This document shows positions 1 through 64,000 of a stretch of 64,000 nt of DNA, piece by piece. Each line of letters opens with the position of its first letter. Within the stretch, counting starts at the first letter, position 1. The stretch comes from Treponema sp. (lineage in GTDB: Bacteria; Spirochaetota; Spirochaetia; Treponematales; Treponemataceae). The position numbers were made by a program, and so were the translations under genes. The notes under the pieces were generated by a model, which made no database searches, was not told the origin of the DNA, and worked only from the letters and a program-made list of their open reading frames with translations. The stretch is from positions 248,001 through 312,000 of the forward strand of contig JAEEIU010000038.1 in assembly GCA_016281495.1 (NCBI GenBank), read 5' to 3'.

Positions 1-1604
1 ACGGCCGCAATCTGCTCTTCTGTGGCATTCAATATGGCTTCCAGAGAAGGAAATCCTCCCGCCATGAGTTTTTCAACAATGGTTTCGCCTATGCCCTCTA
101 TGTCAAAGCCTGCTATATACTTGCTAAGGGAAAGATCCCTGTGCGCCTGGATTGATGCGTAAACTTTTTGGGCACCAAGGGATTTTTTGTCCTGTGAAAG
201 GCTTTCCTGATTTAAAAAATATGGAGAAAGCTTTTCTTCCGTAAGGGAATAGATGTCTGTGATAGACCTGACCGTTCCGTCCTTAAATAGGGATGTCACA
301 AGTGTATCGCCAAGATCACGTATGTCGGCAACATCCACCCATTTTAGAAGCTGATGCAGGATCCTCTTGGAACAGTCTTTGTTGGGACAATAGAGCCTTG
401 TACCCTCGTTTACAAGGGTTGAACCGCATGTTCCGCATTTAACGGGAATTTCTACCGGGAACAATGCCCCTGTTTTTTCCTGTGCGACAACCCTTTCGAT
501 TTTGGGGATGATTTCCCCGCGCTTTACTACAACGGCATGGCTTCCAATCTGCAGGCCCAGGTTTTTGATTGTATTGGGATTGGCAAGGCTTGCCCTCTGC
601 ACTGTGGTTCCGTTCAAATCCACCGCATCAAATATTGCAACCGGAGTATATGTAGCCCCAGACTCATTCCATTCTACCTTACGTACGACCGTAACCGCTT
701 CCTCAAGGCTGAATTTAAATGCAATCTGACGGTCAGGCCTATTTCTGAGCGAGTCCTCATGGTTTACAAGCCTTTCCTTAATGACCAGGCCGTCTATGTC
801 GTAATCAAGGTCCCTGCGCAGTTCCATGACGCTTGCACGGTAATCGATGACTTCCTGAACGGACTTTGCTATATAAAGCGGAACCGTGTTAAAACCGAGC
901 CTTTTGAGCCACAGGAGCTTTTCCTCCTCATCGGAATATGGCTGGGCACCCGTAGTAGACCACACGTCGTATACTATCACGCACAGGTTTTCAGAACCCT
1001 CGCCGTCCTTTCTTTTCATGAGGCCGTTGGCGGCATTGCGGCAGTTTGCTTTGTCTGAATAATGCTTTTGGTGGACCTCGTGGGTCATTATTACTTCACC
1101 CCTTATTCCACCGGTAAAAGTTACTTTATTTCCATTGTCCGAAAGAGTTTTTTGAACGCCGTTCATCTTAAGGGCATTTGCAGTGATTACGTCCCCTGTT
1201 TCTCCGTCGCCTCGGGTCACTGCACGAACAAGGTTTCCGTCCTCATACTGAAGCTCAAGGCTTGCACCGTCCAGCTTGTATTCCACAAGATATTCATCGT
1301 AGACATGCCTGTTTGCCCATGCCATGAATTCTTCCGGGCTTGCGGCCTTTTCCTGGCTTCCCATAGGCATGACATGGCGGTATTTTGGGAAATTTCCGCT
1401 GTCGGCCCCAACCTTCTGCAGTATCTTGTTTTCAGGATCAAGGGTCTTAAGCTCATCCCACAGGCTGTCAAATTCTGCATCGCTTACCTCAGCTTCCCCG
1501 TTGTAATAGGAATCCTGATAGCGTTTGATGAGTTTTTCAAGTTCCTTTATTCGTTTTGAATCATCACTTTTCCTTTTAGCGTCATCAACATCAAAAAGTT
1601 CCAT
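1..1604 (-). CDS. ligA: NAD-dependent DNA ligase LigA (C-terminus cut off by the window edge)
   Basis: NAD+-dependent DNA ligase, which seals nicks during replication and repair using NAD+ as the adenylate donor. The translation begins MELFDVDDAKRKSDD and shows the adenylation motif with the nucleotidyl lysine in YKLDGASLEL, the GDGETGD segment, the RNPDRQIAFKF segment, an OB region (VVVKRGEIIPKIERV) and the four-cysteine zinc site (CGTCGSTL ... CPNKDCSK). The helix-hairpin-helix part starts near the window edge (GFDIEGIGETIVEKL) and the BRCT domain lies outside. The ATG at 1604 is supported by a GAGGTG Shine-Dalgarno about 5 nt upstream that overlaps the trmB stop. The 9-nt gap to trmB implies cotranscription and possibly coupled translation. 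The product is clear; only the C-terminus is missing. Confidence 0.97.
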   Translation of the reverse strand, partial: MELFDVDDAKRKSDDSKRIKELEKLIKRYQDSYYNGEAEVSDAEFDSLWDELKTLDPENKILQKVGADSGNFPKYRHVMPMGSQEKAASPEEFMAWANRHVYDEYLVEYKLDGASLELQYEDGNLVRAVTRGDGETGDVITANALKMNGVQKTLSDNGNKVTFTGGIRGEVIMTHEVHQKHYSDKANCRNAANGLMKRKDGEGSENLCVIVYDVWSTTGAQPYSDEEEKLLWLKRLGFNTVPLYIAKSVQEVIDYRASVMELRRDLDYDIDGLVIKERLVNHEDSLRNRPDRQIAFKFSLEEAVTVVRKVEWNESGATYTPVAIFDAVDLNGTTVQRASLANPNTIKNLGLQIGSHAVVVKRGEIIPKIERVVAQEKTGALFPVEIPVKCGTCGSTLVNEGTRLYCPNKDCSKRILHQLLKWVDVADIRDLGDTLVTSLFKDGTVRSITDIYSLTEEKLSPYFLNQESLSQDKKSLGAQKVYASIQAHRDLSLSKYIAGFDIEGIGETIVEKLMAGGFPSLEAILNATEEQIAA

Positions 1605-1613
1605 GCCGGCACC

Positions 1614-2321
1614 TCAATCCTTTTCAAACATCAGCTCGAATATTTCACGTCCCGCATCAATTCCCTTCTGCTCGAATTTTGTCCTGGGCCTCCATTCCTG
1701 ATGGGGTGCAAATCCATCATGGCGGTTGTGGATTCCGGAGGTGGCATTCAGTTCCTCAAGCGCAAAATCAGCATACTCCGCCCAATCTGTGACAAAATAA
1801 AGGTATCCGCCAGACTTGAGCTTTTTTGCAAGGAGATCCGTCCTCGGCCTCTGAATGATCCTCCTCTTGTGGTGCTTTTTCTTTGGCCATGGGTCCGGGA
1901 AAAAGATGTGGAATGCCTCTAGAGACCCGTCTGGAATCATTGCAGCAAGAATCTCCAGGGCATCATGTTCAACTATCAGAAGGTTTGAAAGATTCCTCTT
2001 GTGTATCTCTCCCAAAAGGCGTCCTACACCGGGCTTGTGGACCTCGCATCCAAGATAATTCATGTCGGGATTGTTCTGTGCAATCTCTGCGGTTGCATGC
2101 CCCATTCCAAAGCCTATCTCCATGGTTACAGGATTACTGTTCTTAAAAAGTTCCGCATAATTCAGGTATTTTTCCTCATACGGAACGCAGTACATGGAAT
2201 TCAATTCGCTGTAGCATTTTTTCTCGTTGTCCGTCATGCGGCCTATGCGTATCTGGAAGGTTTTTACTGGTCGATGAAAATTACCTGACTCTCCGGCACT
2301 CTGGTTCTCAGTGTCACTCAA
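1614..2321 (-). CDS. trmB: tRNA (guanine-N7-)-methyltransferase TrmB
   Basis: SAM-dependent methyltransferase that makes m7G46 in the tRNA variable loop. Over 235 residues it shows the SAM-binding motif EIGFGMGHATAE (about residue 68), the family signature FPDPWPKKKHHKRR (about residue 140) and the C-terminal RPRTKFEQKG motif used in tRNA recognition. The length is normal for the family. The first 20 or so residues (MSDTENQSAGESGNFH) look like a short disordered extension. It lies 11 nt after the upstream lipoprotein gene and 9 nt before ligA, in one minus-strand operon running from 4158. Nothing in the sequence shows separate regulation. Confidence 0.97.
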   Translation of the reverse strand: MSDTENQSAGESGNFHRPVKTFQIRIGRMTDNEKKCYSELNSMYCVPYEEKYLNYAELFKNSNPVTMEIGFGMGHATAEIAQNNPDMNYLGCEVHKPGVGRLLGEIHKRNLSNLLIVEHDALEILAAMIPDGSLEAFHIFFPDPWPKKKHHKRRIIQRPRTDLLAKKLKSGGYLYFVTDWAEYADFALEELNATSGIHNRHDGFAPHQEWRPRTKFEQKGIDAGREIFELMFEKD

Positions 2322-2332
2322 TTATTTTCCCC

Positions 2333-2986
2333 TTAAAGGTTTTCTACGGGCATCATGCATACTGTGTGTCCGCTGTATAATCGATAGCATATACGGAGTT
2401 TTTCTGCAACTCCATAGTCAGCCTTTATATCGTAATTGCTTATCCAGGATTCTTTCCTTTCCCCATAATAGAGCAAAAGACCGTCAGCATCATAAAGGGC
2501 GATGTTCTCCTCCCTGTCTATGGACATATTCCTGAAATCTGTTGCGGAAGTCTCCAGCAATTCCACAGGATAGGATACGCTAAAGGTAGACTGGCATTCA
2601 TCCCCTGCCATATCCTCATAATAAAGCGTGTAGCTTCCCTGCGGTATTGTTGAGCCTGATGCAGGAACAAAATTTGAATATCCTGCCCATGTGGAATTCT
2701 TGTTGTTTGAGATTATCCTTGGATTGTTGCACTGCCATTCAAGGCCGCTTTGATTATGGACAGCCCTAATCTGATGGACGGCACGCTCGTCAAGGGTTGT
2801 CTCTGCAAAAACAGAAAGCCTTGGTTTTGGGGAAGAATCCCAGTCACTGTAATCCAGTACCATGGCGGTAACCAGGCCTGATATGCGGGATTCAGAATCT
2901 GAGCATGAGATTAATGCAAAAAGAAAAACCGTGCCTGCTACAAGTGAAGAAAAAATACGCATTGCAAAGGCACGGAAGCTTTTCAT
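2333..2986 (-). CDS. Predicted lipoprotein, function unknown
   Basis: A 217-residue exported protein. The N-terminus MKSFRAFAMRIFSSLVAGTVF is a signal peptide ending in the lipobox LISC, so the cysteine near residue 28 is probably lipidated. The mature part is mostly beta-type sequence with Trp- and Tyr-rich stretches (YSDWDSSPKPRL, STWAGYSNFVPASG, QGSYTLYYEDMAGDEC) and a C-terminal segment RICYRLYSGHTVCMMPVENL. I do not recognise a domain. It starts 5 nt after the stop of the upstream 388-residue gene and ends 11 nt before trmB, so it is probably part of the same transcript. The lipoprotein call is strong; no function can be assigned. Confidence 0.8.
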   Translation of the reverse strand: MKSFRAFAMRIFSSLVAGTVFLFALISCSDSESRISGLVTAMVLDYSDWDSSPKPRLSVFAETTLDERAVHQIRAVHNQSGLEWQCNNPRIISNNKNSTWAGYSNFVPASGSTIPQGSYTLYYEDMAGDECQSTFSVSYPVELLETSATDFRNMSIDREENIALYDADGLLLYYGERKESWISNYDIKADYGVAEKLRICYRLYSGHTVCMMPVENL

Positions 2987-2991
2987 ATTGT

Positions 2992-4158
2992 CTAGAAGTT
3001 GAATTTCAAGCTGATAACCGTAAGGTCGCTTGCGGTAAACTGATTTACCAGAGACTCAAACTTGACGTTTACCTTCTTGCAGGCATCATCCAGATAAGAA
3101 AGGTAATAAAGGCCAAGATCTGTACCTTCCTCACCCTCCGGCATCTGCCTGTAAAAGTCTATAAGGGATTTTTTGTTCAAGTCCGCGGCCATCTTGTTTT
3201 CGATGTTTTCCTTGACTTCCTGGAACTCATCATCCTTGTTGTAAAGGGTTATGTTAAGGCTTCCCTGCTTACCGATGGAAGTTGAACCACCACCGATTTT
3301 CCATGAAAGGAATACAACCTCGTGCTTTCTTACAAGCTCCTGTACGATTTTAGAACGAATGTCCGGGTCATAGATGAGGGAGTCGGAATTTTCGATTCCC
3401 TGGTAAAGGATGCGGGCTTCCTTGCGCATGTTGGTGTTTTCACAGTTCAGGGCAAGTTCCATTACCATAACGGAGATGTATTCGGCAACCTTTGACTTGT
3501 CCATGTAGCTGGCAAGAGACTGGCGGATTACGCTCATGATCTGAATGAAACCGTCGGCCTTGTAGAATTTCGTGATTATGTACCAGTTCATCAGGCTAAG
3601 GCGGTTAAGGAATTTTTCCGTCATCAGGAGGTAGATGTTTTTCTCCTCCGGCGTATAGTCCTTGTTGGACATGATGCTCTTCCATACCGGTTCAAGAATT
3701 GACTGTCTTGCGGCCTGAATAAGGTTCTCTTTCATTGCAAGATGAGTGCGCAGCTGTTTGTCAGAAATCTTTGTTTTTTCATCGATGAGCTGACCTGGAT
3801 TTGACCTATTGTGGCGGCGTACGCAATCACACTGAATCAATGCGGCAAAAATCTCGCGGTCAAACTGCTTGTACAGGATTGAATAGACGATGACCTTGGA
3901 AAGATCCATGATCTCCTGCCTTTTGGACACAAATTCTGACATGGAAATCTCCAGCTTGGAGACGTAATCCACCAGAATCATGTTCTGCAGGGACATAGGA
4001 GAAAAATGATCCATGCTGATGCCATATTCTTCCTGATTATCTGCAAGACGGAACCGAAGAAGCTTCTTTTTATGGCTTATAAAATGAGAAGCCCCTTCTT
4101 CAGTAAGCACTACTTTAAGAGGAAGATCCAAATAGAATTTTTTTCCTGCCGCACTCAT
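2992..4158 (-). CDS. Conserved-type hypothetical protein, possible degenerate GHKL (histidine-kinase-like) ATPase
   Basis: A 388-residue soluble protein with no signal peptide or membrane segment. The N-terminal half is helical and rich in charged residues. The C-terminal third has an order of motifs resembling a GHKL ATPase: an N-box-like ELALNCENTN (about residue 235), a beta-type stretch LSWKIGGGSTSIG, then GTDLGLYYLSYL (about residue 345), which resembles the G2 box GTGLGL, and a closing strand TVISLKFNF. The usual DxGxG G1 motif is not evident, so ATP binding is doubtful. This assignment is my inference from motif order only. It is first in a minus-strand operon with the lipoprotein, trmB and ligA. 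A promoter lies at 4187-4215 and an AGGAG sits 13 nt before the ATG. Confidence 0.7.
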   Translation of the reverse strand: MSAAGKKFYLDLPLKVVLTEEGASHFISHKKKLLRFRLADNQEEYGISMDHFSPMSLQNMILVDYVSKLEISMSEFVSKRQEIMDLSKVIVYSILYKQFDREIFAALIQCDCVRRHNRSNPGQLIDEKTKISDKQLRTHLAMKENLIQAARQSILEPVWKSIMSNKDYTPEEKNIYLLMTEKFLNRLSLMNWYIITKFYKADGFIQIMSVIRQSLASYMDKSKVAEYISVMVMELALNCENTNMRKEARILYQGIENSDSLIYDPDIRSKIVQELVRKHEVVFLSWKIGGGSTSIGKQGSLNITLYNKDDEFQEVKENIENKMAADLNKKSLIDFYRQMPEGEEGTDLGLYYLSYLDDACKKVNVKFESLVNQFTASDLTVISLKFNF

Positions 4159-4186
4159 ACTTTATTAAAATCTCCTATCTGCCGTC

Positions 4187-4215
4187 ATTATACCCTAAAG
4201 GTCTTGCAATGTAAA
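4187..4215 (-). promoter_or_regulatory. Sigma-70-type promoter for the 4158-to-ligA operon
   Basis: On the minus strand a TTTACA -35 (4215-4210) and a perfect TATAAT -10 (4192-4187) are separated by 17 bp. The predicted start is near 4180, giving a leader of about 20 nt with an AGGAG. It abuts the divergent promoter at 4204-4232, and the two -35 boxes are adjacent. Confidence 0.65.
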
Positions 4216-4232
4216 CAGCAATTATTTAGAAT
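4204..4232 (+). promoter_or_regulatory. Promoter of the membrane protein-dinB operon (predicted leaderless)
   Basis: TTGCAA (4204-4209), a 17-bp spacer and TAGAAT (4227-4232). The expected transcription start is near 4239, only about 4 nt before the ATG at 4243. No Shine-Dalgarno precedes that ATG. Confidence 0.6.
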
Positions 4233-4242
4233 GTAATTATAT

Positions 4243-6237
4243 ATGATAATCCACAAATTGAAAAGGCATTTATTGTTTTTTGCCGCCTTTATTGTCCTTT
4301 TCTCAGTCAACCGGCCTCTCCGAGCCCAATCCCAGCCTTTAGAGGGACTGGCACTGTGCGATTACCTTTATGACTTTTTAAGCGATTCAGGACTGGAAGT
4401 TCAGCGTCAAGACCTTTCCACTGCAGATTCATATAACTATCCGCAAAACCTTACCATTACATTATCGGCAGAAAACGAAAATAGGCAGAATAAAAATTGG
4501 CTTGACTCTTCAATAAATTGCATTATTTTTTCTTTTACGCAGAATTTTGCCGCCGAAAACCCGGATTTTCTGCTGGAATTCATACAAAGGCTGAAAAAAC
4601 TCAACCTTTCCTACGACAGCATAATTCTACTGTGTGCAAATGACTCGAACCTTGATTACCTTAAGGACCTTTCCCGCCACCCGTCTGGAACCGAAAGCTA
4701 TGTAGAGAGCATCGGATATGATGACAGGACATGCGCCATAATAATCGACAAGGCAGAGGCAAAGCGTTCAATAATCCTGGGAGAAGGAAATGAAGTGGCC
4801 CCCCTGTGGCTTGTGCGTACCATGAACCAAGCCTTTGAAAAACAGGGATTAGACAGCACCCTGCACTTTACAAGCCCCCTGTCGCAGAAAATGGGTCTGG
4901 AAGTCCCCAACATGCGCCTGAGGCCCTTCCTCGAGGCTAACATTCCGGCGGCGGCATTCTCGCTTTTTTCACGGGACATTGACCTTGACATACTGGAAAA
5001 CACAGCCGGAACCCTTTCTGACCTGAACAAAAGCAACTGGGACCGCCATTATTTTTTCTTCAAGGTGGGACAGGAATCCTATTGGCCGAGTGAAGCCGTA
5101 TTTATCATTGGATTCATCATTTTGAGCGTCCTGATTCTCCTTGCCCTGAGTTTCACAACTTTTACCGGAACAGACAGAAGCCGTGCCCTGGCCCGGGACA
5201 TCCTGCGCTCATGGTTCCTGATACCTATGACCATCGTGCTTTCCACCCTGCTGCTGCATTTGAGTCAGATTATGCTGGAAGGATTTGGGGTAAAGAACCC
5301 GCTGTTTTTCTTTACGGCCAAAATCATCTTTACGATGATAATCCTGAACGCGCTATACATAATTCAAATCAGGCTTAGCTTTTTTGTCTCCCTCAAGGCC
5401 TCGGGCTATCTGATGCTCTTTGTCGCAGCCAGCAATTTCTTCATTTACTCATCAATCGAAATAACACTGCTGTACTTTTTCTTCCTGGAGTACCTGCTTT
5501 ACTATATTGCCGAACGGTGCCGCAAGACCCCCGCACTTATAATGACCTTCATTCTACCCATAATTCCGGTAATGCTCATTATCGCAAACCTCCTGCAGAA
5601 TGCATGGTCGCCTTCACTTTTGGAATTCCTTCATTTTTCATGGTTCAAGGATTTTATCTTTGCCCTGACGATATTCCCGCCACTGATGCAGATGAACCGC
5701 ATATGGATTTCCATGGACGTATTCTCCAGCGAGAAAAAATATCCCCTTAAAAAACTGATTCCCTACTCGGCCATCGTGCTTTTTGCCATCCTATTGCTGG
5801 GACTCTTGATTTATTTCACAATCAGGGCAAGCACTCCGTCGGACACGCGCCAAGGAATGAACGATCAGCCGGCTGTTACCGAGACTCTTGAAGAAGGCAT
5901 ACTTGATGTAAAGCGTGAAACCTCCCCATTCATGGAATTGACGCTCAACGAGATAACCATAACATGCAGCGAAAAACTCATTCGCCTGTCCGTTACACTT
6001 GTAGCTTCCAAAGATACTCCGGTATACAACTCAAACTACGAGTACATTCCGTTGGACGAAAACACGGGAAGCTTTACCTTTGCGGATTATCCGGACGGTC
6101 CCGTAACTGTCAGCTATTCAACAGAGCAGGATGCCGTTTATTCCCTTGACATCTCCGCCTACACGATGGACCAGGAATCGAACATCAAGCACAGGAAACT
6201 CAGCCTCAACTGCATGCCGGAGGAAAACACAGATTGA
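4243..6237 (+). CDS. Polytopic membrane protein with extracytoplasmic N-terminal domain, function unknown
   Basis: A 664-residue protein. A signal peptide (MIIHKLKRHLLFFAAFIVLF ... LRAQ) is followed by a soluble domain to about residue 280. Roughly seven to eight hydrophobic helices follow (starting EAVFIIGFIILSVLILLALS, then segments around residues 320, 365, 400, 440, 475 and 510). The protein ends in a soluble C-terminal domain of about 120 residues that looks beta-rich (ITITCSEKLIRLSVTLVASK). I do not recognise the family. The stop overlaps the dinB start by 4 nt (TTGA), so dinB translation is probably coupled to it. The promoter places the transcript start at or next to the ATG, and no Shine-Dalgarno is visible. 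Confidence 0.75.
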   Translation: MIIHKLKRHLLFFAAFIVLFSVNRPLRAQSQPLEGLALCDYLYDFLSDSGLEVQRQDLSTADSYNYPQNLTITLSAENENRQNKNWLDSSINCIIFSFTQNFAAENPDFLLEFIQRLKKLNLSYDSIILLCANDSNLDYLKDLSRHPSGTESYVESIGYDDRTCAIIIDKAEAKRSIILGEGNEVAPLWLVRTMNQAFEKQGLDSTLHFTSPLSQKMGLEVPNMRLRPFLEANIPAAAFSLFSRDIDLDILENTAGTLSDLNKSNWDRHYFFFKVGQESYWPSEAVFIIGFIILSVLILLALSFTTFTGTDRSRALARDILRSWFLIPMTIVLSTLLLHLSQIMLEGFGVKNPLFFFTAKIIFTMIILNALYIIQIRLSFFVSLKASGYLMLFVAASNFFIYSSIEITLLYFFFLEYLLYYIAERCRKTPALIMTFILPIIPVMLIIANLLQNAWSPSLLEFLHFSWFKDFIFALTIFPPLMQMNRIWISMDVFSSEKKYPLKKLIPYSAIVLFAILLLGLLIYFTIRASTPSDTRQGMNDQPAVTETLEEGILDVKRETSPFMELTLNEITITCSEKLIRLSVTLVASKDTPVYNSNYEYIPLDENTGSFTFADYPDGPVTVSYSTEQDAVYSLDISAYTMDQESNIKHRKLSLNCMPEENTD

Positions 6238-7403
6238 AAAAGGTATTCCTTCATGTTGACCTGGACGCATTTTTTGCATCCGTAGAACAGCTTGAACATC
6301 CGGAATACAGGGGTAAGCCCGTGATTGTCGGTGGCATTCCCGGTGACAGGCGTGCGGTTGTCTCTACGGCCTCCTACGAGGCAAGGAAATATGGAGTTCA
6401 TTCCGCCATGCCTCTTGTAAAGGCAGTGGAACTTTGTCCTGAAGGTATTTTTGTAAGGGGAAACTATCATCATTATCAGGAAAAATCACAGGCCGTCATG
6501 GACATTTTCTCGGAATATTCCCCTGATGTGACCCAGATTTCTGTTGACGAGGCATTCATCGACCTGACTGGCACCGAGCGTCTTTTCGGTAAGCCGGAGG
6601 ATGTCGCAAAAAAAATCAAGAATGAAGTAAAGGAAAAGACAGGATTAACCGTTAGCGTCGGCATTGCATCAACCATGTACATAGCAAAGATTTGCTCAGG
6701 CCTGAACAAGCCGGATGGCCTTACTTTTGTTCCGGAGGGAAATGAAATCGACTTTATGCTGTCACTTCCCCTGGAAAAACTCTGGGGTGCAGGAAGCAAG
6801 ACCCTTTCACGCCTTCATAATGCGGGACTCAGGACAACCAGGGACATTTACGGCAAATCACTTCCATTGCTGGTCAGTCTCTTTGGGGAAAGCTCGGGCC
6901 GTTTTTTATATGATGCCGTAAGGGGAAACCAGGGCCTTGTATTCGGAGGAGAGGCAAAGAATCATTCAATCAGCTCGGAGACAACCTACGATTTTGACTT
7001 GATTGAGCGTTATGCCATAGACACGGCACTTATGGAGCTTTCGATAAACGTGATATTCCGCATGAGGAGGGAGAACGTCAGGAGCCGTACTGTTGCGCTA
7101 AAAATCCGCTATGACGATTTTACAACCGTATCAATTCAGTCAACCCAGGAAAGATACATAATGAATGCAGATGATCTTTTTGCAAGATGCCAGGCCCTGT
7201 TTACAAAAAAATGGGAGAAAGGCCGGGGAATACGTCTTCTTGGTGTCGGATGCGACAAGCTTGAGGATAAATCCAATCCCGTGCAAAAGGATCTTTTTGA
7301 TTTTGGGGAAGAAAAAAAGGCAAAGGTTGAGGAAGCCATCTACAAAATGGAAAATAAAAATCCGGGCCTTGCAGTTACCAAAGCCCGGTTATTGAAAAAA
7401 TGA
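6234..7403 (+). CDS. dinB: DNA polymerase IV DinB (Y-family translesion polymerase)
   Basis: Error-prone Y-family polymerase for bypass of template lesions. The 389-residue protein has the palm motifs FLHVDLDAFFASVEQ (metal-binding Asp residues near position 10) and QISVDEAFIDLTG (catalytic Asp-Glu near position 104), the little-finger domain, and a clamp-binding motif QKDLFDF near residue 350 that fits the QxxLF consensus for the beta sliding clamp. Translation starts at TTG 6234, which overlaps the upstream stop; GGAGG lies 10 nt before it. The first in-frame ATG is far too late to preserve the DLDAFF motif, so the TTG is well supported. A terminator hairpin of the opposing operon is embedded in the last codons. 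I see no LexA-type operator at this gene. Confidence 0.96.
   Translation: MKKVFLHVDLDAFFASVEQLEHPEYRGKPVIVGGIPGDRRAVVSTASYEARKYGVHSAMPLVKAVELCPEGIFVRGNYHHYQEKSQAVMDIFSEYSPDVTQISVDEAFIDLTGTERLFGKPEDVAKKIKNEVKEKTGLTVSVGIASTMYIAKICSGLNKPDGLTFVPEGNEIDFMLSLPLEKLWGAGSKTLSRLHNAGLRTTRDIYGKSLPLLVSLFGESSGRFLYDAVRGNQGLVFGGEAKNHSISSETTYDFDLIERYAIDTALMELSINVIFRMRRENVRSRTVALKIRYDDFTTVSIQSTQERYIMNADDLFARCQALFTKKWEKGRGIRLLGVGCDKLEDKSNPVQKDLFDFGEEKKAKVEEAIYKMENKNPGLAVTKARLLKK
7351..7388 (-). terminator. Intrinsic terminator of the galK-surE-TPR-NHL operon, inside the dinB 3' end
   Basis: On the minus strand CCGGGC (7388-7383) pairs with GCCCGG (7367-7362), the stem is extended by TT/AA, and ATTTTTATTTT follows. 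The hairpin lies within the last codons of dinB on the other strand, just past the NHL gene stop at 7429. Confidence 0.65.
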
Positions 7404-7428
7404 AAGAAACTTTCCTTATGGCTGCGTT

Positions 7429-9513
7429 TTATTCAAGCGGAGCAAAATATCCGCTTTCATCTTTTCCAGAACGGTTCAAAAGATAAGTTTCAACCTCTAT
7501 CGGCAGGTACTTTTTACCGAACTCCGTCTTCTGGTTTGAAGTAAAGCTGAACTGGTACAATCCAGACGGCAGTGCGATAAGATCCTCTACCACAGGAGCA
7601 AGGCCTTCTGCCCTGTATACGTAATACATTGTTCCAGTCGTGTTCTCCGTAAGGTAGTCAACCTCGGCAGCAGGAAGCAGCGTGTCAACCAGGATCGTGC
7701 TGAATGAGATTGAGTTATTGTTAAGGTAAGCCGTCAAGTCGGACAGGCTGTACTTTGTAAATGCATTCTGGCTTACGGTTCCGGATGTGATGTAGATTAT
7801 TCCACGCTTTTTCTCTCCGTTTACAAGATCGTTTGCAGCAAGACGCATTCCAAGGTCAAGAGCCGCATTTTCCGTATATGGAGTTGCAAGTGCCCTTACA
7901 GAGAATGAAGAGAGGCTTGAAGGACTTCCCGTGAACTCTGTTGTCGGAGTGTCACCGGCAGAAATTACGGTTACCTTTCCCCTTCCATTCATTGCGGCAC
8001 AGATTTCCTGTACGGCAGAGTTGACCTGTTCCTCGTAGTATTCCATGTCTGTTGAACGGTCAATCAGCAGAGTGATGTCCATATAATCGTTGTTGTCGGC
8101 TGCACCCACAAGCTTGAGGTTTGATACAGGACGCTTGTTCTCCGTGATGAGGAAATTGTCAGTGTCAAGACCAACAATAGGCTGGCGGTGGCGGTTCTCC
8201 ACCTTTACTTCCATTACGACATTGGGGAAATTGTCTTCGATTATGCGTTCAATCTGAACATTAAATCCTCCGACAAGTTCGGTCATCTTTGACATGACAT
8301 AGATGTCGTTTGCCTTAAAATCAGTTACTATGATGTTTCCGTTTTTGTCCGGTACTGCGGCTGTTATCTGGCTTGTAGCGCGGGCTGTGCGTCCGTTCTC
8401 AAACACTGAGCCTGTATCGGTATCAACGGTAACAATCCTGTTTTTGTCTGTAAGTATGATATGGTCTCCCCAGTTTTTGAGTGATTCGGGGCGGGCAAAT
8501 GTCTTTTCGTTTACAAGGTTTGAGATGAAGTTTCCGGCGCGGTCAAACTCATAGATTGCACCGGTTGCGCTGTCTGCAACAAAAACCCTGTCATTTAAAA
8601 CTGCGATTCCTGTAGGTGAGCGGAAGCCTGGGAAATCACCAGTCTTCTGTCCGAAATGAAGCAAACCGTTTCCATCAGGATCAAATACCACGACGCGGGA
8701 ATTGCCGAAATCCGTTACATAAATGTTTCCGAAGCTGTCTTCGGCCAGATACTGTGGACCAACGACCTCTCCTTCTCCACGACCTTTCTTTCCGAAATAC
8801 TGGATGAAATTTCCGTCCTCATCAAGAAGGGCAAGCCTGTCACCGGCAAATTCACTTACAATAAGGTTTCCGTTCTGAAGCCTGATTATGTCCATAGGGC
8901 GGTCAAAACCGTTTATGGGTCCACGCACGCGCTTCTTTATGACACCGTTCACGTCATAGTGAAGAATCTCATTTGAGCCAAAGGCAACAACCCAAAGGCT
9001 TCCATCCGAATTTGCAAGAGCAGAAACCGGCTGGCTGTAGATGAGCGTATTTCCGTTTGTATGGGGGAATGAACCTGCCTCAGTATAATGCTGAGAATAA
9101 TCAAATTCTGTCTGAGTTATGCGCCTGTCTCCCACTATCTCTATGCGGTTCTGAAGAAGAAGTCCTCCGTAACCGTCGTCAGATGCAAACTGCCACTGCT
9201 GGAGGGCCGAACCTTCAACTCCTGCCTTATAGTATGCTTTTCCAAGCCAGTCCAGGATGAGGTTTTCTCCCGGCAGATATGAGAGTGCTTTTTCAAATTC
9301 CTGAATTGCCTCGTTATAGGCCCCACGGTAATAGCTTTGAACACCCCTGCGGAATTCTTCCTCGGCAAAACCTGAGTTGGCGCTTCTTGTAATGGAATTC
9401 TCATCGCGCATAGTGTCCGTCAGATTTGTTTGGGCAAAAAGATGACTTGACCCCAAGACAAACAGGGAAAATGTAACGGTTAACGCCTTACTAAAAACAG
9501 TTCTCTTTTTCAT
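7429..9513 (-). CDS. Exported TPR / NHL beta-propeller / VWA-like protein
   Basis: A 694-residue exported protein with three parts. A signal peptide ends at LFAQ. A short TPR-like helical region (residues 50-100, SYYRGAYNEAIQEFEKAL) comes first. Residues about 150-410 form NHL-type repeats, recognisable in FDRPMDIIRLQNGNLIVSEF, YVTDFGNSRVVVFDPDGNGL and RSPTGIAVLNDRVFVADS. From about residue 430 comes a VWA-like domain with DITLLIDRSTDM, a diverged MIDAS DxSxS motif reading DRSTD. Such propeller/VWA proteins usually act in protein-protein contact at the envelope; that is family knowledge, and the partner here is unknown. The start overlaps the upstream TPR gene by 4 nt (ATGA), so they are co-translated. 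It is the last gene of the galK-surE-TPR operon. Confidence 0.85.
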   Translation of the reverse strand: MKKRTVFSKALTVTFSLFVLGSSHLFAQTNLTDTMRDENSITRSANSGFAEEEFRRGVQSYYRGAYNEAIQEFEKALSYLPGENLILDWLGKAYYKAGVEGSALQQWQFASDDGYGGLLLQNRIEIVGDRRITQTEFDYSQHYTEAGSFPHTNGNTLIYSQPVSALANSDGSLWVVAFGSNEILHYDVNGVIKKRVRGPINGFDRPMDIIRLQNGNLIVSEFAGDRLALLDEDGNFIQYFGKKGRGEGEVVGPQYLAEDSFGNIYVTDFGNSRVVVFDPDGNGLLHFGQKTGDFPGFRSPTGIAVLNDRVFVADSATGAIYEFDRAGNFISNLVNEKTFARPESLKNWGDHIILTDKNRIVTVDTDTGSVFENGRTARATSQITAAVPDKNGNIIVTDFKANDIYVMSKMTELVGGFNVQIERIIEDNFPNVVMEVKVENRHRQPIVGLDTDNFLITENKRPVSNLKLVGAADNNDYMDITLLIDRSTDMEYYEEQVNSAVQEICAAMNGRGKVTVISAGDTPTTEFTGSPSSLSSFSVRALATPYTENAALDLGMRLAANDLVNGEKKRGIIYITSGTVSQNAFTKYSLSDLTAYLNNNSISFSTILVDTLLPAAEVDYLTENTTGTMYYVYRAEGLAPVVEDLIALPSGLYQFSFTSNQKTEFGKKYLPIEVETYLLNRSGKDESGYFAPLE

Positions 9514-10202
9514 TCTTCCACCATTTCAGCTTCGTGTAGGTGAGATTTGATCACCTCGTTGTCGCTGTCGATATTTAATGCTTGTTCCAGATACTTACGT
9601 GCCTGAGAGAAAAGTCCCATCCTGTAGTATACCCAGCCAAGGCTGTCCAGGCATGCGGGATTATTCGGTGCGAGTGAAAGGGCTTTTTTACAGAGGCTCA
9701 ATGCCCTTGTAAGCTCTTTTCCCTCACAGGCAAGCACATAACCAAGACCGTTAAGGGCCGTTGGATTGTTTTCATCAATTGAAAGGGCTTTCTCATAATA
9801 CTCCAAACACTGCTCGTCCTCTCCATTTTCCCATGAAAGGTAGGCAAAGGATGCATATACGGATGAAGTATGGTAACCGGCCTTGAGCAATGCCTCCAGC
9901 TCATAGTCTGCAAGCTGCTTCCTGTCCGTGCGGCTGTAGATTACGGCAAGAAGATAACGGCACTGCAATACCCTTTCCCTTGCCATCGGAGTGGATGCCT
10001 TTTCCTCTGTTGTTACAACCTGCTCAAGATACAGAAGGGCATCATCATAACGTTCCAGTTTGCTGTAGCATAGTCCCAGGTAGTAGGATACATCTATGGG
10101 GTCTGCACCGCTGTCCGCTGACAATGACATAAAAAATGAAAGTGCACCCGTGTAATCCTTCCGTTTGTAGAGCTGTATTCCTTCTTCCAAAACAGCAGCC
10201 AT
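9510..10202 (-). CDS. TPR-repeat protein
   Basis: A 230-residue protein made almost entirely of TPR helices, without a signal peptide. Clear repeat units include DVSYYLGLCYSKLERYDDAL, the unit ending ALSIDENNPTALNGLGY, LAPNNPACLDSLGWVYYRMG and LFSQARKYLEQALNIDSDNE. About five to six repeats can be counted. TPR stacks are protein-binding scaffolds, and the partner cannot be read from the sequence. It lies 9 nt after surE and overlaps the NHL/VWA gene by 4 nt. The obvious inference is that it works with that exported protein, but it has no export signal itself. Confidence 0.9.
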   Translation of the reverse strand: MAAVLEEGIQLYKRKDYTGALSFFMSLSADSGADPIDVSYYLGLCYSKLERYDDALLYLEQVVTTEEKASTPMARERVLQCRYLLAVIYSRTDRKQLADYELEALLKAGYHTSSVYASFAYLSWENGEDEQCLEYYEKALSIDENNPTALNGLGYVLACEGKELTRALSLCKKALSLAPNNPACLDSLGWVYYRMGLFSQARKYLEQALNIDSDNEVIKSHLHEAEMVEE

Positions 10203-10211
10203 AGCGGCCTC

Positions 10212-11000
10212 CTAAAACTCTCCATCACAATAATGGGAATTAACTTGGGATTCAGTTGAAAGTACGGAAACTGCAACATAGCCGTCATTTACAAGCGACC
10301 AGTCTGTTCTGCCTTCTCCGACATAACGCGTTGTCTTGTCTCCATGCCAGACCGTATATAACGAACCGTCATTTTCTTCAACAACCTCCACAGTATCACC
10401 GTAAAGGCTGTGTGCCAGAGTTGCAAAACGCGCGCCCTTGAACGAATCCGCAGATGGTGCATTGATATTGATAAAATACGAAGCCCCACCCTCTTCTTCT
10501 AAATGTCGGAATTTTTTGCATAAAGCTATAAGTTTTTCTAGATTTTTTGCTGTAAAATCTGCCAAAGTCCGGTATTTGAGGCTGTCATTTTCATCCGTAT
10601 AGTAGGTCAAATCGGTTCCCGTGATGCTCAGTGCTATTGCAGGATAACCGTAGATACAGGCCTGCCTTGCAGCTCCACAGGTTCCAGAGTACATGACGTC
10701 AGTTCCCAGATTTGGGCCACGGTTTATTCCGGTCAGGACCGCGTCAAATTCGACACCGGGAAACAAGCCCTTTGCCCCAACTATCACGCAGTTGACGGGA
10801 TTTGAGTCAAGGGCATAGGTTTTATCAGAGACACGCAGAAGCCTGGTTTTCTTCTCCAATGATACGGAAGCAGATGCCCCGGAATGGTTTTCCATGGGAG
10901 CAACAATATAAACATCATGACCGTAAGAGCCAAGAACCGATGCAAGCACATTTATGCCCGGTGCATTATACCCGTCGTCATTGCAAAGAAGCAGTCTCAT
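10212..11000 (-). CDS. surE: 5'-nucleotidase SurE
   Basis: Metal-dependent nucleoside monophosphate phosphatase. The 262-residue protein starts MRLLLCNDDGYNAPGI, the diagnostic N-terminal motif with the Asp-Asp metal ligands, and continues with APMENHSGASASVS and the NRGPNLGTDVMYSGTCGAAR motif, all typical of SurE. The length is normal for the family. The start overlaps the galactokinase-like gene by 4 nt (ATGA), so translation is probably coupled. Family members dephosphorylate nucleotides, and some also act on polyphosphate, in stationary phase or stress. I see no dedicated promoter. Confidence 0.96.
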   Translation of the reverse strand: MRLLLCNDDGYNAPGINVLASVLGSYGHDVYIVAPMENHSGASASVSLEKKTRLLRVSDKTYALDSNPVNCVIVGAKGLFPGVEFDAVLTGINRGPNLGTDVMYSGTCGAARQACIYGYPAIALSITGTDLTYYTDENDSLKYRTLADFTAKNLEKLIALCKKFRHLEEEGGASYFININAPSADSFKGARFATLAHSLYGDTVEVVEENDGSLYTVWHGDKTTRYVGEGRTDWSLVNDGYVAVSVLSTESQVNSHYCDGEF

Positions 11001-12172
11001 AAAAGGCGCACCCCTTTTGACGGCTTAACCTCAAAGAACACAGGCTTGAATCCGAATATGCGCTCGTATTCCAGAAGGGTCTCCTTATAGCGCTCGACAT
11101 CCTCGTTCCTCAGGACACAGTAGGTACAGCGTCCGAATCCTTTTCCGGTTATGCGGCCGCAGTTCAGCGGATTCCTAAGGTCATCAGGGTTAACGTCCAG
11201 CTCCTGGACCCTCTTTAACAGCCAGTCAATTTCAGGGCATGAGATGTCGTAAAGGTCCCTCATGTTCTTGTGGCTATGGTTGACGGCCCTTGCGAATCCC
11301 GAGAAATCACCCTTTTCCAGGGATGACTGTGCCTCAAGGACATCCTTGTGCTCGTTCATGATGCACAGAAGATGCCGTCTTGTATCCTCGTTAACGACAG
11401 AAAGAACCTCATTCCTTTCCGCCGCATTCTCCTCGTAATGCCATCCTCCGTAGATGTTTGAGCGTCTTTCCTTGAGTTCTCCCAAAAGAAGGACGTTCTC
11501 CGGCTGCTGGAGGCTTTTTTCGTTCCATGTGGTAATTCGGGGAACACGTGCGTCCGTAAGGATTATCGTCTTGTCCTTGAATTTGAAAGGCAGAAGATCG
11601 CATGTGTTTTTCGCATGATCGGTAAGGACCAGGGTGTTTTCCTTTGACTTGATGCCCGTGAAAATGTCTGCGCGGCAGTTTTCAAGACCTAGGAACTGCC
11701 TGTTGGCCTTGTCCAGGATCATTATTAGCTGGTCATCGTTGCACCTGAATTTGTGCAGTTCCTTTATGCCCCATGTGCAGGCAATCTTGATGGCTGTGGT
11801 GATTCCAAAACCGGCAGAAGGCAGAATCTCGGAGTAAACGGTTATGTTCATTCCGCCGCACTTGAATCCGGAGCTTGAAAATCCATAGATTACCGACTTG
11901 ATGGCATTTGCCCACTTGTCTTCCTTTTTGAATTTGACGGAAGAAAGGCTTCCCCTCTTTTTCTCATTGAGCTGAACGAACTGAAAGCGCAGGTTGGAAT
12001 CTGACCGAGCGGACAAAGCCACATAAACCGGCAGGTTCACAGCCATGGAGAGGGTCTTGTCCTTGAAAAACCAAGTATGCTCCCCTATTAGATGTACACG
12101 TCCTGGTGCAGTCGCAATGACATCAGGTTTGGTTCCGTATTCTGAGGCATGAGCTTCAATTACTTTTTCCAT
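10997..12172 (-). CDS. Galactokinase-like GHMP kinase with altered motifs
   Basis: A 391-residue member of the GHMP sugar kinase superfamily, closest in layout to galactokinase. Motif I reads APGRVHLIGEHTWFF; in galactokinases the sequence is GEHTDY, so the sugar-contacting Asp is replaced by Trp. Motif II, usually a serine-rich GLSSSA, reads PSAGFGITTA. Motif III is CGRITGKGFGRC instead of a GGGFGG type. Where GalK has the catalytic Asp in a CGIMDQ motif, this protein has CRADIFTG, with an Asp one residue off. It could be a spirochaete-type galactokinase with shifted residues, or a kinase for another substrate. It is first in the operon with surE. A weak GAAGAG precedes the ATG, and I found no convincing promoter. 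Confidence 0.75.
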   Translation of the reverse strand: MEKVIEAHASEYGTKPDVIATAPGRVHLIGEHTWFFKDKTLSMAVNLPVYVALSARSDSNLRFQFVQLNEKKRGSLSSVKFKKEDKWANAIKSVIYGFSSSGFKCGGMNITVYSEILPSAGFGITTAIKIACTWGIKELHKFRCNDDQLIMILDKANRQFLGLENCRADIFTGIKSKENTLVLTDHAKNTCDLLPFKFKDKTIILTDARVPRITTWNEKSLQQPENVLLLGELKERRSNIYGGWHYEENAAERNEVLSVVNEDTRRHLLCIMNEHKDVLEAQSSLEKGDFSGFARAVNHSHKNMRDLYDISCPEIDWLLKRVQELDVNPDDLRNPLNCGRITGKGFGRCTYCVLRNEDVERYKETLLEYERIFGFKPVFFEVKPSKGVRLL

Positions 12173-12222
12173 AATCTCTTCCCGTAGTATCCCGCCATAA
12201 ATAAAAGCAAAACGGCGGACTA

Positions 12223-12251
12223 TTGTTTTTTTCTTTACAAGATAGTATCAT
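12223..12251 (+). promoter_or_regulatory. Promoter of lnt-bioY (predicted leaderless)
   Basis: TTGTTT (12223-12228), a 17-bp spacer and TATCAT (12246-12251). The expected start is near 12258, two bases before the lnt ATG at 12260. There is no Shine-Dalgarno. Confidence 0.5.
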
Positions 12252-12259
12252 ATAATATA

Positions 12260-14650
12260 ATGATTCAAGCATTTTTACAAGTTTTTTATGCAATTTTTTC
12301 TGGTCTCGTTCAGGGCTTGGCCATTTCCAACGAAATTCTGCCCTTTGGATCCCCGTTTTTAGGCCTTTTCTGCCTTATTCCGCTGTATGTCGCCTTGTAC
12401 AGGGCCAAAAGCTACAGGGAGGCATTCCTGCTTTTTGCGCTTCAGGCCATGACAGTGCACCTTACATCAAGCTACTGGCTGTATAATTTCCACGGCTATG
12501 CATTATGGTCTCTTGGGGCAAGCGCTTTGGGAACCGCCGTACTTGGAGGCCTTACCGGAGTTGTAATCTTCTTCCTTCCACGTCAGCTCAGCTACAACCG
12601 TAAGAAAACAGAGCTTGAGGAGGCAGGAGGCCGCAGGGTTTACCTTATTCCTGCAAGAATACTGTGGTTTGCCTCAAGTTTCGTATTCTGGGAATGGATA
12701 AAGTCCACGGGTTTCCTTGGTTATCCATGGGGCACCCTGTTCATGACCGCCTACAGCTGGAAAATAATGACTCAGATCGCGGACATCACCGGAGTCTGGG
12801 GAATAACCTTCATATTCGCACTTTTCAACGCACTGGTCGCAGAAGGATTTAACGTACTAAACCTGCTCCCACACGCCCAAAAACCGTCTGTTCCCGCCTA
12901 TACCTACAGGAAAACGGCAAAGGCAACGGCCGTCATACTGTGCCTGACCGCAGTTTACGGAATCTTCCAGTATATTGTTCCCAGAAGCGTAAAAAAAGAA
13001 CTCAACGCAATAATCGTCCAGCAGAATGTGGATCCATGGGACGGAGGTGACGAGGCTTCCATCTCCATATCCACAAGGCTTACAGAACGTGAAGCCACCA
13101 GGATGCGTGAAAACGGAAAGGAACCGGACCTTGTACTCTGGAGTGAGGGTGCCCTAATGTACACCTTCCCCAACGCGGTAGACTATTACAGCGAGGAGCC
13201 GGAGGGAGAAAGCCTTACCGAATTTATCAAAAGGATGAGGGTGCCATTTTTAATCGGCGGAAGCACAATGACCGACAGGCAGCACCGCAAGATTTCCAAC
13301 AGCGCGATACTCTTTGACAAGGACGGAGAGTATGCGGGATTTTACTCAAAAATCCATATGGTGCCTTTTGCGGAGGACGTTCCTTTCATGGACAACCCGC
13401 TTATGGCGGCCTTTATGACAAATGTCGTGAAAATGCCGTATTCATACACACCAGGAAACCAGTACGTGCTGTTCAAGATTCCCCTTAACTCTTCAACTTT
13501 CATGACGGCCCCCCTAAGGGACGGTCTTGAGCCATATGAGACCATAGAGCTTGACTCAACCGGAAGGGTTGATTATGAGGAAACAAGGAAATACAGGTTC
13601 AACAGCAACGAGAATCCGGACAGTTTCGTAAAATTCAGCTCGCCAATTTGCTTTGAGGACGCATTCCCGGATGTGTGCACGCCTCTTTTCAGGAGCGGAA
13701 GCGAGGTTTTCCTGAACATAACCAACGATTCCTGGAGCAAAACTCCTTCCTCGGAATACCAGCACTTCATCGTTGCAAGTTTTCTTGCAATTGAATACAG
13801 GACGACTCTTGTACGCTGTGCCAATGCGGGATATTCCGTGGTCGTGGGCCCAAACGGAAAGATACTGAACGACATGGATGTTTTCACAGAGGATGCCATC
13901 GGATGCACCATTCCCATCTACGAAAGGAAATCCACGGTGTTCTCCATTCTTGGAGACTGGTTCGCATACCTCCTCTTTGCATGCATGGCGCTTTATTTTG
14001 CCGTTAAGTGCGTTGTCTTCAACTTCAAAAGGATAAAGCAAAGCCCCGTAATGCTTAAGCTTGCTAAATCAATACTTAAGGAGAACGAGGACCAGGAAAC
14101 TGGCTGGGACATAGAGCCGGACGAGGATTTGGATGATGTTGAGGATGAACCAGAGGGCTCTAATCAGAACAGCACGGAGACTGAAGGACTTTTCACAAGA
14201 AGTGAGAATGAAACCGGATTCCATAACTCATTCATGCTTTCCGAATACAGGACTGAAGCCACTTTGACCAAACCTGCAGAATCTTCAGGAACACGTACAG
14301 CAAGGAAAAGGAAAGGTACCGATACGGTCAAAGCCAGAAAGACGCCGGCAAAAACAGAGGAAAAGCCAAAGACAAGAGCCAGGAAAACGGCAGCGGCAAA
14401 AACCGGAACAAAAAGGTCTTCCCCGGCCAAAGCAAAAGAAACAAAGGCAACAGCATCTAGAACCACTACAAGAAAGCCAAAGGCAGCAAAGGCCATCACT
14501 AAAAAAGCGGAGACAGCAACAACCGCAGGAAGGAAGGCCCTTGAGGCAAAAACCACTGTAAGAAAAACACCTGCGGTAAAAAACAAAACGGCAGGAAAAA
14601 AACAGGATAAAACGAATACCAGAGGCGGAAGGAGGCAAAGTAAAAAATGA
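12260..14650 (+). CDS. lnt: Apolipoprotein N-acyltransferase Lnt with Lys/Ala-rich C-terminal tail
   Basis: Inner-membrane enzyme that adds the third acyl chain to the lipoprotein N-terminal cysteine. The N-terminal ~240 residues hold several membrane helices. The nitrilase-like catalytic domain follows, with a Glu-Lys-Cys triad: E296 in LVLWSEGALM, K364 in FYSKIHMVPF and C464 in SPICFEDAFP. The Lys-to-Cys distance is about 100 residues against about 50 in E. coli Lnt, so there is an insertion. A last helix lies near residue 570. After it come about 100 acidic residues, then from about residue 675 a tail rich in Lys, Ala, Thr and Pro (KTPAKTEEKP, KPKAAKAITKKAE), resembling histone H1 or Hc1. 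The tail is about 200 residues beyond a normal Lnt. The stop overlaps bioY by 4 nt. Confidence 0.93.
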   Translation: MIQAFLQVFYAIFSGLVQGLAISNEILPFGSPFLGLFCLIPLYVALYRAKSYREAFLLFALQAMTVHLTSSYWLYNFHGYALWSLGASALGTAVLGGLTGVVIFFLPRQLSYNRKKTELEEAGGRRVYLIPARILWFASSFVFWEWIKSTGFLGYPWGTLFMTAYSWKIMTQIADITGVWGITFIFALFNALVAEGFNVLNLLPHAQKPSVPAYTYRKTAKATAVILCLTAVYGIFQYIVPRSVKKELNAIIVQQNVDPWDGGDEASISISTRLTEREATRMRENGKEPDLVLWSEGALMYTFPNAVDYYSEEPEGESLTEFIKRMRVPFLIGGSTMTDRQHRKISNSAILFDKDGEYAGFYSKIHMVPFAEDVPFMDNPLMAAFMTNVVKMPYSYTPGNQYVLFKIPLNSSTFMTAPLRDGLEPYETIELDSTGRVDYEETRKYRFNSNENPDSFVKFSSPICFEDAFPDVCTPLFRSGSEVFLNITNDSWSKTPSSEYQHFIVASFLAIEYRTTLVRCANAGYSVVVGPNGKILNDMDVFTEDAIGCTIPIYERKSTVFSILGDWFAYLLFACMALYFAVKCVVFNFKRIKQSPVMLKLAKSILKENEDQETGWDIEPDEDLDDVEDEPEGSNQNSTETEGLFTRSENETGFHNSFMLSEYRTEATLTKPAESSGTRTARKRKGTDTVKARKTPAKTEEKPKTRARKTAAAKTGTKRSSPAKAKETKATASRTTTRKPKAAKAITKKAETATTAGRKALEAKTTVRKTPAVKNKTAGKKQDKTNTRGGRRQSKK

Positions 14651-15327
14651 CCGACAGAACCAGGACTTCTTTGATCAGGACAGTTTTTACGCTAATTTTC
14701 ACAGGCCTCAGCTGTCTGTCATGCTTTTTTTCCATTAAGCTTACTGGAACCATTCCCATTACATTACAGAACCTGTTCTGCATTCTTGCGGGGCTGATAC
14801 TGGGAGGAACCCAAGGTGCGGGAGCTACAGGACTCTTTTTGATCCTTGGCGCACTGGGACTTCCCGTATTTGCAGGCGTAAAAGGCGGATGGGATGTCTT
14901 TACCGGGGCAACGGGAGGTTATTTGTGGGGTTATTTCCCGGCGGCATTTATTTCCGGCATAATCGCAGGAACACCGCATGCCTTTGAGAAAAACTTTGAC
15001 ATAAAGAACTGGATTCGCATAGCCCTTGCATCCGTAGCGGGATTTGTGGTTGTCTATCTTCCCGGAATTCCCTGGTTCATCCACTTCATGAAGGAGGAAG
15101 GAACGGCATTGGGCATTTCCGAGGCCATGAACGTCGCCCTTACACCATTCATCTTCATAGACTTCATAAAAATCATAATAAGCATTCCTGTAGCGGCTCT
15201 GCTGAGGCCTGTGGCTGCAAAATACCTTTATCCAGATGACGAGAAGGAACTTGAGGAACTGATGAAAAGCCTGAAAGACCGCAAGGACCTCATGAACAGG
15301 ATTACCGGAAAGTTCAAAAGGAAATAA
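14647..15327 (+). CDS. bioY: Biotin transporter substrate-binding subunit BioY
   Basis: Membrane S-component for biotin uptake (ECF-type, or solitary in some bacteria). The 226-residue protein has about six hydrophobic segments and the BioY signature region, including GTIPITLQNLFCILAGLILG and the motif PVFAGVKGGWDVFTGATGGY, then WGYFPAAFISG. The C-terminus has a charged extension (DDEKELEELMKSLKDRKDLM) likely in the cytoplasm. It overlaps lnt by 4 nt (ATGA), so it is translated with it. No ECF ATPase or transmembrane subunit is in the window, so the module partner is elsewhere or absent. I see no BirA operator here, as expected for the second gene of an operon. Confidence 0.93.
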   Translation: MTDRTRTSLIRTVFTLIFTGLSCLSCFFSIKLTGTIPITLQNLFCILAGLILGGTQGAGATGLFLILGALGLPVFAGVKGGWDVFTGATGGYLWGYFPAAFISGIIAGTPHAFEKNFDIKNWIRIALASVAGFVVVYLPGIPWFIHFMKEEGTALGISEAMNVALTPFIFIDFIKIIISIPVAALLRPVAAKYLYPDDEKELEELMKSLKDRKDLMNRITGKFKRK

Positions 15328-15414
15328 CCTGACTATACACTCTTTTAGTATACACTTCACATGATTTTTTTATCAACATCCCCCAAATTTTGTGATGAAT
15401 TTCAATAATCTCAC

Positions 15415-15444
15415 TTGAATACACCATCTATAGCGTTGTATTAT
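15415..15444 (+). promoter_or_regulatory. nrd operon promoter with NrdR-box-like palindrome in the spacer
   Basis: A TTGAAT -35 (15415-15420) and TATTAT -10 (15439-15444) are 18 bp apart. The spacer begins with ACACCATCTATAGCGT (15421-15436), which matches 13 of 16 positions of the known NrdR box consensus ACACTATATATAGTGT. Binding there would block polymerase and give autoregulation of nrdR with the reductase genes. NrdR normally binds a pair of boxes. I could not find a clear second copy; a direct repeat TATACACT at 15334-15341 and 15349-15356 is the only other ACACT-containing site upstream. Confidence 0.7.
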
Positions 15445-15453
15445 ATGGTGAAG

Positions 15454-15476
15454 TCAGCGGAAATGTCCTGCTGAAC
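15454..15476 (+). other. Hairpin in the nrdR leader
   Basis: TCAGC-GG (15454-15460) can pair with CC-GCTGA (15469-15476) around a short loop, in the 5' leader about 35 nt before the nrdR ATG. No riboswitch class was recognised. It may only be an mRNA-stabilising stem. Confidence 0.35.
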
Positions 15477-15507
15477 CTGAATATGGGTGAGGTAAACCAG
15501 ATAAAAT

Positions 15508-15972
15508 ATGAGATGTCCATCCTGTGGAAGCCTTGATGACAAAGTAATAGAATCACGCACAATGATAAACGGAGAAAGCATAAGGCGCAGAAGAGAATGC
15601 AACGACTGCCACTACCGTTTTACCAGTTACGAACGGATAGAAGAGAAACCGTTCATGGTTGTAAAGAGGGACGGCCGCAGGGAACCTTTTGACAGGGAAA
15701 AGCTTGCCAGGGGAATTGAGCGGGCGCTGGAGAAAAGGCCCGTATCCACAAGCATGGTGGACCAGATAGTCAACGAAATAGAAGACGAGGCCTATGACTT
15801 GGGCAAAATGAGCCGTGAAGTGTCTACATCCGACATGGGCGAAATCGTGCTCAAGAGGCTGAACAAGGTTGACAAAGTGGCCTACATCCGTTTTGCAAGC
15901 GTGTACAAGCATTTTAACGATCTTGATGAATTCATAACCGAAGTAAAGAAAGTTGGAGGAACAGAAAAATGA
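15508..15972 (+). CDS. nrdR: Transcriptional repressor NrdR
   Basis: ATP/dATP-sensing repressor of ribonucleotide reductase genes. The 154-residue protein starts MRCPSCGSLDDKVIESR and has the N-terminal zinc ribbon (CPSC ... CNDCHYRFTSYE) followed by an ATP-cone domain (VVKRDGRREPFDREKLARGI). Length and motif order are normal. The start at 15508 is fixed by the invariant MRCP N-terminus; the Shine-Dalgarno is weak (a GGTGAGG lies 15 nt upstream). It overlaps nrdD by 4 nt (ATGA). An NrdR-box-like palindrome in its own promoter indicates that it represses this operon. Confidence 0.97.
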   Translation: MRCPSCGSLDDKVIESRTMINGESIRRRRECNDCHYRFTSYERIEEKPFMVVKRDGRREPFDREKLARGIERALEKRPVSTSMVDQIVNEIEDEAYDLGKMSREVSTSDMGEIVLKRLNKVDKVAYIRFASVYKHFNDLDEFITEVKKVGGTEK

Positions 15973-18089
15973 GCGGGGACTCATACGGCAATGTATTTCC
16001 TGAATGGCGGGATTTTTTAGGCAGCAGCACGGACATAGAGGCACAGGGCTTTTTGCGCAAGGTCGTAAAACGCTCAGGAGAAATAGCAGACTATGACCGC
16101 AACAAGATTGAGTCTGCCATAGGCAAAGCAATACTTGCAGTGGAAGGCCGTAAGAATCCTGACAAAGCCGCTCACCTTACCAATGATGTCGAGGAACACC
16201 TCAGGCTGCTTCTTGCCGGAAGACGTGCCCACTCTATTCCTGCAATAGAGGAAATCCAGGACACAGTCGAAAACGTCCTCATCGAAAACAAGGAAGTCGA
16301 GATTGCAAAGGCTTACATCCTTTACCGCGAAAGGCACAATGCCATGCGTGATGCCAAAAACCTCATGCTGGACATCTCCAAGACAATGGACGGATACCTT
16401 CAGCAGAGCGACTGGCGCGTAAACGAAAACGCAAACGTCAACTTCTCCCTTGGAGGCCTTATCCTCCACAACTCAGGAACCATCACGGCCAACTACTGGC
16501 TCAAGAACATATATACCCCGGAAATCGCAAAGGCACACCAGGATTGTGCTTTCCACATCCACGACCTTTCGATGTTCAGCGGCTACTGTGCGGGCTGGAG
16601 CCTAAGGCAGCTCATCAAGGAAGGATTGGGCGGCGTTCCTGACAAGATTACCTCAAAACCCGCAAGCCACCTGAGCACCCTCGTAAACCAGATGGTGAAC
16701 TTTTTGGGCGTGCTCCAGAACGAATGGGCGGGTGCCCAGGCATTCTCATCTTTTGACACATACCTCGCACCATTTGTAAAAGTTGACAATCTTAGCGAAA
16801 CCGAGGTCAGGCAGTGCATACAAAGCTACCTGTTCGGAATAAACACCCCAAGCAGATGGGGAAGCCAGGCTCCGTTCACAAACATTACTCTTGACTGGAC
16901 ATGTCCCGCAGACCTGAAGAACGAAAAAGCCATAGTCGGCGGAAAGGAAATGAACTTTACCTACGGTGACTGCCAGAAGGAAATGGATGTCATCAACAAG
17001 GTTTTCATAGAACTCATGCTTGAGGGAGACTCTGCAGGCCGTGGATTCGGCTATCCGATTCCGACATACAACATAACAAGCGACTTCAACTGGGACAGCG
17101 AGAATGCACAGCTTCTGTTCAAGATGACCTCACAGTACGGAACACCCTACTTTCAGAACTTCATCAACTCAGACCTTGACCCAAGCGACGTACGTTCAAT
17201 GTGCTGCAGGCTCAGGCTTGACAAGAGGGAACTCAGGAAAAGGGGCGGCGGACTCTTTGGTTCCGATGAATTTACAGGAAGCCTTGGAGTAGTTACAATC
17301 AACCTGCCGCAGATAGGCTATCTTGCAAATGACGAAAAGGAATTCTACGAACGCCTTGACCATCTTATGGACCTTGCACGTGACAGCCTCCGCATTAAAA
17401 GAAAAGTCATACAGCGCCTTCTTGACGGAGGACTTTTCCCCTACACCAGACGCTACCTCAAGACGCTCAACAACCACTTCAACACGATTGGACTTTGCGG
17501 AATGAACGAATGCTGCCTGAATTTCCTTGGAGTGAACATAGCAGATCCCAAGGGAAAGGAATTCGCATGCCAGGTCCTTGACCACATGAGGAGCAGGATG
17601 CAGGACTATCAGGAAAAAACCGGAGAACTGTTCAACCTTGAGGCGACACCGGCAGAAAGCACGTCATACAGGCTTGCACGCCACGACATACAGAATTACC
17701 CCGACATCATAACAAGCGGCACAGACGATCCGTTCTACACGAACAGCACCCAGCTTCCGGTTGACTATACCGCGGACATCTTTGAGGCCCTTGACCATCA
17801 GGAGGCCCTGCAGACGCGTTATACCGGCGGAACAGTATTCCACACCTTTGTAGGACAGCAGATCACCGACTGGAAGGTTTGCAGGAATCTTGTCAGGACA
17901 ATGCTTTCAAATTACAGGATCCCGTATGTGACCATAAGCCCGATTTATTCAATCTGCAAGAAGCACGGTTACATTCCGGGAGAACATTTTGAATGTCCTA
18001 AATGCAAGGCGGAAAAACAGGCATTCCTAAAGGCAAAGCTTGTGGCACTGCAGAACGAAAAGGAACAGGCCAGGGTTTCACAGGCATGA
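15969..18089 (+). CDS. nrdD: Anaerobic ribonucleoside-triphosphate reductase NrdD, core subunit lacking the glycyl-radical segment
   Basis: Catalytic core of class III ribonucleotide reductase, which makes dNTPs without oxygen. An N-terminal ATP cone (GFLRKVVKRSGEIADYDR, residues ~27-115) is followed by the ten-stranded barrel, with the active-site regions HIHDLSMFSGYCAGW, SMCCRLRLDKREL and a finger loop FNTIGLCGMNECCLNFLG. The C-terminus has the zinc-site half ISPIYSICKKHGYIPGEH and ECPKC, then a charged helix (KAEKQAFLKAKLVALQNEKE), and it stops at residue 706. The glycyl-radical motif expected after CPxC is missing here. It is encoded by the next gene, 40 nt downstream, with its own Shine-Dalgarno. 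I see no slippery site or in-frame read-through. The core and the next gene presumably assemble into one enzyme. Confidence 0.95.
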   Translation: MSGDSYGNVFPEWRDFLGSSTDIEAQGFLRKVVKRSGEIADYDRNKIESAIGKAILAVEGRKNPDKAAHLTNDVEEHLRLLLAGRRAHSIPAIEEIQDTVENVLIENKEVEIAKAYILYRERHNAMRDAKNLMLDISKTMDGYLQQSDWRVNENANVNFSLGGLILHNSGTITANYWLKNIYTPEIAKAHQDCAFHIHDLSMFSGYCAGWSLRQLIKEGLGGVPDKITSKPASHLSTLVNQMVNFLGVLQNEWAGAQAFSSFDTYLAPFVKVDNLSETEVRQCIQSYLFGINTPSRWGSQAPFTNITLDWTCPADLKNEKAIVGGKEMNFTYGDCQKEMDVINKVFIELMLEGDSAGRGFGYPIPTYNITSDFNWDSENAQLLFKMTSQYGTPYFQNFINSDLDPSDVRSMCCRLRLDKRELRKRGGGLFGSDEFTGSLGVVTINLPQIGYLANDEKEFYERLDHLMDLARDSLRIKRKVIQRLLDGGLFPYTRRYLKTLNNHFNTIGLCGMNECCLNFLGVNIADPKGKEFACQVLDHMRSRMQDYQEKTGELFNLEATPAESTSYRLARHDIQNYPDIITSGTDDPFYTNSTQLPVDYTADIFEALDHQEALQTRYTGGTVFHTFVGQQITDWKVCRNLVRTMLSNYRIPYVTISPIYSICKKHGYIPGEHFECPKCKAEKQAFLKAKLVALQNEKEQARVSQA

Positions 18090-18129
18090 AAACATATTAT
18101 ACCGATTATAAAGTAAGGGAGGATAGATT

Positions 18130-18660
18130 ATGAGGACAGTTGCAGAGATTGAGGCAGAAATTGCCGAGACCCAACAGGAATTGGATACGGTGCGCGGAGA
18201 CGAGACGGAAGTCTATGCACGCATTGTAGGCTATTACCGTTCAGTCAGGAACTGGAACAAGGGAAAGCGCGATGAATACAACCAGAGGCTTTCTTTTGCC
18301 GTACCAGAGGATATAGGTGAACCGTCTGTACATGATGCGGTAAAGGCTCAGAAGGAAACAGATTTTTCTTCATCAAAAATGTCCAAGGAAGCTGTTGCCG
18401 GCTACGAACTGTTTACGAGGGCAACATGTCCGCACTGTCCTGCCGTAAAACAATATCTTGCTGATACATCCATCTCAGGAAAACACATAGACGTTGACAC
18501 AGACCAGGGTCTTGCAGAAGCCGCAGCAAAGGGAGTTCTTGCAACACCGACAGTCATCTTCTATGACAGTGCCAGCAACGAGATTGCGCGTGCCCACAAC
18601 ACTACGGAAATTGAGGCCATACTCTCAACCTGCACAGAACCGGCAGCCTCCATTGCGTAA
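18130..18660 (+). CDS. Detached NrdD glycyl-radical domain fused to a thioredoxin/glutaredoxin-like domain
   Basis: A 176-residue protein joining two parts of class III RNR chemistry. Residues 1-25 form a helix (AEIEAEIAETQQELDTV). Residues 26-56 carry the NrdD glycyl-radical loop, EVYARIVGYYRSVRNWNKGK, with Gly34 as the expected radical site. After a linker of about 30 residues comes a redoxin fold: YELFTRATCPHCPAVKQYL with CPHC at 100-103, and the cis-Pro segment LATPTVIFYD. It has a perfect AAGGGAGGA Shine-Dalgarno, so it is an independent gene and not a frameshifted end of nrdD. The likely role is to dock on NrdD, be activated by NrdG and supply or receive electrons through CPHC; this is inference. 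Confidence 0.88.
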   Translation: MRTVAEIEAEIAETQQELDTVRGDETEVYARIVGYYRSVRNWNKGKRDEYNQRLSFAVPEDIGEPSVHDAVKAQKETDFSSSKMSKEAVAGYELFTRATCPHCPAVKQYLADTSISGKHIDVDTDQGLAEAAAKGVLATPTVIFYDSASNEIARAHNTTEIEAILSTCTEPAASIA

Positions 18661-18664
18661 ATAG

Positions 18665-19426
18665 ATGCAGGATCTTTTGAACAGCCCGGCGGGAACGCTT
18701 GTAAAAACATCTTTGGTTGATTTTCCCGAACATGTTGTGGCCGCAGTATTCCTCAAAGGCTGCCCCATCCGATGTCCGTACTGCTACAACATCTCTTTGA
18801 TAGGAGACACGGAAAGCAGTCCGGATATTGCAAAAGAAAATGAATTTGTTACGCTGTCCGACATTTTCGCCCATCTTGAGAAAAGGAAAAATGTCCTTTC
18901 GGGGCTTGCCATATCCGGTGGAGAACCTCTTGAAAATCCCCGTCTTGTTCCCCTCATAAAAAAAGCACGTGAACTGGGATACAAAATCAAGCTAGACACA
19001 AACGGCCTTTTCCCGCAAAAACTAAAGGACTTGTGTGATGACCCTCTTACACGTCCAGACTACATCGCAATGGACATCAAGACATCTCCATACCGCTACG
19101 GATTGTTCTGTCCGGACAAAAACAGGGCAGAAGATTTTTCCAAAGTCTACGGGAAAAACCTGCTGGCATCTGTTGCAATCATCTCAAGCTTTCCTGTTGA
19201 ATGCAGGGAATTCAGGACGGTTCTGGTTCCACCGCTGGTTGATGAGGCTGATATAGAAAACATGGCGGAAGTAATTCCACAAGACTCCAGATGGTATCTT
19301 GCACAGTTTCAAAACCAGTCATGCCTGGACCCTGAGTATTGCGGGATTGAACCATATTCATCAGAACAACTTGAAGGGCTGGTGGAGCTTGCAAGAAAAA
19401 CACATCCGCTGGCACAACTTCGATAA
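18665..19426 (+). CDS. nrdG: Anaerobic ribonucleoside-triphosphate reductase activating protein NrdG (radical SAM)
   Basis: Radical SAM activase that uses SAM and a [4Fe-4S] cluster to create the glycyl radical of class III RNR. The 253-residue protein has the cluster motif CPIRCPYCYN (CX3CX2C, residues ~38-45), the GGEPLENPRL SAM-binding motif (ISGGEP) and a DTNGLFP strand. At 253 residues it is longer than the roughly 155-residue E. coli type and resembles the longer NrdG forms of anaerobes. It starts 4 nt after the glycyl-radical/redoxin gene and closes the operon. Its substrate glycine should be Gly34 of that small protein, not a residue of NrdD itself. Confidence 0.94.
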   Translation: MQDLLNSPAGTLVKTSLVDFPEHVVAAVFLKGCPIRCPYCYNISLIGDTESSPDIAKENEFVTLSDIFAHLEKRKNVLSGLAISGGEPLENPRLVPLIKKARELGYKIKLDTNGLFPQKLKDLCDDPLTRPDYIAMDIKTSPYRYGLFCPDKNRAEDFSKVYGKNLLASVAIISSFPVECREFRTVLVPPLVDEADIENMAEVIPQDSRWYLAQFQNQSCLDPEYCGIEPYSSEQLEGLVELARKTHPLAQLR

Positions 19427-19436
19427 AGGATGATGC

Positions 19437-19470
19437 AAAAAAAAACTCCCGTCTGGAAACCAAACAGGAG
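19437..19470 (-). terminator. Intrinsic terminator of tRNA-Met
   Basis: On the minus strand CTCC-GT-TGG pairs with CCA-AC-GGAG through a 12-bp stem with two G-T wobbles and a TTT loop. Nine T residues follow. It lies directly downstream of the tRNA. Confidence 0.85.
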
Positions 19471-19473
19471 CTA

Positions 19474-19546
19474 TAGTGGCGAGTGGGATCGAACCACTGA
19501 CATACGGAATATGAGTCCGTTGTTCTACCGACTGGACTACGCCACC
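19474..19546 (-). tRNA. tRNA-Met (anticodon CAT)
   Basis: A 73-nt cloverleaf. The 7-bp acceptor stem is GGTGGCG/CGCCACT with an A discriminator. The anticodon stem ACGGA/TCCGT encloses the loop CTCATAT, with CAT at 34-36. The T arm is AGTGG-TTCGATC-CCACT. CCA is not encoded. A CAT anticodon could also belong to a lysidine-modified tRNA-Ile. I favour elongator tRNA-Met, because the acceptor stem has a weak G-T first pair instead of the C-A mismatch of initiator tRNA. Confidence 0.9.
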
Positions 19547-19558
19547 ACGAATGTAAGA

Positions 19559-19587
19559 AATATATCATAAACCGATTTTCATGTCAA
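19559..19587 (-). promoter_or_regulatory. tRNA-Met promoter
   Basis: A consensus TTGACA (19587-19582) and TATATT (19564-19559) are separated by 17 bp on the minus strand. The predicted start is a few bases upstream of the mature tRNA 5' end. Confidence 0.75.
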
Positions 19588-19644
19588 GCCATATATTGCA
19601 TTTTACAGCCCTGACACATCATTTCAAGACGAGCATTATTTTGG

Positions 19645-19673
19645 TTGAGAATTTTTCAAACCTGTGCTATCAT
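19645..19673 (+). promoter_or_regulatory. Promoter of the chemoreceptor gene
   Basis: TTGAGA (19645-19650), a 17-bp spacer and TATCAT (19668-19673), preceded by the extended -10 TGC. This is a sigma-70-type promoter, although many chemotaxis genes use sigma-28. The leader is about 90 nt and ends in a strong GGAGG. Confidence 0.65.
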
Positions 19674-19771
19674 TGGTGTAATATAAAAGTTCCTCAATCA
19701 ACGTTTATGTAAACAATAGTTTTAGTTTTATAGTCGAAGAGTTTTGAGCTTATAGCTTAGGAGGAATAATT

Positions 19772-21868
19772 ATGGCTAGTACAGTAAAGAAATCATCCAG
19801 CCTGGTGGTAAGGCTCATTGCGTTAATAGGCCTGGGCGTTGCAGTCATTACATTGGTTCAGGTTTCAGTTCTTTCGGGAGTCGCAAAAAGAAATTCAAAG
19901 AATGAAAGTACAGCAAACTATGTCCGCTGGGTCAATTCCGTTGACACTACCCTCCAGGAAATAATCGAAGGCTATTTCAAGGACCTTCAGGTATACGCCG
20001 GGGCAGACATAATGGAAGCAGGCGATGTAACTGCCGCAGGTGAATGGCTTTTTAAGAACGCAAACCTCAGAAGCAAGGAATTCGACTACATCATGATTGC
20101 AGGACCGGACGGACTTGCATATACCGACCTTGGCAAACGCACAGACATAGCTGAACGAGACTATTTTCAGGCTATCGTAAAGAATGGTCAGGAAAGGTTC
20201 ATCGACAACCCCGTCATATCCAAAACCACGGGTGACAGGGTTGTTCACGTTGCAATGGCACTCAAGGACTCTAAGGGAAAGACTTTTGCCATGGTGGCAG
20301 GAGTCATCAAGAACGACGTCCTTGCACAGCCGATAAAGGAACTGGACGTACCTGAGGGTGTATGGCAGTTTTTGATTGACGGTAACGGTGCGGTAATCTA
20401 TCACCCAGCCGCAGAAGAAGGAGGAAACTTCCTCATACCGGTTGATGAGGCACATGCGGATCTTGTTGACGTAACCAAGAGAATGCTATCTGGCGAGAAA
20501 GGAGCTGAATGGATTACGGGATGGACTGGAAGCAAACAGGACCTGATGGTTTACTGTAGGGTTTCTGGAACTCCATGGGGTCTTGGTTTTGTAATTCCGG
20601 GACAGCTCATAAATGCGCTGGGAACCACAATAAGGAACTATACGGTTTTCTTTGGCATTATCGTTCTCGTGATGATTCTTCTCATGGGCATGTTTTTACT
20701 TGTCCGCTCACTCAAGCCGCTCCAGATGGTAAAGGACACAATCAACGGAATCGCCACAGGAAACGCAGATCTGACCAAACGAATCGACATTCATTCCAAC
20801 AACGAAATAGGTCAGGTGGTGTCTGGATTCAATACTTTTGCCGAAAAGCTTCAGAATATAATCCGGGACGTAAAAAACTCCAAGGACGAGCTTAGTGTCG
20901 CAGGAGAGGATATGGATGCATCCGCACAGGATACAACCTCCGCCATAACCCAGATTCTTGCCAACATAGAGGGCGTTCACAATCAGATTGTCGAGCAGAG
21001 TTCCTGTGTCGAGGAAACTGCGGGTGCCGTCCATCAGATTTCTGCAAACATCGCTTCCCTTGAGCGCATGGTCGAAAATCAAAGTGAGAGGGTTGCCGAC
21101 GCATCTTCCGCAATAGAGGAGATGATAGGAAACATCAAGTCGGTAAACGGCTCCGTTGACATAATGGCAAGATCTTTTGAGGAACTGCAGAGCGAGGCCA
21201 ATTCCGGCTATTCAAAGCAGCAGGACGTAAACGAAAGGATACAGCAGATAGACAACCAGAGCCAGATGCTTGCGGAAGCCAACTCTGCCATTGCATCTAT
21301 AGCGGAACAGACAAACCTTCTTGCCATGAACGCGGCAATTGAGGCGGCACATGCGGGAGAATCAGGAAAAGGATTCTCTGTTGTCGCAGATGAAATCAGA
21401 AAGCTTTCAGAGACTTCCACGGTTCAGTCAAAAACCATCGGAGACCAGCTCAAGAACATCAAGGATTCCATCAGGGACGTCGTACAGGCTTCAGGTGAAT
21501 CAAGCAAGGCGTTTGAATTGGTTTCGAATAAAATCAAGGATACAGACCAGCTGGTCATGCAGATTAAGGCGGCAATGGAAGAGCAGAACGAAGGCTCCCA
21601 CCAAATAAGCCAGTCACTTAGCGGAATGAATGACAGTACGCTTGAAGTCCGCAACGCATCAGCAGAGATGTCCGCAGGAAACAGTGCAATTCTTGATGAA
21701 ATACAGAGGCTTCAGGATACATCAATCACAATGAAGAACAGCATGAACGAAATGAGCACCAGCGCAAGAAAAATCAATGAAACTGGTGTAGCCTTGAGCA
21801 CAATCTCAAACAAGGTCAAGGATTCCATAAAGAAGATAGGATCCCAGATAGACTTGTTCAAAGTGTGA
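19772..21868 (+). CDS. Methyl-accepting chemotaxis protein
   Basis: Transmembrane chemoreceptor that signals to CheA/CheW. The 698-residue protein has a first membrane helix (residues ~12-34) and a periplasmic Cache-type sensor to about residue 285 ([16 protein letters not shown], the motif [12 protein letters not shown], and [16 protein letters not shown]). A second helix follows ([17 protein letters not shown]), then a HAMP domain ([20 protein letters not shown]) and a signalling domain whose hairpin tip is [19 protein letters not shown], with [15 protein letters not shown] after it. It has a GGAGG Shine-Dalgarno. The ligand cannot be told, but the double-Cache layout is common for amino acid and organic acid sensors. 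It is monocistronic, with a terminator directly downstream. Confidence 0.95.
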
Positions 21869-21879
21869 CATTTTCAACG

Positions 21880-21925
21880 GGCTGTCTGGAAACAGGAATG
21901 AAAACCGTTAAGGCAGCCTTTTTTT
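21880..21925 (+). terminator. Terminator of the chemoreceptor gene
   Basis: GGCTGTC (21880-21886) pairs with GGCAGCC (21912-21918), with one G-T wobble, followed by seven T. The loop of about 25 nt can form an inner stem. Confidence 0.7.
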
Positions 21926-22010
21926 ACAGCCACTCATAAAACTCTGCATCAGGAAAATGCCTGTTTACCCTCTGGGGTTGAACTTTATCCTTAGAGTTTT
22001 TCTCTTTTCC

Positions 22011-22039
22011 TTGACGTAGAAGAGAGTTACTTTTATAAT
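22011..22039 (+). promoter_or_regulatory. Promoter of the ankyrin/EPEPEY gene (predicted leaderless)
   Basis: TTGACG (22011-22016), a 17-bp spacer and a perfect TATAAT (22034-22039). The expected start near 22046 is 3 nt before the ATG at 22049. A second in-frame ATG at 22064 would have about 18 nt of leader, also without a Shine-Dalgarno. Confidence 0.75.
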
Positions 22040-22048
22040 ATATAAGAT

Positions 22049-24214
22049 ATGACAAAGAACCCAATGCTTAAAAAAATTTATATCCTCATTCTTGGGCTTT
22101 TTCTTTCGGGAATCTCCATTTTTGCCCGTAATACTGTTGACACGACAGATTACTATAAACTGGCACAGACTGGGACTGCAAAAGAGATTGTCGATGCATT
22201 CAAGAGAAATCCGGATTTAAGCAAGCAGGTTTTTGGATTACAGCGAGAGACATTCCTGATGATGATCCTTCATTACGACAGGGATCTTGAGATCGTAAAG
22301 AAAGTCCTGCAGGGTGAATGCTCGGTAAACGCCGTCACAGAAGATCAGAAAACACCGGTCATTTATGCCGCACAATACACAAGTCATCCAGAAGTCCTTG
22401 AATATGTCATTAAGGCAGGCACCCTCTTTGGTCTTGGAACAAAATCCAGGGTAACCAAAATCGACAATCACGGAATGACCGCATTTGATTATGCAAGACA
22501 AAACCCTACCCCAGGCTTGATTGAAATACTTGAAAAATACGGCAAGGAGCCTTCCGAGGACAAAAAAGACAAGGCCAACAAGGACAAGCAGCTGTACGGT
22601 TATATAAACACAGATAAAAGCGGCACAACATCCGTTTCGCTTGGAGAAGGCAAAACAGTTAAAGAGGAAGACAAAAAGCCAAAAGAACCGGAACCAGAGG
22701 AAACAAAGCAGGAACCACAGGTCACAACACAAGAGCCAGAGAATATAGAACCGGAGCCAGAGTACAAAGAACCTGAACCAGAGTACATTGAACCGGAACC
22801 AGAGTACACTGAGCCGGAACCAGAGTACATTGAACCGGAACCAGAGTACACTGAGCCGGAACCTGAATACATTGAACCCGAACCGGAGTACACAGAGCCA
22901 GAACCAGAGTACATTGAACCCGAACCGGAGTACATTGAACCCGAACCGGAGTACACTGAGCCGGAACCAGAGTACACTGAGCCGGAACCTGAATACATTG
23001 AACCAGAACCGGAGTACACTGAGCCGGAGCCAGAGTACATTGAACCCGAACCTGAATACACTGAGCCGGAACCAGAGTACACAGAACCGGAGCCAGAATA
23101 CATTGAACCAGAACCCGAGACTCTTGTCCTTGAGTCAGTTGAAGAAGAAGAACTTGAGCCCATTGTAATAATTCAACCAGAGCCGGAACCTCAACCGGAG
23201 CCTGAGCATATTGAACCAGAACCGAAGTACATCGAGCCGGAACCAGAGCCTCTTGTCCTTGAGACTGTGGAAGAAGATGAGCTAGAGCCTGTTGTCCTGA
23301 TTAAACCGGAACCAGAGCCTCAACCGGAACCTGAGTATTCTGAGCCCGAACCCAAGTACATCGAACCGGAACCTCAGCCAAAAGCAGAACCTGTCAAAGA
23401 ACTTGCAGAGGTTAAGGAACCTGTCGTTCAGGAAGAAAAGAAACCGGAACCTGTAATCAAAAAGACAGAACCGGTGGCCTTGGTCAGCGTGGCAGAGCCA
23501 AAAGAAAAGCCTAAAACAGAACGCCCCAAGGAAACCATCTATGATTACATAGAAGAAGAAAGCATTGAGCCGGAAAGCACAGAAAAGCCAGCGGGCATAA
23601 AAGACAGTGCCGACGAATACGGTGTAACCCAATTGATGAGGGCAGCCATGGCCGGAAACGACTGGCAGGTCCGCACATTGATTGAATCCAGAGCTGATGT
23701 CAACGCAAGGGATATCGACGGATGGACAGCCCTCATGTATGCTTGCCGCTATCAGCAGAATGTTCAGATAGTAAAGAACCTTATAGAAAACGGCGCCTAT
23801 GTCCGTGTAAGGAACAAGTATAATGTCACACCGCTTTTAATGGCGGCAGAGTATTCTCAAAACCCGGAAATACTCTCCGTCCTGCTTACAGACCGTTCAG
23901 CTGCGGATGAGGAAGTATTCAAGGCATTCATACTTACATTGTCAAGTACCCAGACTTCAACAGAAATAACAAAATCAAAGCTTGAGCTGTTCCTTGAAAA
24001 AGGTGTCGCCATTAACAGAATCTGGAAAGGAAAAACCCCGCTTATGTACGCCTGCCAGTATTCAACAAGTACCGAGATAATCCAGCTTTTGCTTGACCAG
24101 GGAGCCAAGACAACCATAAGGGATTCATCCGGAAAAACAGCATTTGACTATGCTAAAGAAAACCGTGCGCTGGAGCATGACTCAACGTACTGGATCTTGA
24201 ACGGAGGACAGTAA
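22049..24214 (+). CDS. Exported ankyrin-repeat protein with EPEPEY repeat array
   Basis: A 721-residue exported protein. A signal peptide ([20 protein letters not shown]) leads into ankyrin-like repeats up to about residue 165 ([20 protein letters not shown]). A low-complexity acidic Pro/Glu region follows. Residues 234-359 are 18 tandem copies of a 7-residue unit EPEPEY(I/T/K). Then come two copies of a longer block of about 42 residues ([14 protein letters not shown] and [14 protein letters not shown]). From residue ~525 more ankyrin repeats follow ([60 protein letters not shown]). The Pro/Glu array should form a stiff, extended, negatively charged spacer, as in TonB-like periplasmic linkers; this is inference. 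The start may be ATG 22049 or 22064. It lies 3 nt before rsmD. Confidence 0.85.
22748..23125 (+). repeat. 21-bp tandem repeat array (18 units) coding EPEPEY(I/T/K)
   Basis: Eighteen consecutive in-frame 21-bp units. The seventh codon alternates mostly between Ile (ATT) and Thr (ACT or ACA), with one Lys at the start. The last unit ends in ETL instead of EY(I/T). Synonymous differences (CCA/CCG/CCC/CCT, GAA/GAG) and runs of I-T-I-T suggest expansion in pairs of units. Copy number should vary between strains. Confidence 0.95.
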
Positions 24215-24217
24215 GGC

Positions 24218-24796
24218 ATGCGTATAACGGGAGGAATACTCAAGGGAAGGACAACAACCGTACCGGACGGAAAAATGGCAATCAGGCCGGCAATGGACAG
24301 GATGAGGGAATCCATCTTTGACATAATTGGTCCTGACTTACCTGGAAAATCATTCCTTGACATGTTCAGCGGCTCAGGAACAATAGCGATAGAAGCCGTA
24401 TCCCACGGTGCGACATCGGTTTCCCTTTGTGAGATGGACAAATCAAAGGCAAGAATCGTACTGAAGAACGTTGCCATGTGCGAGGAAATCGGAGTAAGGA
24501 TAAACTGTCATTTTATGGCGGTGGAGCTTTATCTTAAAAGATGCAAGGAAAAATTCGACTATATCTTTTTTGATCCGCCGTTTCCATACAAATACCGGAA
24601 AGAGCTTCTGGAAACTACAGACAGCCGTTCGCTGCTGAATCCAGGCGGCATAGTGCTCATACATTACCCCCATGAGGATCCGCTTCCAGAGAAAATTGGA
24701 GGACTTGAACGCATAGACCAGCGAATTTATGGGCGTTCTATAGTGGATTTTTTCAAAAAAAGCCAAAACCAGCAGAATACTGTGGACAAAACTTGA
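24218..24796 (+). CDS. rsmD: 16S rRNA (guanine-N2)-methyltransferase RsmD
   Basis: SAM-dependent methyltransferase for G966 of 16S rRNA. The 192-residue protein starts MRITGGILKGRTT, typical of RsmD, then has RPAMDRMRESIFDIIG, the SAM motif FLDMFSGSGTIAIEA (residues ~47-61) and the catalytic DPPF in YIFFDPPFPY (about residue 118). The length is normal. It starts 3 nt after the ankyrin gene, so it is probably cotranscribed with it. Confidence 0.96.
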   Translation: MRITGGILKGRTTTVPDGKMAIRPAMDRMRESIFDIIGPDLPGKSFLDMFSGSGTIAIEAVSHGATSVSLCEMDKSKARIVLKNVAMCEEIGVRINCHFMAVELYLKRCKEKFDYIFFDPPFPYKYRKELLETTDSRSLLNPGGIVLIHYPHEDPLPEKIGGLERIDQRIYGRSIVDFFKKSQNQQNTVDKT

Positions 24797-24804
24797 AAAA
24801 ACCC

Positions 24805-24832
24805 TTGACAATTTTTGTATTCGCAGTAAAAT
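24805..24832 (+). promoter_or_regulatory. Promoter of the TPR-rlmN operon
   Basis: A perfect TTGACA (24805-24810) and TAAAAT (24827-24832) with a 16-bp spacer. An AAGGA at 24843-24847 precedes the ATG at 24853. Confidence 0.65.
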
Positions 24833-24852
24833 TATACTTATAAAGGAATAAT

Positions 24853-25197
24853 ATGGATGAAGATTTAAAAAAACAAATCGACAGCAAGCAAGGTAAAGAT
24901 GGTTTTATAAAAGTTACCGATGAACCTGTAACCGGCCTTTCTTCACAACAAAAGGTAGTACTGATACGCAAAGCCAATGAGCTTTTCAATAAAGGCGAGT
25001 ACGACATGGCGGAACGTATTTATATTACCACAGGTTACTCTGATGGGCTCACCAGATGCGGTGATGTCTATGCAGAGAAAAAACAATATATGCAAGCCTT
25101 AAAGTTATATCTTTTGGCACATAATAAAAGAAAATCAGATCCGTTAATTGAAAAACTTTCTGCAATGGTTTCTGTAATGCTACAAAGCGAGGATTAA
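24853..25197 (+). CDS. Small helical protein, possible TPR-type partner, function unknown
   Basis: A 114-residue soluble protein. The first 35 residues are polar and probably disordered (MDEDLKKQIDSKQGKDGF). The rest is helical with TPR-like spacing: ANELFNKGEYDMAERIYITT, the motif GDVYAEKKQYMQALKLYLLA and a final helix. I do not recognise a named family. It ends 1 nt before the next TPR gene, and a promoter and AAGGA Shine-Dalgarno precede it. The tight linkage suggests the two proteins work together, but that is inference. Confidence 0.75.
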   Translation: MDEDLKKQIDSKQGKDGFIKVTDEPVTGLSSQQKVVLIRKANELFNKGEYDMAERIYITTGYSDGLTRCGDVYAEKKQYMQALKLYLLAHNKRKSDPLIEKLSAMVSVMLQSED

Positions 25198-25198
25198 C

Positions 25199-26380
25199 AT
25201 GAGTGACATCGAGACAAGCAATGAACAAAATAAACCGATGACAGATGCCTTTGATGACGCATCCATGGCTGTCATGGAGATTAAACCAGAAGATGGCATC
25301 GCGACCGAGATTTCGGAATTATCCAAGAAAGGTTATGTATACCTCAAGGACAACAGGACAGACGAGGCAATAGAATCCTTCAAGCAGATCCTGGAAATAG
25401 AGGACAACAACAACTATGCCCTTGTAGGACTTGGCGACAGCGAAAGAAAGCAGAATCACTTCAAGGAAGCTATCGACTATTATACAAAATGCCTTTCCTA
25501 CCATCCGGGAAACAATTACGCTCTTTTTGGTCTGGCAGACTGCTACAAAGCCCTCAACCAGTACCACAAGGCTATCACCATCTGGGAACAGTATCTTGTT
25601 CATGACGACAGGAACATAACTGTCCTTACACGTGTTGCCGACGCATACAGGAAAATCCGTGACTTCAAGAAATCAAAACAGCTTTACCTGCAGGTTCTTG
25701 ACATGGAGGAAAACAATGCATACGCACTGATTGGCCTCGGTCACCTTCACTATGACTTCAAGGAATACAAGGACGCCCTCTTCTACTGGACTCGCATGCT
25801 TGAGGTAAACCCCCAGAATGTCGACATCCGCGTATTGACTTCAATCGGAAACTGCCACAGAAAGCTCAAGACTTTCGACAAGGGCCTTACTTATTTTGAA
25901 CGTGCCCTGGAGATGGATCCAAAGAACTTCTATGCCTTATTTGGTCTTGCAGACTGCTACCGCGGACTTAACCAACAGTTCCGCTCTGTTGAGTACTGGA
26001 ACAAGATCCTTGAGATTGACCCAAGAAACAAGGTTATCCTGACCCGTGCGGGAGACGCATACAGGAACACAGGAGACTACAAGACAGCGGCTGACTATTA
26101 CAACCGTGCAATGGACATCGACTTTGACATTTATGCGGCTCTTGGACTTGCATTAATCTGCAAGGGCGAAGGCAGATACGAGGAAGCAATCCAGCGTCTG
26201 GAAAGGCTTATACGCGACGACGAGAAAAACTACAGGCTGTACATAGATCTGGCCGACTGCTACATAAAGCTTGGCAAAAAGGACAAGGCGGTAGAAGCTC
26301 TTCAGTCTTTCCAGAGGCTTGGCATAAGAAGCCAGGCAATAAACGAAATGCTTGCAAAGCTTCAGGAATTAAAGAAATAA
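25199..26380 (+). CDS. TPR-repeat protein (about nine to ten repeats)
   Basis: A 393-residue protein with no signal peptide, built of TPR units from residue ~40 to the end. Repeats are very regular: GYVYLKDNRTDEAIESFKQI, NYALVGLGDSERKQNHFKEA, the unit with YALFGLADCYKALNQYHKAI, AYALIGLGHLHYDFKEYKDA and FYALFGLADCYRGLNQQFRS. Several units share near-identical ALFGLADCY cores, which points to internal duplication. The acidic N-terminal 40 residues look disordered. It is cotranscribed with the preceding 114-residue gene and with rlmN 6 nt downstream. It is probably a cytoplasmic scaffold; the partner is unknown. Confidence 0.9.
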   Translation: MSDIETSNEQNKPMTDAFDDASMAVMEIKPEDGIATEISELSKKGYVYLKDNRTDEAIESFKQILEIEDNNNYALVGLGDSERKQNHFKEAIDYYTKCLSYHPGNNYALFGLADCYKALNQYHKAITIWEQYLVHDDRNITVLTRVADAYRKIRDFKKSKQLYLQVLDMEENNAYALIGLGHLHYDFKEYKDALFYWTRMLEVNPQNVDIRVLTSIGNCHRKLKTFDKGLTYFERALEMDPKNFYALFGLADCYRGLNQQFRSVEYWNKILEIDPRNKVILTRAGDAYRNTGDYKTAADYYNRAMDIDFDIYAALGLALICKGEGRYEEAIQRLERLIRDDEKNYRLYIDLADCYIKLGKKDKAVEALQSFQRLGIRSQAINEMLAKLQELKK

Positions 26381-26386
26381 CTTATA

Positions 26387-27415
26387 ATGACTTCAAAAAC
26401 CTGCATTTCAGGCCTTTTTCCTGATGAAATATGCTCTGTACTGGACATTCAGCCGGCTTTTCGTGGTCGGCAGATATTCCAGTGGATTTCCAGGGGAGCA
26501 ACATCTTTTCAGGAAATGACCAACATCGACAAGGCAACAAGGGAAAAACTTGAGGCCAAGGCATGCATTTATTCAAGTTCAGTAACAGACATACTCAGGG
26601 ACAAGGACGGCACCATAAAGCTGCAGATAACGCTTGAGGACGGACGGGCCATAGAGACTGTCCTACTGACCGACAGGGAAGGCCGTAAAACCGCATGTGT
26701 AAGCTGTCAGGCGGGATGCGGAATGGGATGCAAGTTCTGCCAGACCGGAACGCTTGGTCTTGGAAGAAACCTTAATGCCGGTGAGATTGTGCAGGAATTC
26801 TTCATGATGGAGAAAGAAGCGGGAACCCTGGACAACATCGTCTTCATGGGCATGGGAGAACCTATGCAGAATCTGGGTGAAATCAGGAAGGCAATTGAAA
26901 TCCTTGCAAGCAAAGACGGCCGCAACTTGAGCACAAGAAGAATCACCCTTAGTACATGCGGACTTGTCAAAGGCATACATGAGCTTGCAGACAAGGGTCC
27001 CTCTATACGACTTGCAGTATCCCTTACAACAGCAGATCCCCTTTTAAGGGAGGAACTGATGCCCGTTTCAAAGGCAAATCCCCTTCCAGAACTGAAAAAA
27101 GCAATACAGTACTACACAGAAAAAACAGGCATGAGGGTAACCCTTGAAGCAGCCCTTTTGTCAGGAAAAAACACGGGAAAAGAAAGCGCAAGTCATCTGA
27201 TAGAATTTGCAAGCGGTCTTGACGCATACATAAACCTCATTCCATGGAATCCAGTGCCAAACCTGCCCTTCTCAACTCCGTCCAGTTCAGAATGCCACGA
27301 ATTCGTTCACATGCTCGAGCAAGCCGGCCTGAACGTCAACCTCAGGACAAGACGCGGAACAGAAATCGGAGGAGCATGCGGTCAACTCGGACGTTCAATG
27401 ACTGACAAACAATAA
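26387..27415 (+). CDS. rlmN: Dual-specificity RNA methyltransferase RlmN
   Basis: Radical SAM enzyme that methylates C2 of A2503 in 23S rRNA and A37 in some tRNAs. The 342-residue protein has an N-terminal accessory region (FRGRQIFQWISRGATSFQEM), the cluster motif CQAGCGMGCKFCQTG with CX3CX2C, the GMGEPMQNL motif and a catalytic cysteine near the C-terminus (GTEIGGACGQL). Length and order are typical. It starts 6 nt after the TPR gene. An AATAATC/GATTATT hairpin followed by T-rich sequence sits at its stop. Confidence 0.96.
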   Translation: MTSKTCISGLFPDEICSVLDIQPAFRGRQIFQWISRGATSFQEMTNIDKATREKLEAKACIYSSSVTDILRDKDGTIKLQITLEDGRAIETVLLTDREGRKTACVSCQAGCGMGCKFCQTGTLGLGRNLNAGEIVQEFFMMEKEAGTLDNIVFMGMGEPMQNLGEIRKAIEILASKDGRNLSTRRITLSTCGLVKGIHELADKGPSIRLAVSLTTADPLLREELMPVSKANPLPELKKAIQYYTEKTGMRVTLEAALLSGKNTGKESASHLIEFASGLDAYINLIPWNPVPNLPFSTPSSSECHEFVHMLEQAGLNVNLRTRRGTEIGGACGQLGRSMTDKQ

Positions 27416-27446
27416 TCCCACATTTTAAGATTATTTTATATTTTAA
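27411..27446 (+). terminator. Probable terminator after rlmN
   Basis: AATAATC (27411-27417) and GATTATT (27429-27435) form a 7-bp AT-rich stem followed by TTATATTTT. It is weak in G-C content. Confidence 0.45.
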
Positions 27447-27514
27447 CCTTCTCCAATTCTAACACTTTAAGTTTATATAAAGTAAAAATAACTCAACTTT
27501 CTTATAAATACTAC

Positions 27515-27543
27515 TTGCAATTATTGTATTGGTCCTGTATAAT
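27515..27543 (+). promoter_or_regulatory. Promoter of the HMA-like gene and hydroxyacid dehydrogenase
   Basis: TTGCAA (27515-27520), a 17-bp spacer and a perfect TATAAT (27538-27543). The leader is about 65 nt and structured, and it ends in AGGAG (27603-27607) 7 nt before the ATG. Confidence 0.8.
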
Positions 27544-27561
27544 GATAATTGATTTAGCCAC

Positions 27562-27598
27562 AAGATTGGATTCTCGGATTCAATCTTCAGATTCAATC
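27562..27598 (+). promoter_or_regulatory. Leader hairpin with duplicated GATTCAATC segment
   Basis: AAGATTG (27562-27568) pairs perfectly with CAATCTT (27581-27587). The segment GATTCAATC occurs twice, a few bases apart, and either copy could pair with the upstream GATTG. Two mutually exclusive stems are therefore possible just before the Shine-Dalgarno. Confidence 0.45.
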
Positions 27599-27614
27599 GC
27601 TAGGAGTCACCATA

Positions 27615-27824
27615 ATGCAGAAAAAGATATATGTAGCTGGAATGGATGATGATGCAACAGCATCAAAAGTTGACGGTGCAGTAAAAGCTGTAGCTGGGGT
27701 TACATCAGTTACATCAAGTGCTGCAAAATGTCAGGTATGTGTTGACTATGACGAGGGCACGGCCGGTATCGAGGATGCCATCAACGGTGCAATCGCCTCT
27801 GTTGGAGTTGCAGTACTCGGTTAA
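27615..27824 (+). CDS. HMA-like small protein lacking the canonical metal-binding loop
   Basis: A 69-residue protein with the size and beta-alpha-beta-beta-alpha-beta layout of a heavy-metal-associated (copper chaperone) domain: KKIYVAGM strand, helix DATASKVDGAVKAVAG, then VTSVTSS, a strand with KCQVCVDYD, a helix and a final strand VGVAVLG. The usual MxCxxC loop after the first strand reads GMDDDATA here, so the canonical copper ligands are gone. A CxxC (CQVC) is present instead in the middle strand. It has a strong promoter, a structured leader and a good AGGAG. It lies 5 nt before a 2-hydroxyacid dehydrogenase gene. The fold assignment is from pattern alone, and function is unknown. Confidence 0.8.
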   Translation: MQKKIYVAGMDDDATASKVDGAVKAVAGVTSVTSSAAKCQVCVDYDEGTAGIEDAINGAIASVGVAVLG

Positions 27825-27829
27825 CAGAA

Positions 27830-28774
27830 ATGAAAATAACCATTCTAGACGGAAACGCACTTAATCCGGGTGATCTTTCCTGGGAAGTGTTGAAGAATTT
27901 CGGAGAGCTGACGGTCTATCCACGTACCTCCCCTGATCTTGTAGTTGAACGCATCGCAGACTCTGATGCAATATTGCTTAATAAAATCTCAATCACAGAA
28001 GAAATACTCGAAAAATGTCCTTCACTGCGCTATATTGGGGTTCAGGCAACAGGATTCAATGTAATCGACCTTGAGGCATGCAGAAGGCACAATGTTACCG
28101 TAACTAATGTTCCTGCATATTCAACAGCGGGTGTCGCACAGCTTGTTTTTGCATTTATCAGCGAATTCGCATGTCATACACAGCTTCACTCTGATTCCGT
28201 CATGAAGGGAGACTGGTGCATCGCTCCGGACTTCTGCTACTGGAAAACCAATTTAATCGAACTTGAAGGGAAAACCCTTGGAATATTCGGATACGGAAAC
28301 ATCGGTCGCAGGGTGGCCGCAATCGGCAAGGCTTACGGGATGAAGATTCTCGTTTGCACACGGACTCCCAAACCCGATATCGAAAATCCGTGCGATTTTG
28401 AGACGCTGCTCAGGGAATCGGATTTTCTTTCACTTCACTCCCCGCTCACACCGGAGACAAAAGGCCTGATAAATGAAAAAGCCCTTTCCATGATGAAAAA
28501 GACCGCCTTCCTTATAAACACAGCCCGAGGGGCTCTTGTGGATGAAATAGCCGTAAGACATGCCCTTGAGGATAAAACCATAGCCGGATTTGCCTGTGAC
28601 GTTGTGTCAGAGGAACCCATGAAATACGACAATCCCCTTTTTGGTGCCCCAAACTGCCTGATAACACCTCACATAGCATGGGCAGCCACAGAAACAAGGC
28701 AAAGGCTTCTTGACGTGGTGGTTGACAACCTCCGCTCATTCATAAATGGCAGTCCTAAAAATGTTGTGTCATAA
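27830..28774 (+). CDS. D-2-hydroxyacid dehydrogenase (NAD(P)-dependent)
   Basis: NAD(P)-dependent dehydrogenase of the D-isomer-specific 2-hydroxyacid family, acting on substrates such as glycerate/hydroxypyruvate or related acids. The 314-residue protein has the Rossmann motif GIFGYGNIGRRVA (about residue 148), the catalytic Arg in LINTARGALVDE, the Glu in SEEPMKYDNPLF and the His in ITPHIAWAATETR. It resembles glycerate dehydrogenase in layout, but specificity cannot be fixed by eye. It starts 5 nt after the HMA-like gene in the same operon. leuC follows with its own promoter. Confidence 0.92.
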   Translation: MKITILDGNALNPGDLSWEVLKNFGELTVYPRTSPDLVVERIADSDAILLNKISITEEILEKCPSLRYIGVQATGFNVIDLEACRRHNVTVTNVPAYSTAGVAQLVFAFISEFACHTQLHSDSVMKGDWCIAPDFCYWKTNLIELEGKTLGIFGYGNIGRRVAAIGKAYGMKILVCTRTPKPDIENPCDFETLLRESDFLSLHSPLTPETKGLINEKALSMMKKTAFLINTARGALVDEIAVRHALEDKTIAGFACDVVSEEPMKYDNPLFGAPNCLITPHIAWAATETRQRLLDVVVDNLRSFINGSPKNVVS

Positions 28775-28799
28775 CCATACACAAAAAATCCATATCCAC

Positions 28800-28828
28800 T
28801 TGAAAAATCTCGAAATACTTCATATACT
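28800..28828 (+). promoter_or_regulatory. leuCD promoter
   Basis: TTGAAA (28800-28805), a 17-bp spacer and TATACT (28823-28828). The leader is about 29 nt, with GAGG at 28853-28856, 7 nt before the leuC ATG. I see no leader peptide or T-box. Confidence 0.7.
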
Positions 28829-28863
28829 TTACTCAATTGCATACAGAAAAAAGAGGTAGAAAA

Positions 28864-30150
28864 ATGGGAAAAACTATAGCACAAAAAATATTTGAGTCAC
28901 ACATGGTGGACAAGCCCTTTGAAGGAACTAACATTCTTAAGCTTGATCGTGTTTTTTGTCACGAGATTACGACACCTATTGCAATCAATGACCTGATTGA
29001 CAGAAATATGGACAGGGTATTTGACAGCTCAAAAATCAAGGCTGTCATAGACCATGTAAGCCCTGCCAAAGACTCAAAATGCGCAATGCAGGAAAAAATC
29101 CTCCGTGACTGGGCAAAACGCAACGACATAAAGGATTTCTTTGACATAGGAAGCAACGGTGTATGCCATGCCATCTTCCCGGAAAAGGGTTATGTCCGCC
29201 CCGGCTTTACGGTAATAATGGGAGACAGCCATACATGTACTCACGGTGCATTCGGTGCTTTTGCGGCAGGCGTGGGAACTACAGACCTCGAAGTAGGCAT
29301 CTTAAAGGGCGTATGTTCTTTCAGGGATCCCAAGTCGATTAAATTCATACTCAACGGAAAACTTAAGGAAGGCGTTTATGCAAAGGACGTCATCCTCTAC
29401 ATAATCGGTCAGATTGGAGTAAACGGTGCCACCAACTGCGTAATGGAATTTACAGGTCCTGTCGTGGACAACTTCACAATGGAAGAACGCATGACCCTCT
29501 GCAACATGGCTATCGAGGCAGGCGGTACAAGCGGAATCTGTTTCCCGGACAAGGAGACAGTTGAATACCTGTGGCCGTTCATCAAGGATGAATTTGCAAG
29601 CAAGGAAGATGCACTCAAGGAATACAGCAAGTGGACAAGCGATGCAGACGCAGAATACGAAAAGGTTTATACATTCGACCTTTCCACACTTGAACCAATC
29701 TGCACGATCAACTACAAGCCGGATCAGATCCGTACAATCAGGGAAATGAAAGGCACAAAGGTTGATCAGGTATACATCGGAAGCTGTACCAACGGACGCA
29801 TCAGCGACCTGCGCATTGCAGCCCAAATACTCAAAGGCCACAAGATTGCAGATGGTGTGCGCGGAATTGTTTCTCCTGCAACACCAAAAATCTACAAGCA
29901 GGCTATTGACGAAGGACTCATATCAATTTTCATGGATGCAGGCTTCTGTGTAACCAATCCGACCTGTGGCGCATGTCTTGGCATGAGCAACGGTGTTCTT
30001 GCAGAAGGCGAAGTATGTGCCTCTACCACTAACCGCAACTTCAACGGACGCATGGGAAAAGGCGGAATGGTCCATTTGATGAGCCCTGCCAGTGCGGCGG
30101 CAACTGCAATAACCGGTACCATTACTAATTCGGAGCTTTATAAGGGCTGA
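28864..30150 (+). CDS. leuC: 3-isopropylmalate dehydratase large subunit LeuC (aconitase superfamily)
   Basis: [4Fe-4S] hydro-lyase that isomerises 2- to 3-isopropylmalate, or a related (R)-2-substituted malate, with LeuD. The 428-residue protein has the motifs FTVIMGDSHTCTHGAFGAFA, VYIGSCTNGRISDLR (first cluster cysteine) and NPTCGACLGMSNGVL (the other two cysteines). The start at ATG 28864 is chosen over an in-frame upstream codon at 28837 because GAGG lies 7 nt before it. Length and separate small subunit match the LeuC2/homoaconitase-type split enzymes. No leuA or leuB is in the window, so another substrate such as citramalate-derived acids cannot be excluded. Confidence 0.92.
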   Translation: MGKTIAQKIFESHMVDKPFEGTNILKLDRVFCHEITTPIAINDLIDRNMDRVFDSSKIKAVIDHVSPAKDSKCAMQEKILRDWAKRNDIKDFFDIGSNGVCHAIFPEKGYVRPGFTVIMGDSHTCTHGAFGAFAAGVGTTDLEVGILKGVCSFRDPKSIKFILNGKLKEGVYAKDVILYIIGQIGVNGATNCVMEFTGPVVDNFTMEERMTLCNMAIEAGGTSGICFPDKETVEYLWPFIKDEFASKEDALKEYSKWTSDADAEYEKVYTFDLSTLEPICTINYKPDQIRTIREMKGTKVDQVYIGSCTNGRISDLRIAAQILKGHKIADGVRGIVSPATPKIYKQAIDEGLISIFMDAGFCVTNPTCGACLGMSNGVLAEGEVCASTTNRNFNGRMGKGGMVHLMSPASAAATAITGTITNSELYKG

Positions 30151-30256
30151 TTTATCAGTCTTTTATATCGGAAATAGGACAGCCTTGGTGCGGTCCATAA
30201 ATAAACGCTTTTCTGGATGAATAATCCGGGAAGCATAAAAAATTAAGAGGAAAACA

Positions 30257-30790
30257 ATGAAACAGTTTGGCGGAGATGTTCTTTTCCTGGATCGTTCAGA
30301 TATCAACACTGACGAGATCATTCCTGCAAAATACCTGACGGAAAATACCAAGCAGGCTCTGCAGCCCTACCTTCTTGAGGATCTTAAGCTTGACGGTTTT
30401 AATCCAAAGACCGATGTAAGCGGCAAAAAGGTAATCATCACAAGGGAAAACTTTGGCTGTGGCTCAAGCCGTGAGCATGCTCCTTGGGCATTGGAAGTTA
30501 ACGGCATTTACACAGTTATCGCTGTAAACTTTGCACGCATATTCAGACAGAACATGTTTAATTGTGGACTTCTTGCCCTTGACATGAACAAAAAGGATAT
30601 CGACGACATGTTCCGCACATTCGCAAGCAAGGACACCCAATGCAAGATTGAACAGAAAGAGGACGGCACATGGAAAGTCAAGCTGATTGCAGGAAGCCTG
30701 TCAAAAAGCTATCCGTTCACACTGGAAGGATTTGAGAAAGCCCTCATCGAAAACGAAGGCTGGATCGGTTACGCCGACAAAAAGTATTGA
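30257..30790 (+). CDS. leuD: 3-isopropylmalate dehydratase small subunit LeuD
   Basis: Swivelling-domain subunit that pairs with LeuC. The 177-residue protein has DINTDEIIPAKYL near the N-terminus, NFGCGSSREHAPWAL (the substrate-loop motif of the family) and IAVNFARIFRQNMFNCGL. The length is typical of the split small subunit. A TTAAGAGG Shine-Dalgarno precedes the ATG. The 106-bp gap after leuC holds a small GGAC/GTCC hairpin and no promoter I trust, so leuCD is probably one transcript. A strong terminator follows. Confidence 0.94.
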   Translation: MKQFGGDVLFLDRSDINTDEIIPAKYLTENTKQALQPYLLEDLKLDGFNPKTDVSGKKVIITRENFGCGSSREHAPWALEVNGIYTVIAVNFARIFRQNMFNCGLLALDMNKKDIDDMFRTFASKDTQCKIEQKEDGTWKVKLIAGSLSKSYPFTLEGFEKALIENEGWIGYADKKY

Positions 30791-30811
30791 TCTAAGCGTC
30801 AGTCTTAAATA

Positions 30812-30863
30812 AAGGCATTCTAAGAAATCATCCATTTGATTTTTCGGGATGCCTTATTTTTTT
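30812..30863 (+). terminator. Terminator of leuCD, probably bidirectional
   Basis: AAGGCAT (30812-30818) pairs with ATGCCTT (30849-30855), extended by T-G and C-G pairs. An inner AAATCA/TTGATTT stem is present. A run of T follows on the plus strand and overlaps the stop of the convergent gene. Confidence 0.75.
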
Positions 30864-31423
30864 TGCACAAGCCCTTTTTCCAACGCTTTCTGCAATATAA
30901 GGGAAACTATTTCTTCCGGCTTGTACTTTGTAGTATCTATCTTCAAATCCACAAAATCATAAGAATTATTGTCAATTCCGTAGAGTTTAAGGTAACGTCT
31001 TGAATCTTCACTGTCCCTCATGCGGGTAAAGGCCTTGATTTCCTCAAGATCACCACCCTCTCGGTTCAGGATGCGGCCTGCCCTTACATCATCATCGGCC
31101 CAGAGGTAAACCTTGATGTCTGCCTCTTTAAGCATCCATATTGCAAGACGGCTCCCAAGGACACAGCTTTGCTCACGTGCAAGCTCAACCTGCCTTGTAT
31201 CTACCTCTATGTCGTAGGAGTCATCGGTCTTGGCGTTTTCAATTACCTGGGAAAGCGTTATTCCCTTTTCTGCCGCCAGTTGCCTGAAGGTAAAGTTTAT
31301 CAGCTTGATGCCAAGTTTTTCTGCAAGCATGGAGCTCACAGTAGTATTTCCACAACCTGATTTTCCGCTTATGGCAATACGAATTTCCTTGCCTTCCGGT
31401 ACGTAACATTCTTCCAAAACCAT
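30854..31423 (-). CDS. Cytidylate-kinase-like P-loop protein with Asn in place of the Walker A lysine
   Basis: About 190 residues, resembling archaeal-type or second-type CMP kinases. The P-loop reads ISGKSGCGNTTVSSML: in the GxxGxGK(S/T) pattern the lysine is replaced by Asn. Further family features include KLINFTFRQLAAEKGI, the stretch SCVLGSRLAIWMLK (YxGR/GSRLA-type NMP site) and RILNREGGDLEEI in the lid. Either it binds nucleotide with another residue supplying the charge (the Lys two after the first Gly is a candidate), or it is catalytically impaired. The ATG at 31423 is preferred over 31429 because AGGAG lies 6 nt before it and directly abuts the other. It lies convergent to leuD. Confidence 0.75.
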   Translation of the reverse strand: MVLEECYVPEGKEIRIAISGKSGCGNTTVSSMLAEKLGIKLINFTFRQLAAEKGITLSQVIENAKTDDSYDIEVDTRQVELAREQSCVLGSRLAIWMLKEADIKVYLWADDDVRAGRILNREGGDLEEIKAFTRMRDSEDSRRYLKLYGIDNNSYDFVDLKIDTTKYKPEEIVSLILQKALEKGLVQKK

Positions 31424-31450
31424 ATTCATCTCCTAGTACCTGTGGTCATT

Positions 31451-31486
31451 AAAAAAAATGCCAGGAATTAATCATAACCCCTGGCA
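31451..31486 (-). terminator. Intrinsic terminator of the murC-yicC-secreted protein operon
   Basis: On the minus strand TGCCAGG (31486-31480) pairs with CCTGGCA (31465-31459), followed by eight T. It lies 35 bp after the secreted protein gene stop. Confidence 0.85.
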
Positions 31487-31520
31487 CCCTGATTATTTAT
31501 TCAGTAAAACGTCTGTCGGA

Positions 31521-32591
31521 TTAGTACTGAACGAAATTGTGTGAATCTTCCATTACATAGATTGAGCGTGGAAGACCATCTGCAAAGTCAACAGCATTTC
31601 CTTCTTCTTCCGGAACCTTTGGCCAGAAAAGGATTGTTGAACCTTCTGTTGAAGCTTCCTCACCTTCCTCTGCCTCGGCTGAAGCGATAACCGGAATCTT
31701 GTTGATTGTCGGATAATAGCCCAAGAGTCTCTGACCGTAGAATACCAGGAGGCTGTTAGAAGCTCTTGTGTGTCCCTTGTTCAGGTGGCGGTCAAATACA
31801 AAGAGGTATGTGTTGTCTTCCTTGTCTGTGATTGTACCGATTGTCTCGATATAATCATCATCGGCATAGTCATCCGGGCTTGTTCTCTTTGCAGCGCGGA
31901 TGATTGAGTCTGAAGACCAGTCAAATGCATAATAATCTTCTGAAACCTTCTGGATTCCAGTTTCTGTAAATCCGTATGCTTCAGCAACAAATGGAGAAAG
32001 GTCACCTTCCTGAACTACTACGAATACAGGCTCACCCTTATATTTGCCGACGATTGGTTCACCTGACTGTGAAAGAGTCTTCTTGTAGTAGAGCTTGATA
32101 TCATCTGTATCAGAAATGTCATAGATGACATATGCATAAAGCTGCTCTTCTTCTGAAGCTGTCTTTGCAAGAGTCAAAAGGTACTTGGCATCACCAGCAT
32201 CAAATGTATACCACTTGCTGTCATAAGCGATGTCATCGGCAGGATCTGTTGTAAATGCGAACAGCTGGCCTCCGAGTTCAAAGCGTCCTTCTTTTGTGTC
32301 TGCTGTAGAGAAAGTTGATGGATAGTAAACCATTGAGATATCAGAATTTGTAAATGCACGGTATTCTGAATATGGAACGTCTTCTCCATCTTCAACATTC
32401 TTGACTTCGGTCAAAGTGCCATTAACACTAGCCAACTCAATAGCACTATCTTCTTCATAGAAGAAATACTCGGCTATGTCACTGTCGCTGACATTATATT
32501 CAGCAAACGGGTCGGCGGCGAACACAGACAAAGTCTGTGACAGTACAAAAGCAATTCCGGCAATCACTTTCATTTTCTTAGAACAGAACAT
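31521..32591 (-). CDS. Exported protein of unknown function
   Basis: A 356-residue exported protein with a signal peptide (MKVIAGIAFVLSQTLSVFAA) cleaved near AADPF. The mature part is strongly acidic and beta-rich, with repeated aromatic strands (YFFYEEDSAIELASV, KWYTFDAGDAKYLLT, YAYVIYDISDTDDIKLYY), and looks like a secreted or periplasmic globular protein. I recognise no domain. The start at 32591 (MFCSKKMKV) is supported by AAAGGAGAA seven nt upstream. It follows yicC by 12 nt and ends with a strong terminator, so it is the last gene of the murC-yicC operon. Confidence 0.8.
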   Translation of the reverse strand: MFCSKKMKVIAGIAFVLSQTLSVFAADPFAEYNVSDSDIAEYFFYEEDSAIELASVNGTLTEVKNVEDGEDVPYSEYRAFTNSDISMVYYPSTFSTADTKEGRFELGGQLFAFTTDPADDIAYDSKWYTFDAGDAKYLLTLAKTASEEEQLYAYVIYDISDTDDIKLYYKKTLSQSGEPIVGKYKGEPVFVVVQEGDLSPFVAEAYGFTETGIQKVSEDYYAFDWSSDSIIRAAKRTSPDDYADDDYIETIGTITDKEDNTYLFVFDRHLNKGHTRASNSLLVFYGQRLLGYYPTINKIPVIASAEAEEGEEASTEGSTILFWPKVPEEEGNAVDFADGLPRSIYVMEDSHNFVQY

Positions 32592-32603
32592 ATTGTTTCT
32601 CCT

Positions 32604-33473
32604 TTATTCTACGTTCTTTGATTGCTCCCTGATATTCTCAAGAGCATCTTTTGCTTGCACAACCATAGAACCAATCTCAGTAAACTGATTTTTGCTTCCA
32701 ATGGTATTTATTTCACGATTGGCCTCCTGGCAGATAAAATCAATTCTTTTACCTGGCACCGGGTCATCTGTGATTTCCTTACGTAAAGCCACAAGATGGC
32801 TATGAAGACGGATAATCTCCTCATTTATGGTATACTTGACCAGCATGGAGGCTGTTTCTTCCAGGATTTTGTTCTCGTCCACATGATCCTCAAGCAGTTC
32901 ATGGAATTTCTTTGTAATGTTTTCCCTGAACCGCTCCTCCATCCGGGGCTGCCATTCCTTAAAGAAAGATGCACACTCATCAAGCACATCCAGTTTATGA
33001 AGCAGATCTACCTTTAGGTTTTCACCCTCCCGTTTCCTGTCCTCCACGAATTGAGCGAACACCGGCTTGAACACAGTCTGTATCTTCTGCCAATATGACT
33101 CAACATCGTATTCATGGCTGACGTTTAGGACCCCCTCCTGCTGAATTATCAGTTCCAGAGGAATGTCCCCGGCATCCTTGCCCAAGGCCTTTGCTACAGA
33201 AACAAAAGCATCCCTGTACATAAGGGCCGCCTTTGGATCAGCGACAATTACGGCATTGGAAGTCAGATCCCTTACACGTATGCTTACGTCCACCTTGCCG
33301 CGAACAACCTCCTGACCAACATCCTTGCGGATACGGCTTTCAAGTATGTTCAGGAAAGACGGAAGGTTGACATTCAGATCCAGGAAACGGCTGTTAACGG
33401 ACCTAATCTCAACGCTAATCTGGGTATCCTCAACCACGGCCTCTTTATAGGCATAACCGGTCATGCTGTTCAA
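32604..33473 (-). CDS. yicC: YicC family endoribonuclease-like protein
   Basis: Member of the YicC family (YicC N and DUF1732 domains); E. coli YicC has been described as an RNase. The 289-residue protein begins (L/M)NSMTGYAYKEAVVEDTQI, then SVEIRSVNSRFLDLNVNLP and RGKVDVSIRV, all typical of the N-terminal domain. The C-terminus has RIDFICQEANREINTIGSK, the most conserved stretch of the family. I choose TTG at 33473, 1 nt after the murC stop, since AGGAGGTG lies upstream at normal spacing; a longer frame reaches 33500. It is coupled to murC. Confidence 0.9.
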   Translation of the reverse strand: MNSMTGYAYKEAVVEDTQISVEIRSVNSRFLDLNVNLPSFLNILESRIRKDVGQEVVRGKVDVSIRVRDLTSNAVIVADPKAALMYRDAFVSVAKALGKDAGDIPLELIIQQEGVLNVSHEYDVESYWQKIQTVFKPVFAQFVEDRKREGENLKVDLLHKLDVLDECASFFKEWQPRMEERFRENITKKFHELLEDHVDENKILEETASMLVKYTINEEIIRLHSHLVALRKEITDDPVPGKRIDFICQEANREINTIGSKNQFTEIGSMVVQAKDALENIREQSKNVE

Positions 33474-33474
33474 T

Positions 33475-34986
33475 TTAATGCACCTCCTGACCAGACTCAA
33501 ATGCCTTTAAAATAGAAGAGCCTACCTTCCAGTTATCTCCTGCTCCCATTGTAACAAAAAGATAGCCTTCTGAATAGCCCTGTTGGGGCTTTTTCTTCAA
33601 TATATCTTGACCAATTTTTGCCGCTTCATCAAATTCACCAGCATAAATCACATTTTTGTGGTATTTTTTGGCGTGTTCGGCCAGAATTTCACCTGTTACG
33701 CTGGCTTTTGACCCGTCTTCCCGGGCACTGCCATAAATCTTGTTTATAATGACTACATCGGCATCAGCAAAGCTTCCAGCAAATTCCTCAAGCAAAGCGG
33801 CTGTTCTTGTGTATGTGTGGCTCATAAAATCCACTACAATCATGAAACCCTTGTAAAAATCCCTGTATCCCGCAAGTGTTGTTTTTATCGCTGTAGGATG
33901 GTGGCCGTAATCATCCACGAAAATCACTTTGTTTCCTGTTGGAGTAACTGCCTGTCCGACAATCTCGCTCCTTCTCTTTCCACCTGCAAAAGACAACAGA
34001 GCTTCCTGAATCTGCTTTATGTGGTCTAAAGGTTTTTCACCCTCAGTCTTTAAAAGCTCACAGCAGACTGCTATGGCCGCACAGGCATTCCTTACGTTAT
34101 GGTCACCAGGAACTGAGATTGCAAAATCAGCTATTGAAGGAATTGAAAAATTATGCCTTCCTCCCTTGACCTCTCCAAACTCAAGCTTATATTCACCCTG
34201 AGCTTTTTCTCCATATGGAATTACCTGAATGTCAGGCCTCTTTGACTTTGCAATGCCCGCTGTTTCTGCAGCACCTTCATCATCCGCACAATAAAACAGC
34301 TGACCGTTCTGAGGAAGCAGGCATATGTAGTCCACAAAAGCATTCCTTATGTCCTGATAGGTGGGATAATAGTCCTGATGGTCGCTTTCCACGGAAGTCA
34401 ACACGATTTTATTCGGATGAAATGCCATGAAATGCCTCTGATACTCGCAGGTTTCGGCTACAAAATATTTCGGACTTTCTGCCTTTACATTCCTGCTTGT
34501 CATGGTACATGAATCCCCAAATGATGAGATTATGCTTCCAGCAAGAACCTGGGAAGAAAGATCCAGATTCTTTAATATTGTACCGGTTAAACCTGTTGTA
34601 GTAGTCTTGCCATGCACACCGCAGATACCGACACTGTAACATGTCCGTGAGAGTTCCCCCAAGGCCTCGCTGTAAAGCAAAAGCGGGATTCCTTTCCTTG
34701 TCGCTGCGATTAAATCAGGATTGTTTTCTTTTGAGTATGCGCTAGAATAGACCACGAACTTTATGTCGTCCGTTATATTTTCCTCAGAGAAAGGCAGGGC
34801 CTTTATCGAATGCTTTTCAAGTATTTCGTCTGTATAAAAACGCTCAGAGACATCACTTCCGGTTATATGGGCACCACGCTCATACAGAATCTCTACAAGT
34901 GCAGCCATGCCGGTACCTTTGATTCCCACAAAGTGAATATGAATGCCATTGACATTTTCTGGAAGAATAAAATCCTGCCCGTTCAT
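33475..34986 (-). CDS. murC: UDP-N-acetylmuramate-L-alanine ligase MurC
   Basis: ATP-dependent ligase that adds L-Ala to UDP-MurNAc in peptidoglycan synthesis. The 503-residue protein has the N-terminal Rossmann motif HFVGIKGTGMAALVEILY, the ATP-binding GICGVHGKTTTTGLTG (about residue 120), the central motif DHNVRNACAAIAV and the C-terminal FVDDYGHHPTAIKTT. Length and order are normal. No Shine-Dalgarno precedes the ATG, and the predicted transcript start is about 2 nt before it. An 8-bp inverted repeat lies between the -35 and -10. The yicC start is 1 nt past its stop. Confidence 0.96.
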   Translation of the reverse strand: MNGQDFILPENVNGIHIHFVGIKGTGMAALVEILYERGAHITGSDVSERFYTDEILEKHSIKALPFSEENITDDIKFVVYSSAYSKENNPDLIAATRKGIPLLLYSEALGELSRTCYSVGICGVHGKTTTTGLTGTILKNLDLSSQVLAGSIISSFGDSCTMTSRNVKAESPKYFVAETCEYQRHFMAFHPNKIVLTSVESDHQDYYPTYQDIRNAFVDYICLLPQNGQLFYCADDEGAAETAGIAKSKRPDIQVIPYGEKAQGEYKLEFGEVKGGRHNFSIPSIADFAISVPGDHNVRNACAAIAVCCELLKTEGEKPLDHIKQIQEALLSFAGGKRRSEIVGQAVTPTGNKVIFVDDYGHHPTAIKTTLAGYRDFYKGFMIVVDFMSHTYTRTAALLEEFAGSFADADVVIINKIYGSAREDGSKASVTGEILAEHAKKYHKNVIYAGEFDEAAKIGQDILKKKPQQGYSEGYLFVTMGAGDNWKVGSSILKAFESGQEVH

Positions 34987-34994
34987 AAATAATG

Positions 34995-35023
34995 ATTATA
35001 TCACATTTTTCCAAAATGTGCAA
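34995..35023 (-). promoter_or_regulatory. murC promoter with palindrome in the spacer (predicted leaderless)
   Basis: On the minus strand TTGCAC (35023-35018) and TATAAT (35000-34995) are 17 bp apart. The expected start is near 34988, 2 nt before the ATG. The perfect inverted repeat CACATTTT / AAAATGTG, with a 3-bp gap (35002-35020), overlaps the -35 and fills the spacer, as an operator would. Confidence 0.65.
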
Positions 35024-35130
35024 TTCTTTACTTATATTAGATTATTTGATGGCTGGAAGAGACTTTTTTGCAGATGATTTTCGGGACAAATCTTTTGTGC
35101 GATAATAGATGTTTTGCTTTATATAAGAAA

Positions 35131-35697
35131 TCATGCCTTTAATCCTGAAAGTTCAAGATATATCTGATCAGCCAGACCGAAGTTTGTATTCTTAGTCAGG
35201 GCCTCAGCATAGTTATCATAGAGCATGTCCTCGTACATCTCGCGGGCAAAATCATTTTCCTTTCCAAAAAGGCTTGAATGATGAATCGTATCCCTCATGG
35301 AAGAAAGCATCATCTTCATCATGTAGTTTTCAAGCTCTTTTGACTGTGCATAAAGCTCTGATGTACGGTCGATTGTAAGTTTTTTACCCTGTGAGTTTAC
35401 GGTATTTGCCGCCATACCCTGTGGTGCAGCATTCTTGTCTTTTTCTGATGTATAATAGTTGTAGAAGCCCTCTGTGTAGTCACCCTTCAACCTGTGATTT
35501 GAAGAAACCTGAGAAGAAGCGACTGTTTCCACAGATTCCGAGGCAGCCTGGATGTCAGCATTTTTCTCACGCGTCATTTCCTGAATCAGAGACAAAAAGC
35601 GGCTTTCATCAGCTTTTTCCTGAGCGGCTTGAATTGTCTGCTGTCCGTTAGAGAGTGTTCCCGTAATTGCTAATCCTGATATTCCCTGAACTGCCAT
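35131..35697 (-). CDS. Rod-binding protein (FlgJ N-terminal-like)
   Basis: Flagellar rod assembly chaperone-like protein of 188 residues, corresponding to the N-terminal rod-binding domain of FlgJ without the muramidase domain. The C-terminal half carries the signature: ELENYMMKMMLSSMRDTIH, then FGKENDFAREMYEDMLYDN and GLADQIYLEL. The first 80 residues are polar and probably disordered. It starts just after the flgG stop, with GAGG in the flgG end. It is the last gene of the flgF-flgG cluster driven by the sigma-28 promoter at 37345-37371. It should help the rod cross or bind peptidoglycan for the periplasmic flagella. Confidence 0.88.
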   Translation of the reverse strand: MAVQGISGLAITGTLSNGQQTIQAAQEKADESRFLSLIQEMTREKNADIQAASESVETVASSQVSSNHRLKGDYTEGFYNYYTSEKDKNAAPQGMAANTVNSQGKKLTIDRTSELYAQSKELENYMMKMMLSSMRDTIHHSSLFGKENDFAREMYEDMLYDNYAEALTKNTNFGLADQIYLELSGLKA

Positions 35698-35703
35698 AAA
35701 TCA

Positions 35704-36498
35704 TTACCTCTTGAGTGTTGCGGCTGTCTGAAGCATGCTGTCGCTTGTCTGGATTGCCTTTGAGTTGAACTCATAAGCACGCTGAGCAACAATCATCTGA
35801 ACCATTTCGTTTACAACAGATACATTGCTCATTTCAAGGAATTTGTGCTTGGTAGTACCCATTCCGTCAACTCCAGGACGTGATGCAATAGGATCTCCAG
35901 ATGCATTTGTAACCTTGTAAAGGTTGTCTCCCACATTCTCAAGACCAACAGAGTTCGGGAAGCGGTAAAGTTCAATCTGACCTACATCAACCGGATCAAG
36001 TCCTCCGTCTACCCTTACAGTCACTTTACCCATGTTTGAAACGGCCAAAGTTTCCAGCTGGAATCCTTCCGGAAGAATAATCTCCGGCACGACACGAAGA
36101 CCGTTTGCAGTAACAAGCTGACCTGTTGAGTCTACCTTGAATGAACCGTCCCTTGTGTATGCCCAGCTTCCGTCATACTGCTGAACACGGAAAAAACCAT
36201 CTCCCACAATGGCAAGATCCGTATCCACACCAGTTGCCTGAAGTGATCCCTGAGACATTATCCTCTGGGTTGCACCTACTTTCACACCATGTCCCATCTG
36301 AACTCCCACAGGTGTAATTGTATCTTCAGTAGCCGGTGTTCCGGCAAGTTTCCTTGTCTGATACAAGAGATCCTCAAATTCAACTCTGTGCTGCTTGAAG
36401 CCAGTTGTATTTACGTTTGAAAGGTTATTTGAAATTGTATCAATATTTGCCTGCTGACCGTTCATTCCGGTTGCAGCGTTCCATAAACTTCTAACCAT
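35704..36498 (-). CDS. flgG: Flagellar distal rod protein FlgG
   Basis: Structural protein of the distal flagellar rod. The 264-residue protein starts MVRSLWNAATGMNGQQANID, with the rod N-motif ISNNLSNVNTTGFKQ. Typical FlgG central segments follow (LYQTRKLAGTPA, VGVQMGHGVKV, ATGVDTDLAIVGDGFFRV), and the C-terminal motif is SNVSVVNEMVQMIVAQRAYE with FNSKAIQTSDSMLQTAATL. Length matches FlgG. It has an AGGAG-type Shine-Dalgarno and lies 27 nt after flgF. In spirochaetes this pair is often called flgG-1/flgG-2. Confidence 0.95.
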   Translation of the reverse strand: MVRSLWNAATGMNGQQANIDTISNNLSNVNTTGFKQHRVEFEDLLYQTRKLAGTPATEDTITPVGVQMGHGVKVGATQRIMSQGSLQATGVDTDLAIVGDGFFRVQQYDGSWAYTRDGSFKVDSTGQLVTANGLRVVPEIILPEGFQLETLAVSNMGKVTVRVDGGLDPVDVGQIELYRFPNSVGLENVGDNLYKVTNASGDPIASRPGVDGMGTTKHKFLEMSNVSVVNEMVQMIVAQRAYEFNSKAIQTSDSMLQTAATLKR

Positions 36499-36525
36499 TT
36501 TCTATCTCCTTTCTTCTATCCCACA

Positions 36526-37326
36526 TTACAGGTTAACAGCAACAACCTTATCCCAAAGGGTGTCCATCATGTCATCTTCTGTCTGAATTGTCTTTTGGTT
36601 TGCTTCGTATGCGCGGTTCACTTCTATCATCTGAACCATCTCGTTTACTACGTTGACATTACTTGTTTCAGTATAACCCTGCAGAACCTTTGGCCTTTCA
36701 TTGCCTTCTGCTATATGATACTCGCCGGCAATCTCGTTTGTGTTCCACATGGATGTTCCCTGCTTCTTAAGGTAACGCTCATTTTCAAAACGTACAATCT
36801 TAAGACGGTCTGCAATCTCGTTGTTTTCCTTGTTTATTACCATGCCGTCCTGGTTTACGAAAAATTTATCATCCTCAACCTTGATCGGACCATTTTCGCC
36901 CATTACAGGATAACCATCTTTGGTAAGAAGGATTCCCTCTTTTCCAAGAAGGAAATTACCGTTGCGGGTAAACCTTTCGCCGTCGGGTGTATCAACCACA
37001 AAAAAGCCTTTTCCGCCAAGAGCCAGGTCCGTATTTGTCTCTGTAGATTTGAATGACCCCTGGTCAAAGTCAGTGTAAAGTTCGTTTGTCTCTACGCCAA
37101 GACCAATGGTACCGATTATTGGAGCCACGTCATTTGAACCCAGAGATGTCTTATATACACCGTCTGCAACAGTTCTTCTGATCAAAAGCTCACTGAATGA
37201 TTTGCTTACAGGAATGTCTTTCTTAAAACCTGTCGTGTCTACGTTCGCCAAGTTGTTGGATATGGCATCCAGCCTGTTCTGCTGGGCGTTCATGCCGCTT
37301 GCACCAATATACCATCCTCTAATCAT
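36526..37326 (-). CDS. flgF: Flagellar proximal rod protein FlgF (FlgG-like)
   Basis: Flagellar rod protein of the FlgF/FlgG family. The 266-residue protein starts MIRGWYIGASGMNAQQNRLD and has the rod motif ISNNLANVDTTGFKKD, then TNTDLALGGKGFFVVDTPDG and a C-terminal SNVNVVNEMVQMIEVNRAYE followed by NQKTIQTEDDMMD. The start at ATG 37326 has GAGGTG upstream; a longer TTG frame from 37338 lacks one. FlgF is the better name since FlgG follows, but both are rod proteins of similar sequence. The sigma-28 promoter places this operon in the late flagellar class. Confidence 0.9.
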   Translation of the reverse strand: MIRGWYIGASGMNAQQNRLDAISNNLANVDTTGFKKDIPVSKSFSELLIRRTVADGVYKTSLGSNDVAPIIGTIGLGVETNELYTDFDQGSFKSTETNTDLALGGKGFFVVDTPDGERFTRNGNFLLGKEGILLTKDGYPVMGENGPIKVEDDKFFVNQDGMVINKENNEIADRLKIVRFENERYLKKQGTSMWNTNEIAGEYHIAEGNERPKVLQGYTETSNVNVVNEMVQMIEVNRAYEANQKTIQTEDDMMDTLWDKVVAVNL

Positions 37327-37344
37327 ATTACACCTCAATTATGT

Positions 37345-37371
37345 TTATCGGCATTTGGTTTGAGAGGTTTA
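37345..37371 (-). promoter_or_regulatory. Sigma-28 (FliA) promoter of flgF-flgG-rod-binding operon
   Basis: On the minus strand the -10 is GCCGATAA (37352-37345), an exact match to the FliA consensus. TAAA (37371-37368) lies at the exact 15-bp spacing expected for TAAA-N15-GCCGATAA. The predicted start is about 12 nt before the flgF ATG. Confidence 0.85.
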
Positions 37372-37397
37372 TATAATAAATTCGGATTTTTGGGCAT

Positions 37398-37426
37398 AAA
37401 AAAAGCCCGGAAATATATCCAGGCTT
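37398..37426 (-). terminator. Terminator of tRNA-Phe
   Basis: On the minus strand AAGCCTGG (37426-37419) pairs with CCGGGCTT (37410-37403), with one T-G wobble, followed by T. It directly follows the tRNA and isolates it from the sigma-28 promoter. Confidence 0.8.
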
Positions 37427-37429
37427 AAG

Positions 37430-37502
37430 TGCCAGCGGTCAGAATTGAACTGACGACATAAGGATTTTCAGTCCTCCGCTCTACCAACTGAGCTACACCG
37501 GC
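37430..37502 (-). tRNA. tRNA-Phe (anticodon GAA)
   Basis: A 73-nt cloverleaf. The acceptor stem is GCCGGTG/CGCTGGC with two G-T wobbles and an A discriminator. The anticodon stem GAGGA/TCCTT encloses CTGAAAA with GAA at 34-36. The T arm is GTCAG-TTCAATT-CTGAC. CCA is not encoded. Confidence 0.95.
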
Positions 37503-37515
37503 AAACAATGTGATT

Positions 37516-37544
37516 ACTTTATACTTTTTATTTATCTTTGTCAA
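37516..37544 (-). promoter_or_regulatory. tRNA-Phe promoter
   Basis: A perfect TTGACA (37544-37539) and TAAAGT (37521-37516) with a 17-bp spacer on the minus strand, about 14 bp upstream of the mature tRNA. Confidence 0.7.
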
Positions 37545-37582
37545 GAGCCTTGCTCAAAAAAAGACAAAAATTCAGCTATTAA

Positions 37583-38218
37583 TTAGCGGTAATGTCCGAT
37601 TTTAGCAACCTGCTCAAGACAATACTCATATTTTGTTGCTCCAACGATTACTCCGCGCAAATACTGACCGACTTTAGTGAAAATCACCAGATAGTCAATG
37701 TGCATCTCCCCCAAAGCACCCTCCAGACGGAATGCCAGTACGGTTTCACCCATGAATTCCAGCTCATCAACATATACATCATTGACCGTATACCCTCTTG
37801 ATTCAAGGGACTGTTCCAGCTGATCACTGATAGTTCCAACAAACATTGGGCTTTCCATCAGAAGCTCAGTTACCATGCGGTCATCCATTTCAACAAGCTC
37901 TTGTCCCAGGTTCTCTACGGATACCATTACGGTTGCTCCGGTTGAATCAAGGTGGCTCATTACAAAATCAACATTCTTGGCATCTGCCGTCAGTGCGGAA
38001 AGGGATTCTGGAGGGAGTACAACAGCTGTCGACGAAATATCAATGGCAATATCAATGGTCTGGTTCCTGTACAAAACAGGCTTGCCATCTTTTCCGTTCA
38101 CAATCTCACCCTTTTTAAAGCCTGTGCTCTTAGCGGATGCATTATTGCCTGTAGTCTGGCATGACATGAGCATAAAAGCCATCAAAATCAAGAATGGAAA
38201 CACTACAATCTTTTTCAT
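37583..38218 (-). CDS. Predicted lipoprotein, function unknown
   Basis: A 211-residue lipoprotein. The signal peptide MKKIVVFPFLILMAFML ends in the lipobox LMSC, followed by a polar linker (QTTGNNASAKSTGFK). The mature domain has alternating strands and helices, with IDIAIDISSTAVVLPPES and VDELEFMGETVLAFRLEG, and an end segment LRGVIVGATKYEYCLEQVAK. The layout is like small envelope lipoproteins that assess or bind envelope components, but no family is recognised. AGGGAG lies before the ATG. It follows trpS by 37 nt on the same strand. Confidence 0.78.
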   Translation of the reverse strand: MKKIVVFPFLILMAFMLMSCQTTGNNASAKSTGFKKGEIVNGKDGKPVLYRNQTIDIAIDISSTAVVLPPESLSALTADAKNVDFVMSHLDSTGATVMVSVENLGQELVEMDDRMVTELLMESPMFVGTISDQLEQSLESRGYTVNDVYVDELEFMGETVLAFRLEGALGEMHIDYLVIFTKVGQYLRGVIVGATKYEYCLEQVAKIGHYR

Positions 38219-38255
38219 ATCAAACTCCCTTATTTTTTTTTCTGTTATACAACAA

Positions 38256-39353
38256 TTAAATTACCATATTCATGGCAGAACGCACTTCATCAAGAGTCTT
38301 TATTGCTATAGCGCGGGCACGCTCTGCTCCATCTGTTAAAACCTGCCTTATGTAATCAGGATTTTTTTCAAGTTCAGCACGTTTGGCACGCAAAGGCCTG
38401 AGGGTTTCATTCAGGGCCTCCGTAAGCTGGCTCTTTAGCATTCCACCACCGCCTTCACCGATGCGCTGAGCTATGGCCTCCGGAGCTTCTCCGGTACACA
38501 GGGAAATAATCATCAAAAGGTTTGCAACCTCAGGTCTTGTCTCCGGTTCGTATGTGATGACCCTATTGGCATCTGTCTTTGCCTTTTTAATGAGGGCGGC
38601 TGTTTCATCCTCTGTTGCAGAAAGCATGATTGCATTGCCGCGGCTCTTGCTCATCTTCTGGCTTCCATCCAAACCAAGGATGCTCGGTGTCTTGGAAAGA
38701 AGTGCCTGAGGCTCCGGGAATATAGGCTCACGGTTCTTGCAGTATTTTTCGTTGAACCTGCGTGCGATGTTGCGAGTCTGTTCAAGATGAGGCAGCTGGT
38801 CTTTTCCTACAGGAACAACGTTTCCCTTGCAGAAAAGAATGTCGCATGCCTGATGGATCGGATATGTCAGCATTCCTGCATTTACACTCTTCATCTTGCC
38901 GTTTTCAAGTCCGCTTTGAATTTCGTCTTTTACAGTCGGATTGCGCTTTAATTCGGCTTCTGTGACCAAAGTTAAAAACGGAAGCATAAGCTGGTTGCAT
39001 TCCGGAACATAACTGTGCGGATAGATGATGACGTTTTCGCCCGGTTCAATGCCAGCGGCAAGGTAGTCGATTACAAGCTGCTTTGTATTCTGGCTGATTT
39101 CGTCAAAGGCATCATGATCTGTTAAAACCTGATAGTCGGCAATAAGTATCATAGTCGGGATTCCAAGCTTAGAAAGCCTTACCCTGTTTTGGAGTGAGCC
39201 GAAGTAATGGCCTATATGAAGTCTTCCCGTAGGTCTGTCGCCGGTAAGAACCCTGTATTTTGTAGGATTCTTTACGATGTCTTCCTCAATTTTCTTACTG
39301 CGTTCAACTGCAGCCGCAAAAGTTTTATTTGAATCATAGTCTAAATCTGCCAT
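38256..39353 (-). CDS. trpS: Tryptophanyl-tRNA synthetase TrpS
   Basis: Class I aminoacyl-tRNA synthetase charging tRNA-Trp. The 365-residue protein has the HIGH-type motif RPTGRLHIGHYFGSLQNR (about residue 45) and KMSKS in GLDGSQKMSKSRGNAI (about residue 225), plus YPIHQACDILFCKGNVVPVG and HLEQTRNIARRFN, typical of TrpRS. The length is slightly longer than usual because of a charged N-terminal stretch of about 35 residues. The Shine-Dalgarno is TGAGG before ATG 39353. No T-box is seen in the upstream region. Confidence 0.95.
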   Translation of the reverse strand: MADLDYDSNKTFAAAVERSKKIEEDIVKNPTKYRVLTGDRPTGRLHIGHYFGSLQNRVRLSKLGIPTMILIADYQVLTDHDAFDEISQNTKQLVIDYLAAGIEPGENVIIYPHSYVPECNQLMLPFLTLVTEAELKRNPTVKDEIQSGLENGKMKSVNAGMLTYPIHQACDILFCKGNVVPVGKDQLPHLEQTRNIARRFNEKYCKNREPIFPEPQALLSKTPSILGLDGSQKMSKSRGNAIMLSATEDETAALIKKAKTDANRVITYEPETRPEVANLLMIISLCTGEAPEAIAQRIGEGGGGMLKSQLTEALNETLRPLRAKRAELEKNPDYIRQVLTDGAERARAIAIKTLDEVRSAMNMVI

Positions 39354-39461
39354 TTTTTTAACCTCATGTATATAATTTTATTTTCCACATCTAAAGGAAC
39401 AACTGATATGAATAAAATATATAATAAAACTATGAATGTTTCAATATTATTAAGATTTTAA

Positions 39462-39619
39462 TCACACGGATTCGAAAAAACTACGTTTTTTCATTAAAAG
39501 AATAGTATTGACTTATTCTGTGGTAATAAAGTTATCATTTGAAGACATCTTATTGAGAACTAAAATCAGCCAAATATCCTACTAACAGGATTTTGCGTAG
39601 CAAAATCGAATCCGCGTGA
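39462..39619 (+). repeat. Intergenic element bounded by 14-bp inverted repeats
   Basis: TCACACGGATTCGA (39462-39475) and its near-inverse TCGAATCCGCGTGA (39606-39619) match at 13 of 14 positions. Perfect hairpins lie at both ends: GAAAAAAC/GTTTTTTC (39474-39492) and GATTTTGC/GCAAAATC (39589-39607). The same terminal sequence bounds a second element at 59634-59822. There is no ORF inside. The rest of the 350-bp gap between trpS and alr shows only the alr promoter. Confidence 0.75.
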
Positions 39620-39664
39620 CAATACAAAACATCTATCCCCATTACATTATTCCGATTTTTCCTA

Positions 39665-39692
39665 TTGCATAAAATTCATATTTGATTAAAAT
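39665..39692 (+). promoter_or_regulatory. alr promoter
   Basis: TTGCAT (39665-39670), a 16-bp spacer and TAAAAT (39687-39692). The predicted start is about 12 nt before the ATG, which is preceded by a GGGTGG Shine-Dalgarno. Confidence 0.5.
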
Positions 39693-39710
39693 ATTTACGA
39701 GGGTGGAAAG

Positions 39711-40862
39711 ATGAGATCTACAAAGGCTATAATTCATTTGGATAATTTCATGCACAATATAAACGCTATCAGGGCTTTTACAAAACCAGGGACAAAAATG
39801 TGCATTCCGGTAAAGGCAGACGCATACGGACACGGTTCGGTTGAATGTGCCCGTGCCGCACTTGAATGTGGAGTTGAATATCTTGCAGTTGCTGCCGTTG
39901 ACGAAGGTGTGGAACTAAGGGAAAATGGCATAAAGGCTCCCATCCTTCTTTTTAGCCTGTGTGACCCGGAAGAAATCAAAACCGCAGTAGAAAATGACAT
40001 TACCCCATTTGTGTTTGACGCCGAATACATTGACCTGTTTGCAGAAGAAGCAAAACGTCAGAATAAGAAGGCCTACCCCGTTCACCTTGCAGTTGACACA
40101 GGCATGGGTCGCATCGGTTGTCTTGAAGATGAAGCCGCAGAAATGGCCCGCCACATTGCGGAAACAAAGGTCCTTGTTCAGGAAGGTACGATGACGCACT
40201 TTGCCGTAAGCGATGACAAAGCGTCTTCCTCTATTGAATACACAAAACTTCAGTTCCAGAGATTTCAGGAAGCGATACAGAGCATAAAAGACGCAGGACT
40301 TAATCCCGGCATCTGCCACTGTGCAAACTCAGCCGCAAGCCTTGACTTACCCGAAACACATCTTGACATGATAAGGCCTGGAATCATCGTTTACGGATAT
40401 GATGCAGGAGACGTCAATTCTCAATACCTTAAGGAAAAGGAAACACCAATAGACTTGAAGCCTGTGATGACCCTTTGTACAAAAGTAAGCGCAATAAAGG
40501 AATTCAAAAAAGGAATGAGCGTTGGATACGGAAGGACATGGATAGCTGATCGTGATACAAAAATCGCAGTCCTACCTGTCGGCTATGGAGACGGTTTTGT
40601 ACGCCGCTTTTCCACATCGGGAATTCAGGTTTCAATTAACGGAAAAAGCTACCCTATCCGCGGTCGAATTTGCATGGACCAGTGCATGATTGAACTCGGC
40701 CCAGACACTGACGTAAAGAGATGGGACACAGTCGTATTATTCGGATGCAAATCTGATGGTGCTGTCATGACTGCGCAGGATATTGCAGACAAAACTGGCA
40801 CCATATCCTACGAGATTACAACCGTCCTTACCAGAAGAGTACCACGGGTGTTTGTCCGCTAA
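39711..40862 (+). CDS. alr: Alanine racemase Alr
   Basis: PLP-dependent racemase that makes D-alanine for peptidoglycan. The 383-residue protein has the PLP-lysine motif CIPVKADAYGHGSVECARAA near residue 35, DTGMGRIGCLEDEA, the tyrosine-bearing GMSVGYGRTWIA and MDQCMIELG with the usual C-terminal barrel features. The length is normal. It is flanked by the inverted-repeat element upstream and convergent with the YhhN-like gene. Confidence 0.96.
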   Translation: MRSTKAIIHLDNFMHNINAIRAFTKPGTKMCIPVKADAYGHGSVECARAALECGVEYLAVAAVDEGVELRENGIKAPILLFSLCDPEEIKTAVENDITPFVFDAEYIDLFAEEAKRQNKKAYPVHLAVDTGMGRIGCLEDEAAEMARHIAETKVLVQEGTMTHFAVSDDKASSSIEYTKLQFQRFQEAIQSIKDAGLNPGICHCANSAASLDLPETHLDMIRPGIIVYGYDAGDVNSQYLKEKETPIDLKPVMTLCTKVSAIKEFKKGMSVGYGRTWIADRDTKIAVLPVGYGDGFVRRFSTSGIQVSINGKSYPIRGRICMDQCMIELGPDTDVKRWDTVVLFGCKSDGAVMTAQDIADKTGTISYEITTVLTRRVPRVFVR

Positions 40863-40868
40863 GAAGTT

Positions 40869-41594
40869 TTACTCAAGGTCTCCCTTTAAGCTGAATGCCA
40901 TCAAAAGCTGGCCTGTATAATATATCATTGAATTACCCAACGTTAGGATAATAAATGCTGTCCTGTTGTAACCAGGTGTTTTTGAAGAAAATACCGGCAC
41001 AAAGAACAGGAACAGAAGGATAAAATCAGACACATAAAAGAAGATTGCACCCAAAACTGTAAGCCACACAGTCTTTTTTGCCTTTTCCTTATACTTGAAG
41101 AGCCCAATTGATTTAGCCGCCATAAAAGAAACCATAGCACCGTAAATTAAAATCGGAATGAACATTGAGCCCATATCAAAAGCAGAGGCAAACTGGCGTG
41201 TAAGCATGCAGAAAACAGACAGAGTCAAAACCACAGGCAGGAAAGTAAGTATCTGTATGGGACTACGGTCAATAAATGCCCAGGCATAGAAAATATGTCC
41301 TATGGCAAAAGCAAGCAGTCCGATCAAAAAGAAAAGAGTCTCCGTTCCCGGAATAAAGTTTACATTCAGGAAAATGTCTCCAAGGCATCCAAAGCACAAA
41401 CCAGTAAAGATTAGCATTTTATACTTGAATTTCCTGCAATCCTTTTTGAACAAAATGACGACAGCCAGCAGAACAAAAGACAGGCTCGCAACTGTTTTCC
41501 CGACCAGGGCAACATGAGGATTCATCGTACAGATACATGAATAATCCAGCACGAACACACCTATATACATAAGAATACTTAGAACTATAGTCAT
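40869..41594 (-). CDS. YhhN / TMEM86-family membrane protein
   Basis: Polytopic membrane protein of 241 residues with about eight helices, in the YhhN family related to eukaryotic lysoplasmalogenase TMEM86. The motifs GLCFGCLGDIFLNVNF, FAIGHIFYAWAF, then YVSDFILLFLFF and NSMIYYTGQLLMAFSL carry the conserved acidic and polar positions inside helices expected of the family. Plasmalogens are common in anaerobic bacteria, so lysoplasmalogen hydrolysis is plausible but unproven. It stands 6 nt from alr in convergent orientation and about 45 nt after folC in the same direction. Confidence 0.85.
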   Translation of the reverse strand: MTIVLSILMYIGVFVLDYSCICTMNPHVALVGKTVASLSFVLLAVVILFKKDCRKFKYKMLIFTGLCFGCLGDIFLNVNFIPGTETLFFLIGLLAFAIGHIFYAWAFIDRSPIQILTFLPVVLTLSVFCMLTRQFASAFDMGSMFIPILIYGAMVSFMAAKSIGLFKYKEKAKKTVWLTVLGAIFFYVSDFILLFLFFVPVFSSKTPGYNRTAFIILTLGNSMIYYTGQLLMAFSLKGDLE

Positions 41595-41638
41595 AAAAAG
41601 CCTCCTTCTCCTTCACCAAGTCCTTTTAAGCAAAATAT

Positions 41639-43015
41639 TCAAATTAAGTCACATTCCTTAGAGACCAGAAACTTTTTTACTTCCGCAACAAGATAAAAGG
41701 ATCCCATCACCAAAAGCGGAACCCCCTGTTCATCTGCATTCTTAAATGCCGTTGCTATGGCCTTTACATAATCTGTACAAGAACAGTATGAAAGACCCGC
41801 CTTGGAAAAGGCCTTTTCCATCGCAGGCAAATCCGAGCTTTTTATTTCACCAGGTTTTGTAAGGGTTATATGTGTAAAGCTGAACGGTATGAGAGATGCA
41901 ATATGATCAGCGTCCTTGTCAGATGCACAGCCGAAAAGAAGATGAGCCTCACAGTCTTTGGAAAAAACTGCATCAAAAGTTTTCAGGGTCTTGTCTACAC
42001 TGCAGACAGTATGGGCACCGTCCATCACAAGACATGGTATTTTTGGATACGACGGAACATCGTGCAAAAGCTCAAAGCGTCCCGGCAAGACAGCCTCCGA
42101 AAGTCCCTTCTCGATGACATCCTCGCTGATTTCAGGAAGAGCTGTTTTAATCGCAATAGAGGCGGCAAGTGCATTTTCTGCCTGATATTCTCCCACGAGC
42201 TTAAGTCTTGTCCTTATGGGTCTTGAAAATAATTGTGACTCAAGGACAATGTCCATTCCAAGGGTGTCTTTGTTTTTATTATATGATATTGAGGAAACCT
42301 TTCCACAATCCTGGGCAAATATTATCGGTGCATTCCTCTGGCCTGCTATTTCCCTGAATACATCATTGCATGAATCATAGTTTTGCCTGGATATGACAAC
42401 AGGAACTCCTTCCTTGATGATTCCGCCTTTTTCCGCCGCAATTTTTTCGACAGTATCACCAAGATATTCCATGTGTTCAAGCTCTATAGGGGTTATACAG
42501 CAGCACTTGGGAAGTATCACGTTCGTTGCATCCAATCTTCCGCCCAAGCCTACCTCATAAACAGTCCAATCGCATTTCTGGTATTTATAGCAGAGCATTG
42601 CAAACGCCGTTACAAGCTCAAACCATGTGATAGGACGTTCTCCGGGCAATGACGACGGTACAACAGTCTCAACCAGATGCATAAGTTCACCGGCAGCCTT
42701 GGAATACACATCGTCGTCAAAAAATCCCATTGGAGAAGAAATCCTTTCCCTGAAATCAAGTATATGTGGGGAAGAATAAAGGCCTGTATTAAAACCTGCA
42801 GCCTGCAGTATATTTGCAATCATAACGGAAACAGAGCCTTTTCCCTTGGAACCCGCCACATGAAAAGATTTTGTCAGATCCTGAGGATTTCCCAGACGTC
42901 TGCACAAAAACTGCATTGTATCAAGCCAGAAGATATTTTTCTTGGGAGTATGCTCAAAATTCAAATACTGGTCCAGCCACTCGTTAAACAGGCTGATTGA
43001 AGAAATCTTATTCAT
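41639..43015 (-). CDS. folC: Folylpolyglutamate synthase / dihydrofolate synthase FolC
   Basis: Mur-ligase-family enzyme adding glutamate to folates (and dihydropteroate). The 458-residue protein has the ATP-binding motif FHVAGSKGKGSVSVMIANIL (about residue 45), SSPHILDFRERISS, the signature GLGGRLDATNVI and DGAHTVCSVDKTL. The start is the ATG at 43015, which overlaps the end of the DUF4340 gene by 8 nt; GGAGG lies upstream within that gene. The longer frame from 43042 has no Shine-Dalgarno. It is translationally coupled to an ABC/DUF4340 cluster with no obvious functional link to folate. Confidence 0.95.
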   Translation of the reverse strand: MNKISSISLFNEWLDQYLNFEHTPKKNIFWLDTMQFLCRRLGNPQDLTKSFHVAGSKGKGSVSVMIANILQAAGFNTGLYSSPHILDFRERISSPMGFFDDDVYSKAAGELMHLVETVVPSSLPGERPITWFELVTAFAMLCYKYQKCDWTVYEVGLGGRLDATNVILPKCCCITPIELEHMEYLGDTVEKIAAEKGGIIKEGVPVVISRQNYDSCNDVFREIAGQRNAPIIFAQDCGKVSSISYNKNKDTLGMDIVLESQLFSRPIRTRLKLVGEYQAENALAASIAIKTALPEISEDVIEKGLSEAVLPGRFELLHDVPSYPKIPCLVMDGAHTVCSVDKTLKTFDAVFSKDCEAHLLFGCASDKDADHIASLIPFSFTHITLTKPGEIKSSDLPAMEKAFSKAGLSYCSCTDYVKAIATAFKNADEQGVPLLVMGSFYLVAEVKKFLVSKECDLI

Positions 43016-43883
43016 CCCTCCAATCCTCCAGAATACGCTCATAGGTCCATTGACTAAGTGAATACCTGTAATTGCATTTCCTTACCGCATCCTGTTCAAG
43101 CTGTGTCATGGACTGGCTTGCAAAGAACTGCGGTACAATGATGATGTCATCTTCTGTTTCATAAACGGAGAAAACAGCCCTTGCACCGTTCTCAAAAGTC
43201 TTTTTCAGGACATTGACAGGCTCTTCCGGTAAAGAAGAAAGCGGCATCATGATTCCATGCCTGTAAGAAGACTGCATGTTTACGCTTGCGGTTCCACTCA
43301 GGAAAACCGGGAATAAAAACGGATCCACCCAGAACGAGGAATTTGAATTAAGATAAGACCTTATATCAAAATCTGTCTCATAAGACGTGTTGTCCTTTGA
43401 AGTCCTGAATGCTATGCGTTGTGTAAGTGAATCCACATGACCGAAAAAGAGCGATAACAGTTCATTGGAATTCTCGTCCAGTATTTTTACTGAAAAAGCA
43501 TTTTTATCGTCGATGCCCAGATCTTCCCATGAATTCTCTGAGACAGCCTTTACCCTGACTGTACGCACATTTACCAAAACATCCATAAGATTACGCACTA
43601 CCTGAGAATCTGCAGGCCACACAGTACCAGTAACGGAATCAGTTCCCGACCAAAAAGAATCATTCCTGCTCAAGGTAACAGAGGCACCATCTGAACTTCC
43701 ATCCGTTATGACAATGCTTGACACGGACTTGAGGGATGTGGCATTTAAAAGAACTGTTTCCCTGGTTTCTATGGTATTGCTCTTTGACTTGAAGATAAAA
43801 CTTGCTGCAAACAAAACAAGAAGGACAAAATCACATATTGCAAACACAAGCAGAATCTTTTTCTGAAATGCAGTCACTTTCAT
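43008..43883 (-). CDS. DUF4340-type membrane-anchored protein
   Basis: A 291-residue protein with one N-terminal membrane helix (KILLVFAICDFVLLVLFAAS) and an extracytoplasmic beta-rich domain. The layout fits the DUF4340 family: SSIVITDGSSDGASVTLSR, SFWSGTDSVTGTVWPADSQV and VRTVRVKAVSENSWEDLGI. DUF4340 proteins commonly sit beside GldF/GldG ABC systems, as here. The start at 43883 (MKVTAFQKK) is chosen since AGGAG precedes it and the ATGA overlaps the GldF-GldG stop. Its role is unknown; it is probably an accessory subunit of the transporter. Confidence 0.8.
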   Translation of the reverse strand: MKVTAFQKKILLVFAICDFVLLVLFAASFIFKSKSNTIETRETVLLNATSLKSVSSIVITDGSSDGASVTLSRNDSFWSGTDSVTGTVWPADSQVVRNLMDVLVNVRTVRVKAVSENSWEDLGIDDKNAFSVKILDENSNELLSLFFGHVDSLTQRIAFRTSKDNTSYETDFDIRSYLNSNSSFWVDPFLFPVFLSGTASVNMQSSYRHGIMMPLSSLPEEPVNVLKKTFENGARAVFSVYETEDDIIIVPQFFASQSMTQLEQDAVRKCNYRYSLSQWTYERILEDWRDE

Positions 43884-46120
43884 TTTGAACTCCTGTTTAT
43901 TCTTGAGCGATGAATCATGACACCGGCATACACAGCCGAAATTATCAGGAGGATAACAAAGCATAAAGCAAAAATCACAAAAGCAGAGTTTTTCTGAATC
44001 AAAGTATAATCCTTTTTATACAGACTTTTATTCCTTATGCTGCGGTTTTTAAGAGAAAGAATTTCTGACTCACCGCTTATTTTCAATATTGAATCGGTAA
44101 GGAAAGAAAGGTTCCTTACATCCAGGGCACTTCCCGACGAATATCCTATCATGCCTGTAGCAAAACCATACTGGTCACCAATGATGATTGCAGAAGGATC
44201 TTTTTCACCATCTTTTGTAAGAGACACGCTAACGTTAAACTGACCCTTCATCTCGTTTGGCTCAGGGCTTTTTTCGCATATAAACGGATCTGTAATGAAC
44301 TGACCTTCCACCTGCTCCATCTGCCATGCCGAGCTTGAGGTTACAAGATAAGGACGCGGAATAAATCCATAATCAGAAGAAACATCCTTGTCTATGTCAA
44401 TTGCAGTAGGCCAGAAAACAGTCATTCCCATCGGGGCATTTTCCTGAGTCAACAGAACTGGCCATAGCGAATAATTTATATATTCCGTTTTCGCAGTAAC
44501 AGGATTTCCCTCCGCATCGGTATCTCCATACAGTGTAATCCTGAAGTTTGATATGTCTGCAGTGACTTTATCCTTGTAATAGACTCCAAGTTCCTGAAGC
44601 CTGTAGACTAAATAATCGTCAATTGGAAGAATGGACCAGTCATTTTTTATGTCAACTGTATATGGGGAAGTCGCGATAAATGCCTTACCGCCGTTTTGAA
44701 TGAACTGAACGAGAGCCTCCGCATCCTCAGGCATGAAATGTGCTGTTCCCAGAACAATAAGCGGTATGTTCTGATAGAGTGAAAATGGCATCTGCCCTGC
44801 TTCTGGATAAGAAAACGATGGCATATAAGTTTGAACCACGGCAAATCCCTGGGATTCAAGATATGGAGTTATATAAGAATAATCCTGCTCCAAGGTCATT
44901 CCGTTTCCAATCACAATCTGAACTATTCTTGTCTTATCACGAACAAGCCTCTGTATGCGGGAATCCAAATCATATTCAAGCGTATCTGCAGAAAGTACAA
45001 ATGGAATTGTTTCAACCTGATCAAGATAGCTTATCACAACAGCAGAATAAACCAGCGAGTATGAGTTTTTACCTGATTCCTGAATCGGCTGCCCCTGTAT
45101 TCCATAAGATTCAAGGGTCGATACAAGATCATCTTTTTCTGGATCCAGACGGCGATAAGAAACAAGAGATGAACGGCTTGCATATTCAGAAAGATAATCT
45201 TCCGCATCCTGAACCTGTGGATATAAGTTTCTGAGTGATGAACTTTGGTAAAGCGTAATGTCAAGAGGTTCATCTATTTCATCAAGCAGCAATTTACTGA
45301 AATTGCTTACTGAGAACGAATGGTCTGAAGTAGTGTCTATTCTTGAATAAAACCGTGTCGAATTCAAGCATAGCAAAAACAACATTGTACAGAACAAAAC
45401 TGTAAAGATTCTGATGAAACTTGAATTGTTGTCCCTTCTTTTTCCCAGCGAGTATACTGCAAGAAATGCAAAAAGTAAAAACGCAATTATGAAAAAGAAA
45501 ATGTCACGTGTATCAAGCAGACCCTTGCCCGCCGCATCAAAATGCCATGCAAAAGAAAAGAATTTTGCAACAGAAACTATGAAAGAATTTGGATTGATAT
45601 AAAGTGCAACAAGATGCAAACTGTTTACCGCCGCAAGAACCAGGGCACAGACTACAAAGGCAAATCCGGGAATGGCTATGGCAGAAAAAATAAATACTGC
45701 AAGGGAAGTTGAGCACATGAAATACAGTATCAAGGCAAAATATGAAGTAATCAGGGATGAAACATCCACATCACCGTAAAAAGATACTGTAATTGGCACA
45801 ACAAGCATAAGGATAAGCGAAAATCCAAGCACAGTCAAAAGCGAAAGAATCTTTGACGCCACCATTACAAGCGAAGACGACGGCAAATAAAGCTCATCCT
45901 CGGAAAACGCGACAAATGAACCCAACGTTGGGATTACGAATATACATATGTAAGGAATTCCTGAAAAAAACTGATGAAGATCTGTTGTTCCAGTTTCTCC
46001 AAAGAAATGGTGGAATATAAAAAACTGAAAAATCGAATAAAGCACAAACAATGCGCATATAATGTATGTGAATGGGTTTATTGCATATTTGTAAAGATAC
46101 TTTTTGTACAGCTGCTTCAA
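43880..46120 (-). CDS. GldF-GldG fusion: ABC-2 permease joined to a GldG-type extracytoplasmic subunit
   Basis: A 746-residue membrane protein. The N-terminal ~260 residues form an ABC-2 type permease with six helices (FTYIICALFVLYSIFQFFIF, PYICIFVIPTLGSFVAFSE). After it comes a helix near residue 270 and a large extracytoplasmic GldG-like domain (IDTTSDHSFSVSNFSKLLLD, DYSYITPYLESQGFAVVQTY, IVLGTAHFMPEDAEALVQFI), and a final helix close to the C-terminus (FVIFALCFVILLIISAVYAG). In gliding bacteria GldA/GldF/GldG form an ABC complex needed for gliding; in other bacteria the role is unclear. The start at TTG 46120 overlaps the ATPase stop (TTGA). Order: rnz, ATPase, fusion, DUF4340, folC. Confidence 0.88.
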   Translation of the reverse strand: MKQLYKKYLYKYAINPFTYIICALFVLYSIFQFFIFHHFFGETGTTDLHQFFSGIPYICIFVIPTLGSFVAFSEDELYLPSSSLVMVASKILSLLTVLGFSLILMLVVPITVSFYGDVDVSSLITSYFALILYFMCSTSLAVFIFSAIAIPGFAFVVCALVLAAVNSLHLVALYINPNSFIVSVAKFFSFAWHFDAAGKGLLDTRDIFFFIIAFLLFAFLAVYSLGKRRDNNSSFIRIFTVLFCTMLFLLCLNSTRFYSRIDTTSDHSFSVSNFSKLLLDEIDEPLDITLYQSSSLRNLYPQVQDAEDYLSEYASRSSLVSYRRLDPEKDDLVSTLESYGIQGQPIQESGKNSYSLVYSAVVISYLDQVETIPFVLSADTLEYDLDSRIQRLVRDKTRIVQIVIGNGMTLEQDYSYITPYLESQGFAVVQTYMPSFSYPEAGQMPFSLYQNIPLIVLGTAHFMPEDAEALVQFIQNGGKAFIATSPYTVDIKNDWSILPIDDYLVYRLQELGVYYKDKVTADISNFRITLYGDTDAEGNPVTAKTEYINYSLWPVLLTQENAPMGMTVFWPTAIDIDKDVSSDYGFIPRPYLVTSSSAWQMEQVEGQFITDPFICEKSPEPNEMKGQFNVSVSLTKDGEKDPSAIIIGDQYGFATGMIGYSSGSALDVRNLSFLTDSILKISGESEILSLKNRSIRNKSLYKKDYTLIQKNSAFVIFALCFVILLIISAVYAGVMIHRSRINRSSK

Positions 46121-46848
46121 CTTTCCGCCCCCGTCAGTTTGAGGAATGCCTTTTCCAGGCTTGTACAATTTGAGTTCCTGATAATTTCCTCTTTAGTTCC
46201 CCTTGCAACAACATGCCCCTCGTTCATCACGCAAATGTAATCGCACAACGATTCCGCTTCCTGAATCAAGTGTGTTGAAAGGATGACGATTTTCTTTTCC
46301 GCAAGTTTTTTTATTGAACGCCTTATTTTGACGATCTGTGCAGGATCCAGACCGCCAGAGAATTCATCAAGAATCAAAACCTTGGGATCAAAGGAAACCG
46401 CAAGTGCAAAACTCACACGCTGGGTATAGCCTTTTGAAAGGGATGATATCTTCTGGTAAAGAACGTCATCAAGGTCAGCCGCCTTAATTGCCGCAGAAAG
46501 AAGCCTGTCCAAGTCTTTTTTATCATATCCGTGAAGGAAGATGTTTTGGGTCAGGGCCTCTTTTACCGTAAGCTTTCCGTCAAGACGAGGGAATTCCGGA
46601 ACATTGCCTGTAATAGAACGAATGTCCTTAAGGTCCGTAAAGCCCGCAACAGTAACGGTTCCAGATGTGGGATATACGATTCCACCAGCAGCCTTTAGCA
46701 AGGTTGATTTTCCTGCACCGTTTGGCCCAAGTATTCCCGTGATGGAACCAGAGACAGCCTCAAAATCCACATTATCGCAAGCTTTTCTTTCATTGCCGTT
46801 TTTACCGTATATCTTGGTAAAAGCCTCGATTTTTACACTTTCCTGCAT
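46117..46848 (-). CDS. ABC transporter ATP-binding protein (GldA-like)
   Basis: ATPase subunit of an ABC-2 exporter. The 243-residue protein has Walker A GILGPNGAGKSTLLKA (about residue 40), the signature ISSLSKGYTQRVSFALAVS and Walker B KVLILDEFSGGLDP followed by the H-loop STHLIQEAE. It overlaps the permease/GldG fusion by 4 nt and follows rnz by 3 nt. Family knowledge places such ATPases with GldF/G-type permeases. The substrate is unknown. Confidence 0.93.
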   Translation of the reverse strand: MQESVKIEAFTKIYGKNGNERKACDNVDFEAVSGSITGILGPNGAGKSTLLKAAGGIVYPTSGTVTVAGFTDLKDIRSITGNVPEFPRLDGKLTVKEALTQNIFLHGYDKKDLDRLLSAAIKAADLDDVLYQKISSLSKGYTQRVSFALAVSFDPKVLILDEFSGGLDPAQIVKIRRSIKKLAEKKIVILSTHLIQEAESLCDYICVMNEGHVVARGTKEEIIRNSNCTSLEKAFLKLTGAES

Positions 46849-46851
46849 AAT

Positions 46852-47778
46852 TTATTCCACATAAGGGATTTCAAACCTTTTTCGGTCACGGCACAATTCT
46901 GCATCCGGATACACTTCCCTGGCCTGTTCCAAAAGCAAATCAAGATCCCGGTCCGTATAACGCGGGCTATAGTGAATCATTGCCATCCGCTTTGAATTTG
47001 AATCCCGGGCAATAGTCGCCGCCTGACGGGCTGTCATGTGCTTTTTTTCCACCGCCTGATCCGCGCAGTCATCGGCAAACATTCCCTCGCAAATCAAGAA
47101 GTCGGAATTTGAAACCTCTTTTGCAATGCTTGGAAGATAGAGGGTATCCGTAACAAAACTGAATTTCCTACCCTTTCGGCTGTGGCCAACAACCTGTTCC
47201 GGATGAATTTCAACTCCATCTGCATTCAGGACTGTTTCGCCGTGCTGAAGCTTACCCCACAAAGGACCTCTTGGCACCTTGAGTTTCTGGGCTTCTTCCG
47301 GATTAAATTCACCGGGTCGGTCTTCTTCTTCCAGAGTATAGCCCACACAGGTTTTTGTATGCTCAAGCGGGAATGCCCTTACCTTGAAACCGTCTCCCTG
47401 ATAGACGTCGCATGGAGCGGTAATCTCATGAACTTCTATCGGGTAATTTATGTACATGTCAAGAACCTGACGGCTTGTTTCGATATATTCTTTGATTTTT
47501 GGAGGCCCGTATATGTACAGCGGTTCGGTCCTGTCCACCTGGGAAGAAAGCATGAGGATTCCCGGAAGCCCCGTAACGTGGTCGGCATGAGTGTGGGATA
47601 CAAAGATTGCGTTTATCTTCTTCCACTTTAAGTTAAGCCTTCGCAAGGAGACTTGTGTCCCCTCTCCCCCGTCAAAGAGGAAAAGGTCACCGTCACGCCT
47701 GAGCAAAACGGAAGTCAAATGCCTGTACGGAAGCGGAAGCATCCCTCCGCAACCGAGGATAAAAGCCTCCATGTTCAT
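46852..47778 (-). CDS. rnz: Ribonuclease Z
   Basis: Zinc-dependent endonuclease that matures tRNA 3' ends. Of its 308 residues, SHTHADHVTGLPGILM (about residue 60) is the HxHxDH metal motif, LFDGGEGTQVSLRR precedes it, and AMIHYSPRY with TDTLYLPSIAKEVSNSD belong to the metallo-beta-lactamase core. The length fits the short RNase Z form. Its job fits this genome, because the two tRNA genes here do not encode CCA. The start overlaps the aconitase stop by 1 nt (TAATG). A second ATG two codons later is possible. Confidence 0.93.
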   Translation of the reverse strand: MNMEAFILGCGGMLPLPYRHLTSVLLRRDGDLFLFDGGEGTQVSLRRLNLKWKKINAIFVSHTHADHVTGLPGILMLSSQVDRTEPLYIYGPPKIKEYIETSRQVLDMYINYPIEVHEITAPCDVYQGDGFKVRAFPLEHTKTCVGYTLEEEDRPGEFNPEEAQKLKVPRGPLWGKLQHGETVLNADGVEIHPEQVVGHSRKGRKFSFVTDTLYLPSIAKEVSNSDFLICEGMFADDCADQAVEKKHMTARQAATIARDSNSKRMAMIHYSPRYTDRDLDLLLEQAREVYPDAELCRDRKRFEIPYVE

Positions 47779-49805
47779 TACTGACCGCCGTTTCTCGTGT
47801 AGGCCGCAAGTCCACCCTGAAGGAGAATCTGTCGGCTTCTTTCGTCAAGGTCGTTTACGCCTTCGATTTTAACTTCCCCGCCATTTGAATGCAGTACAAT
47901 GTTGAATGAAGTGCCATTCTTAAGGCTGTCGAATATACCCTTCAATTCGATTGTGTCACCCGCTGTGACTTTGTCATAGTCATCGGGATTCTTGAATGTA
48001 ATCGGAATGATACCGTAGTTAATCAGGTTTGCCTTGTGAATGCGTGCAAAGCTCTTTGTGATTACGGCGCGAACACCAAGATACATCGGTCCCAAGGCTG
48101 CATGCTCACGGCTGGATCCCTGGCCGAAGTTTTCTCCACCCACTACAAAGCATCCGCTGAAATTGATGGCCTCCGCCTTTTTGTAGAAGTCCGGGTCAAG
48201 ACGCTCGTAGGTGAATTTGCTTATTTCCGGTATGTTTGAACGGAATGGAAGGACCTTTGTTCCGGCCGGCATGATGTCGTCGGTGGAAACATTGTTCTGT
48301 GCCTTGAGCAGTACCGGCAGCTTGAGGTTATCCTCACACGGCTTGCATGGAGGACAGGGCTTGATGTTGGGTCCACGAAGGATTTCAACTGATGCGGCTT
48401 CCTTTTCGTCAAGAGGAGCAATCAGCATGCCTGTATCCTGAGCGTCTTCGGTAATCTCTTTCATCGGGAGGGAGTCGAATTTTCCTTCCAGGTATGAAAT
48501 GCGTCCATGTTCCGTATATGCGGGGTCGGCGTATTCAAGTGAGGTAGGATCGGTGATGTAACCTGTTATTGCGGAAGCGGCGGCAGTCTCAGGGCTTACA
48601 AGGTAAATTGAAGCGTCTGCCGTTCCAGAGCGTCCCTTAAAGTTCCTGTTGAACGTACGGAGTGATACACCCTCTGAGTTTGGTGCAAATCCCATACCGA
48701 TACATGGTCCGCAGGCACTTTCCAGAATACGGAAACCGGCCCTGATAAGGTCTCCAAGAATACCGGCTTTATCTGCCATAAGAAGAGTTGTACGGCTTCC
48801 AGGTGCGATTCCTGCCTCAACTCCCGGTGCGATATGCTTTCCACGGACAATGGCAGCTACAGATGCAAGATCATCAAGAGAAGAGTTTGTACAGCTTCCG
48901 ATGGCAACCTGGCTTACCTTTATGTCCTTAAGGCTGTCAACATCCTTTACGTTGTCAGGAGAATGAGGACATGCCGCAAGAGGCTTAAGGCTTGAAAGGT
49001 CGATCTCTATCACTTTGTCGTAAACTGCGCCTTCATCTGCCTTCTGCTCCGTCCAGTCCTGAACACGACCCATGCTTGAGAGGAAGTTCCTTGTAGTCTG
49101 GTCTGAGGGGAAGATTGAGCATGTCGCACCCAATTCCGCACCCATGTTGGTGACCGTGGCCCTCTGCGGAACCGTTAGAGCCTCAACACCCTCTCCAAAG
49201 TACTCGTAGATGGCTCCTACACCACCCTTTACGCTTTCGTGACGGAGGACTTCAAGAATTATGTCTTTGGCTCCCACACCCTTTCTGATCCTTCCTGTAA
49301 GATTAACTCCGAAGATTTTCGGCATTGCAAGATGGAATGCTCCTCCACCCATGGCAACAGCAACGTCAATTCCGCCTGCACCGATGGAAATCATTCCGAT
49401 TCCACCGCCTGTCGGGGTATGGCTGTCTGAACCAAGAAGTGTCTTTCCTGGTTTACCGAAATGCTCGATATGAACCTGATGACATACGCCGTTGCCCGGC
49501 CTTGAGAAATATAGTCCGTATTTTGCCGCCACTGACTGCAGGTAACGGTGGTCGTCATGATTCTTGAAATCCGTCTGAAGTGTGTTGTGGTCTATGTATG
49601 ACACGCTGACTTCGGTCTTTACACGCGGAACGCCAATAGTCTCAAACTGAAGGTAGGCCATGGTTCCAGTCGCATCCTGGGTCAAGGTCTGGTCGATTTT
49701 TATCGCTATGGAAGTTCCCCTCTCAATGGGTTCCCCCTCCTTAAAGCTCAGGGAGCCGGGTACAATGTGTTTTTGAATGATTTTTTCAGCCAAAGTCAAA
49801 GCCAT
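47778..49805 (-). CDS. acn: Aconitate hydratase
   Basis: [4Fe-4S] enzyme that interconverts citrate and isocitrate. The 675-residue protein has TLLGSDSHTPTGGGIGMISI (about residue 130), VAIGSCTNSSLDDLASV with the first cluster cysteine, SACGPCIGMGFAPNSEG with the other two, and in the swivelling domain VGGENFGQGSSREHAALGP (about residue 560). At 675 residues it is of the shorter aconitase type related to the mitochondrial enzymes. GAGAGGA precedes the ATG. It is the first gene of the rnz/ABC/folC group and has its own promoter. Confidence 0.94.
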   Translation of the reverse strand: MALTLAEKIIQKHIVPGSLSFKEGEPIERGTSIAIKIDQTLTQDATGTMAYLQFETIGVPRVKTEVSVSYIDHNTLQTDFKNHDDHRYLQSVAAKYGLYFSRPGNGVCHQVHIEHFGKPGKTLLGSDSHTPTGGGIGMISIGAGGIDVAVAMGGGAFHLAMPKIFGVNLTGRIRKGVGAKDIILEVLRHESVKGGVGAIYEYFGEGVEALTVPQRATVTNMGAELGATCSIFPSDQTTRNFLSSMGRVQDWTEQKADEGAVYDKVIEIDLSSLKPLAACPHSPDNVKDVDSLKDIKVSQVAIGSCTNSSLDDLASVAAIVRGKHIAPGVEAGIAPGSRTTLLMADKAGILGDLIRAGFRILESACGPCIGMGFAPNSEGVSLRTFNRNFKGRSGTADASIYLVSPETAAASAITGYITDPTSLEYADPAYTEHGRISYLEGKFDSLPMKEITEDAQDTGMLIAPLDEKEAASVEILRGPNIKPCPPCKPCEDNLKLPVLLKAQNNVSTDDIMPAGTKVLPFRSNIPEISKFTYERLDPDFYKKAEAINFSGCFVVGGENFGQGSSREHAALGPMYLGVRAVITKSFARIHKANLINYGIIPITFKNPDDYDKVTAGDTIELKGIFDSLKNGTSFNIVLHSNGGEVKIEGVNDLDERSRQILLQGGLAAYTRNGGQ

Positions 49806-49838
49806 GTCTTTATCCTCTCTAAATAAAATGAATGCGTT

Positions 49839-49867
49839 ATTTTAGCCTTTTATCGTCATTTTTTCAA
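49839..49867 (-). promoter_or_regulatory. Aconitase promoter
   Basis: On the minus strand TTGAAA (49867-49862) and TAAAAT (49844-49839) are 17 bp apart. The leader is about 27 nt and contains GAGAGGA. Confidence 0.6.
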
Positions 49868-49898
49868 TAGGAAGGAGGATAAGAGTAAACTTCCTCCA

Positions 49899-49927
49899 TT
49901 TTCTTTTTTTGCGCTTTGTGCTAGAAT
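49899..49927 (+). promoter_or_regulatory. neuB-like gene promoter (predicted leaderless)
   Basis: An extended -10 TGC-TAGAAT (49919-49927) lies 7 nt before the ATG at 49934, so the expected start is the ATG itself. The -35 (TTTTCT, 49899-49904) is poor, as extended -10 promoters allow. Upstream, AGGAAG/CTTCCT arms (49869-49895) can form a stem. Confidence 0.5.
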
Positions 49928-49933
49928 GAAAAC

Positions 49934-51127
49934 ATGAAAAAGACTTATGTTATTGCGGAAATCGGGACATCCCACGGCGGCAAGCTGGACAAGGCTTTCG
50001 AGCTGATTGACGAGGCGGAAAGGGCCGGAGCCCACATCATAAAATTCCAGTGGGTATATGCGGACGAGATTCTTCACCCAGAGACTGGTTTTGTAAATCT
50101 TCCCGGTGGTTCCATACGGCTTTACGACAGGTTCCGTGAGCTTGAGGTTGAGCCTTCTTTCTTTAAGGAATGCCTTGAATACACGCATAAAAAGGGGCTT
50201 CTTTTTGCCTGTTCCCCTTTCGGCACAAGGTCCCTGCATGAGCTCTGCGACATTCATCCAGACGCTATAAAAATAGCATCCCCTGAGGTAAACCATATTC
50301 CGCTTTTAAGGGAATGCGCATCCTATTACGGAAAAATCCCCATTATCCTTTCAAGCGGGGTATCAAAACTGGGTGACCTGGAAAAAGCCATCGAAATACT
50401 TACGGGAAATGAAACAGAGTCTGACAGGCCTTTACTTCCTGCAGAAAACGGTCTTCCTCCACTGACGCTCCTCCACTGCATTACATCTTACCCTGCCCCG
50501 GAAAAGGAATACAATGTGCGGGCTGTTGAAACACTCTCTAAGATTTTCGGAATCCCCACTGGCATAAGCGATCATTCACTGGATCCTGTCCTTGTTCCAG
50601 TCTTATCCTCCGCAATGGGCGGCGTCATGGTGGAAAAGCACATAACCTTAAGCAAAAAGACGGACGGACTTGACGACCCTGTGGCACTGGAAGAAGAAGA
50701 GTTTACCCAGATGTGTTCGGCATTAAGGCAGACCGACGCGCTGTACAACCGCTACCAGAGGGACATGGAGGCAGGAGGTTCCATTCAATTGCAGAATCCG
50801 GCCCTGACACAGACAATAAGGCAGCTTGGCGAGCAATATGGCGAAGAAAAGGTAAACGCAGTCCTGGGAAGCGGAATCAAGGTTCTTGCAAAAAGCGAGA
50901 GGGCCAACTACGGACGCACAAACAGGTCCCTGCACTATGTAAGGAAAATGAATGCCGGAGAAACTGTAAAAAGCGGAGACATAAGGGTATTGAGGACGGA
51001 AAAGGTCCTTTCTCCCGGTATCGCCCCCGACTATCTTGACATGATTCAAAACGCAGTCCTAACCCATGACGTAAATGCGGGAGACGGAGTTCAGTTCCAG
51101 GATTTCATGAGTTTCATAGCCAAGTAA
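49934..51127 (+). CDS. NeuB-family sialic/legionaminic/pseudaminic acid synthase
   Basis: Condenses a hexosamine derivative with phosphoenolpyruvate to make a nonulosonic acid. The 397-residue protein has the NeuB barrel from KTYVIAEIGTSHGGKLDKAF through IKFQWVYADEILHPE, FACSPFGTRSLHEL and GISDHSLDPVLVPVLSSAMG, then a C-terminal SAF (antifreeze-like) domain (residues ~335-397, SLHYVRKMNAGETVKSGDIR). No other sialic or legionaminic acid pathway gene is nearby, so which acid is made cannot be told. The sugar could decorate the flagellin or an envelope glycan. The promoter suggests a leaderless mRNA. Confidence 0.88.
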   Translation: MKKTYVIAEIGTSHGGKLDKAFELIDEAERAGAHIIKFQWVYADEILHPETGFVNLPGGSIRLYDRFRELEVEPSFFKECLEYTHKKGLLFACSPFGTRSLHELCDIHPDAIKIASPEVNHIPLLRECASYYGKIPIILSSGVSKLGDLEKAIEILTGNETESDRPLLPAENGLPPLTLLHCITSYPAPEKEYNVRAVETLSKIFGIPTGISDHSLDPVLVPVLSSAMGGVMVEKHITLSKKTDGLDDPVALEEEEFTQMCSALRQTDALYNRYQRDMEAGGSIQLQNPALTQTIRQLGEQYGEEKVNAVLGSGIKVLAKSERANYGRTNRSLHYVRKMNAGETVKSGDIRVLRTEKVLSPGIAPDYLDMIQNAVLTHDVNAGDGVQFQDFMSFIAK

Positions 51128-51162
51128 CGGAGAGATGTCATCTCCAGACTTGCCAACTAGCT

Positions 51163-51190
51163 GTCATTGTCGGACTTGATCCGGCAATCT
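51163..51190 (+). repeat. REP-like palindrome, copy 1
   Basis: A 28-bp palindromic sequence with core TTGTCGGA/TCCGGCAA. It nearly matches two copies at 59701-59728 and 59754-59781. It sits between the convergent neuB-like and coaX genes and ends one base inside the coaX stop codon. Confidence 0.75.
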
Positions 51191-51993
51191 CATGGCTGTA
51201 CAATATCAGATATTGCCTTTAAGCCCTTTAACGTAAGCTCCTTGTCCACAACCTGAAATGCATCGGTCAGCGGTTTGAGCACGGAATTCAAGCCGCCTGT
51301 CGCAACCACATGGACGGATTCGGGATCATCGCCTGTACGTTCATGCAGGTCTTTTTTTGTCTGGGAGACAAGATATTCCACAAGACCCTTATATCCAAGA
51401 ACTACACCAGCCTGTATCGCCTCTTTTGTGGTATTGCCAAGTGATGATGGAGGAGCCACAAGGGGAACCACCGGAAGCTGTGCCGTATTGGAAGCAAGGG
51501 CATGAATGGCCGTACGGAGACCTGGAGAAATCGTAATTCCCTGAATCACCCCATGGCTGTCGGTTACGGTCAAAGTGCATGCAGTACCAAAATCAACAAC
51601 AATGTTGGGGCCACCGCCAAAAAGATTCCACGCACCCACGGCATTGCACAAAAGGTCTGTTCCAAGCTCATGGGTTGAACCTGCAGGAAGAGAGACCGGA
51701 AGCTGTCCTGAAAAAGCAAGGGCGGAAGTAATTACATAGGGTTTCCTGTTGCAGAGGTGCTGGGCTACGGTTATGAAAGGTCCCGTCAAATCCGGAACAA
51801 CGGAACTGATTATGGATTTTTCAATAAGGTCCGGTTTGACTGAGGCATCACGCAGGAGGGTAAGCAGGACCGAGGTGTATTCATCTCCAGTGCGCTTTAC
51901 GTCAGAGGCAATCCTCCACTGCCCCTTAATATCATCCCCGTCAAAAATTGAAGCCACAACATTCGTATTTCCTATGTCAATCGCCAATAGCAT
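51190..51993 (-). CDS. coaX: Type III pantothenate kinase CoaX
   Basis: First step of coenzyme A synthesis, phosphorylating pantothenate; the type III form needs a monovalent cation and is not inhibited by CoA. The 267-residue protein has the ATP motif MLLAIDIGNTNVVASIF at the start, HELGTDLLCNAVGAW, NIVVDFGTACTLTV and GITISPGLRTAIHAL, all diagnostic. AGGAG precedes the ATG. The promoter is divergent and overlaps the hisS one. Confidence 0.95.
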   Translation of the reverse strand: MLLAIDIGNTNVVASIFDGDDIKGQWRIASDVKRTGDEYTSVLLTLLRDASVKPDLIEKSIISSVVPDLTGPFITVAQHLCNRKPYVITSALAFSGQLPVSLPAGSTHELGTDLLCNAVGAWNLFGGGPNIVVDFGTACTLTVTDSHGVIQGITISPGLRTAIHALASNTAQLPVVPLVAPPSSLGNTTKEAIQAGVVLGYKGLVEYLVSQTKKDLHERTGDDPESVHVVATGGLNSVLKPLTDAFQVVDKELTLKGLKAISDIVQP

Positions 51994-52018
51994 GATAGTC
52001 TCCTGTCAAAACCCTGTC

Positions 52019-52047
52019 TTGAATTTAATGATGAATGATTATATTAT
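52019..52047 (+). promoter_or_regulatory. hisS promoter (predicted leaderless)
   Basis: TTGAAT (52019-52024), a 17-bp spacer and TATTAT (52042-52047). The predicted start is 52054, the A of the hisS ATG. It overlaps the coaX promoter, so the two probably compete. Confidence 0.65.
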
Positions 52048-52071
52048 ATCGATATGGAAACTCTGATTCAA
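52043..52071 (-). promoter_or_regulatory. coaX promoter overlapping hisS start
   Basis: On the minus strand TTGAAT (52071-52066) and TATAAT (52048-52043) are 17 bp apart. The -35 lies inside the first hisS codons. The leader is about 43 nt and ends in AGGAG. Confidence 0.6.
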
Positions 52072-53361
52072 CCAAAGATTTTAAAAGGCTTTCGTGATTT
52101 TCTTCCAAAGGATGAAATTCTACGCACTGATTTAATTGAAAAGCTCACAGCCACATACCGTTCATACGGCTTTGTTCCGATTGACACTCCCGTTCTTGAA
52201 TATTCCGAGATTCTTTTGCGCAAGAGCAACGGTGAGACTGAAAAGCAGGTTTTTAGATTTGAAGACAACGGCCACCGCGATGTTGCCATGAGGTTTGACC
52301 TTACGGTTCCATTCGCACGTTATGTTGCAGAACACCGCGAAGAACTCTATTTCCCGTTCAAGCGCTACCACATATCAAAGGTATGGCGTGGAGAAAAGCC
52401 ACAGGCAGGACGCTACAGGGAATTTGTCCAGTGCGACTTTGACACTGTAGGATCAGATTCCGCATCTGCCGACTTTGAAATCCTTGCACTCATGAAGAGC
52501 GCGCTTAAGGCAATTGGTGTTGAAAAAATCCACATTCACGTAAACCACAGGGGAATCTTCAACCGCTTTCTTGCAAAACTGAATCAGGCGGACAAGTCAG
52601 AAGACATATTGCGTACTGTTGACAAGCTTGCAAAGGTAGGACGGGAGAAAGTCCTTGAGGAACTTAAAGAGACCACAGGCTCACAGGATGCGGCTGAAAA
52701 AATCCTTGACTACATTCAGGCAAAACCGACGTTTACCGAAACCCTCTCGCACATAACAGAACTTGCGGGCGGAGAAGCTGAAGATACAAAACGCATGAGC
52801 GACCTGTACCAGATGATGAAGGCTTCTGGCATTCAGGATACATACATTCTGGATCCGTCAATTACACGCGGACTTGACTATTACACCGGAGTTGTATACG
52901 AAACATTCCTTGATGACCTTCCATCCGTGGGTTCAGTATGTTCTGGCGGAAGATATGACAACCTTGCAAGCCTTTACATGAAGGACAAGGTTCCCGGAGT
53001 TGGCGCGAGCATAGGTCTTGACCGTCTTATCGCAGGCCTTACGGAACTTGGTCTTACCACAGAAAAAGGCTCATATCTGGATGCGGAGATTTTCAACACG
53101 GAAGAAGATCTTTCGATTCAGTATCAGGCACTTGCCTCAAAACTCAGGGCAAAGGGAATTTCAGTTGAAGTTTTCCCGGATACGGTAAAGATGAACAGGC
53201 AGTATGCGGTCACGGAAAGCAAGGGCATGAAATGGGGAATCCTCATGAGCAGGGAACAGTCTGATGCAGGTAAATGCACCCTCAAGAACCTTAAGACAAG
53301 GGAACAGTTTCAGGATATAACGCAGGAAGATGCTGCTGAAAAAATACTTTCGGGAAAATAA
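52054..53361 (+). CDS. hisS: Histidyl-tRNA synthetase HisS
   Basis: Class II synthetase charging tRNA-His. The 435-residue protein has motif 1 PKILKGFRDFLPKDEILR, the histidine-binding motif DPSITRGLDYYTGVVYETF (about residue 270) and motif 2 FKRYHISKVWRGEKPQAGR (about residue 110), and ends with the anticodon-binding domain. The length is normal. No Shine-Dalgarno precedes the ATG, and the predicted start coincides with it. A convergent lipoprotein gene follows. Confidence 0.96.
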   Translation: METLIQPKILKGFRDFLPKDEILRTDLIEKLTATYRSYGFVPIDTPVLEYSEILLRKSNGETEKQVFRFEDNGHRDVAMRFDLTVPFARYVAEHREELYFPFKRYHISKVWRGEKPQAGRYREFVQCDFDTVGSDSASADFEILALMKSALKAIGVEKIHIHVNHRGIFNRFLAKLNQADKSEDILRTVDKLAKVGREKVLEELKETTGSQDAAEKILDYIQAKPTFTETLSHITELAGGEAEDTKRMSDLYQMMKASGIQDTYILDPSITRGLDYYTGVVYETFLDDLPSVGSVCSGGRYDNLASLYMKDKVPGVGASIGLDRLIAGLTELGLTTEKGSYLDAEIFNTEEDLSIQYQALASKLRAKGISVEVFPDTVKMNRQYAVTESKGMKWGILMSREQSDAGKCTLKNLKTREQFQDITQEDAAEKILSGK

Positions 53362-53379
53362 ATCAGAAAAGTTCTGATT
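53361..53379 (+). terminator. Hairpin between hisS and the convergent lipoprotein gene
   Basis: AATCAGAA (53361-53368) pairs perfectly with TTCTGATT (53372-53379) around AAG. ATTCTT follows on the plus strand and TTTATTTT on the minus, so it may serve both genes. Confidence 0.6.
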
Positions 53380-53383
53380 ATTC

Positions 53384-53767
53384 TTAATCCTTAAGGAGTT
53401 TGGCCTCCCTTTCAGCCTTTAGCTTGTTGTTGTAGATCATCACCACATTAGCCTCCAGCCAGCCGGGTTCAAATTTGTACCAGGTGTCGCTCCTTTTTGA
53501 GTTACCCTTTCCTGTGGTGATGGTTGTCTTTCCCATTACCTCAAAGATTTCCCCGCGACGGGCATGAGACACCACGTTTTCCTCAAAGCCTGGGTTTTCC
53601 TTGAACGCGACATAGGGATCCTGAACCACAGCCCATTCAACACCCGGAACAAGAGATGTCTGATTAAGACTGGCGTTATCTATACCTTTGTTTTTTGAAC
53701 AAGAACAAGCCAGACAAAGCAATACCAGAGAAAGTGAAATAAACAAACTTTTATTTTTTAAACACAT
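53384..53767 (-). CDS. Small lipoprotein, possible SH3-like domain
   Basis: A 127-residue lipoprotein with signal peptide MCLKNKSLFISLSLVLLCLA and a lipobox of the LACS type (two cysteines adjacent, LACSCSK). The mature part has Gly/Val strands (VPGVEWAVVQDPYVAFKENP, ARRGEIFEVMGKTT) and ends in a Lys-rich helix. SEVVS/GEIFEV-like spacing hints at a bacterial SH3 domain, but weakly. The start at ATG 53767 follows the NUDIX stop closely, with GGAG upstream; a frame from 53782 is longer. Cotranscribed with the NUDIX gene. Confidence 0.78.
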   Translation of the reverse strand: MCLKNKSLFISLSLVLLCLACSCSKNKGIDNASLNQTSLVPGVEWAVVQDPYVAFKENPGFEENVVSHARRGEIFEVMGKTTITTGKGNSKRSDTWYKFEPGWLEANVVMIYNNKLKAEREAKLLKD

Positions 53768-53771
53768 GTCA

Positions 53772-54182
53772 CTAATCTCCATTCAGAATGAAAGAACGCA
53801 CAGCCGGATAAATCAACTTATCGCTGTCCACAAAATCAAGCTCTTGAATAGAATCAATGTCTACCCATTTATATTCAGTATGCTCGCTAAGAACATACGG
53901 ATTAACGTCACCCTTGTGGGGAACTTCAATTGAATATGCATGAAGATCTACTTTTTGATCATAATGATAAAAAACTGCCTCGGCAATCCTCTGCCCCGGA
54001 ACAACATCAATCCCGAACTCCTCACGGAATTCACGGGTCAAGGCCTCCTGATCAGATTCCACACCATCAACTTTTCCACCAGGGAATTCCCAGCGTCCAC
54101 CCATCTGGCCTGTAGGATTCCTGTGGGCTATAAGGACATTTCTTCCGTAATGGGCAATTCCTGCAATAGAAACCTTTGACAT
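53772..54182 (-). CDS. NUDIX hydrolase (MutT-like)
   Basis: A 136-residue NUDIX hydrolase. The Nudix box fits GX5EX7REUXEEXGU: it starts at GGKVDGVESDQEALTRE and continues FREEFGID. The N-terminus SIAGIAHYGRNVLIAHRNP and WEFPGGK are typical of (deoxy)nucleoside triphosphate diphosphatases such as MutT, which cleanse oxidised nucleotides. The exact substrate cannot be told. AGGAG precedes the ATG, and the next lipoprotein gene follows directly. Confidence 0.92.
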   Translation of the reverse strand: MSKVSIAGIAHYGRNVLIAHRNPTGQMGGRWEFPGGKVDGVESDQEALTREFREEFGIDVVPGQRIAEAVFYHYDQKVDLHAYSIEVPHKGDVNPYVLSEHTEYKWVDIDSIQELDFVDSDKLIYPAVRSFILNGD

Positions 54183-54191
54183 AATTTACTC

Positions 54192-54668
54192 CTACAAAAG
54201 CAATGCACCCGGGAATACAAAATGCAGGACAGCCGCCACAATGCAAAGAACCCCGATATACTTGCGTGAATCTATAAAAACCGCCCTAACATTGTCTGCA
54301 AGCTCAAAATCATCGGAGCTGGTTGAACAGGAATAATACTCAAGCAGGATGGATGCACCACCGGCAAGCCCCGCAACAGCAGGAAGCAGATCACCGATTA
54401 TTGGAATACCCTTGAATACAGAAAGCACCTTCATGAGGCCTACGACAACGGCTACAATTCCCACAATCAGCCTGAATGATTTTTTATTCAGGAGGTTGCA
54501 GTCCAGGCTTACTTCTTTTTTTTCGTTGCTTGTTTTTCTTCTTGAAGATTTTTTTTCGGCAGGTACCGGCAGACTGTCAGCCTGTTCCTTTGTAAAGTCT
54601 ATCCCGTACATAAGGATCAACGCAGTTATCACGTTCATTACGACAGAAAGACAATAAAACTGTTCCAT
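54192..54668 (-). CDS. Small membrane protein, function unknown
   Basis: A 158-residue membrane protein with about four hydrophobic segments: residues ~5-20 (LSVVMNVITALILMYG), ~70-90 (LIVGIVAVVVGLMKVLSVF), ~95-115 (IPIIGDLLPAVAGLAGGASI) and ~138-158 (IGVLCIVAAVLHFVFPGALL). A charged loop lies between the first two. I do not recognise the family. The start at ATG 54668 is preferred (GAGGGGA upstream); a longer frame reaches 54704. A weak sigma-28-like promoter lies upstream at 54745-54772. Confidence 0.75.
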   Translation of the reverse strand: MEQFYCLSVVMNVITALILMYGIDFTKEQADSLPVPAEKKSSRRKTSNEKKEVSLDCNLLNKKSFRLIVGIVAVVVGLMKVLSVFKGIPIIGDLLPAVAGLAGGASILLEYYSCSTSSDDFELADNVRAVFIDSRKYIGVLCIVAAVLHFVFPGALLL

Positions 54669-54744
54669 AATCAGATTCCCCTCGCGTTCGGTCATTTTTT
54701 GCATTTACAGCCAAAAAAATAATTTAGACAGAACCCTTTTCTAA

Positions 54745-54772
54745 TTATCGGAACAATAGTTTACATACCTTA
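54745..54772 (-). promoter_or_regulatory. Possible sigma-28-like promoter
   Basis: On the minus strand TAAGGTAT (54772-54765) and TCCGATAA (54752-54745), the latter 7 of 8 to the FliA -10, lie 12 bp apart instead of 11. It is 77 bp upstream of the membrane protein gene. Confidence 0.35.
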
Positions 54773-54816
54773 AACAAAGAGTGTCAGAATGACGGCTTTG
54801 GAATCATTAATGCGAA

Positions 54817-55431
54817 TTACTTTATTTTTTTAGACTTGTTCTTGTTGTCAATCTTGCAGGTAAGATCTCCACTCTGTCCGCCTGATTCAACCGTAAGCCT
54901 TATACTTTCTATTTCCATGCTTTCCAAGTCATTTTTTTCATATTCTATGTTTGAGGGTATGACCGTATTTGGCTCATCCACCACCACCAGATCATCACCT
55001 ATGTAAAATTCGTTATTCTGGGAATCGACCGCAACAGCATTGATGCTGACTTCCCTGGGTTTTGAATTCCTTCTGTACGCCTTTGACTTTGAGGAAATCC
55101 TGCATTCGGTGGTAACATATAGCGTGTCATTGATAGATAAGGCAGAAAGGTTGCAGTACACTCCATTTACGGTAGCCTCATTCGGCTTGTTCATCAGCAG
55201 GTTAAGGACGAACACAAGGCCAAAGCACATCGCCATGGCAATGAATATCATGCGGTTCATCTTTGTGCTTACAAGAACCCTGAAAAGCCCCGTTTTAGGC
55301 TGATTCTTACCCGTAGCAAGATCCCTGTACTGCTTTACCTCAAGATTACGGAATTCTCCGTTCTTATGATGAAAAACAAGCGGTTCTTCCCCGTCCGGAT
55401 AGCCGTCTATCATGTCATCGCCAAAAGCCAT
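54817..55431 (-). CDS. Single-pass membrane protein, function unknown
   Basis: A 204-residue protein with a hydrophilic N-terminal ~55 residues, one membrane helix (MIFIAMAMCFGLVFVLNLLM, residues ~60-80) and an extracytoplasmic beta-rich domain of about 120 residues (VYCNLSALSINDTLYVTTEC, VSINAVAVDSQNNEFYIGDD) ending in a basic tail. No family is recognised. GGGAGGG precedes the ATG. It is close after the lipoprotein gene at 55444 and probably in the same operon. Downstream is a 148-bp gap with the possible sigma-28 site. Confidence 0.75.
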   Translation of the reverse strand: MAFGDDMIDGYPDGEEPLVFHHKNGEFRNLEVKQYRDLATGKNQPKTGLFRVLVSTKMNRMIFIAMAMCFGLVFVLNLLMNKPNEATVNGVYCNLSALSINDTLYVTTECRISSKSKAYRRNSKPREVSINAVAVDSQNNEFYIGDDLVVVDEPNTVIPSNIEYEKNDLESMEIESIRLTVESGGQSGDLTCKIDNKNKSKKIK

Positions 55432-55443
55432 TGTCCCTCCCGC

Positions 55444-56667
55444 CTATTTTTTGTTGTTGGAAATGACTGACTGCAACAGGTAATCTGTCCGCCACCAGCT
55501 TATGACTGCCTTCTCCGGCTGCACTTTCAGAACCGAAAGAATACCGCTCTTGTCAAGCGCAAATGTATAATAAAGGATTTTGCTGTGATCCAGGTCCAGA
55601 TGTCCTGTAAGAATCTTCTGTCCGTTAGACTGAACCATCTGAATAACAAAGCCCTTTTCGGTGCTCAAGATAAAGAAAAGCCATCCCGATTCAGTTACAC
55701 CAAGGAAATCATACGGAATCTTGTATGTCGTGCTGGAGAAGTCACTTACATTTTCTTCCTCGTATGGCAGGATTGAAAGAGGCTTTGCATAGCTTCCTGT
55801 CTCCACGTTAAGAACCTGTATCTGGCTTGAGTCATATTCAATTCCTGACTGCATGTGGCTTGATTCATCTATACGCTCAACATAATAGTTCACGTTTACA
55901 TACAGGACGCGGGAATCAGAATCTGGAATCACGTTCTCTATTTCTATATAGACTTCCTGATCCTCGGCATATGGATTGGGAACAACATCATTGCTTATCG
56001 GTACCGTGAAAAGAAGATATCCGCTCATGGAAAACCAATAGACTACAAAACCGTTGCCGTTATGGCAAACCACCACAAGCTCATTATCCTGCGTGACATA
56101 AATGTTCCTGATATACGGGAATGGAGTTCCTCCCGGGCCCTGCTGACCGAGATAATCCACAAATTTGCCCTCTCCGTCAAAACGCAGCACAATCTGGCTC
56201 AAAACCTGGGTTTCCGTCTCATTCATCTCCTGCCTTTCCTCTGGGAGTGAATCCACGGCATAAAGGTATTTTCTTCCGTCAACCGCAATCTTGCTCAATT
56301 TGTTAAACGGATATTCGATTGCCTTTCTTGTGGCATTTTCCACAGTGGCGTCATCTATTGCAAACGAGGGCCTTGGCGTAACTTCCTCATTATAGTACAG
56401 CGTAAGAAGGTCACCATAGGAATTAAGCTCCATTACTTTCTTTGACTCTGCATTTGATATGTAGAAAAAGCCGTCATACATAGCAAGGTCAAGATTGATG
56501 TTACCTATACGGGTATAATCATAGACATTCAGCTCATCCTCAAAATTGCCGTATTCAAGAGAGAAAATCTCCGTCTCCTCAAGGGAAGCTGACTGGTTCT
56601 GAGGGGAACAGGAGGACAAAATTATTATTGCAAGGCCAGCAAGAAGCCATTTTATACAGTTTTTCAT
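55444..56667 (-). CDS. Lipoprotein with beta-propeller-like repeats (possibly LIC_12708 family)
   Basis: A 407-residue lipoprotein. The signal peptide MKNCIKWLLAGLAIIILS ends in the lipobox LSSC. The mature part has repeated strands in propeller-like spacing: LDLAMYDGFFYISNAESKKV, VDGRKYLYAVDSLPEE, PYIRNIYVTQDNELVVVCHN, GWLFFILSTEKGFVIQMVQS and YYTFALDKSGILSVLKVQPE. It resembles a lipoprotein group conserved in spirochaetes that I associate with the name LIC_12708, but this is recall and not a search. The start at ATG 56667 is chosen because the signal peptide is proper from there. The promoter at 56678-56706 leaves about 4 nt of leader. Confidence 0.8.
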   Translation of the reverse strand: MKNCIKWLLAGLAIIILSSCSPQNQSASLEETEIFSLEYGNFEDELNVYDYTRIGNINLDLAMYDGFFYISNAESKKVMELNSYGDLLTLYYNEEVTPRPSFAIDDATVENATRKAIEYPFNKLSKIAVDGRKYLYAVDSLPEERQEMNETETQVLSQIVLRFDGEGKFVDYLGQQGPGGTPFPYIRNIYVTQDNELVVVCHNGNGFVVYWFSMSGYLLFTVPISNDVVPNPYAEDQEVYIEIENVIPDSDSRVLYVNVNYYVERIDESSHMQSGIEYDSSQIQVLNVETGSYAKPLSILPYEEENVSDFSSTTYKIPYDFLGVTESGWLFFILSTEKGFVIQMVQSNGQKILTGHLDLDHSKILYYTFALDKSGILSVLKVQPEKAVISWWRTDYLLQSVISNNKK

Positions 56668-56677
56668 AACAGAATAT

Positions 56678-56706
56678 AGAATAAAGAATAAAGCCCATAT
56701 TGTCAA
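56678..56706 (-). promoter_or_regulatory. Promoter of the lipoprotein gene (predicted leaderless)
   Basis: On the minus strand a perfect TTGACA (56706-56701) and TATTCT (56683-56678) are 17 bp apart. The expected start is near 56671, 4 nt before the ATG. The -35 overlaps the secA -35 on the other strand. Confidence 0.7.
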
Positions 56707-56728
56707 TGTACAAAAAATTCTATATATT
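56700..56728 (+). promoter_or_regulatory. secA promoter
   Basis: TTGTCA (56700-56705), a 17-bp spacer and TATATT (56723-56728). The predicted start is near 56735, giving a structured leader of about 85 nt. Confidence 0.65.
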
Positions 56729-56734
56729 ATAAAT

Positions 56735-56819
56735 AATGGAGAAAGGTGCACGCTGCCATCTCTAAAAACAATTCAGGAGGAGGGGTTCCGGCATATCACC
56801 GGAAGCTGCTCAAATCAAT
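56735..56819 (+). promoter_or_regulatory. Structured secA leader
   Basis: A strong GGAGGAGGGG (56776-56785) is followed by a TTCCGG/CCGGAA hairpin (56786-56804) and 15 nt before the ATG. The hairpin may bring the ribosome-binding site nearer. An upstream GAGA/TCTC stem may also form. No known riboswitch class is recognised. Confidence 0.5.
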
Positions 56820-59606
56820 ATGTTTGATAAAGTTTTGACATTTTTCTTCGGTTCACAGAATGACCGTGACGTAAAGGCATTAAAGCCTATTTTGGCCCAA
56901 GTAGAAGCAAAAGACAGTTGGGCACAGTCTTTTAAGGATGAAGAATTCCCTCAGCAGACACAGATTTTAAAGGATCGTCTTGCCAAAGGTGAGACTCTGG
57001 ACGACATTTTGCCTGAAGCATTCGCACTTGCCAGGGAAGCGGCATTCAGGGTACTGGGAGAAAAACCCTACCCCGTTCAGATAATGGGTTCCATTGTCCT
57101 TCATTCAGGCCGCATCACTGAAATGAAAACCGGTGAAGGAAAAACCCTTATGTGCGTTCTTGCCGCATACTTGAACTCCCTTAGCGGAAAGGGTGTCCAC
57201 ATCGTTACCGTCAATGATTACCTTGCAGAACGTGACAGCCAGTGGATGGGCCGCGTATACAAATTCCTGGGTCAGACCGTAGGATGCATTCTTGCCAACA
57301 TGGACAATGACGCCCGTCGTGAAGCATACAAATGCGACATCACATACGGAACAAACAACGAGCTTGGCTTTGATTACCTGCGCGACAACATGCAGATTGA
57401 CATAAACAGGAAGGTTCAGAGGGACTTTAACTTCTGTATAGTTGACGAAATCGACTCCATCCTCATAGACGAAGCCCGTACCCCTCTCATCATTTCGGGA
57501 CAGGGAGAGGATGACACATACAAATACCATGAGGTTGACAAATACGTAGACCAGTTCTCCGAGGTTGAAAAAGACCCCAAGACAAACGACTATCCGGACG
57601 AAGTCAACATGACTCCGGAAGAACGTGCCGCCCAGCCCGGTGAATACAAGGTTGACGAAAAGAGCAAGAGGATTTCCTTTACCAACCGCGGTATGAACAA
57701 AATCAACGACATCCTGCACAAGCACAACCTGATTTCGGCTGACACGACGGTTTTTGATGAAGAAAACTTTGAATTCGTACACTACTTTACCCAGGCAATC
57801 CGTGCACATGTCCTTTATCACAATGACGTAGACTATGTCGTAAAGGACGGACAGGTTCAGATTGTAGACGAATTTACAGGACGCATTCTTGAAGGCCGCC
57901 GCTATGGTGACGGACTGCATCAGGCAATCGAAGCAAAGGAACACCTCAAGATTGCACAGAGGAACAGGACCCTTGCCACAATTACATTCCAGAACTTCTT
58001 CCGCATGTATGCAAAGCTTTCGGGAATGACCGGTACAGCCGCCACAGAAGCAGTTGAGTTCAACAAGATTTACAAGCTCGATGTAGTTGCGATTCCAACC
58101 AACAAGCCTGTAGCCCGTAAGGACGAAAACGACGAGGTTTACCTTAACGAGGACGACAAGTGGAAGGCCATCGTAAAGGAAGTTGACGAGTGCCACAAGA
58201 AAGGACAGCCGGTTTTGATCGGTACAGTTTCAGTTGAAAAGTCAGAGCACCTCTCAGCGCTTTTGACACGGCATGGAATCCGCCACGAGGTTTTGAACGC
58301 AAAGAACCACGCCCGTGAAGCCATAATCATATCGGAGGCTGGTGCAAAAGGTGCCGTAACTGTTGCAACGAACATGGCTGGTCGTGGTACTGACATCAAG
58401 CTTGGTGGCAGTCCGGAAATGAGGGCAAGGAAGAGGGCCGGTACAGAAGCTACCCAGGAACAGTACAATGCCGCACTTGAGATTGAAAAGGAACAGTGGA
58501 AAAAGGACTACGAGGAAGTCAAGCAGCTTGGAGGCCTTTATGTAATCGGTTCGGAACGCCATGAAAGCCGCCGTATCGACAACCAGCTTCGCGGACGTTC
58601 AGGACGTCAGGGTGACCCGGGACGCTCAAAATTCTACATTTCCATGGACGATGACCTCATGAGGCTGTTCGGTGGAGAAAGGATGAAGAAAATCATGTCC
58701 TCTGTCGGTATGAAACCCGGAGAACCGATTGACCACCCGTGGCTCAACAAGTCAATAGAAAAGGCACAGAAAAAGGTTGAGGAACGCAACTTTGAAATCC
58801 GTAAGAACCTCCTGGATTACGATGACGTACTTAACCAGCAGAGGAACTTCATATACCAGCAGAGGGATGCAATCCTTGCAGACGATGACCTTAGTACCCG
58901 CGTAATGAACAATACAAAAGAAACAGTTTCATTGATTTTTGACGAGTACAAGTCAAACCGCAAGAACCCCAACGCCCAGAGGATGCTCATCGACAAGATT
59001 CACGATACGTTCGGACAAAACTTGAGCCAGGAGCAGCTCACAGAAGAAGGACTTACAGCAGTACTTCAGAATGACATCACGCAAAAGGAAATGCTCGTAG
59101 GCAAACCAAACTTCAACATGTTCATCCGCTATCAGTACATCCAGATGATAGACAAGAAGTGGCTTGACCAGCTTGAATATCTTGACGGTCTGCGCGAAGC
59201 CGTATACCTGCGCTCTTACGGAAGCAAGAACCCGCTTACAGAATATAAGAACGACGGTTTCGACCAGTTTGACGTAATGCTGGATTCTATCCGTGACTCT
59301 GTTGCAAGCCGCATCTTTAAGGTTAAGGTTCAGCTAAAGACAGATGAACAGCAGAAGAGGCGACTTGAACCCCGCATGCAGATGAACGCACAGCATGAGG
59401 AAGCCCAGTCTGCAATAACACCCGCAAGAAGCGCACAGCAGGCATTCAACGCACGCCAGGCACAGCAGGGAGCCGCCAACACAGGAATGAAGAGCGGAAG
59501 ACAGGGACAAAGCGTAACGGTTGCACGCACAGTACCCAAAGTCGGACGCAATGACCCATGTCCATGTGGTTCAGGAAAGAAATACAAGAACTGCTGCGGA
59601 AAATAA
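56820..59606 (+). CDS. secA: Protein translocase ATPase SecA
   Basis: ATPase motor that drives preproteins through SecYEG. The 928-residue protein starts with [17 protein letters not shown] and has Walker [18 protein letters not shown] (about residue 105), the DEID/DEAR motif [34 protein letters not shown] and the helicase motif [12 protein letters not shown]. The C-terminus has a linker rich in Gln/Ala and a zinc-binding tail [17 protein letters not shown] for SecB or ribosome contact. Length is normal. The divergent lipoprotein gene shares its promoter region. Confidence 0.97.
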
Positions 59607-59700
59607 GGTAGGAAATCTCGAATTCAAATATTGTCACACGGATTCATCTACTTTACATAAATCACTATGTGATTAAGGGGCTGTCCAAAAGGTATGATTT

Positions 59701-59728
59701 GTCATTGCCGGACTCGATCCGGCAATCT
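59701..59728 (+). repeat. REP-like palindrome, copy 2
   Basis: A 28-bp palindrome with GCCGGA/TCCGGC arms. It differs from the copy at 51163-51190 at two positions. It forms a head-to-head pair with the copy at 59754-59781. Confidence 0.75.
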
Positions 59729-59753
59729 ATAAAGGCTTATAACGCAATAATAT

Positions 59754-59781
59754 AGATTATCGGGTCAAGCCCGATAATGAC
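59754..59781 (-). repeat. REP-like palindrome, copy 3 (inverted)
   Basis: A 28-bp palindrome with TTATCGGG/CCCGATAA arms. Its reverse complement aligns along its whole length with the copies at 51163 and 59701, with paired compensatory changes that keep the stem. Confidence 0.7.
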
Positions 59782-59854
59782 GGTTTATGAGCACATCGGA
59801 CCTCCCCTTCGAATCCGTGTGAAAACTTCCTTTCCAAGCATGTTATTTCAAGCT

Positions 59855-61657
59855 TTATTTCTTTGAAATATTGTTTTTGCCAGGAGTTCCGAACCTGTTA
59901 AGCGGCCAGAACCTTAGCACTGCCTTTCCCAACATGCGGGTACGGCTGACGTACTGCGGCTCTATATTGGTTTCATATCTGATTGAATAGGGATCATTCT
60001 CTACAAGCTTCTTTGTGGAAAACTCATATTTATGCCTCATGTCAAGTGAATTGAAGCGGTTGTCCCCCATCATGAAGTAGCAGTTTTCCGGAATGAATGA
60101 CGGGCTTCCGTCGGGATTATTTGCGGGGAAGAGTCCCATATTTCTTGCATCCATGCATTGCTGCAGATAATCAGTAAGGTTTTTGGATTGATCTATATAT
60201 GACATCCTCTGAACATCTGCATTCCAGTCTGACGGGAGAACTCCATCAGATAAAAGCTCTGCATTTCTTACGACAATTCGGCCAAATAGAAGCTTACACA
60301 TTAAATTCAAGCGGAAGAGTGAATCAGTATACAAATCTCCCCCCACAAGATGAGGTCCTGTAACGGCACCATTTTCCGTATAGGATGAAAGATTTGACAT
60401 TCCCCTATGCCATTCATTTAGGAAATCATCAAACCATTTGGCACCGCCTTCCTCCGTCAGCAAGGAAACGGTGAGGTTATCAGACTGTCCAAAAAAGTTC
60501 AAGATATGGAGTATATTTCCTGAAATATCCTTTAATGGAGAAGATGGCTTAATTCCATTTTTTTCTATGATGTCATTGAACTTCTGTGAAAGCTCCAGAC
60601 ACTCGTCTTTAGCGTCCTCAAGATTCAAGTCGCGGCGTTCCTTTTCAATTTTCAACATTTCCGGGTAAAAAGCATGAGGGAACTTAATATCCTGAACTTT
60701 TGCTTTTGTGGCGGAATCCAGATCTTCTATATTCCATAGCGTCCAGCCAGATTCCCCCTCCACAACCTTAAAGTCAGAATCCTTTGTACGGGTATAAAGC
60801 TTCCCATCCATAAGCAAAAGCTGCTCACCTGGAAGTCCCGTGACCCTTTTTACAAGAGGATCAGCCTTTTGCCGTCCGTATTCATCGAATTTATTGGGAT
60901 TGACCAGGGTAAGGGTAAGCATGTACACAAACTGCGACATGAAGGTTTTTACCTCATTTTTCCTGTCATTTGAATAATGGGGATTCCTGAACACGACGAC
61001 ATCTCCCCTCTTGTAGTCTGAAAGGTATGGAAGACCTGCATCAGAAAGGGGAAATTTCGGACCTGACATGGTCTTTACAACAGCCACACGGTCTCCGATT
61101 AAAAATGTCGGAACCATGGACTCAGATGGAATCTCGTAAAGCTGGAAAACAAAAATATTCAGCAGGACGATTGTAAACGCAGCCTGAATCAGGGCATCCA
61201 CCCACTCAAGGATTTCTATACCAACACGCTTGAGGCCCTTTGCCTTATGGTGCGGATGCTTTTTGTGGATTTCCTCCCATTCCGGCTTAAGCGAATACAC
61301 CCTCTTTTCGTTAAGGAAATAAAGGATTACAAAAGAAATAATGGTTATGAGGGTCCAAACTATGGCCTGCGAAACATCCAGAGGATATGGCTGTCCGTAA
61401 TTACCAGCCCTTTGCAGAACAAATGCACTGATGTATACAAAAGGTTCATACTGATAAAAACGGCGGATTGCGTCCATGTGAACTACACCGTCTTTCTTAA
61501 GAAGAACGACAAAAGTTACATAGGCAAGCACAATCGTAAAGATCAATGACAGCGGAAATGCAACCAGGGATATGTCCGCCCTGAAAGAAATGCTCAGGCA
61601 TGTAAAAATACAGGCCAAGGCAATATTTATATAAAACAAAACTTTTAGTTTTTTCAC
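59855..61657 (-). CDS. lepB: Signal peptidase I LepB with a large insertion
   Basis: Membrane endopeptidase that removes signal peptides. The 600-residue protein has several N-terminal helices, then box B QLYEIPSESMVPTFLIGDR with catalytic Ser180, box D ADPLVKRVTGLPGEQLLL with the general base Lys270, and box E GDNRFNSLDMRHKYE (531-545). Between box D and E lie about 230 residues (290-520), where most bacterial enzymes have far fewer; this part is helical and charged. It is almost double the length of E. coli LepB. The start is GTG 61657, with GGAG 8 nt upstream; no ATG fits better. It is convergent with secA. Confidence 0.93.
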   Translation of the reverse strand: MKKLKVLFYINIALACIFTCLSISFRADISLVAFPLSLIFTIVLAYVTFVVLLKKDGVVHMDAIRRFYQYEPFVYISAFVLQRAGNYGQPYPLDVSQAIVWTLITIISFVILYFLNEKRVYSLKPEWEEIHKKHPHHKAKGLKRVGIEILEWVDALIQAAFTIVLLNIFVFQLYEIPSESMVPTFLIGDRVAVVKTMSGPKFPLSDAGLPYLSDYKRGDVVVFRNPHYSNDRKNEVKTFMSQFVYMLTLTLVNPNKFDEYGRQKADPLVKRVTGLPGEQLLLMDGKLYTRTKDSDFKVVEGESGWTLWNIEDLDSATKAKVQDIKFPHAFYPEMLKIEKERRDLNLEDAKDECLELSQKFNDIIEKNGIKPSSPLKDISGNILHILNFFGQSDNLTVSLLTEEGGAKWFDDFLNEWHRGMSNLSSYTENGAVTGPHLVGGDLYTDSLFRLNLMCKLLFGRIVVRNAELLSDGVLPSDWNADVQRMSYIDQSKNLTDYLQQCMDARNMGLFPANNPDGSPSFIPENCYFMMGDNRFNSLDMRHKYEFSTKKLVENDPYSIRYETNIEPQYVSRTRMLGKAVLRFWPLNRFGTPGKNNISKK

Positions 61658-61704
61658 GGAAAGACTCCAATCTTGAAAATTTAACCATCAAATGGCAATG
61701 AAAA

Positions 61705-61733
61705 ATAATAGCAGATTTTTTCAAGTGCTACAA
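61705..61733 (-). promoter_or_regulatory. lepB promoter
   Basis: On the minus strand TTGTAG (61733-61728) and TATTAT (61710-61705) are 17 bp apart. The leader is about 40 nt and ends in GGAG. Confidence 0.5.
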
Positions 61734-61830
61734 GTAGAGCAGCCATTTTTGACCTCCCGGGGCACCCTGTCCGCCAGTCCAAAGTTCATGCGAAAACTCC
61801 GAAAAATTTCAAGATTTTGGGAACAAGGTA

Positions 61831-61859
61831 TTAACATATGTCGTTTTTTCAAGTATAAT
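61831..61859 (+). promoter_or_regulatory. Promoter of the lactate/malate dehydrogenase gene
   Basis: TTAACA (61831-61836), a 17-bp spacer and a perfect TATAAT (61854-61859). The leader of about 79 nt ends in AGGAG. An ACAG/CTGT stem lies near its end. I see no clear Rex operator. Confidence 0.65.
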
Positions 61860-61944
61860 AGATGCTGAATATCGTTGATGTTCACGGGCTGGTTTTGGTC
61901 CGGTTCATAATAACTTACAGTGGCTGTCAAACAGGAGATTTACA

Positions 61945-62886
61945 ATGGCTAACAAAATTACAATTATTGGTGCGGGACAGGTTGGTTCAACCGTAGCATA
62001 TGCACTTATCGTCAAAGGAGTTGCATCAGAGATTGTCCTTATCGACATAAACACAGAGCGTGCTATGGGCGAGGCAATGGACATGAGGCAGGGTACCCCC
62101 TACACCAAAGCCATCAATATTCATGACGGGAACTATGATGATGCAAAGGATTCTGACGTCGTCATTCTTACTTCAGGAGTTGCCCGCAAACCGGGACAGT
62201 CACGCCTGGATCTTGCTCAAATCAACGTGGACATCACAAAGAGCGTAATCGCACAGATAACAAAGGTTGCTCCAAACGCAAACTACATCATCGTTGCTAA
62301 CCCGGTAGACATCCTTACATATCAGTTCGTAAAGTATTCAGGAATTCCTGCAAACCACATCTTTGGTACAGGAACAATGCTTGATACAGCTCGCCTCCGC
62401 ACAAAGCTTGCAGACACATACAATGTTGCTCCGGTTAACGTACACGCTTACGTTTTCGGTGAACACGGAGACTCTTCTTTTGTTCCGTGGTCATTGGCCA
62501 ACATCGGCACAATCCCGGTAGACAAATATGCTGAATGTGCAGAAGGACGCAACCTGCCAAAGCTGAACCATGATGAAATTGAAGAATATGTACGCACATC
62601 AGGCGGAATCATCATCAAGGCAAAGGGATGCACAAACTACGGTATCGGCGCAACTGTAACCCAGCTCTGCAACTGCCTTACAGCCGGAAAGGATTCACTT
62701 TTGACTGTATCAACAATGCTCAACGGAGAATACGGAATCTCTGACGTTTGTCTCAGCATCCTTACCGAAGTTGGCGGAGACGGAATCAAGAACCGCATGG
62801 TCGCTCCACTTACAGATGCAGAAGTTGCTTCCCTCAGGCACAGTGCTGACACACTCAAAGACATCATCAGCCAGCTGCATTTCTAA
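61945..62886 (+). CDS. L-lactate/malate dehydrogenase family protein
   Basis: NAD-dependent dehydrogenase of the LDH/MDH superfamily, 313 residues. It has the Rossmann motif ITIIGAGQVGSTVAYAL, the active-site loop SGVARKPGQSRLDLAQIN, ANPVDILTYQFVKYSG and the catalytic His in VFGEHGDSSFVPWS. In classical LDHs the substrate-specificity residue 102 is Gln (xQKPG); here the position is Arg (ARKPG), as in malate dehydrogenases. The rest of the sequence looks LDH-like, so the substrate is undecided between pyruvate and oxaloacetate. It precedes fumC by 12 nt; together they suit oxaloacetate-malate-fumarate interconversion. AGGAG precedes the ATG. Confidence 0.88.
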   Translation: MANKITIIGAGQVGSTVAYALIVKGVASEIVLIDINTERAMGEAMDMRQGTPYTKAINIHDGNYDDAKDSDVVILTSGVARKPGQSRLDLAQINVDITKSVIAQITKVAPNANYIIVANPVDILTYQFVKYSGIPANHIFGTGTMLDTARLRTKLADTYNVAPVNVHAYVFGEHGDSSFVPWSLANIGTIPVDKYAECAEGRNLPKLNHDEIEEYVRTSGGIIIKAKGCTNYGIGATVTQLCNCLTAGKDSLLTVSTMLNGEYGISDVCLSILTEVGGDGIKNRMVAPLTDAEVASLRHSADTLKDIISQLHF

Positions 62887-62898
62887 GGAGCAAGAGGA

Positions 62899-64000
62899 AT
62901 GGAATACAGAATTGAACACGACTCAATGGGCGAAGTAAAGGTTCCCGCAGACAAACTGTGGGGTGCCCAGACAGAACGCAGCCACGAGAACTTCCTGATT
63001 GGCGTTGGAATTGAGACAATGCCGCGTGAAATTACAAAGGCATTCGGATACCTCAAAAAGGCAGCGGCCCTTGCCAACAATCAGCTTAAGCCGGAAAAAA
63101 TGACCTCAGAAAAACTTGAGGCAATTTCCAAGGCCTGTGACGAGGTTGTAAGCGGCTCATTGAACGACAACTTCCCCCTCGTAGTATGGCAGACAGGAAG
63201 CGGCACACAGAGCAACATGAACACCAACGAGGTAATCGCTAACCGTGCCAACCAGATTGCAGGAAAGAAACTCTGTCACCCCAACGATGACATCAACATG
63301 AGCCAGTCTTCCAACGACACATTCCCTACGGCAATGCACATTGCGGCTGTTGTGGAACTTGAGGACAAGCTTTTCCCCGCAATAGACCTTCTTGTAAATA
63401 CATTCAAAAAGCTTGAAAAGGAAAATGAGGGGATCGTAAAGAGCGGACGCACACACCTCCAGGATGCAGTTCCGATTCAGTTCAGTCAGGAAATCTCTGG
63501 ATGGAGAACCTCCCTTGAACGCGACAAGGAAATGCTTGTATCTTCACTTCCCTACCTCAAGCAGCTTGCACTTGGTGGAACCGCTGTTGGTACAGGATTG
63601 AACGCTCCTGCTGGATTTGATTCCCTTGTTGCACAGAAAGTTTCTGAGCTTACAGGAAAGGACTTTGTTACAGCACCAAATAAATTCCATGCCCTTACAA
63701 GCAAGGATGAAATCGTATTTGCACACGGAGCCGTAAAGGCACTTGCCGCAGACTGCTTAAAGATTGCAAACGACGTCCGCTGGCTGGCATCAGGTCCCCG
63801 CGATGGTCTTGGAGAAATCCACATTCCGGAAAACGAACCGGGAAGTTCCATCATGCCTGGAAAGGTTAACCCAACCCAGTGTGAGGCAATGACAATGGTA
63901 GCCGCCCAGGTAATGGGTAACGATGCCACAATAGGATTTGCCGCAAGTCAGGGCAACTTTGAACTTAACGTATTCATGCCGGTTATTGCATACAATTTCC
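62899..64000 (+). CDS. fumC: Class II fumarate hydratase FumC (C-terminus cut off by the window edge)
   Basis: Oxygen-stable, iron-free fumarase. The 367 visible residues start [20 protein letters not shown] and contain [20 protein letters not shown], the motif [33 protein letters not shown] and the signature [17 protein letters not shown] (about residue 315). GGAG and AGGA precede the ATG. The frame continues past the window end. It shares an operon with the lactate/malate dehydrogenase gene, and aconitase is 13 kb upstream; together they suggest a branched TCA route. Confidence 0.96.

Follow-up and report, generated by a model that had tools for sequence, protein, structure and literature searches.

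What does a protein built like a galactokinase do at the head of an operon that contains surE and no galactose genes? The question is raised by a locus of Treponema sp. (assembly GCA_016281495.1, contig JAEEIU010000038.1). The window, meaning the whole stretch of 64,000 nucleotides that was analysed, carries a gene for a galactokinase-fold protein, referred to here as GKL. A preliminary description of the sequence had noted altered sugar and catalytic motifs and suggested action on another sugar or a regulatory role. No paper about the protein was among those listed by searches limited to open-licence papers.

The GKL Gene and Its Operon

The open reading frame of the preliminary description exists and is read from the minus strand. 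The features of the locus are listed in Table 1. The order of the operon is GKL, surE, a TPR gene, and the gene of a probably exported TPR/NHL/VWA protein. In the window, the ATG of surE overlaps the stop codon of GKL by 4 nucleotides, and the TPR and NHL/VWA genes also overlap by 4 nucleotides. The signal-like N terminus of the NHL/VWA protein was judged by eye, and its VWA match falls under the Pfam cut-off. The catalytic SurE residues N7-D8-D9-G10, S40, and N97 are invariant in 25 out of 25 aligned sequences.

Promoter-like matches were not above shuffled sequence (6 versus 6.8), and terminator-like matches were not clearly above it (9 versus 5.4, standard deviation 2.5). The divergent Lnt-like gene encodes 796 amino acids, compared with a median of 566 for its cluster, in which some members are cut by locus ends. 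Its extra length is due to a long C-terminal tail rich in Lys, Ala, and Thr.

Table 1. Features of the GKL locus, with positions counted from the first nucleotide of the window.
Feature	Position	Strand	Basis
GKL (galactokinase-fold protein, 391 aa, ATG start, operon gene 1)	10997..12172	-	ORF and family matches
GKL motif 1, residues 22-42 (APGRVHLIGEHTWFFKDKTLS); R25, E31, and H32 kept, galactose Asp46 replaced by W34	12047..12109	-	
GKL phosphate loop, residues 117-130; GFGITTAIK replaces GLSSSAxxE	11783..11824	-	
D169 codon, aligned with the galactokinase catalytic Asp	11666..11668	-	Ungapped HMMER alignments
SurE nucleotidase	10212..11000	-	PF01975, 1.4e-45
TPR protein, 230 aa	9510..10202	-	Conserved neighbour
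TPR/NHL-propeller/VWA-like protein, 694 aa, probably exported	7429..9513	-	NHL 7e-11; VWA 0.0037
Putative apolipoprotein N-acyltransferase (Lnt), divergent, often upstream of GKL	12260..14650	+	Read from sequence

Distribution of GKL

GKL matches at E≤1e-5 are present in 144 of 147 relatives, including the genome of the window. Within the genus, 84 of 89 genomes, again including the window genome, have a match at 1e-69 or better; the remaining five have weak matches (1e-11 to 1e-25). At the level of the class, the GKL profile is matched at E≤1e-10 by 332 of 394 genomes, a count that includes some weak, galactokinase-level matches. The families are coded f1 to f46, with f1 being that of the window. 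Presumably f1 corresponds to Treponemataceae, f13 to Sphaerochaeta-like organisms, and f24 to Borreliaceae. The class genomes without a profile match number 62, and f24 is among the 20 listed. Carriers among the best 80 of 538 matches include Breznakiella homolactica (NZ_CP067089.2) and many metagenome-assembled genomes titled Treponema or Spirochaetaceae. Eighteen loci beyond the class and two within it (L331 and L332) all score higher to canonical galactokinase (GalK), and none of the operon genes was found in their flanks.

Genome G223, which we take to be Treponema pallidum, is a single contig of 1,139,633 bp belonging to f1. It has a single GKL with a phosphate loop reading GLGTPNA, in a 10-kb locus of 56% G+C, and no second GalK match was found in this genome. 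The TPR gene is absent between surE and the NHL/VWA gene (L176:5922-6056), and the other three genes are kept. We assume from position alone that the NHL/VWA protein may be TP0421. PMC5015957 places TP0421 among predicted outer-membrane proteins.

Conservation of the Operon

A total of 227 distinct GKL genes were identified. surE directly follows GKL in 182 of the 218 with enough flanking sequence, the TPR gene is present at 131 of 147 loci, and the NHL/VWA gene at 90 of 99. The ORFs were called by a simple method, and the HMMs behind these counts were themselves built from some of the loci counted. The numbers vary with the distance allowed: 168, 182, and 182 of 218 for surE; 107/147, 131/147, and 108/145 for TPR; and 92/101, 90/99, and 74/79 for NHL/VWA. 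The operon of the preliminary description is real, widely conserved, and free of galactose genes.

The remaining 36 of 218 GKL genes have no adjacent surE, and 33 of them show the TPR gene. At six f13 loci, and at locus L210 of f22, GKL and surE stand alone with no TPR or NHL/VWA neighbour. The NHL/VWA protein is found at E≤1e-40 in 273 of 394 class genomes. Its occurrence does not track that of GKL: it is present in f24 without GKL and absent from the f13 genomes listed. Small f24 genomes, such as G165 and G188, each have one TPR/NHL/VWA homologue (approximately 1e-165), and those listed have no GKL match.

Sequence Motifs and Fold

The window GKL belongs to the GHMP superfamily and has the galactokinase fold, as seen from PF10509, PF00288, and a structural model. 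The PF10509 galactokinase signature (8.2e-15) and PF00288 (22.9 bits; GHMP_kinases_N 9.9e-5) are over their cut-offs, and PF08544 (18.9) is under its cut-off of 21. Taken overall, galactokinase models match the protein below their cut-offs, with TIGR00131, the galactokinase equivalog, scoring 154.7 bits against a cut-off of 226.65. This cut-off is a weak divider because, in other families, GKLs with few motifs left also pass; those of f18 (292-305 bits, for example 304.8) and f28 (272-289 bits) exceed it without Arg37.

An AlphaFold2 model built from the window protein and 73 relatives has a pLDDT of 85 and a pTM of 0.85, with a weak stretch at approximately residues 210-250, the site of the sugar lid. 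The top Foldseek match of the model is human GALK1 (2.1e-32). With a second structural aligner, the model matches over its whole length the folds of the galactokinases 6q8z (human GALK1), 1pie (Lactococcus), and 6tep, with Z of 40.1-41.1 and rmsd of 2.5-2.8, the Bifidobacterium GalK 6tep giving Z 41.1 and 2.5 Å over 374 residues. The GalNAc kinase GALK2 (2a2c) and the mevalonate, heptose, and fucose kinases have the GHMP fold as well, with weaker similarity (Z about 25 to 37).

In galactokinase, with residue roles as in human GALK1, galactose is bound by Asp46 and Tyr236. Canonical sequences keep Asp46 in 29 and Tyr236 in 30 of 30 alignment rows. In the window GKL, Asp46 is replaced by W34, Tyr236 by a non-Tyr lid residue, Gln187 by I170, and the GLSSS phosphate/Mg loop by GFGIT. 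The lid residue is Leu221 in one alignment and another non-Tyr residue in the tree alignment; alignment quality and pLDDT are both low here. The altered strings of the preliminary description are present, with GEHTWF in place of GEHTDY at residues 30-35 and GFGITTA in place of GLSSSA at residues 121-127.

The string CRADIFT is likewise present (residues 166-172), but its interpretation as a replaced catalytic Asp came from an alignment misplaced by one residue. Loss of this Asp is ruled out: D169 pairs with the D of CGI(M/L)DQF, and is read as the kept catalytic Asp because ungapped HMMER alignments to 1s4e, 2cz9, and 6q8z pair both Asp residues. R25, E31, H32, and D169 are all kept, with R25 and D169 corresponding to catalytic Arg37 and Asp186. 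The same set of substitutions in a proven galactokinase, which had been named as the finding that would refute an altered role, occurs in none of these three aligned PDB galactokinases.

Other Galactokinase-Like Genes

The genome of the window contains two further GHMP proteins. One is a canonical GalK (TIGR00131 346.6 bits) with the motifs GEHIDYNGG, GGGISSSSALE, and CGIMDQF; the other is, by our own reading, presumably IspE. Of 41 genus genomes, 35, the window genome included, encode a separate GalK that matches at 1e-90 or better.

The reading of GKL as a galactokinase whose motif changes are tolerated is very improbable. The closest solved relatives are galactokinases, sister families retain the motifs, and six of the 41 genus genomes carry GKL without a strong match to a second GalK. 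Against this, hardly any f1 row has Asp46 or Tyr236, and the separate GalK is widespread. The identity as an ordinary galactokinase is rejected on the replaced galactose residues and the separate canonical GalK; these, with the TIGR00131 score and the operon's lack of galactose genes, agree with the preliminary description in this respect.

At locus L001, the canonical galK of the window genome has no galactose gene within the 3.3-kb locus and is flanked by what we read as acyltransferase-like and MATE-like genes. In Treponema saccharophilum, a canonical galK is located on a 382-kb plasmid (NZ_AP025290.1:87378-88574), and its product is 69% identical to the canonical GalK of the window genome.

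Phylogeny and Loss of Kinase Motifs

Trees were built without the five motif blocks, as a quick tree of 113 rows and a careful tree of 75 rows, from which 38 of the 113 rows, long or redundant, were omitted by choice. The branch between GKL and other GalKs has a support of 100 (quick) and 100/100 (careful). Degenerate GKLs are grouped with a support of 93 and 100/98, respectively. Whether the motif-intact families f39, f40, and f42 form a single clade is unsure (60/34, careful tree).

Galactokinase motifs are intact in all rows of f39 (3/3), f40 (6/6), and f42 (3/3), for a total of 12 rows (loci L212, L213, L220, L223, L224, L229-L231, L234-L236, and L250). The exceptions in f40 are one S1 replaced by A and one Q187 replaced by H; E43 is replaced by D in all three f42 rows. 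Eleven of these rows score 366.8-396.4 bits with TIGR00131 and the twelfth scores 323.0. These proteins lie on the GKL side of the tree, have surE next at 12 of 12 loci, and carry the same family-specific residues, and differ from the window GKL in keeping the galactokinase motifs.

Of the 89 tree rows that are GKLs, 30 retain Arg37, 35 retain Asp46, 66 retain Asp186, and 16 retain Tyr236. In 27 of 35 GKL families no tree row has Arg37, and f30 has Lys in its place. The minimum number of changes on the 113-row tree is 9 for Arg37, 16 for Asp186, 8 for Asp46, and 5 for Tyr236, counts that do not tell gain from loss. Family f13 has lost most of its kinase motifs, retaining 22 of 90 canonical motif cells. 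By its tree position, its family-specific residues, and its operon, the window protein is a member of GKL. On these sequence data, GKL is a spirochaete family apart from other galactokinases, heading its own operon.

The Pocket of Family f1

The window's own family combines replaced and strongly kept positions. In 45 f1 rows, W34 is kept in 40, R25 in 42, E31 in 43, D169 in 44, and K129, R340, and R212 in all 45; S1 is replaced by G in 45 and S2 by I in 40. The new residues that are conserved include W34, K39, K129, R212, W216, K344, and R348. Mean pairwise identity is 0.83 for motif 1, 0.76 for the phosphate loop, 0.88 for motif 3, and 0.86 for the 40 family-specific positions described below, with 0.56 overall and 0.47 for the remainder. 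The lid (0.60) and the D169 helix (0.42) are not above the protein average, which argues against a tightly kept f1 pocket.

These residues bear on the second-ranked explanation, in which the f1 GKL would be a working GHMP kinase that has changed its substrate. With the sugar pocket rebuilt by W34, a non-Tyr lid, and additional Lys and Arg residues, the Arg/Asp pair would still transfer phosphate, perhaps to a compound that is larger or already phosphorylated. This is a possible but rather unlikely reading. A new ligand or substrate is suggested above all by the fact that part of the pocket is both rebuilt and kept. R25, E31, H32, and D169 are present in nearly all f1 rows, motifs 1, 2, and 3 are conserved, W34, K129, R340, and R212 are kept in 40-45 of 45 rows, and the galactokinase fold is whole-length (Z 40-41 to solved GalKs). 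The Arg and Asp also occur in tree rows of f2 (1/1) and f5 (7/8), mostly with D46 replaced by E. However, the Ser loop is changed in f1 and reads GLGTPNA in the 1.14-Mb genome, and, since 27 of 35 families have no tree row with Arg37, catalysis is not the property conserved across the GKL family as a whole.

Family-Specific Residues

Family-specific residues were picked by comparing 74 degenerate rows with canonical GalK, leaving out f13 and the intact rows. The 40 picked positions are kept at 97% in 161 other rows, 96% in the 12 intact rows, 100% in two f22 rows, 85% in six f13 rows, and 27% in 30 canonical rows. Eight of the 40 are also kept in at least 25 of the 30 canonical rows. Approximately 30 residues that are rare in ordinary galactokinases are nearly invariant in intact and degenerate GKLs, even in f13. 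They include H8, E11, S54, E70-R71-K72, E84-D85-R86-W87, K92, S311-C312-P313, W317, K320-R321-E324, E370, and I372-F373-x-F375. Shared descent accounts for part of this conservation.

No neighbouring gene was found that explains the conserved residues, which persist in f13 and, at 97%, in 30 rows without adjacent surE (4 of 34 surE-lacking loci have no row in this alignment). This bears on the proposal that GKL regulates the SurE nucleotidase encoded next to it or is one of its subunits. The adjacency in 182 of 218 cases, the overlap in the window, and the loci where GKL and surE stand alone are in its favour, but 36 of 218 genes have no adjacent surE and yet keep these residues where scored. 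It is improbable as a specific role, and, being a version of the preferred explanation, shares part of the latter's probability.

The dN/dS of GKL against its nearest relative is 0.014 (dS 1.13), compared with 0.207 for SurE and 0.047 for the TPR protein. A decaying leftover without function would fit the erosion of kinase motifs across many lineages, but it is barely credible given this ratio, the near-invariant family residues, and retention in the 1.14-Mb genome, and is rejected. GKL is probably not a galactokinase and is probably a galactokinase-fold family with a conserved function that is seldom lost.

Discussion

The explanation ranked most likely, at about an even chance, is that GKL is a former galactokinase retained for a different task, with a non-catalytic, ligand-responsive role. 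A non-catalytic role is favoured because sister families have lost catalytic residues and kept other residues. The ancestor would have been a genuine galactokinase that also had a non-catalytic function, located at a binding surface or separate site. Galactose kinase activity would have been dropped in most lineages and the second role retained. In f1, the old active site appears to have been rebuilt as a differently charged pocket (W34, K39, K129, K344, and R348) that has probably retained the ability to bind a nucleotide or a phosphorylated ligand. GKL would then most likely serve as a scaffold or regulator that responds to a ligand, perhaps on behalf of the envelope proteins of the operon, rather than as a sugar kinase. 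Of the two roles first suggested for the protein, the regulatory one gains from the sister families, and the Arg, Asp, and pocket of f1 keep the option of another substrate.

Since the same residues are found in intact and nearly motif-less members, the second function is probably older than the loss of catalysis, a history like that of yeast GAL1/GAL3. The more specific form of this idea, held tentatively and at slightly less than even chance, is that the ancestral galactokinase had a second active or binding site made up of the approximately 30 residues, and that most families sampled keep a hidden function other than sugar phosphorylation, even at 1.14 Mb.

What GKL has in common with galactokinase is the APGR-LIGEH and GxGFG motifs and the active-site Arg and Asp. 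It differs in the replaced Asp46 and Tyr236, the changed Ser loop, approximately 30 residues of its own, and an operon without gal genes. Yeast Gal3p and bifunctional GAL1 (3v5r and 3v2u), with Z of 33.1 (Gal3p) and 31.0 to the GKL model, offer a likeness to the proposal as galactokinase relatives serving regulation. Gal3p has remained a galactose sensor with Gal80p as its target, whereas GKL lacks the galactose residues, and no Gal80-like partner is known for it. A Gal3-type galactose sensor is unlikely as the role of GKL because those residues are lost. The abstract of PMC3048525 describes an ancestral bifunctional galactokinase/co-inducer giving rise to yeast GAL1 and GAL3.

GKL is a retained, uncharacterised protein, kept also in a genome of syphilis-spirochaete size (1.14 Mb), that would easily be taken for a galactokinase in a sequence search. 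Within a single conserved operon, its families make up a natural gradient that runs from an enzyme with no apparent damage to a relative with hardly any motif left. This gradient makes the order of events, with the second function first and catalysis lost later, testable. If true, this would be a bacterial counterpart of the GAL1/GAL3 story at the scale of a class.

Follow-up and report, generated by a model that had tools for sequence, protein, structure and literature searches.

A Treponema Lnt paralog with a histone H1-like cytoplasmic tail: a candidate tether between inner membrane and nucleoid

Within a 64,000-nucleotide stretch of a Treponema sp. genome (hereafter the window; assembly GCA_016281495.1, contig JAEEIU010000038.1, positions 248,001 to 312,000 of the forward strand), a paralog of the acyltransferase Lnt is extended at its C terminus, past the last membrane helix, by about 200 residues, in which an acidic linker is followed by 121 residues of basic, histone H1-like composition. 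We propose that this extension is an HMGA/H1-like nucleic-acid-binding tail that would tether Lnt, and with it the inner membrane, to the nucleoid, a proposal to which we give an even chance of being correct. The case for DNA rests on the orthologous tails, on composition and on precedent; on these grounds we infer both DNA binding by the window tail and its tethering role.

The gene is a single open reading frame (positions 12260-14650, forward strand) encoding 796 aa. Its product scores 263.8 bits against the Lnt equivalog model TIGR00546 (cut-off 132.9) and exceeds the cut-offs of both PF20154 and PF00795, the Pfam models for the Lnt N-terminal and CN-hydrolase domains. The catalytic triad, taken from the E. 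coli enzyme (PMC5500888), corresponds to Glu296 (positions 13145-13147; E. coli Glu267), Lys364 (13349-13351; Lys335) and Cys464 (13649-13651; Cys387, within a PICFEDAF motif), all on the forward strand and all invariant in an alignment of 34 orthologs. An AlphaFold2 model built from the same ortholog set, with good confidence up to residue ~590, contains the eight-helix membrane domain and the nitrilase domain; Foldseek aligns it to E. coli Lnt with a TMt of 0.80, and its best PDB matches are all Lnt structures from E. coli or P. aeruginosa, from 5.5e-22 (E. coli) downward. The window Lnt has, in short, an ordinary, periplasm-facing catalytic body, and Lnt is an enzyme that acts following export and signal peptide removal. 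The tailed form is likely to be active in N-acylation, since it is the sole Lnt above the cut-off in 8 of the 23 genomes that possess one, several of them near-complete (G001, G142, G173, G166 and G189).

In the model the eighth and last membrane helix spans residues 567-594 (positions 13958-14041; hydropathy peak at residues 560-586; the original prediction had placed it near residue 570), and it is followed by a predicted cytoplasmic helix of moderate confidence (residues 596-613; 14045-14098). Residues 614-796 are predicted to be disordered (pLDDT under 50) and comprise most of the acidic linker (residues ~612-675; 14093-14284), with a lowest 30-residue net charge of -15, and the H1-like basic tail (residues 676-796; 14285-14647), which ends at the stop codon (14648-14650); all of these features lie on the forward strand. 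The H1-like tail of ~200 residues that had been proposed for this protein, acidic at first and then basic over about 120 residues, is real, its basic segment containing 42 Lys and Arg residues versus 7 Asp and Glu (net +35). Its composition had been only partly foreseen: Lys (23%), Thr (21%) and Ala (17%) are indeed abundant, but Pro, which had also been named, accounts for only 4% and its place is taken by Arg (12%), so that Lys, Thr, Ala and Arg together make up 73% of the segment. The expectation of tandem-like coding DNA did not hold, as the window tail contains no tandem array and TRF reports only a 21-bp trace; repeated units are found in the tails of some relatives (L008, L009 and L065). 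The order of charge along the extension, a 30-residue minimum of -15 followed by a maximum of +11, is that of HMGA-like domains of the CarD type. The window tail has no Pfam match, the AT-hook (PF02178) and Hc2 (PF07382) models included, and no RGRP hook, and SPKK-type motifs are not enriched in the tails.

In E. coli Lnt the N and C termini are both cytoplasmic (PMC5500888). Given that the window protein shares the eight-helix fold of the solved Lnt structures, its tail is almost certainly cytoplasmic as well, and a location outside the cell, which had been raised as a possible objection, is not borne out. By a polymer estimate the 197 residues past the helix could extend ~12 nm on average, and as far as ~70 nm when fully stretched, which is enough for contact with the nucleoid.

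Orthologous tails are present in independent assemblies (L005, which recurs as the yak rumen MAG record L037; L006/L038; L007; L008). Since alignment of low-complexity sequence in itself favours matches, the comparison between the window and L005 tails was set against codon-shuffled controls: the alignment scores 211, versus 82+/-12 for the controls, and yields a pN of 0.315 and a pS of 0.725, the control pN being 0.449+/-0.030. The two proteins are 83% identical over the core and 46% identical over the tail, where 31 of 41 aligned basic residues stay basic and a single one turns acidic. Taken together, a pN below pS, a score well above that of the shuffles and the retention of basic residues indicate that the tail is fast-evolving yet under purifying selection, largely for charge.

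The stop codon overlaps the ATG of bioY (14647-15327, forward strand), just as the original prediction had the tail running directly into that gene, and bioY lies downstream of the tailed lnt at 17 of 24 tailed loci. The lnt-bioY order (12260-15327 in the window) is also kept at 54 of the 111 collected loci, in many cases with the two genes overlapping by 4 nt.

An Lnt match was found in 194 of 196 genomes of the genus (Treponema, according to the named records). We collected 111 distinct Lnt sequences in and around the genus, picked by similarity to the window protein and thus not a random sample, and scored as basic any tail of 50 residues or longer in which some 40-residue window reaches a charge of at least +8. 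By this rule basic tails are carried by 24 of the 111, so that the feature does recur in other Treponema Lnt proteins, a point that the original prediction had put forward for checking; 20 of them belong to the window's own clade of 40, and the remaining 4 to the 71 sequences outside it. Half of the clade lacks the tail, which is consequently not required for acylation. At least 13 changes of tail state are needed on a 111-row tree and at least 9 on a 44-row tree, counts in which gain and loss are not told apart. The tails themselves come in several types: rich in Lys, Thr, Ala and Arg (the window), KKS/KKA (L007, L027), TTAAKSTR repeats (L065), rich in Lys and Ser (L134, L138) and bearing AT-hooks (L008, L020), with Lys-rich tails devoid of hooks being the commonest form in the genus. 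Fifteen of the 23 genomes with a tailed Lnt encode another Lnt above the cut-off, in frames of 543-591 aa that leave no room for a long tail. Unlike the window Lnt, the second Lnt of the same genome (L001, C48:64 kb) has only a short tail.

Outside the genus, no such basic tail was found on the long Lnt frames examined among the best ~150 matches listed. The longest non-genus frame among these (685 aa; L209 of genome G213) owes its length to an extension that is partly hydrophobic rather than basic, and the frames of G331 and G432, long as they are, lack a C-terminal tail. The L209 extension contains additional hydrophobic helices and what appears to be a small soluble domain. Long Lnt tails in a distant family of Spirochaetota (f17) are of mixed charge, with other motifs, and represent a different feature. 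These f17 tails (L197-L200, L203-L205, L211) are cytoplasmic and contain conserved short motifs, PSAKKVDEYINND..LPSLDD and SEISSALTxIIEENEES. Searches of the literature, whether for such a tail on a Treponema Lnt or for a lysine-rich nucleoid protein in Treponema, returned nothing relevant.

The DNA-binding reading of the tail, one of those that the original prediction had offered and thus far supported in part, is strengthened by putative AT-hooks in orthologous tails. The L020 tail passes the AT_hook model PF02178 (19.8 bits, cut-off 17.4) with two copies, KRGRPKK and KRGRPRK, which in a six-frame search are the sole AT-hook matches of that genome at E up to 10, and the L008 tail contains KRGRPP four times, scoring below the cut-off of the same model. 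Over 25 tails, the [RK]GRP motif occurs 6 times versus 0.12 expected from within-tail shuffling, and two tails with at least one such motif arise in 0.5% of shuffles; the chance per lineage of one or more motifs (0.014 and 0.027) is the more honest figure, because the four copies in L008 may stem from a single duplicated motif. A sister relationship between L008 and L020 is rejected (AU p 0.003), while a clade uniting L007, L008 and L020 is not (AU p 0.143), so that two independent origins of the hooks need not be assumed. The L007 and L005 tails carry only a hook-like RGRK. L007, the sister of L008, has the same acidic linker, with KKS/KKA repeats where L008 has KRGRPP hooks; it also gives a weak match to the histone H1-like Hc2 model PF07382 (E 0.006; 17.1 bits, cut-off 40), a model that leaves the window tail unmatched.

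For comparison within the genome, ~710 ORFs from 799 kb (a 25% sample) served as background. Among their most basic 80-residue segments the window tail ranks second, and the window Lnt is the only bearer of such a segment among the 117 proteins with at least 3 predicted membrane helices in these 799 kb. The only other comparable low-complexity basic segments in the sample belong to three proteins: an RpoD-like sigma-70 factor and a DEAD-box helicase, whose names come from inspection of their sequences rather than from a profile search, and a soluble protein. A sequence search of the genome for a second copy of the tail gave two weak matches only. The sigma factor (L162:17115-19358; C48, ~77-79 kb) has an N-terminal H1-like extension of ~130 residues rich in Lys, Ala and Thr, in which the basic extension precedes an acidic block, that is, the pairing of the Lnt tail in reversed order. 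The soluble protein (L166:6764-7570; C48, ~147 kb) combines GRKGGRPKKE with an H1-like C-terminal tail and has no significant Pfam match. We count this company (sigma factor, helicase and GGRPKK protein) in favour of a DNA tether, along with the contrast between paralogs in 15 of 23 genomes. Counted against it are the absence of a hook or Pfam match in the window tail, the lack of SPKK enrichment, the presence of tails on just 20 of the 40 clade Lnts, and the RNA helicase among the bearers of basic segments, which makes RNA or ribosome binding likewise compatible with the composition.

Several known systems resemble parts of this arrangement. E. coli Lnt (5N6H; TIGR00546) shares the fold, the eight membrane helices, the Glu/Lys/Cys triad and the cytoplasmic C terminus but stops shortly past the last helix, some 200 residues short of the window Lnt. 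In the HMGA-like domain of Myxococcus xanthus CarD, a disordered acidic segment precedes a basic region that binds DNA and carries RGRP hooks, which also occur in the L008 and L020 tails; CarD, however, is a soluble transcription factor, whereas the module here sits on a membrane enzyme and its window copy has no RGRP hook. The CarD hooks can be replaced by other basic disordered domains, and the L007/L008 pair, with the same linker and repeats in place of hooks, resembles a naturally occurring replacement of this kind. The KPAA tails of Pseudomonas AlgP and PhaF are likewise H1-like, long, Lys/Ala-rich, disordered and C-terminal, and have been tied to nucleoid tethering, the PhaF tail being thought to tether the granule to the nucleoid (PMC9239181); these, however, are soluble or granule proteins with Pro-rich repeats, as opposed to a K-T-A-R tail on a membrane enzyme. 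That a DNA binder can be anchored in the membrane is documented by Rv3852 of Mycobacterium tuberculosis (PMC8233713), which is held there by a transmembrane helix but is a small dedicated nucleoid protein with no enzyme domain. Chlamydial Hc2 (PF07382) shares the Lys-rich H1-like composition but is a free nucleoid protein.

It is on account of the AT-hooks, the L007/L008 exchange and the AlgP/PhaF and Rv3852 precedents that we consider the nucleoid tether the best reading. In mechanistic terms, the cytoplasmic end of Lnt would carry a disordered H1/HMGA-like module made of an acidic linker and a basic arm, of which the arm would most probably bind chromosomal DNA, without sequence specificity or, in tails with AT-hooks, with a preference for AT. 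Lnt would then act as a tether from membrane to nucleoid, or would itself be positioned by the nucleoid, and the acidic linker would keep the basic arm away from the membrane or modulate the arm's affinity.

The main rival, which we regard as improbable although worth weighing seriously, is that the basic extension is a tether to ribosome or translocon, one that binds ribosomes and places Lnt near the sites of lipoprotein export. Extensions of Oxa1, Alb3 and some YidC proteins have the same anatomy and position (basic, disordered, past the last helix and on the cytoplasm-like side), and the 107-residue basic tail of Alb3 binds ribosomes and loses that binding upon deletion of its basic motifs (PMC8733628), the text consulted mentioning neither AT-hooks nor an acidic linker for such extensions. 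The prevalence of hook-less Lys-rich tails in the genus also suits ribosome binding, yet the AT-hooks of two orthologous lineages point toward DNA, and an enzyme that works after export would have no obvious gain from being close to the ribosome. Rather unlikely, in our estimation, is a purely electrostatic attachment to anionic phospholipids or polyphosphate that would regulate the position, stability or lipid environment of Lnt with no specific role for nucleic acids. Charge is the best-kept property of the tail, the short Lys-rich tails of other clades in the genus could work in this manner, and in AlgP an H1-like tail is responsible for the placement of polyphosphate granules (PMC9239181); such binding, however, leaves the AT-hooks unexplained as well as the acidic linker, which would oppose contact with the membrane. 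Somewhat more doubtful still is a weakly constrained low-complexity extension, generated by repeat slippage and selected solely against harmful (acidic or hydrophobic) changes. The 9-13 gains or losses, the wide variation in length, the repeated units in L009 and L065 and the 46% identity of the tail against 83% in the core would all fit, but purifying selection exceeds the alignment effect of low complexity, the hooks exceed the expectation from composition, and where two Lnts exist just one is tailed. Finally, a frame error or artificial fusion joining a normal Lnt to a separate downstream basic protein, against which the original prediction had cautioned, has practically no chance of being true: no finding speaks for it, and it is refuted by the intact frame, the same tail in the independent assemblies, the 4-nt bioY overlap in several lineages and a pN well under pS in the tail frame.

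Beyond this single protein, the nucleoid tether leads us to a more tentative idea, somewhat less probable than the tether itself: that within one genus the addition of exchangeable H1-like or AT-hook tails to one of two Lnt paralogs has time and again made a chromosome-to-membrane anchor out of a housekeeping enzyme of the envelope, as a transmembrane counterpart of the HMGA/CarD arrangement. Attachment of the chromosome to the bacterial inner membrane is poorly understood beyond a few well-known systems, and the tail found in this rumen-type Treponema suggests that a widespread enzyme of the envelope may also serve as such an anchor. Related species that differ in whether the enzyme has a tail and in the kind of tail (H1-like or AT-hook), while a paralog without one is present in the same cell, constitute a natural experiment on nucleoid tethering by a membrane enzyme and on its effect on lipoprotein maturation.
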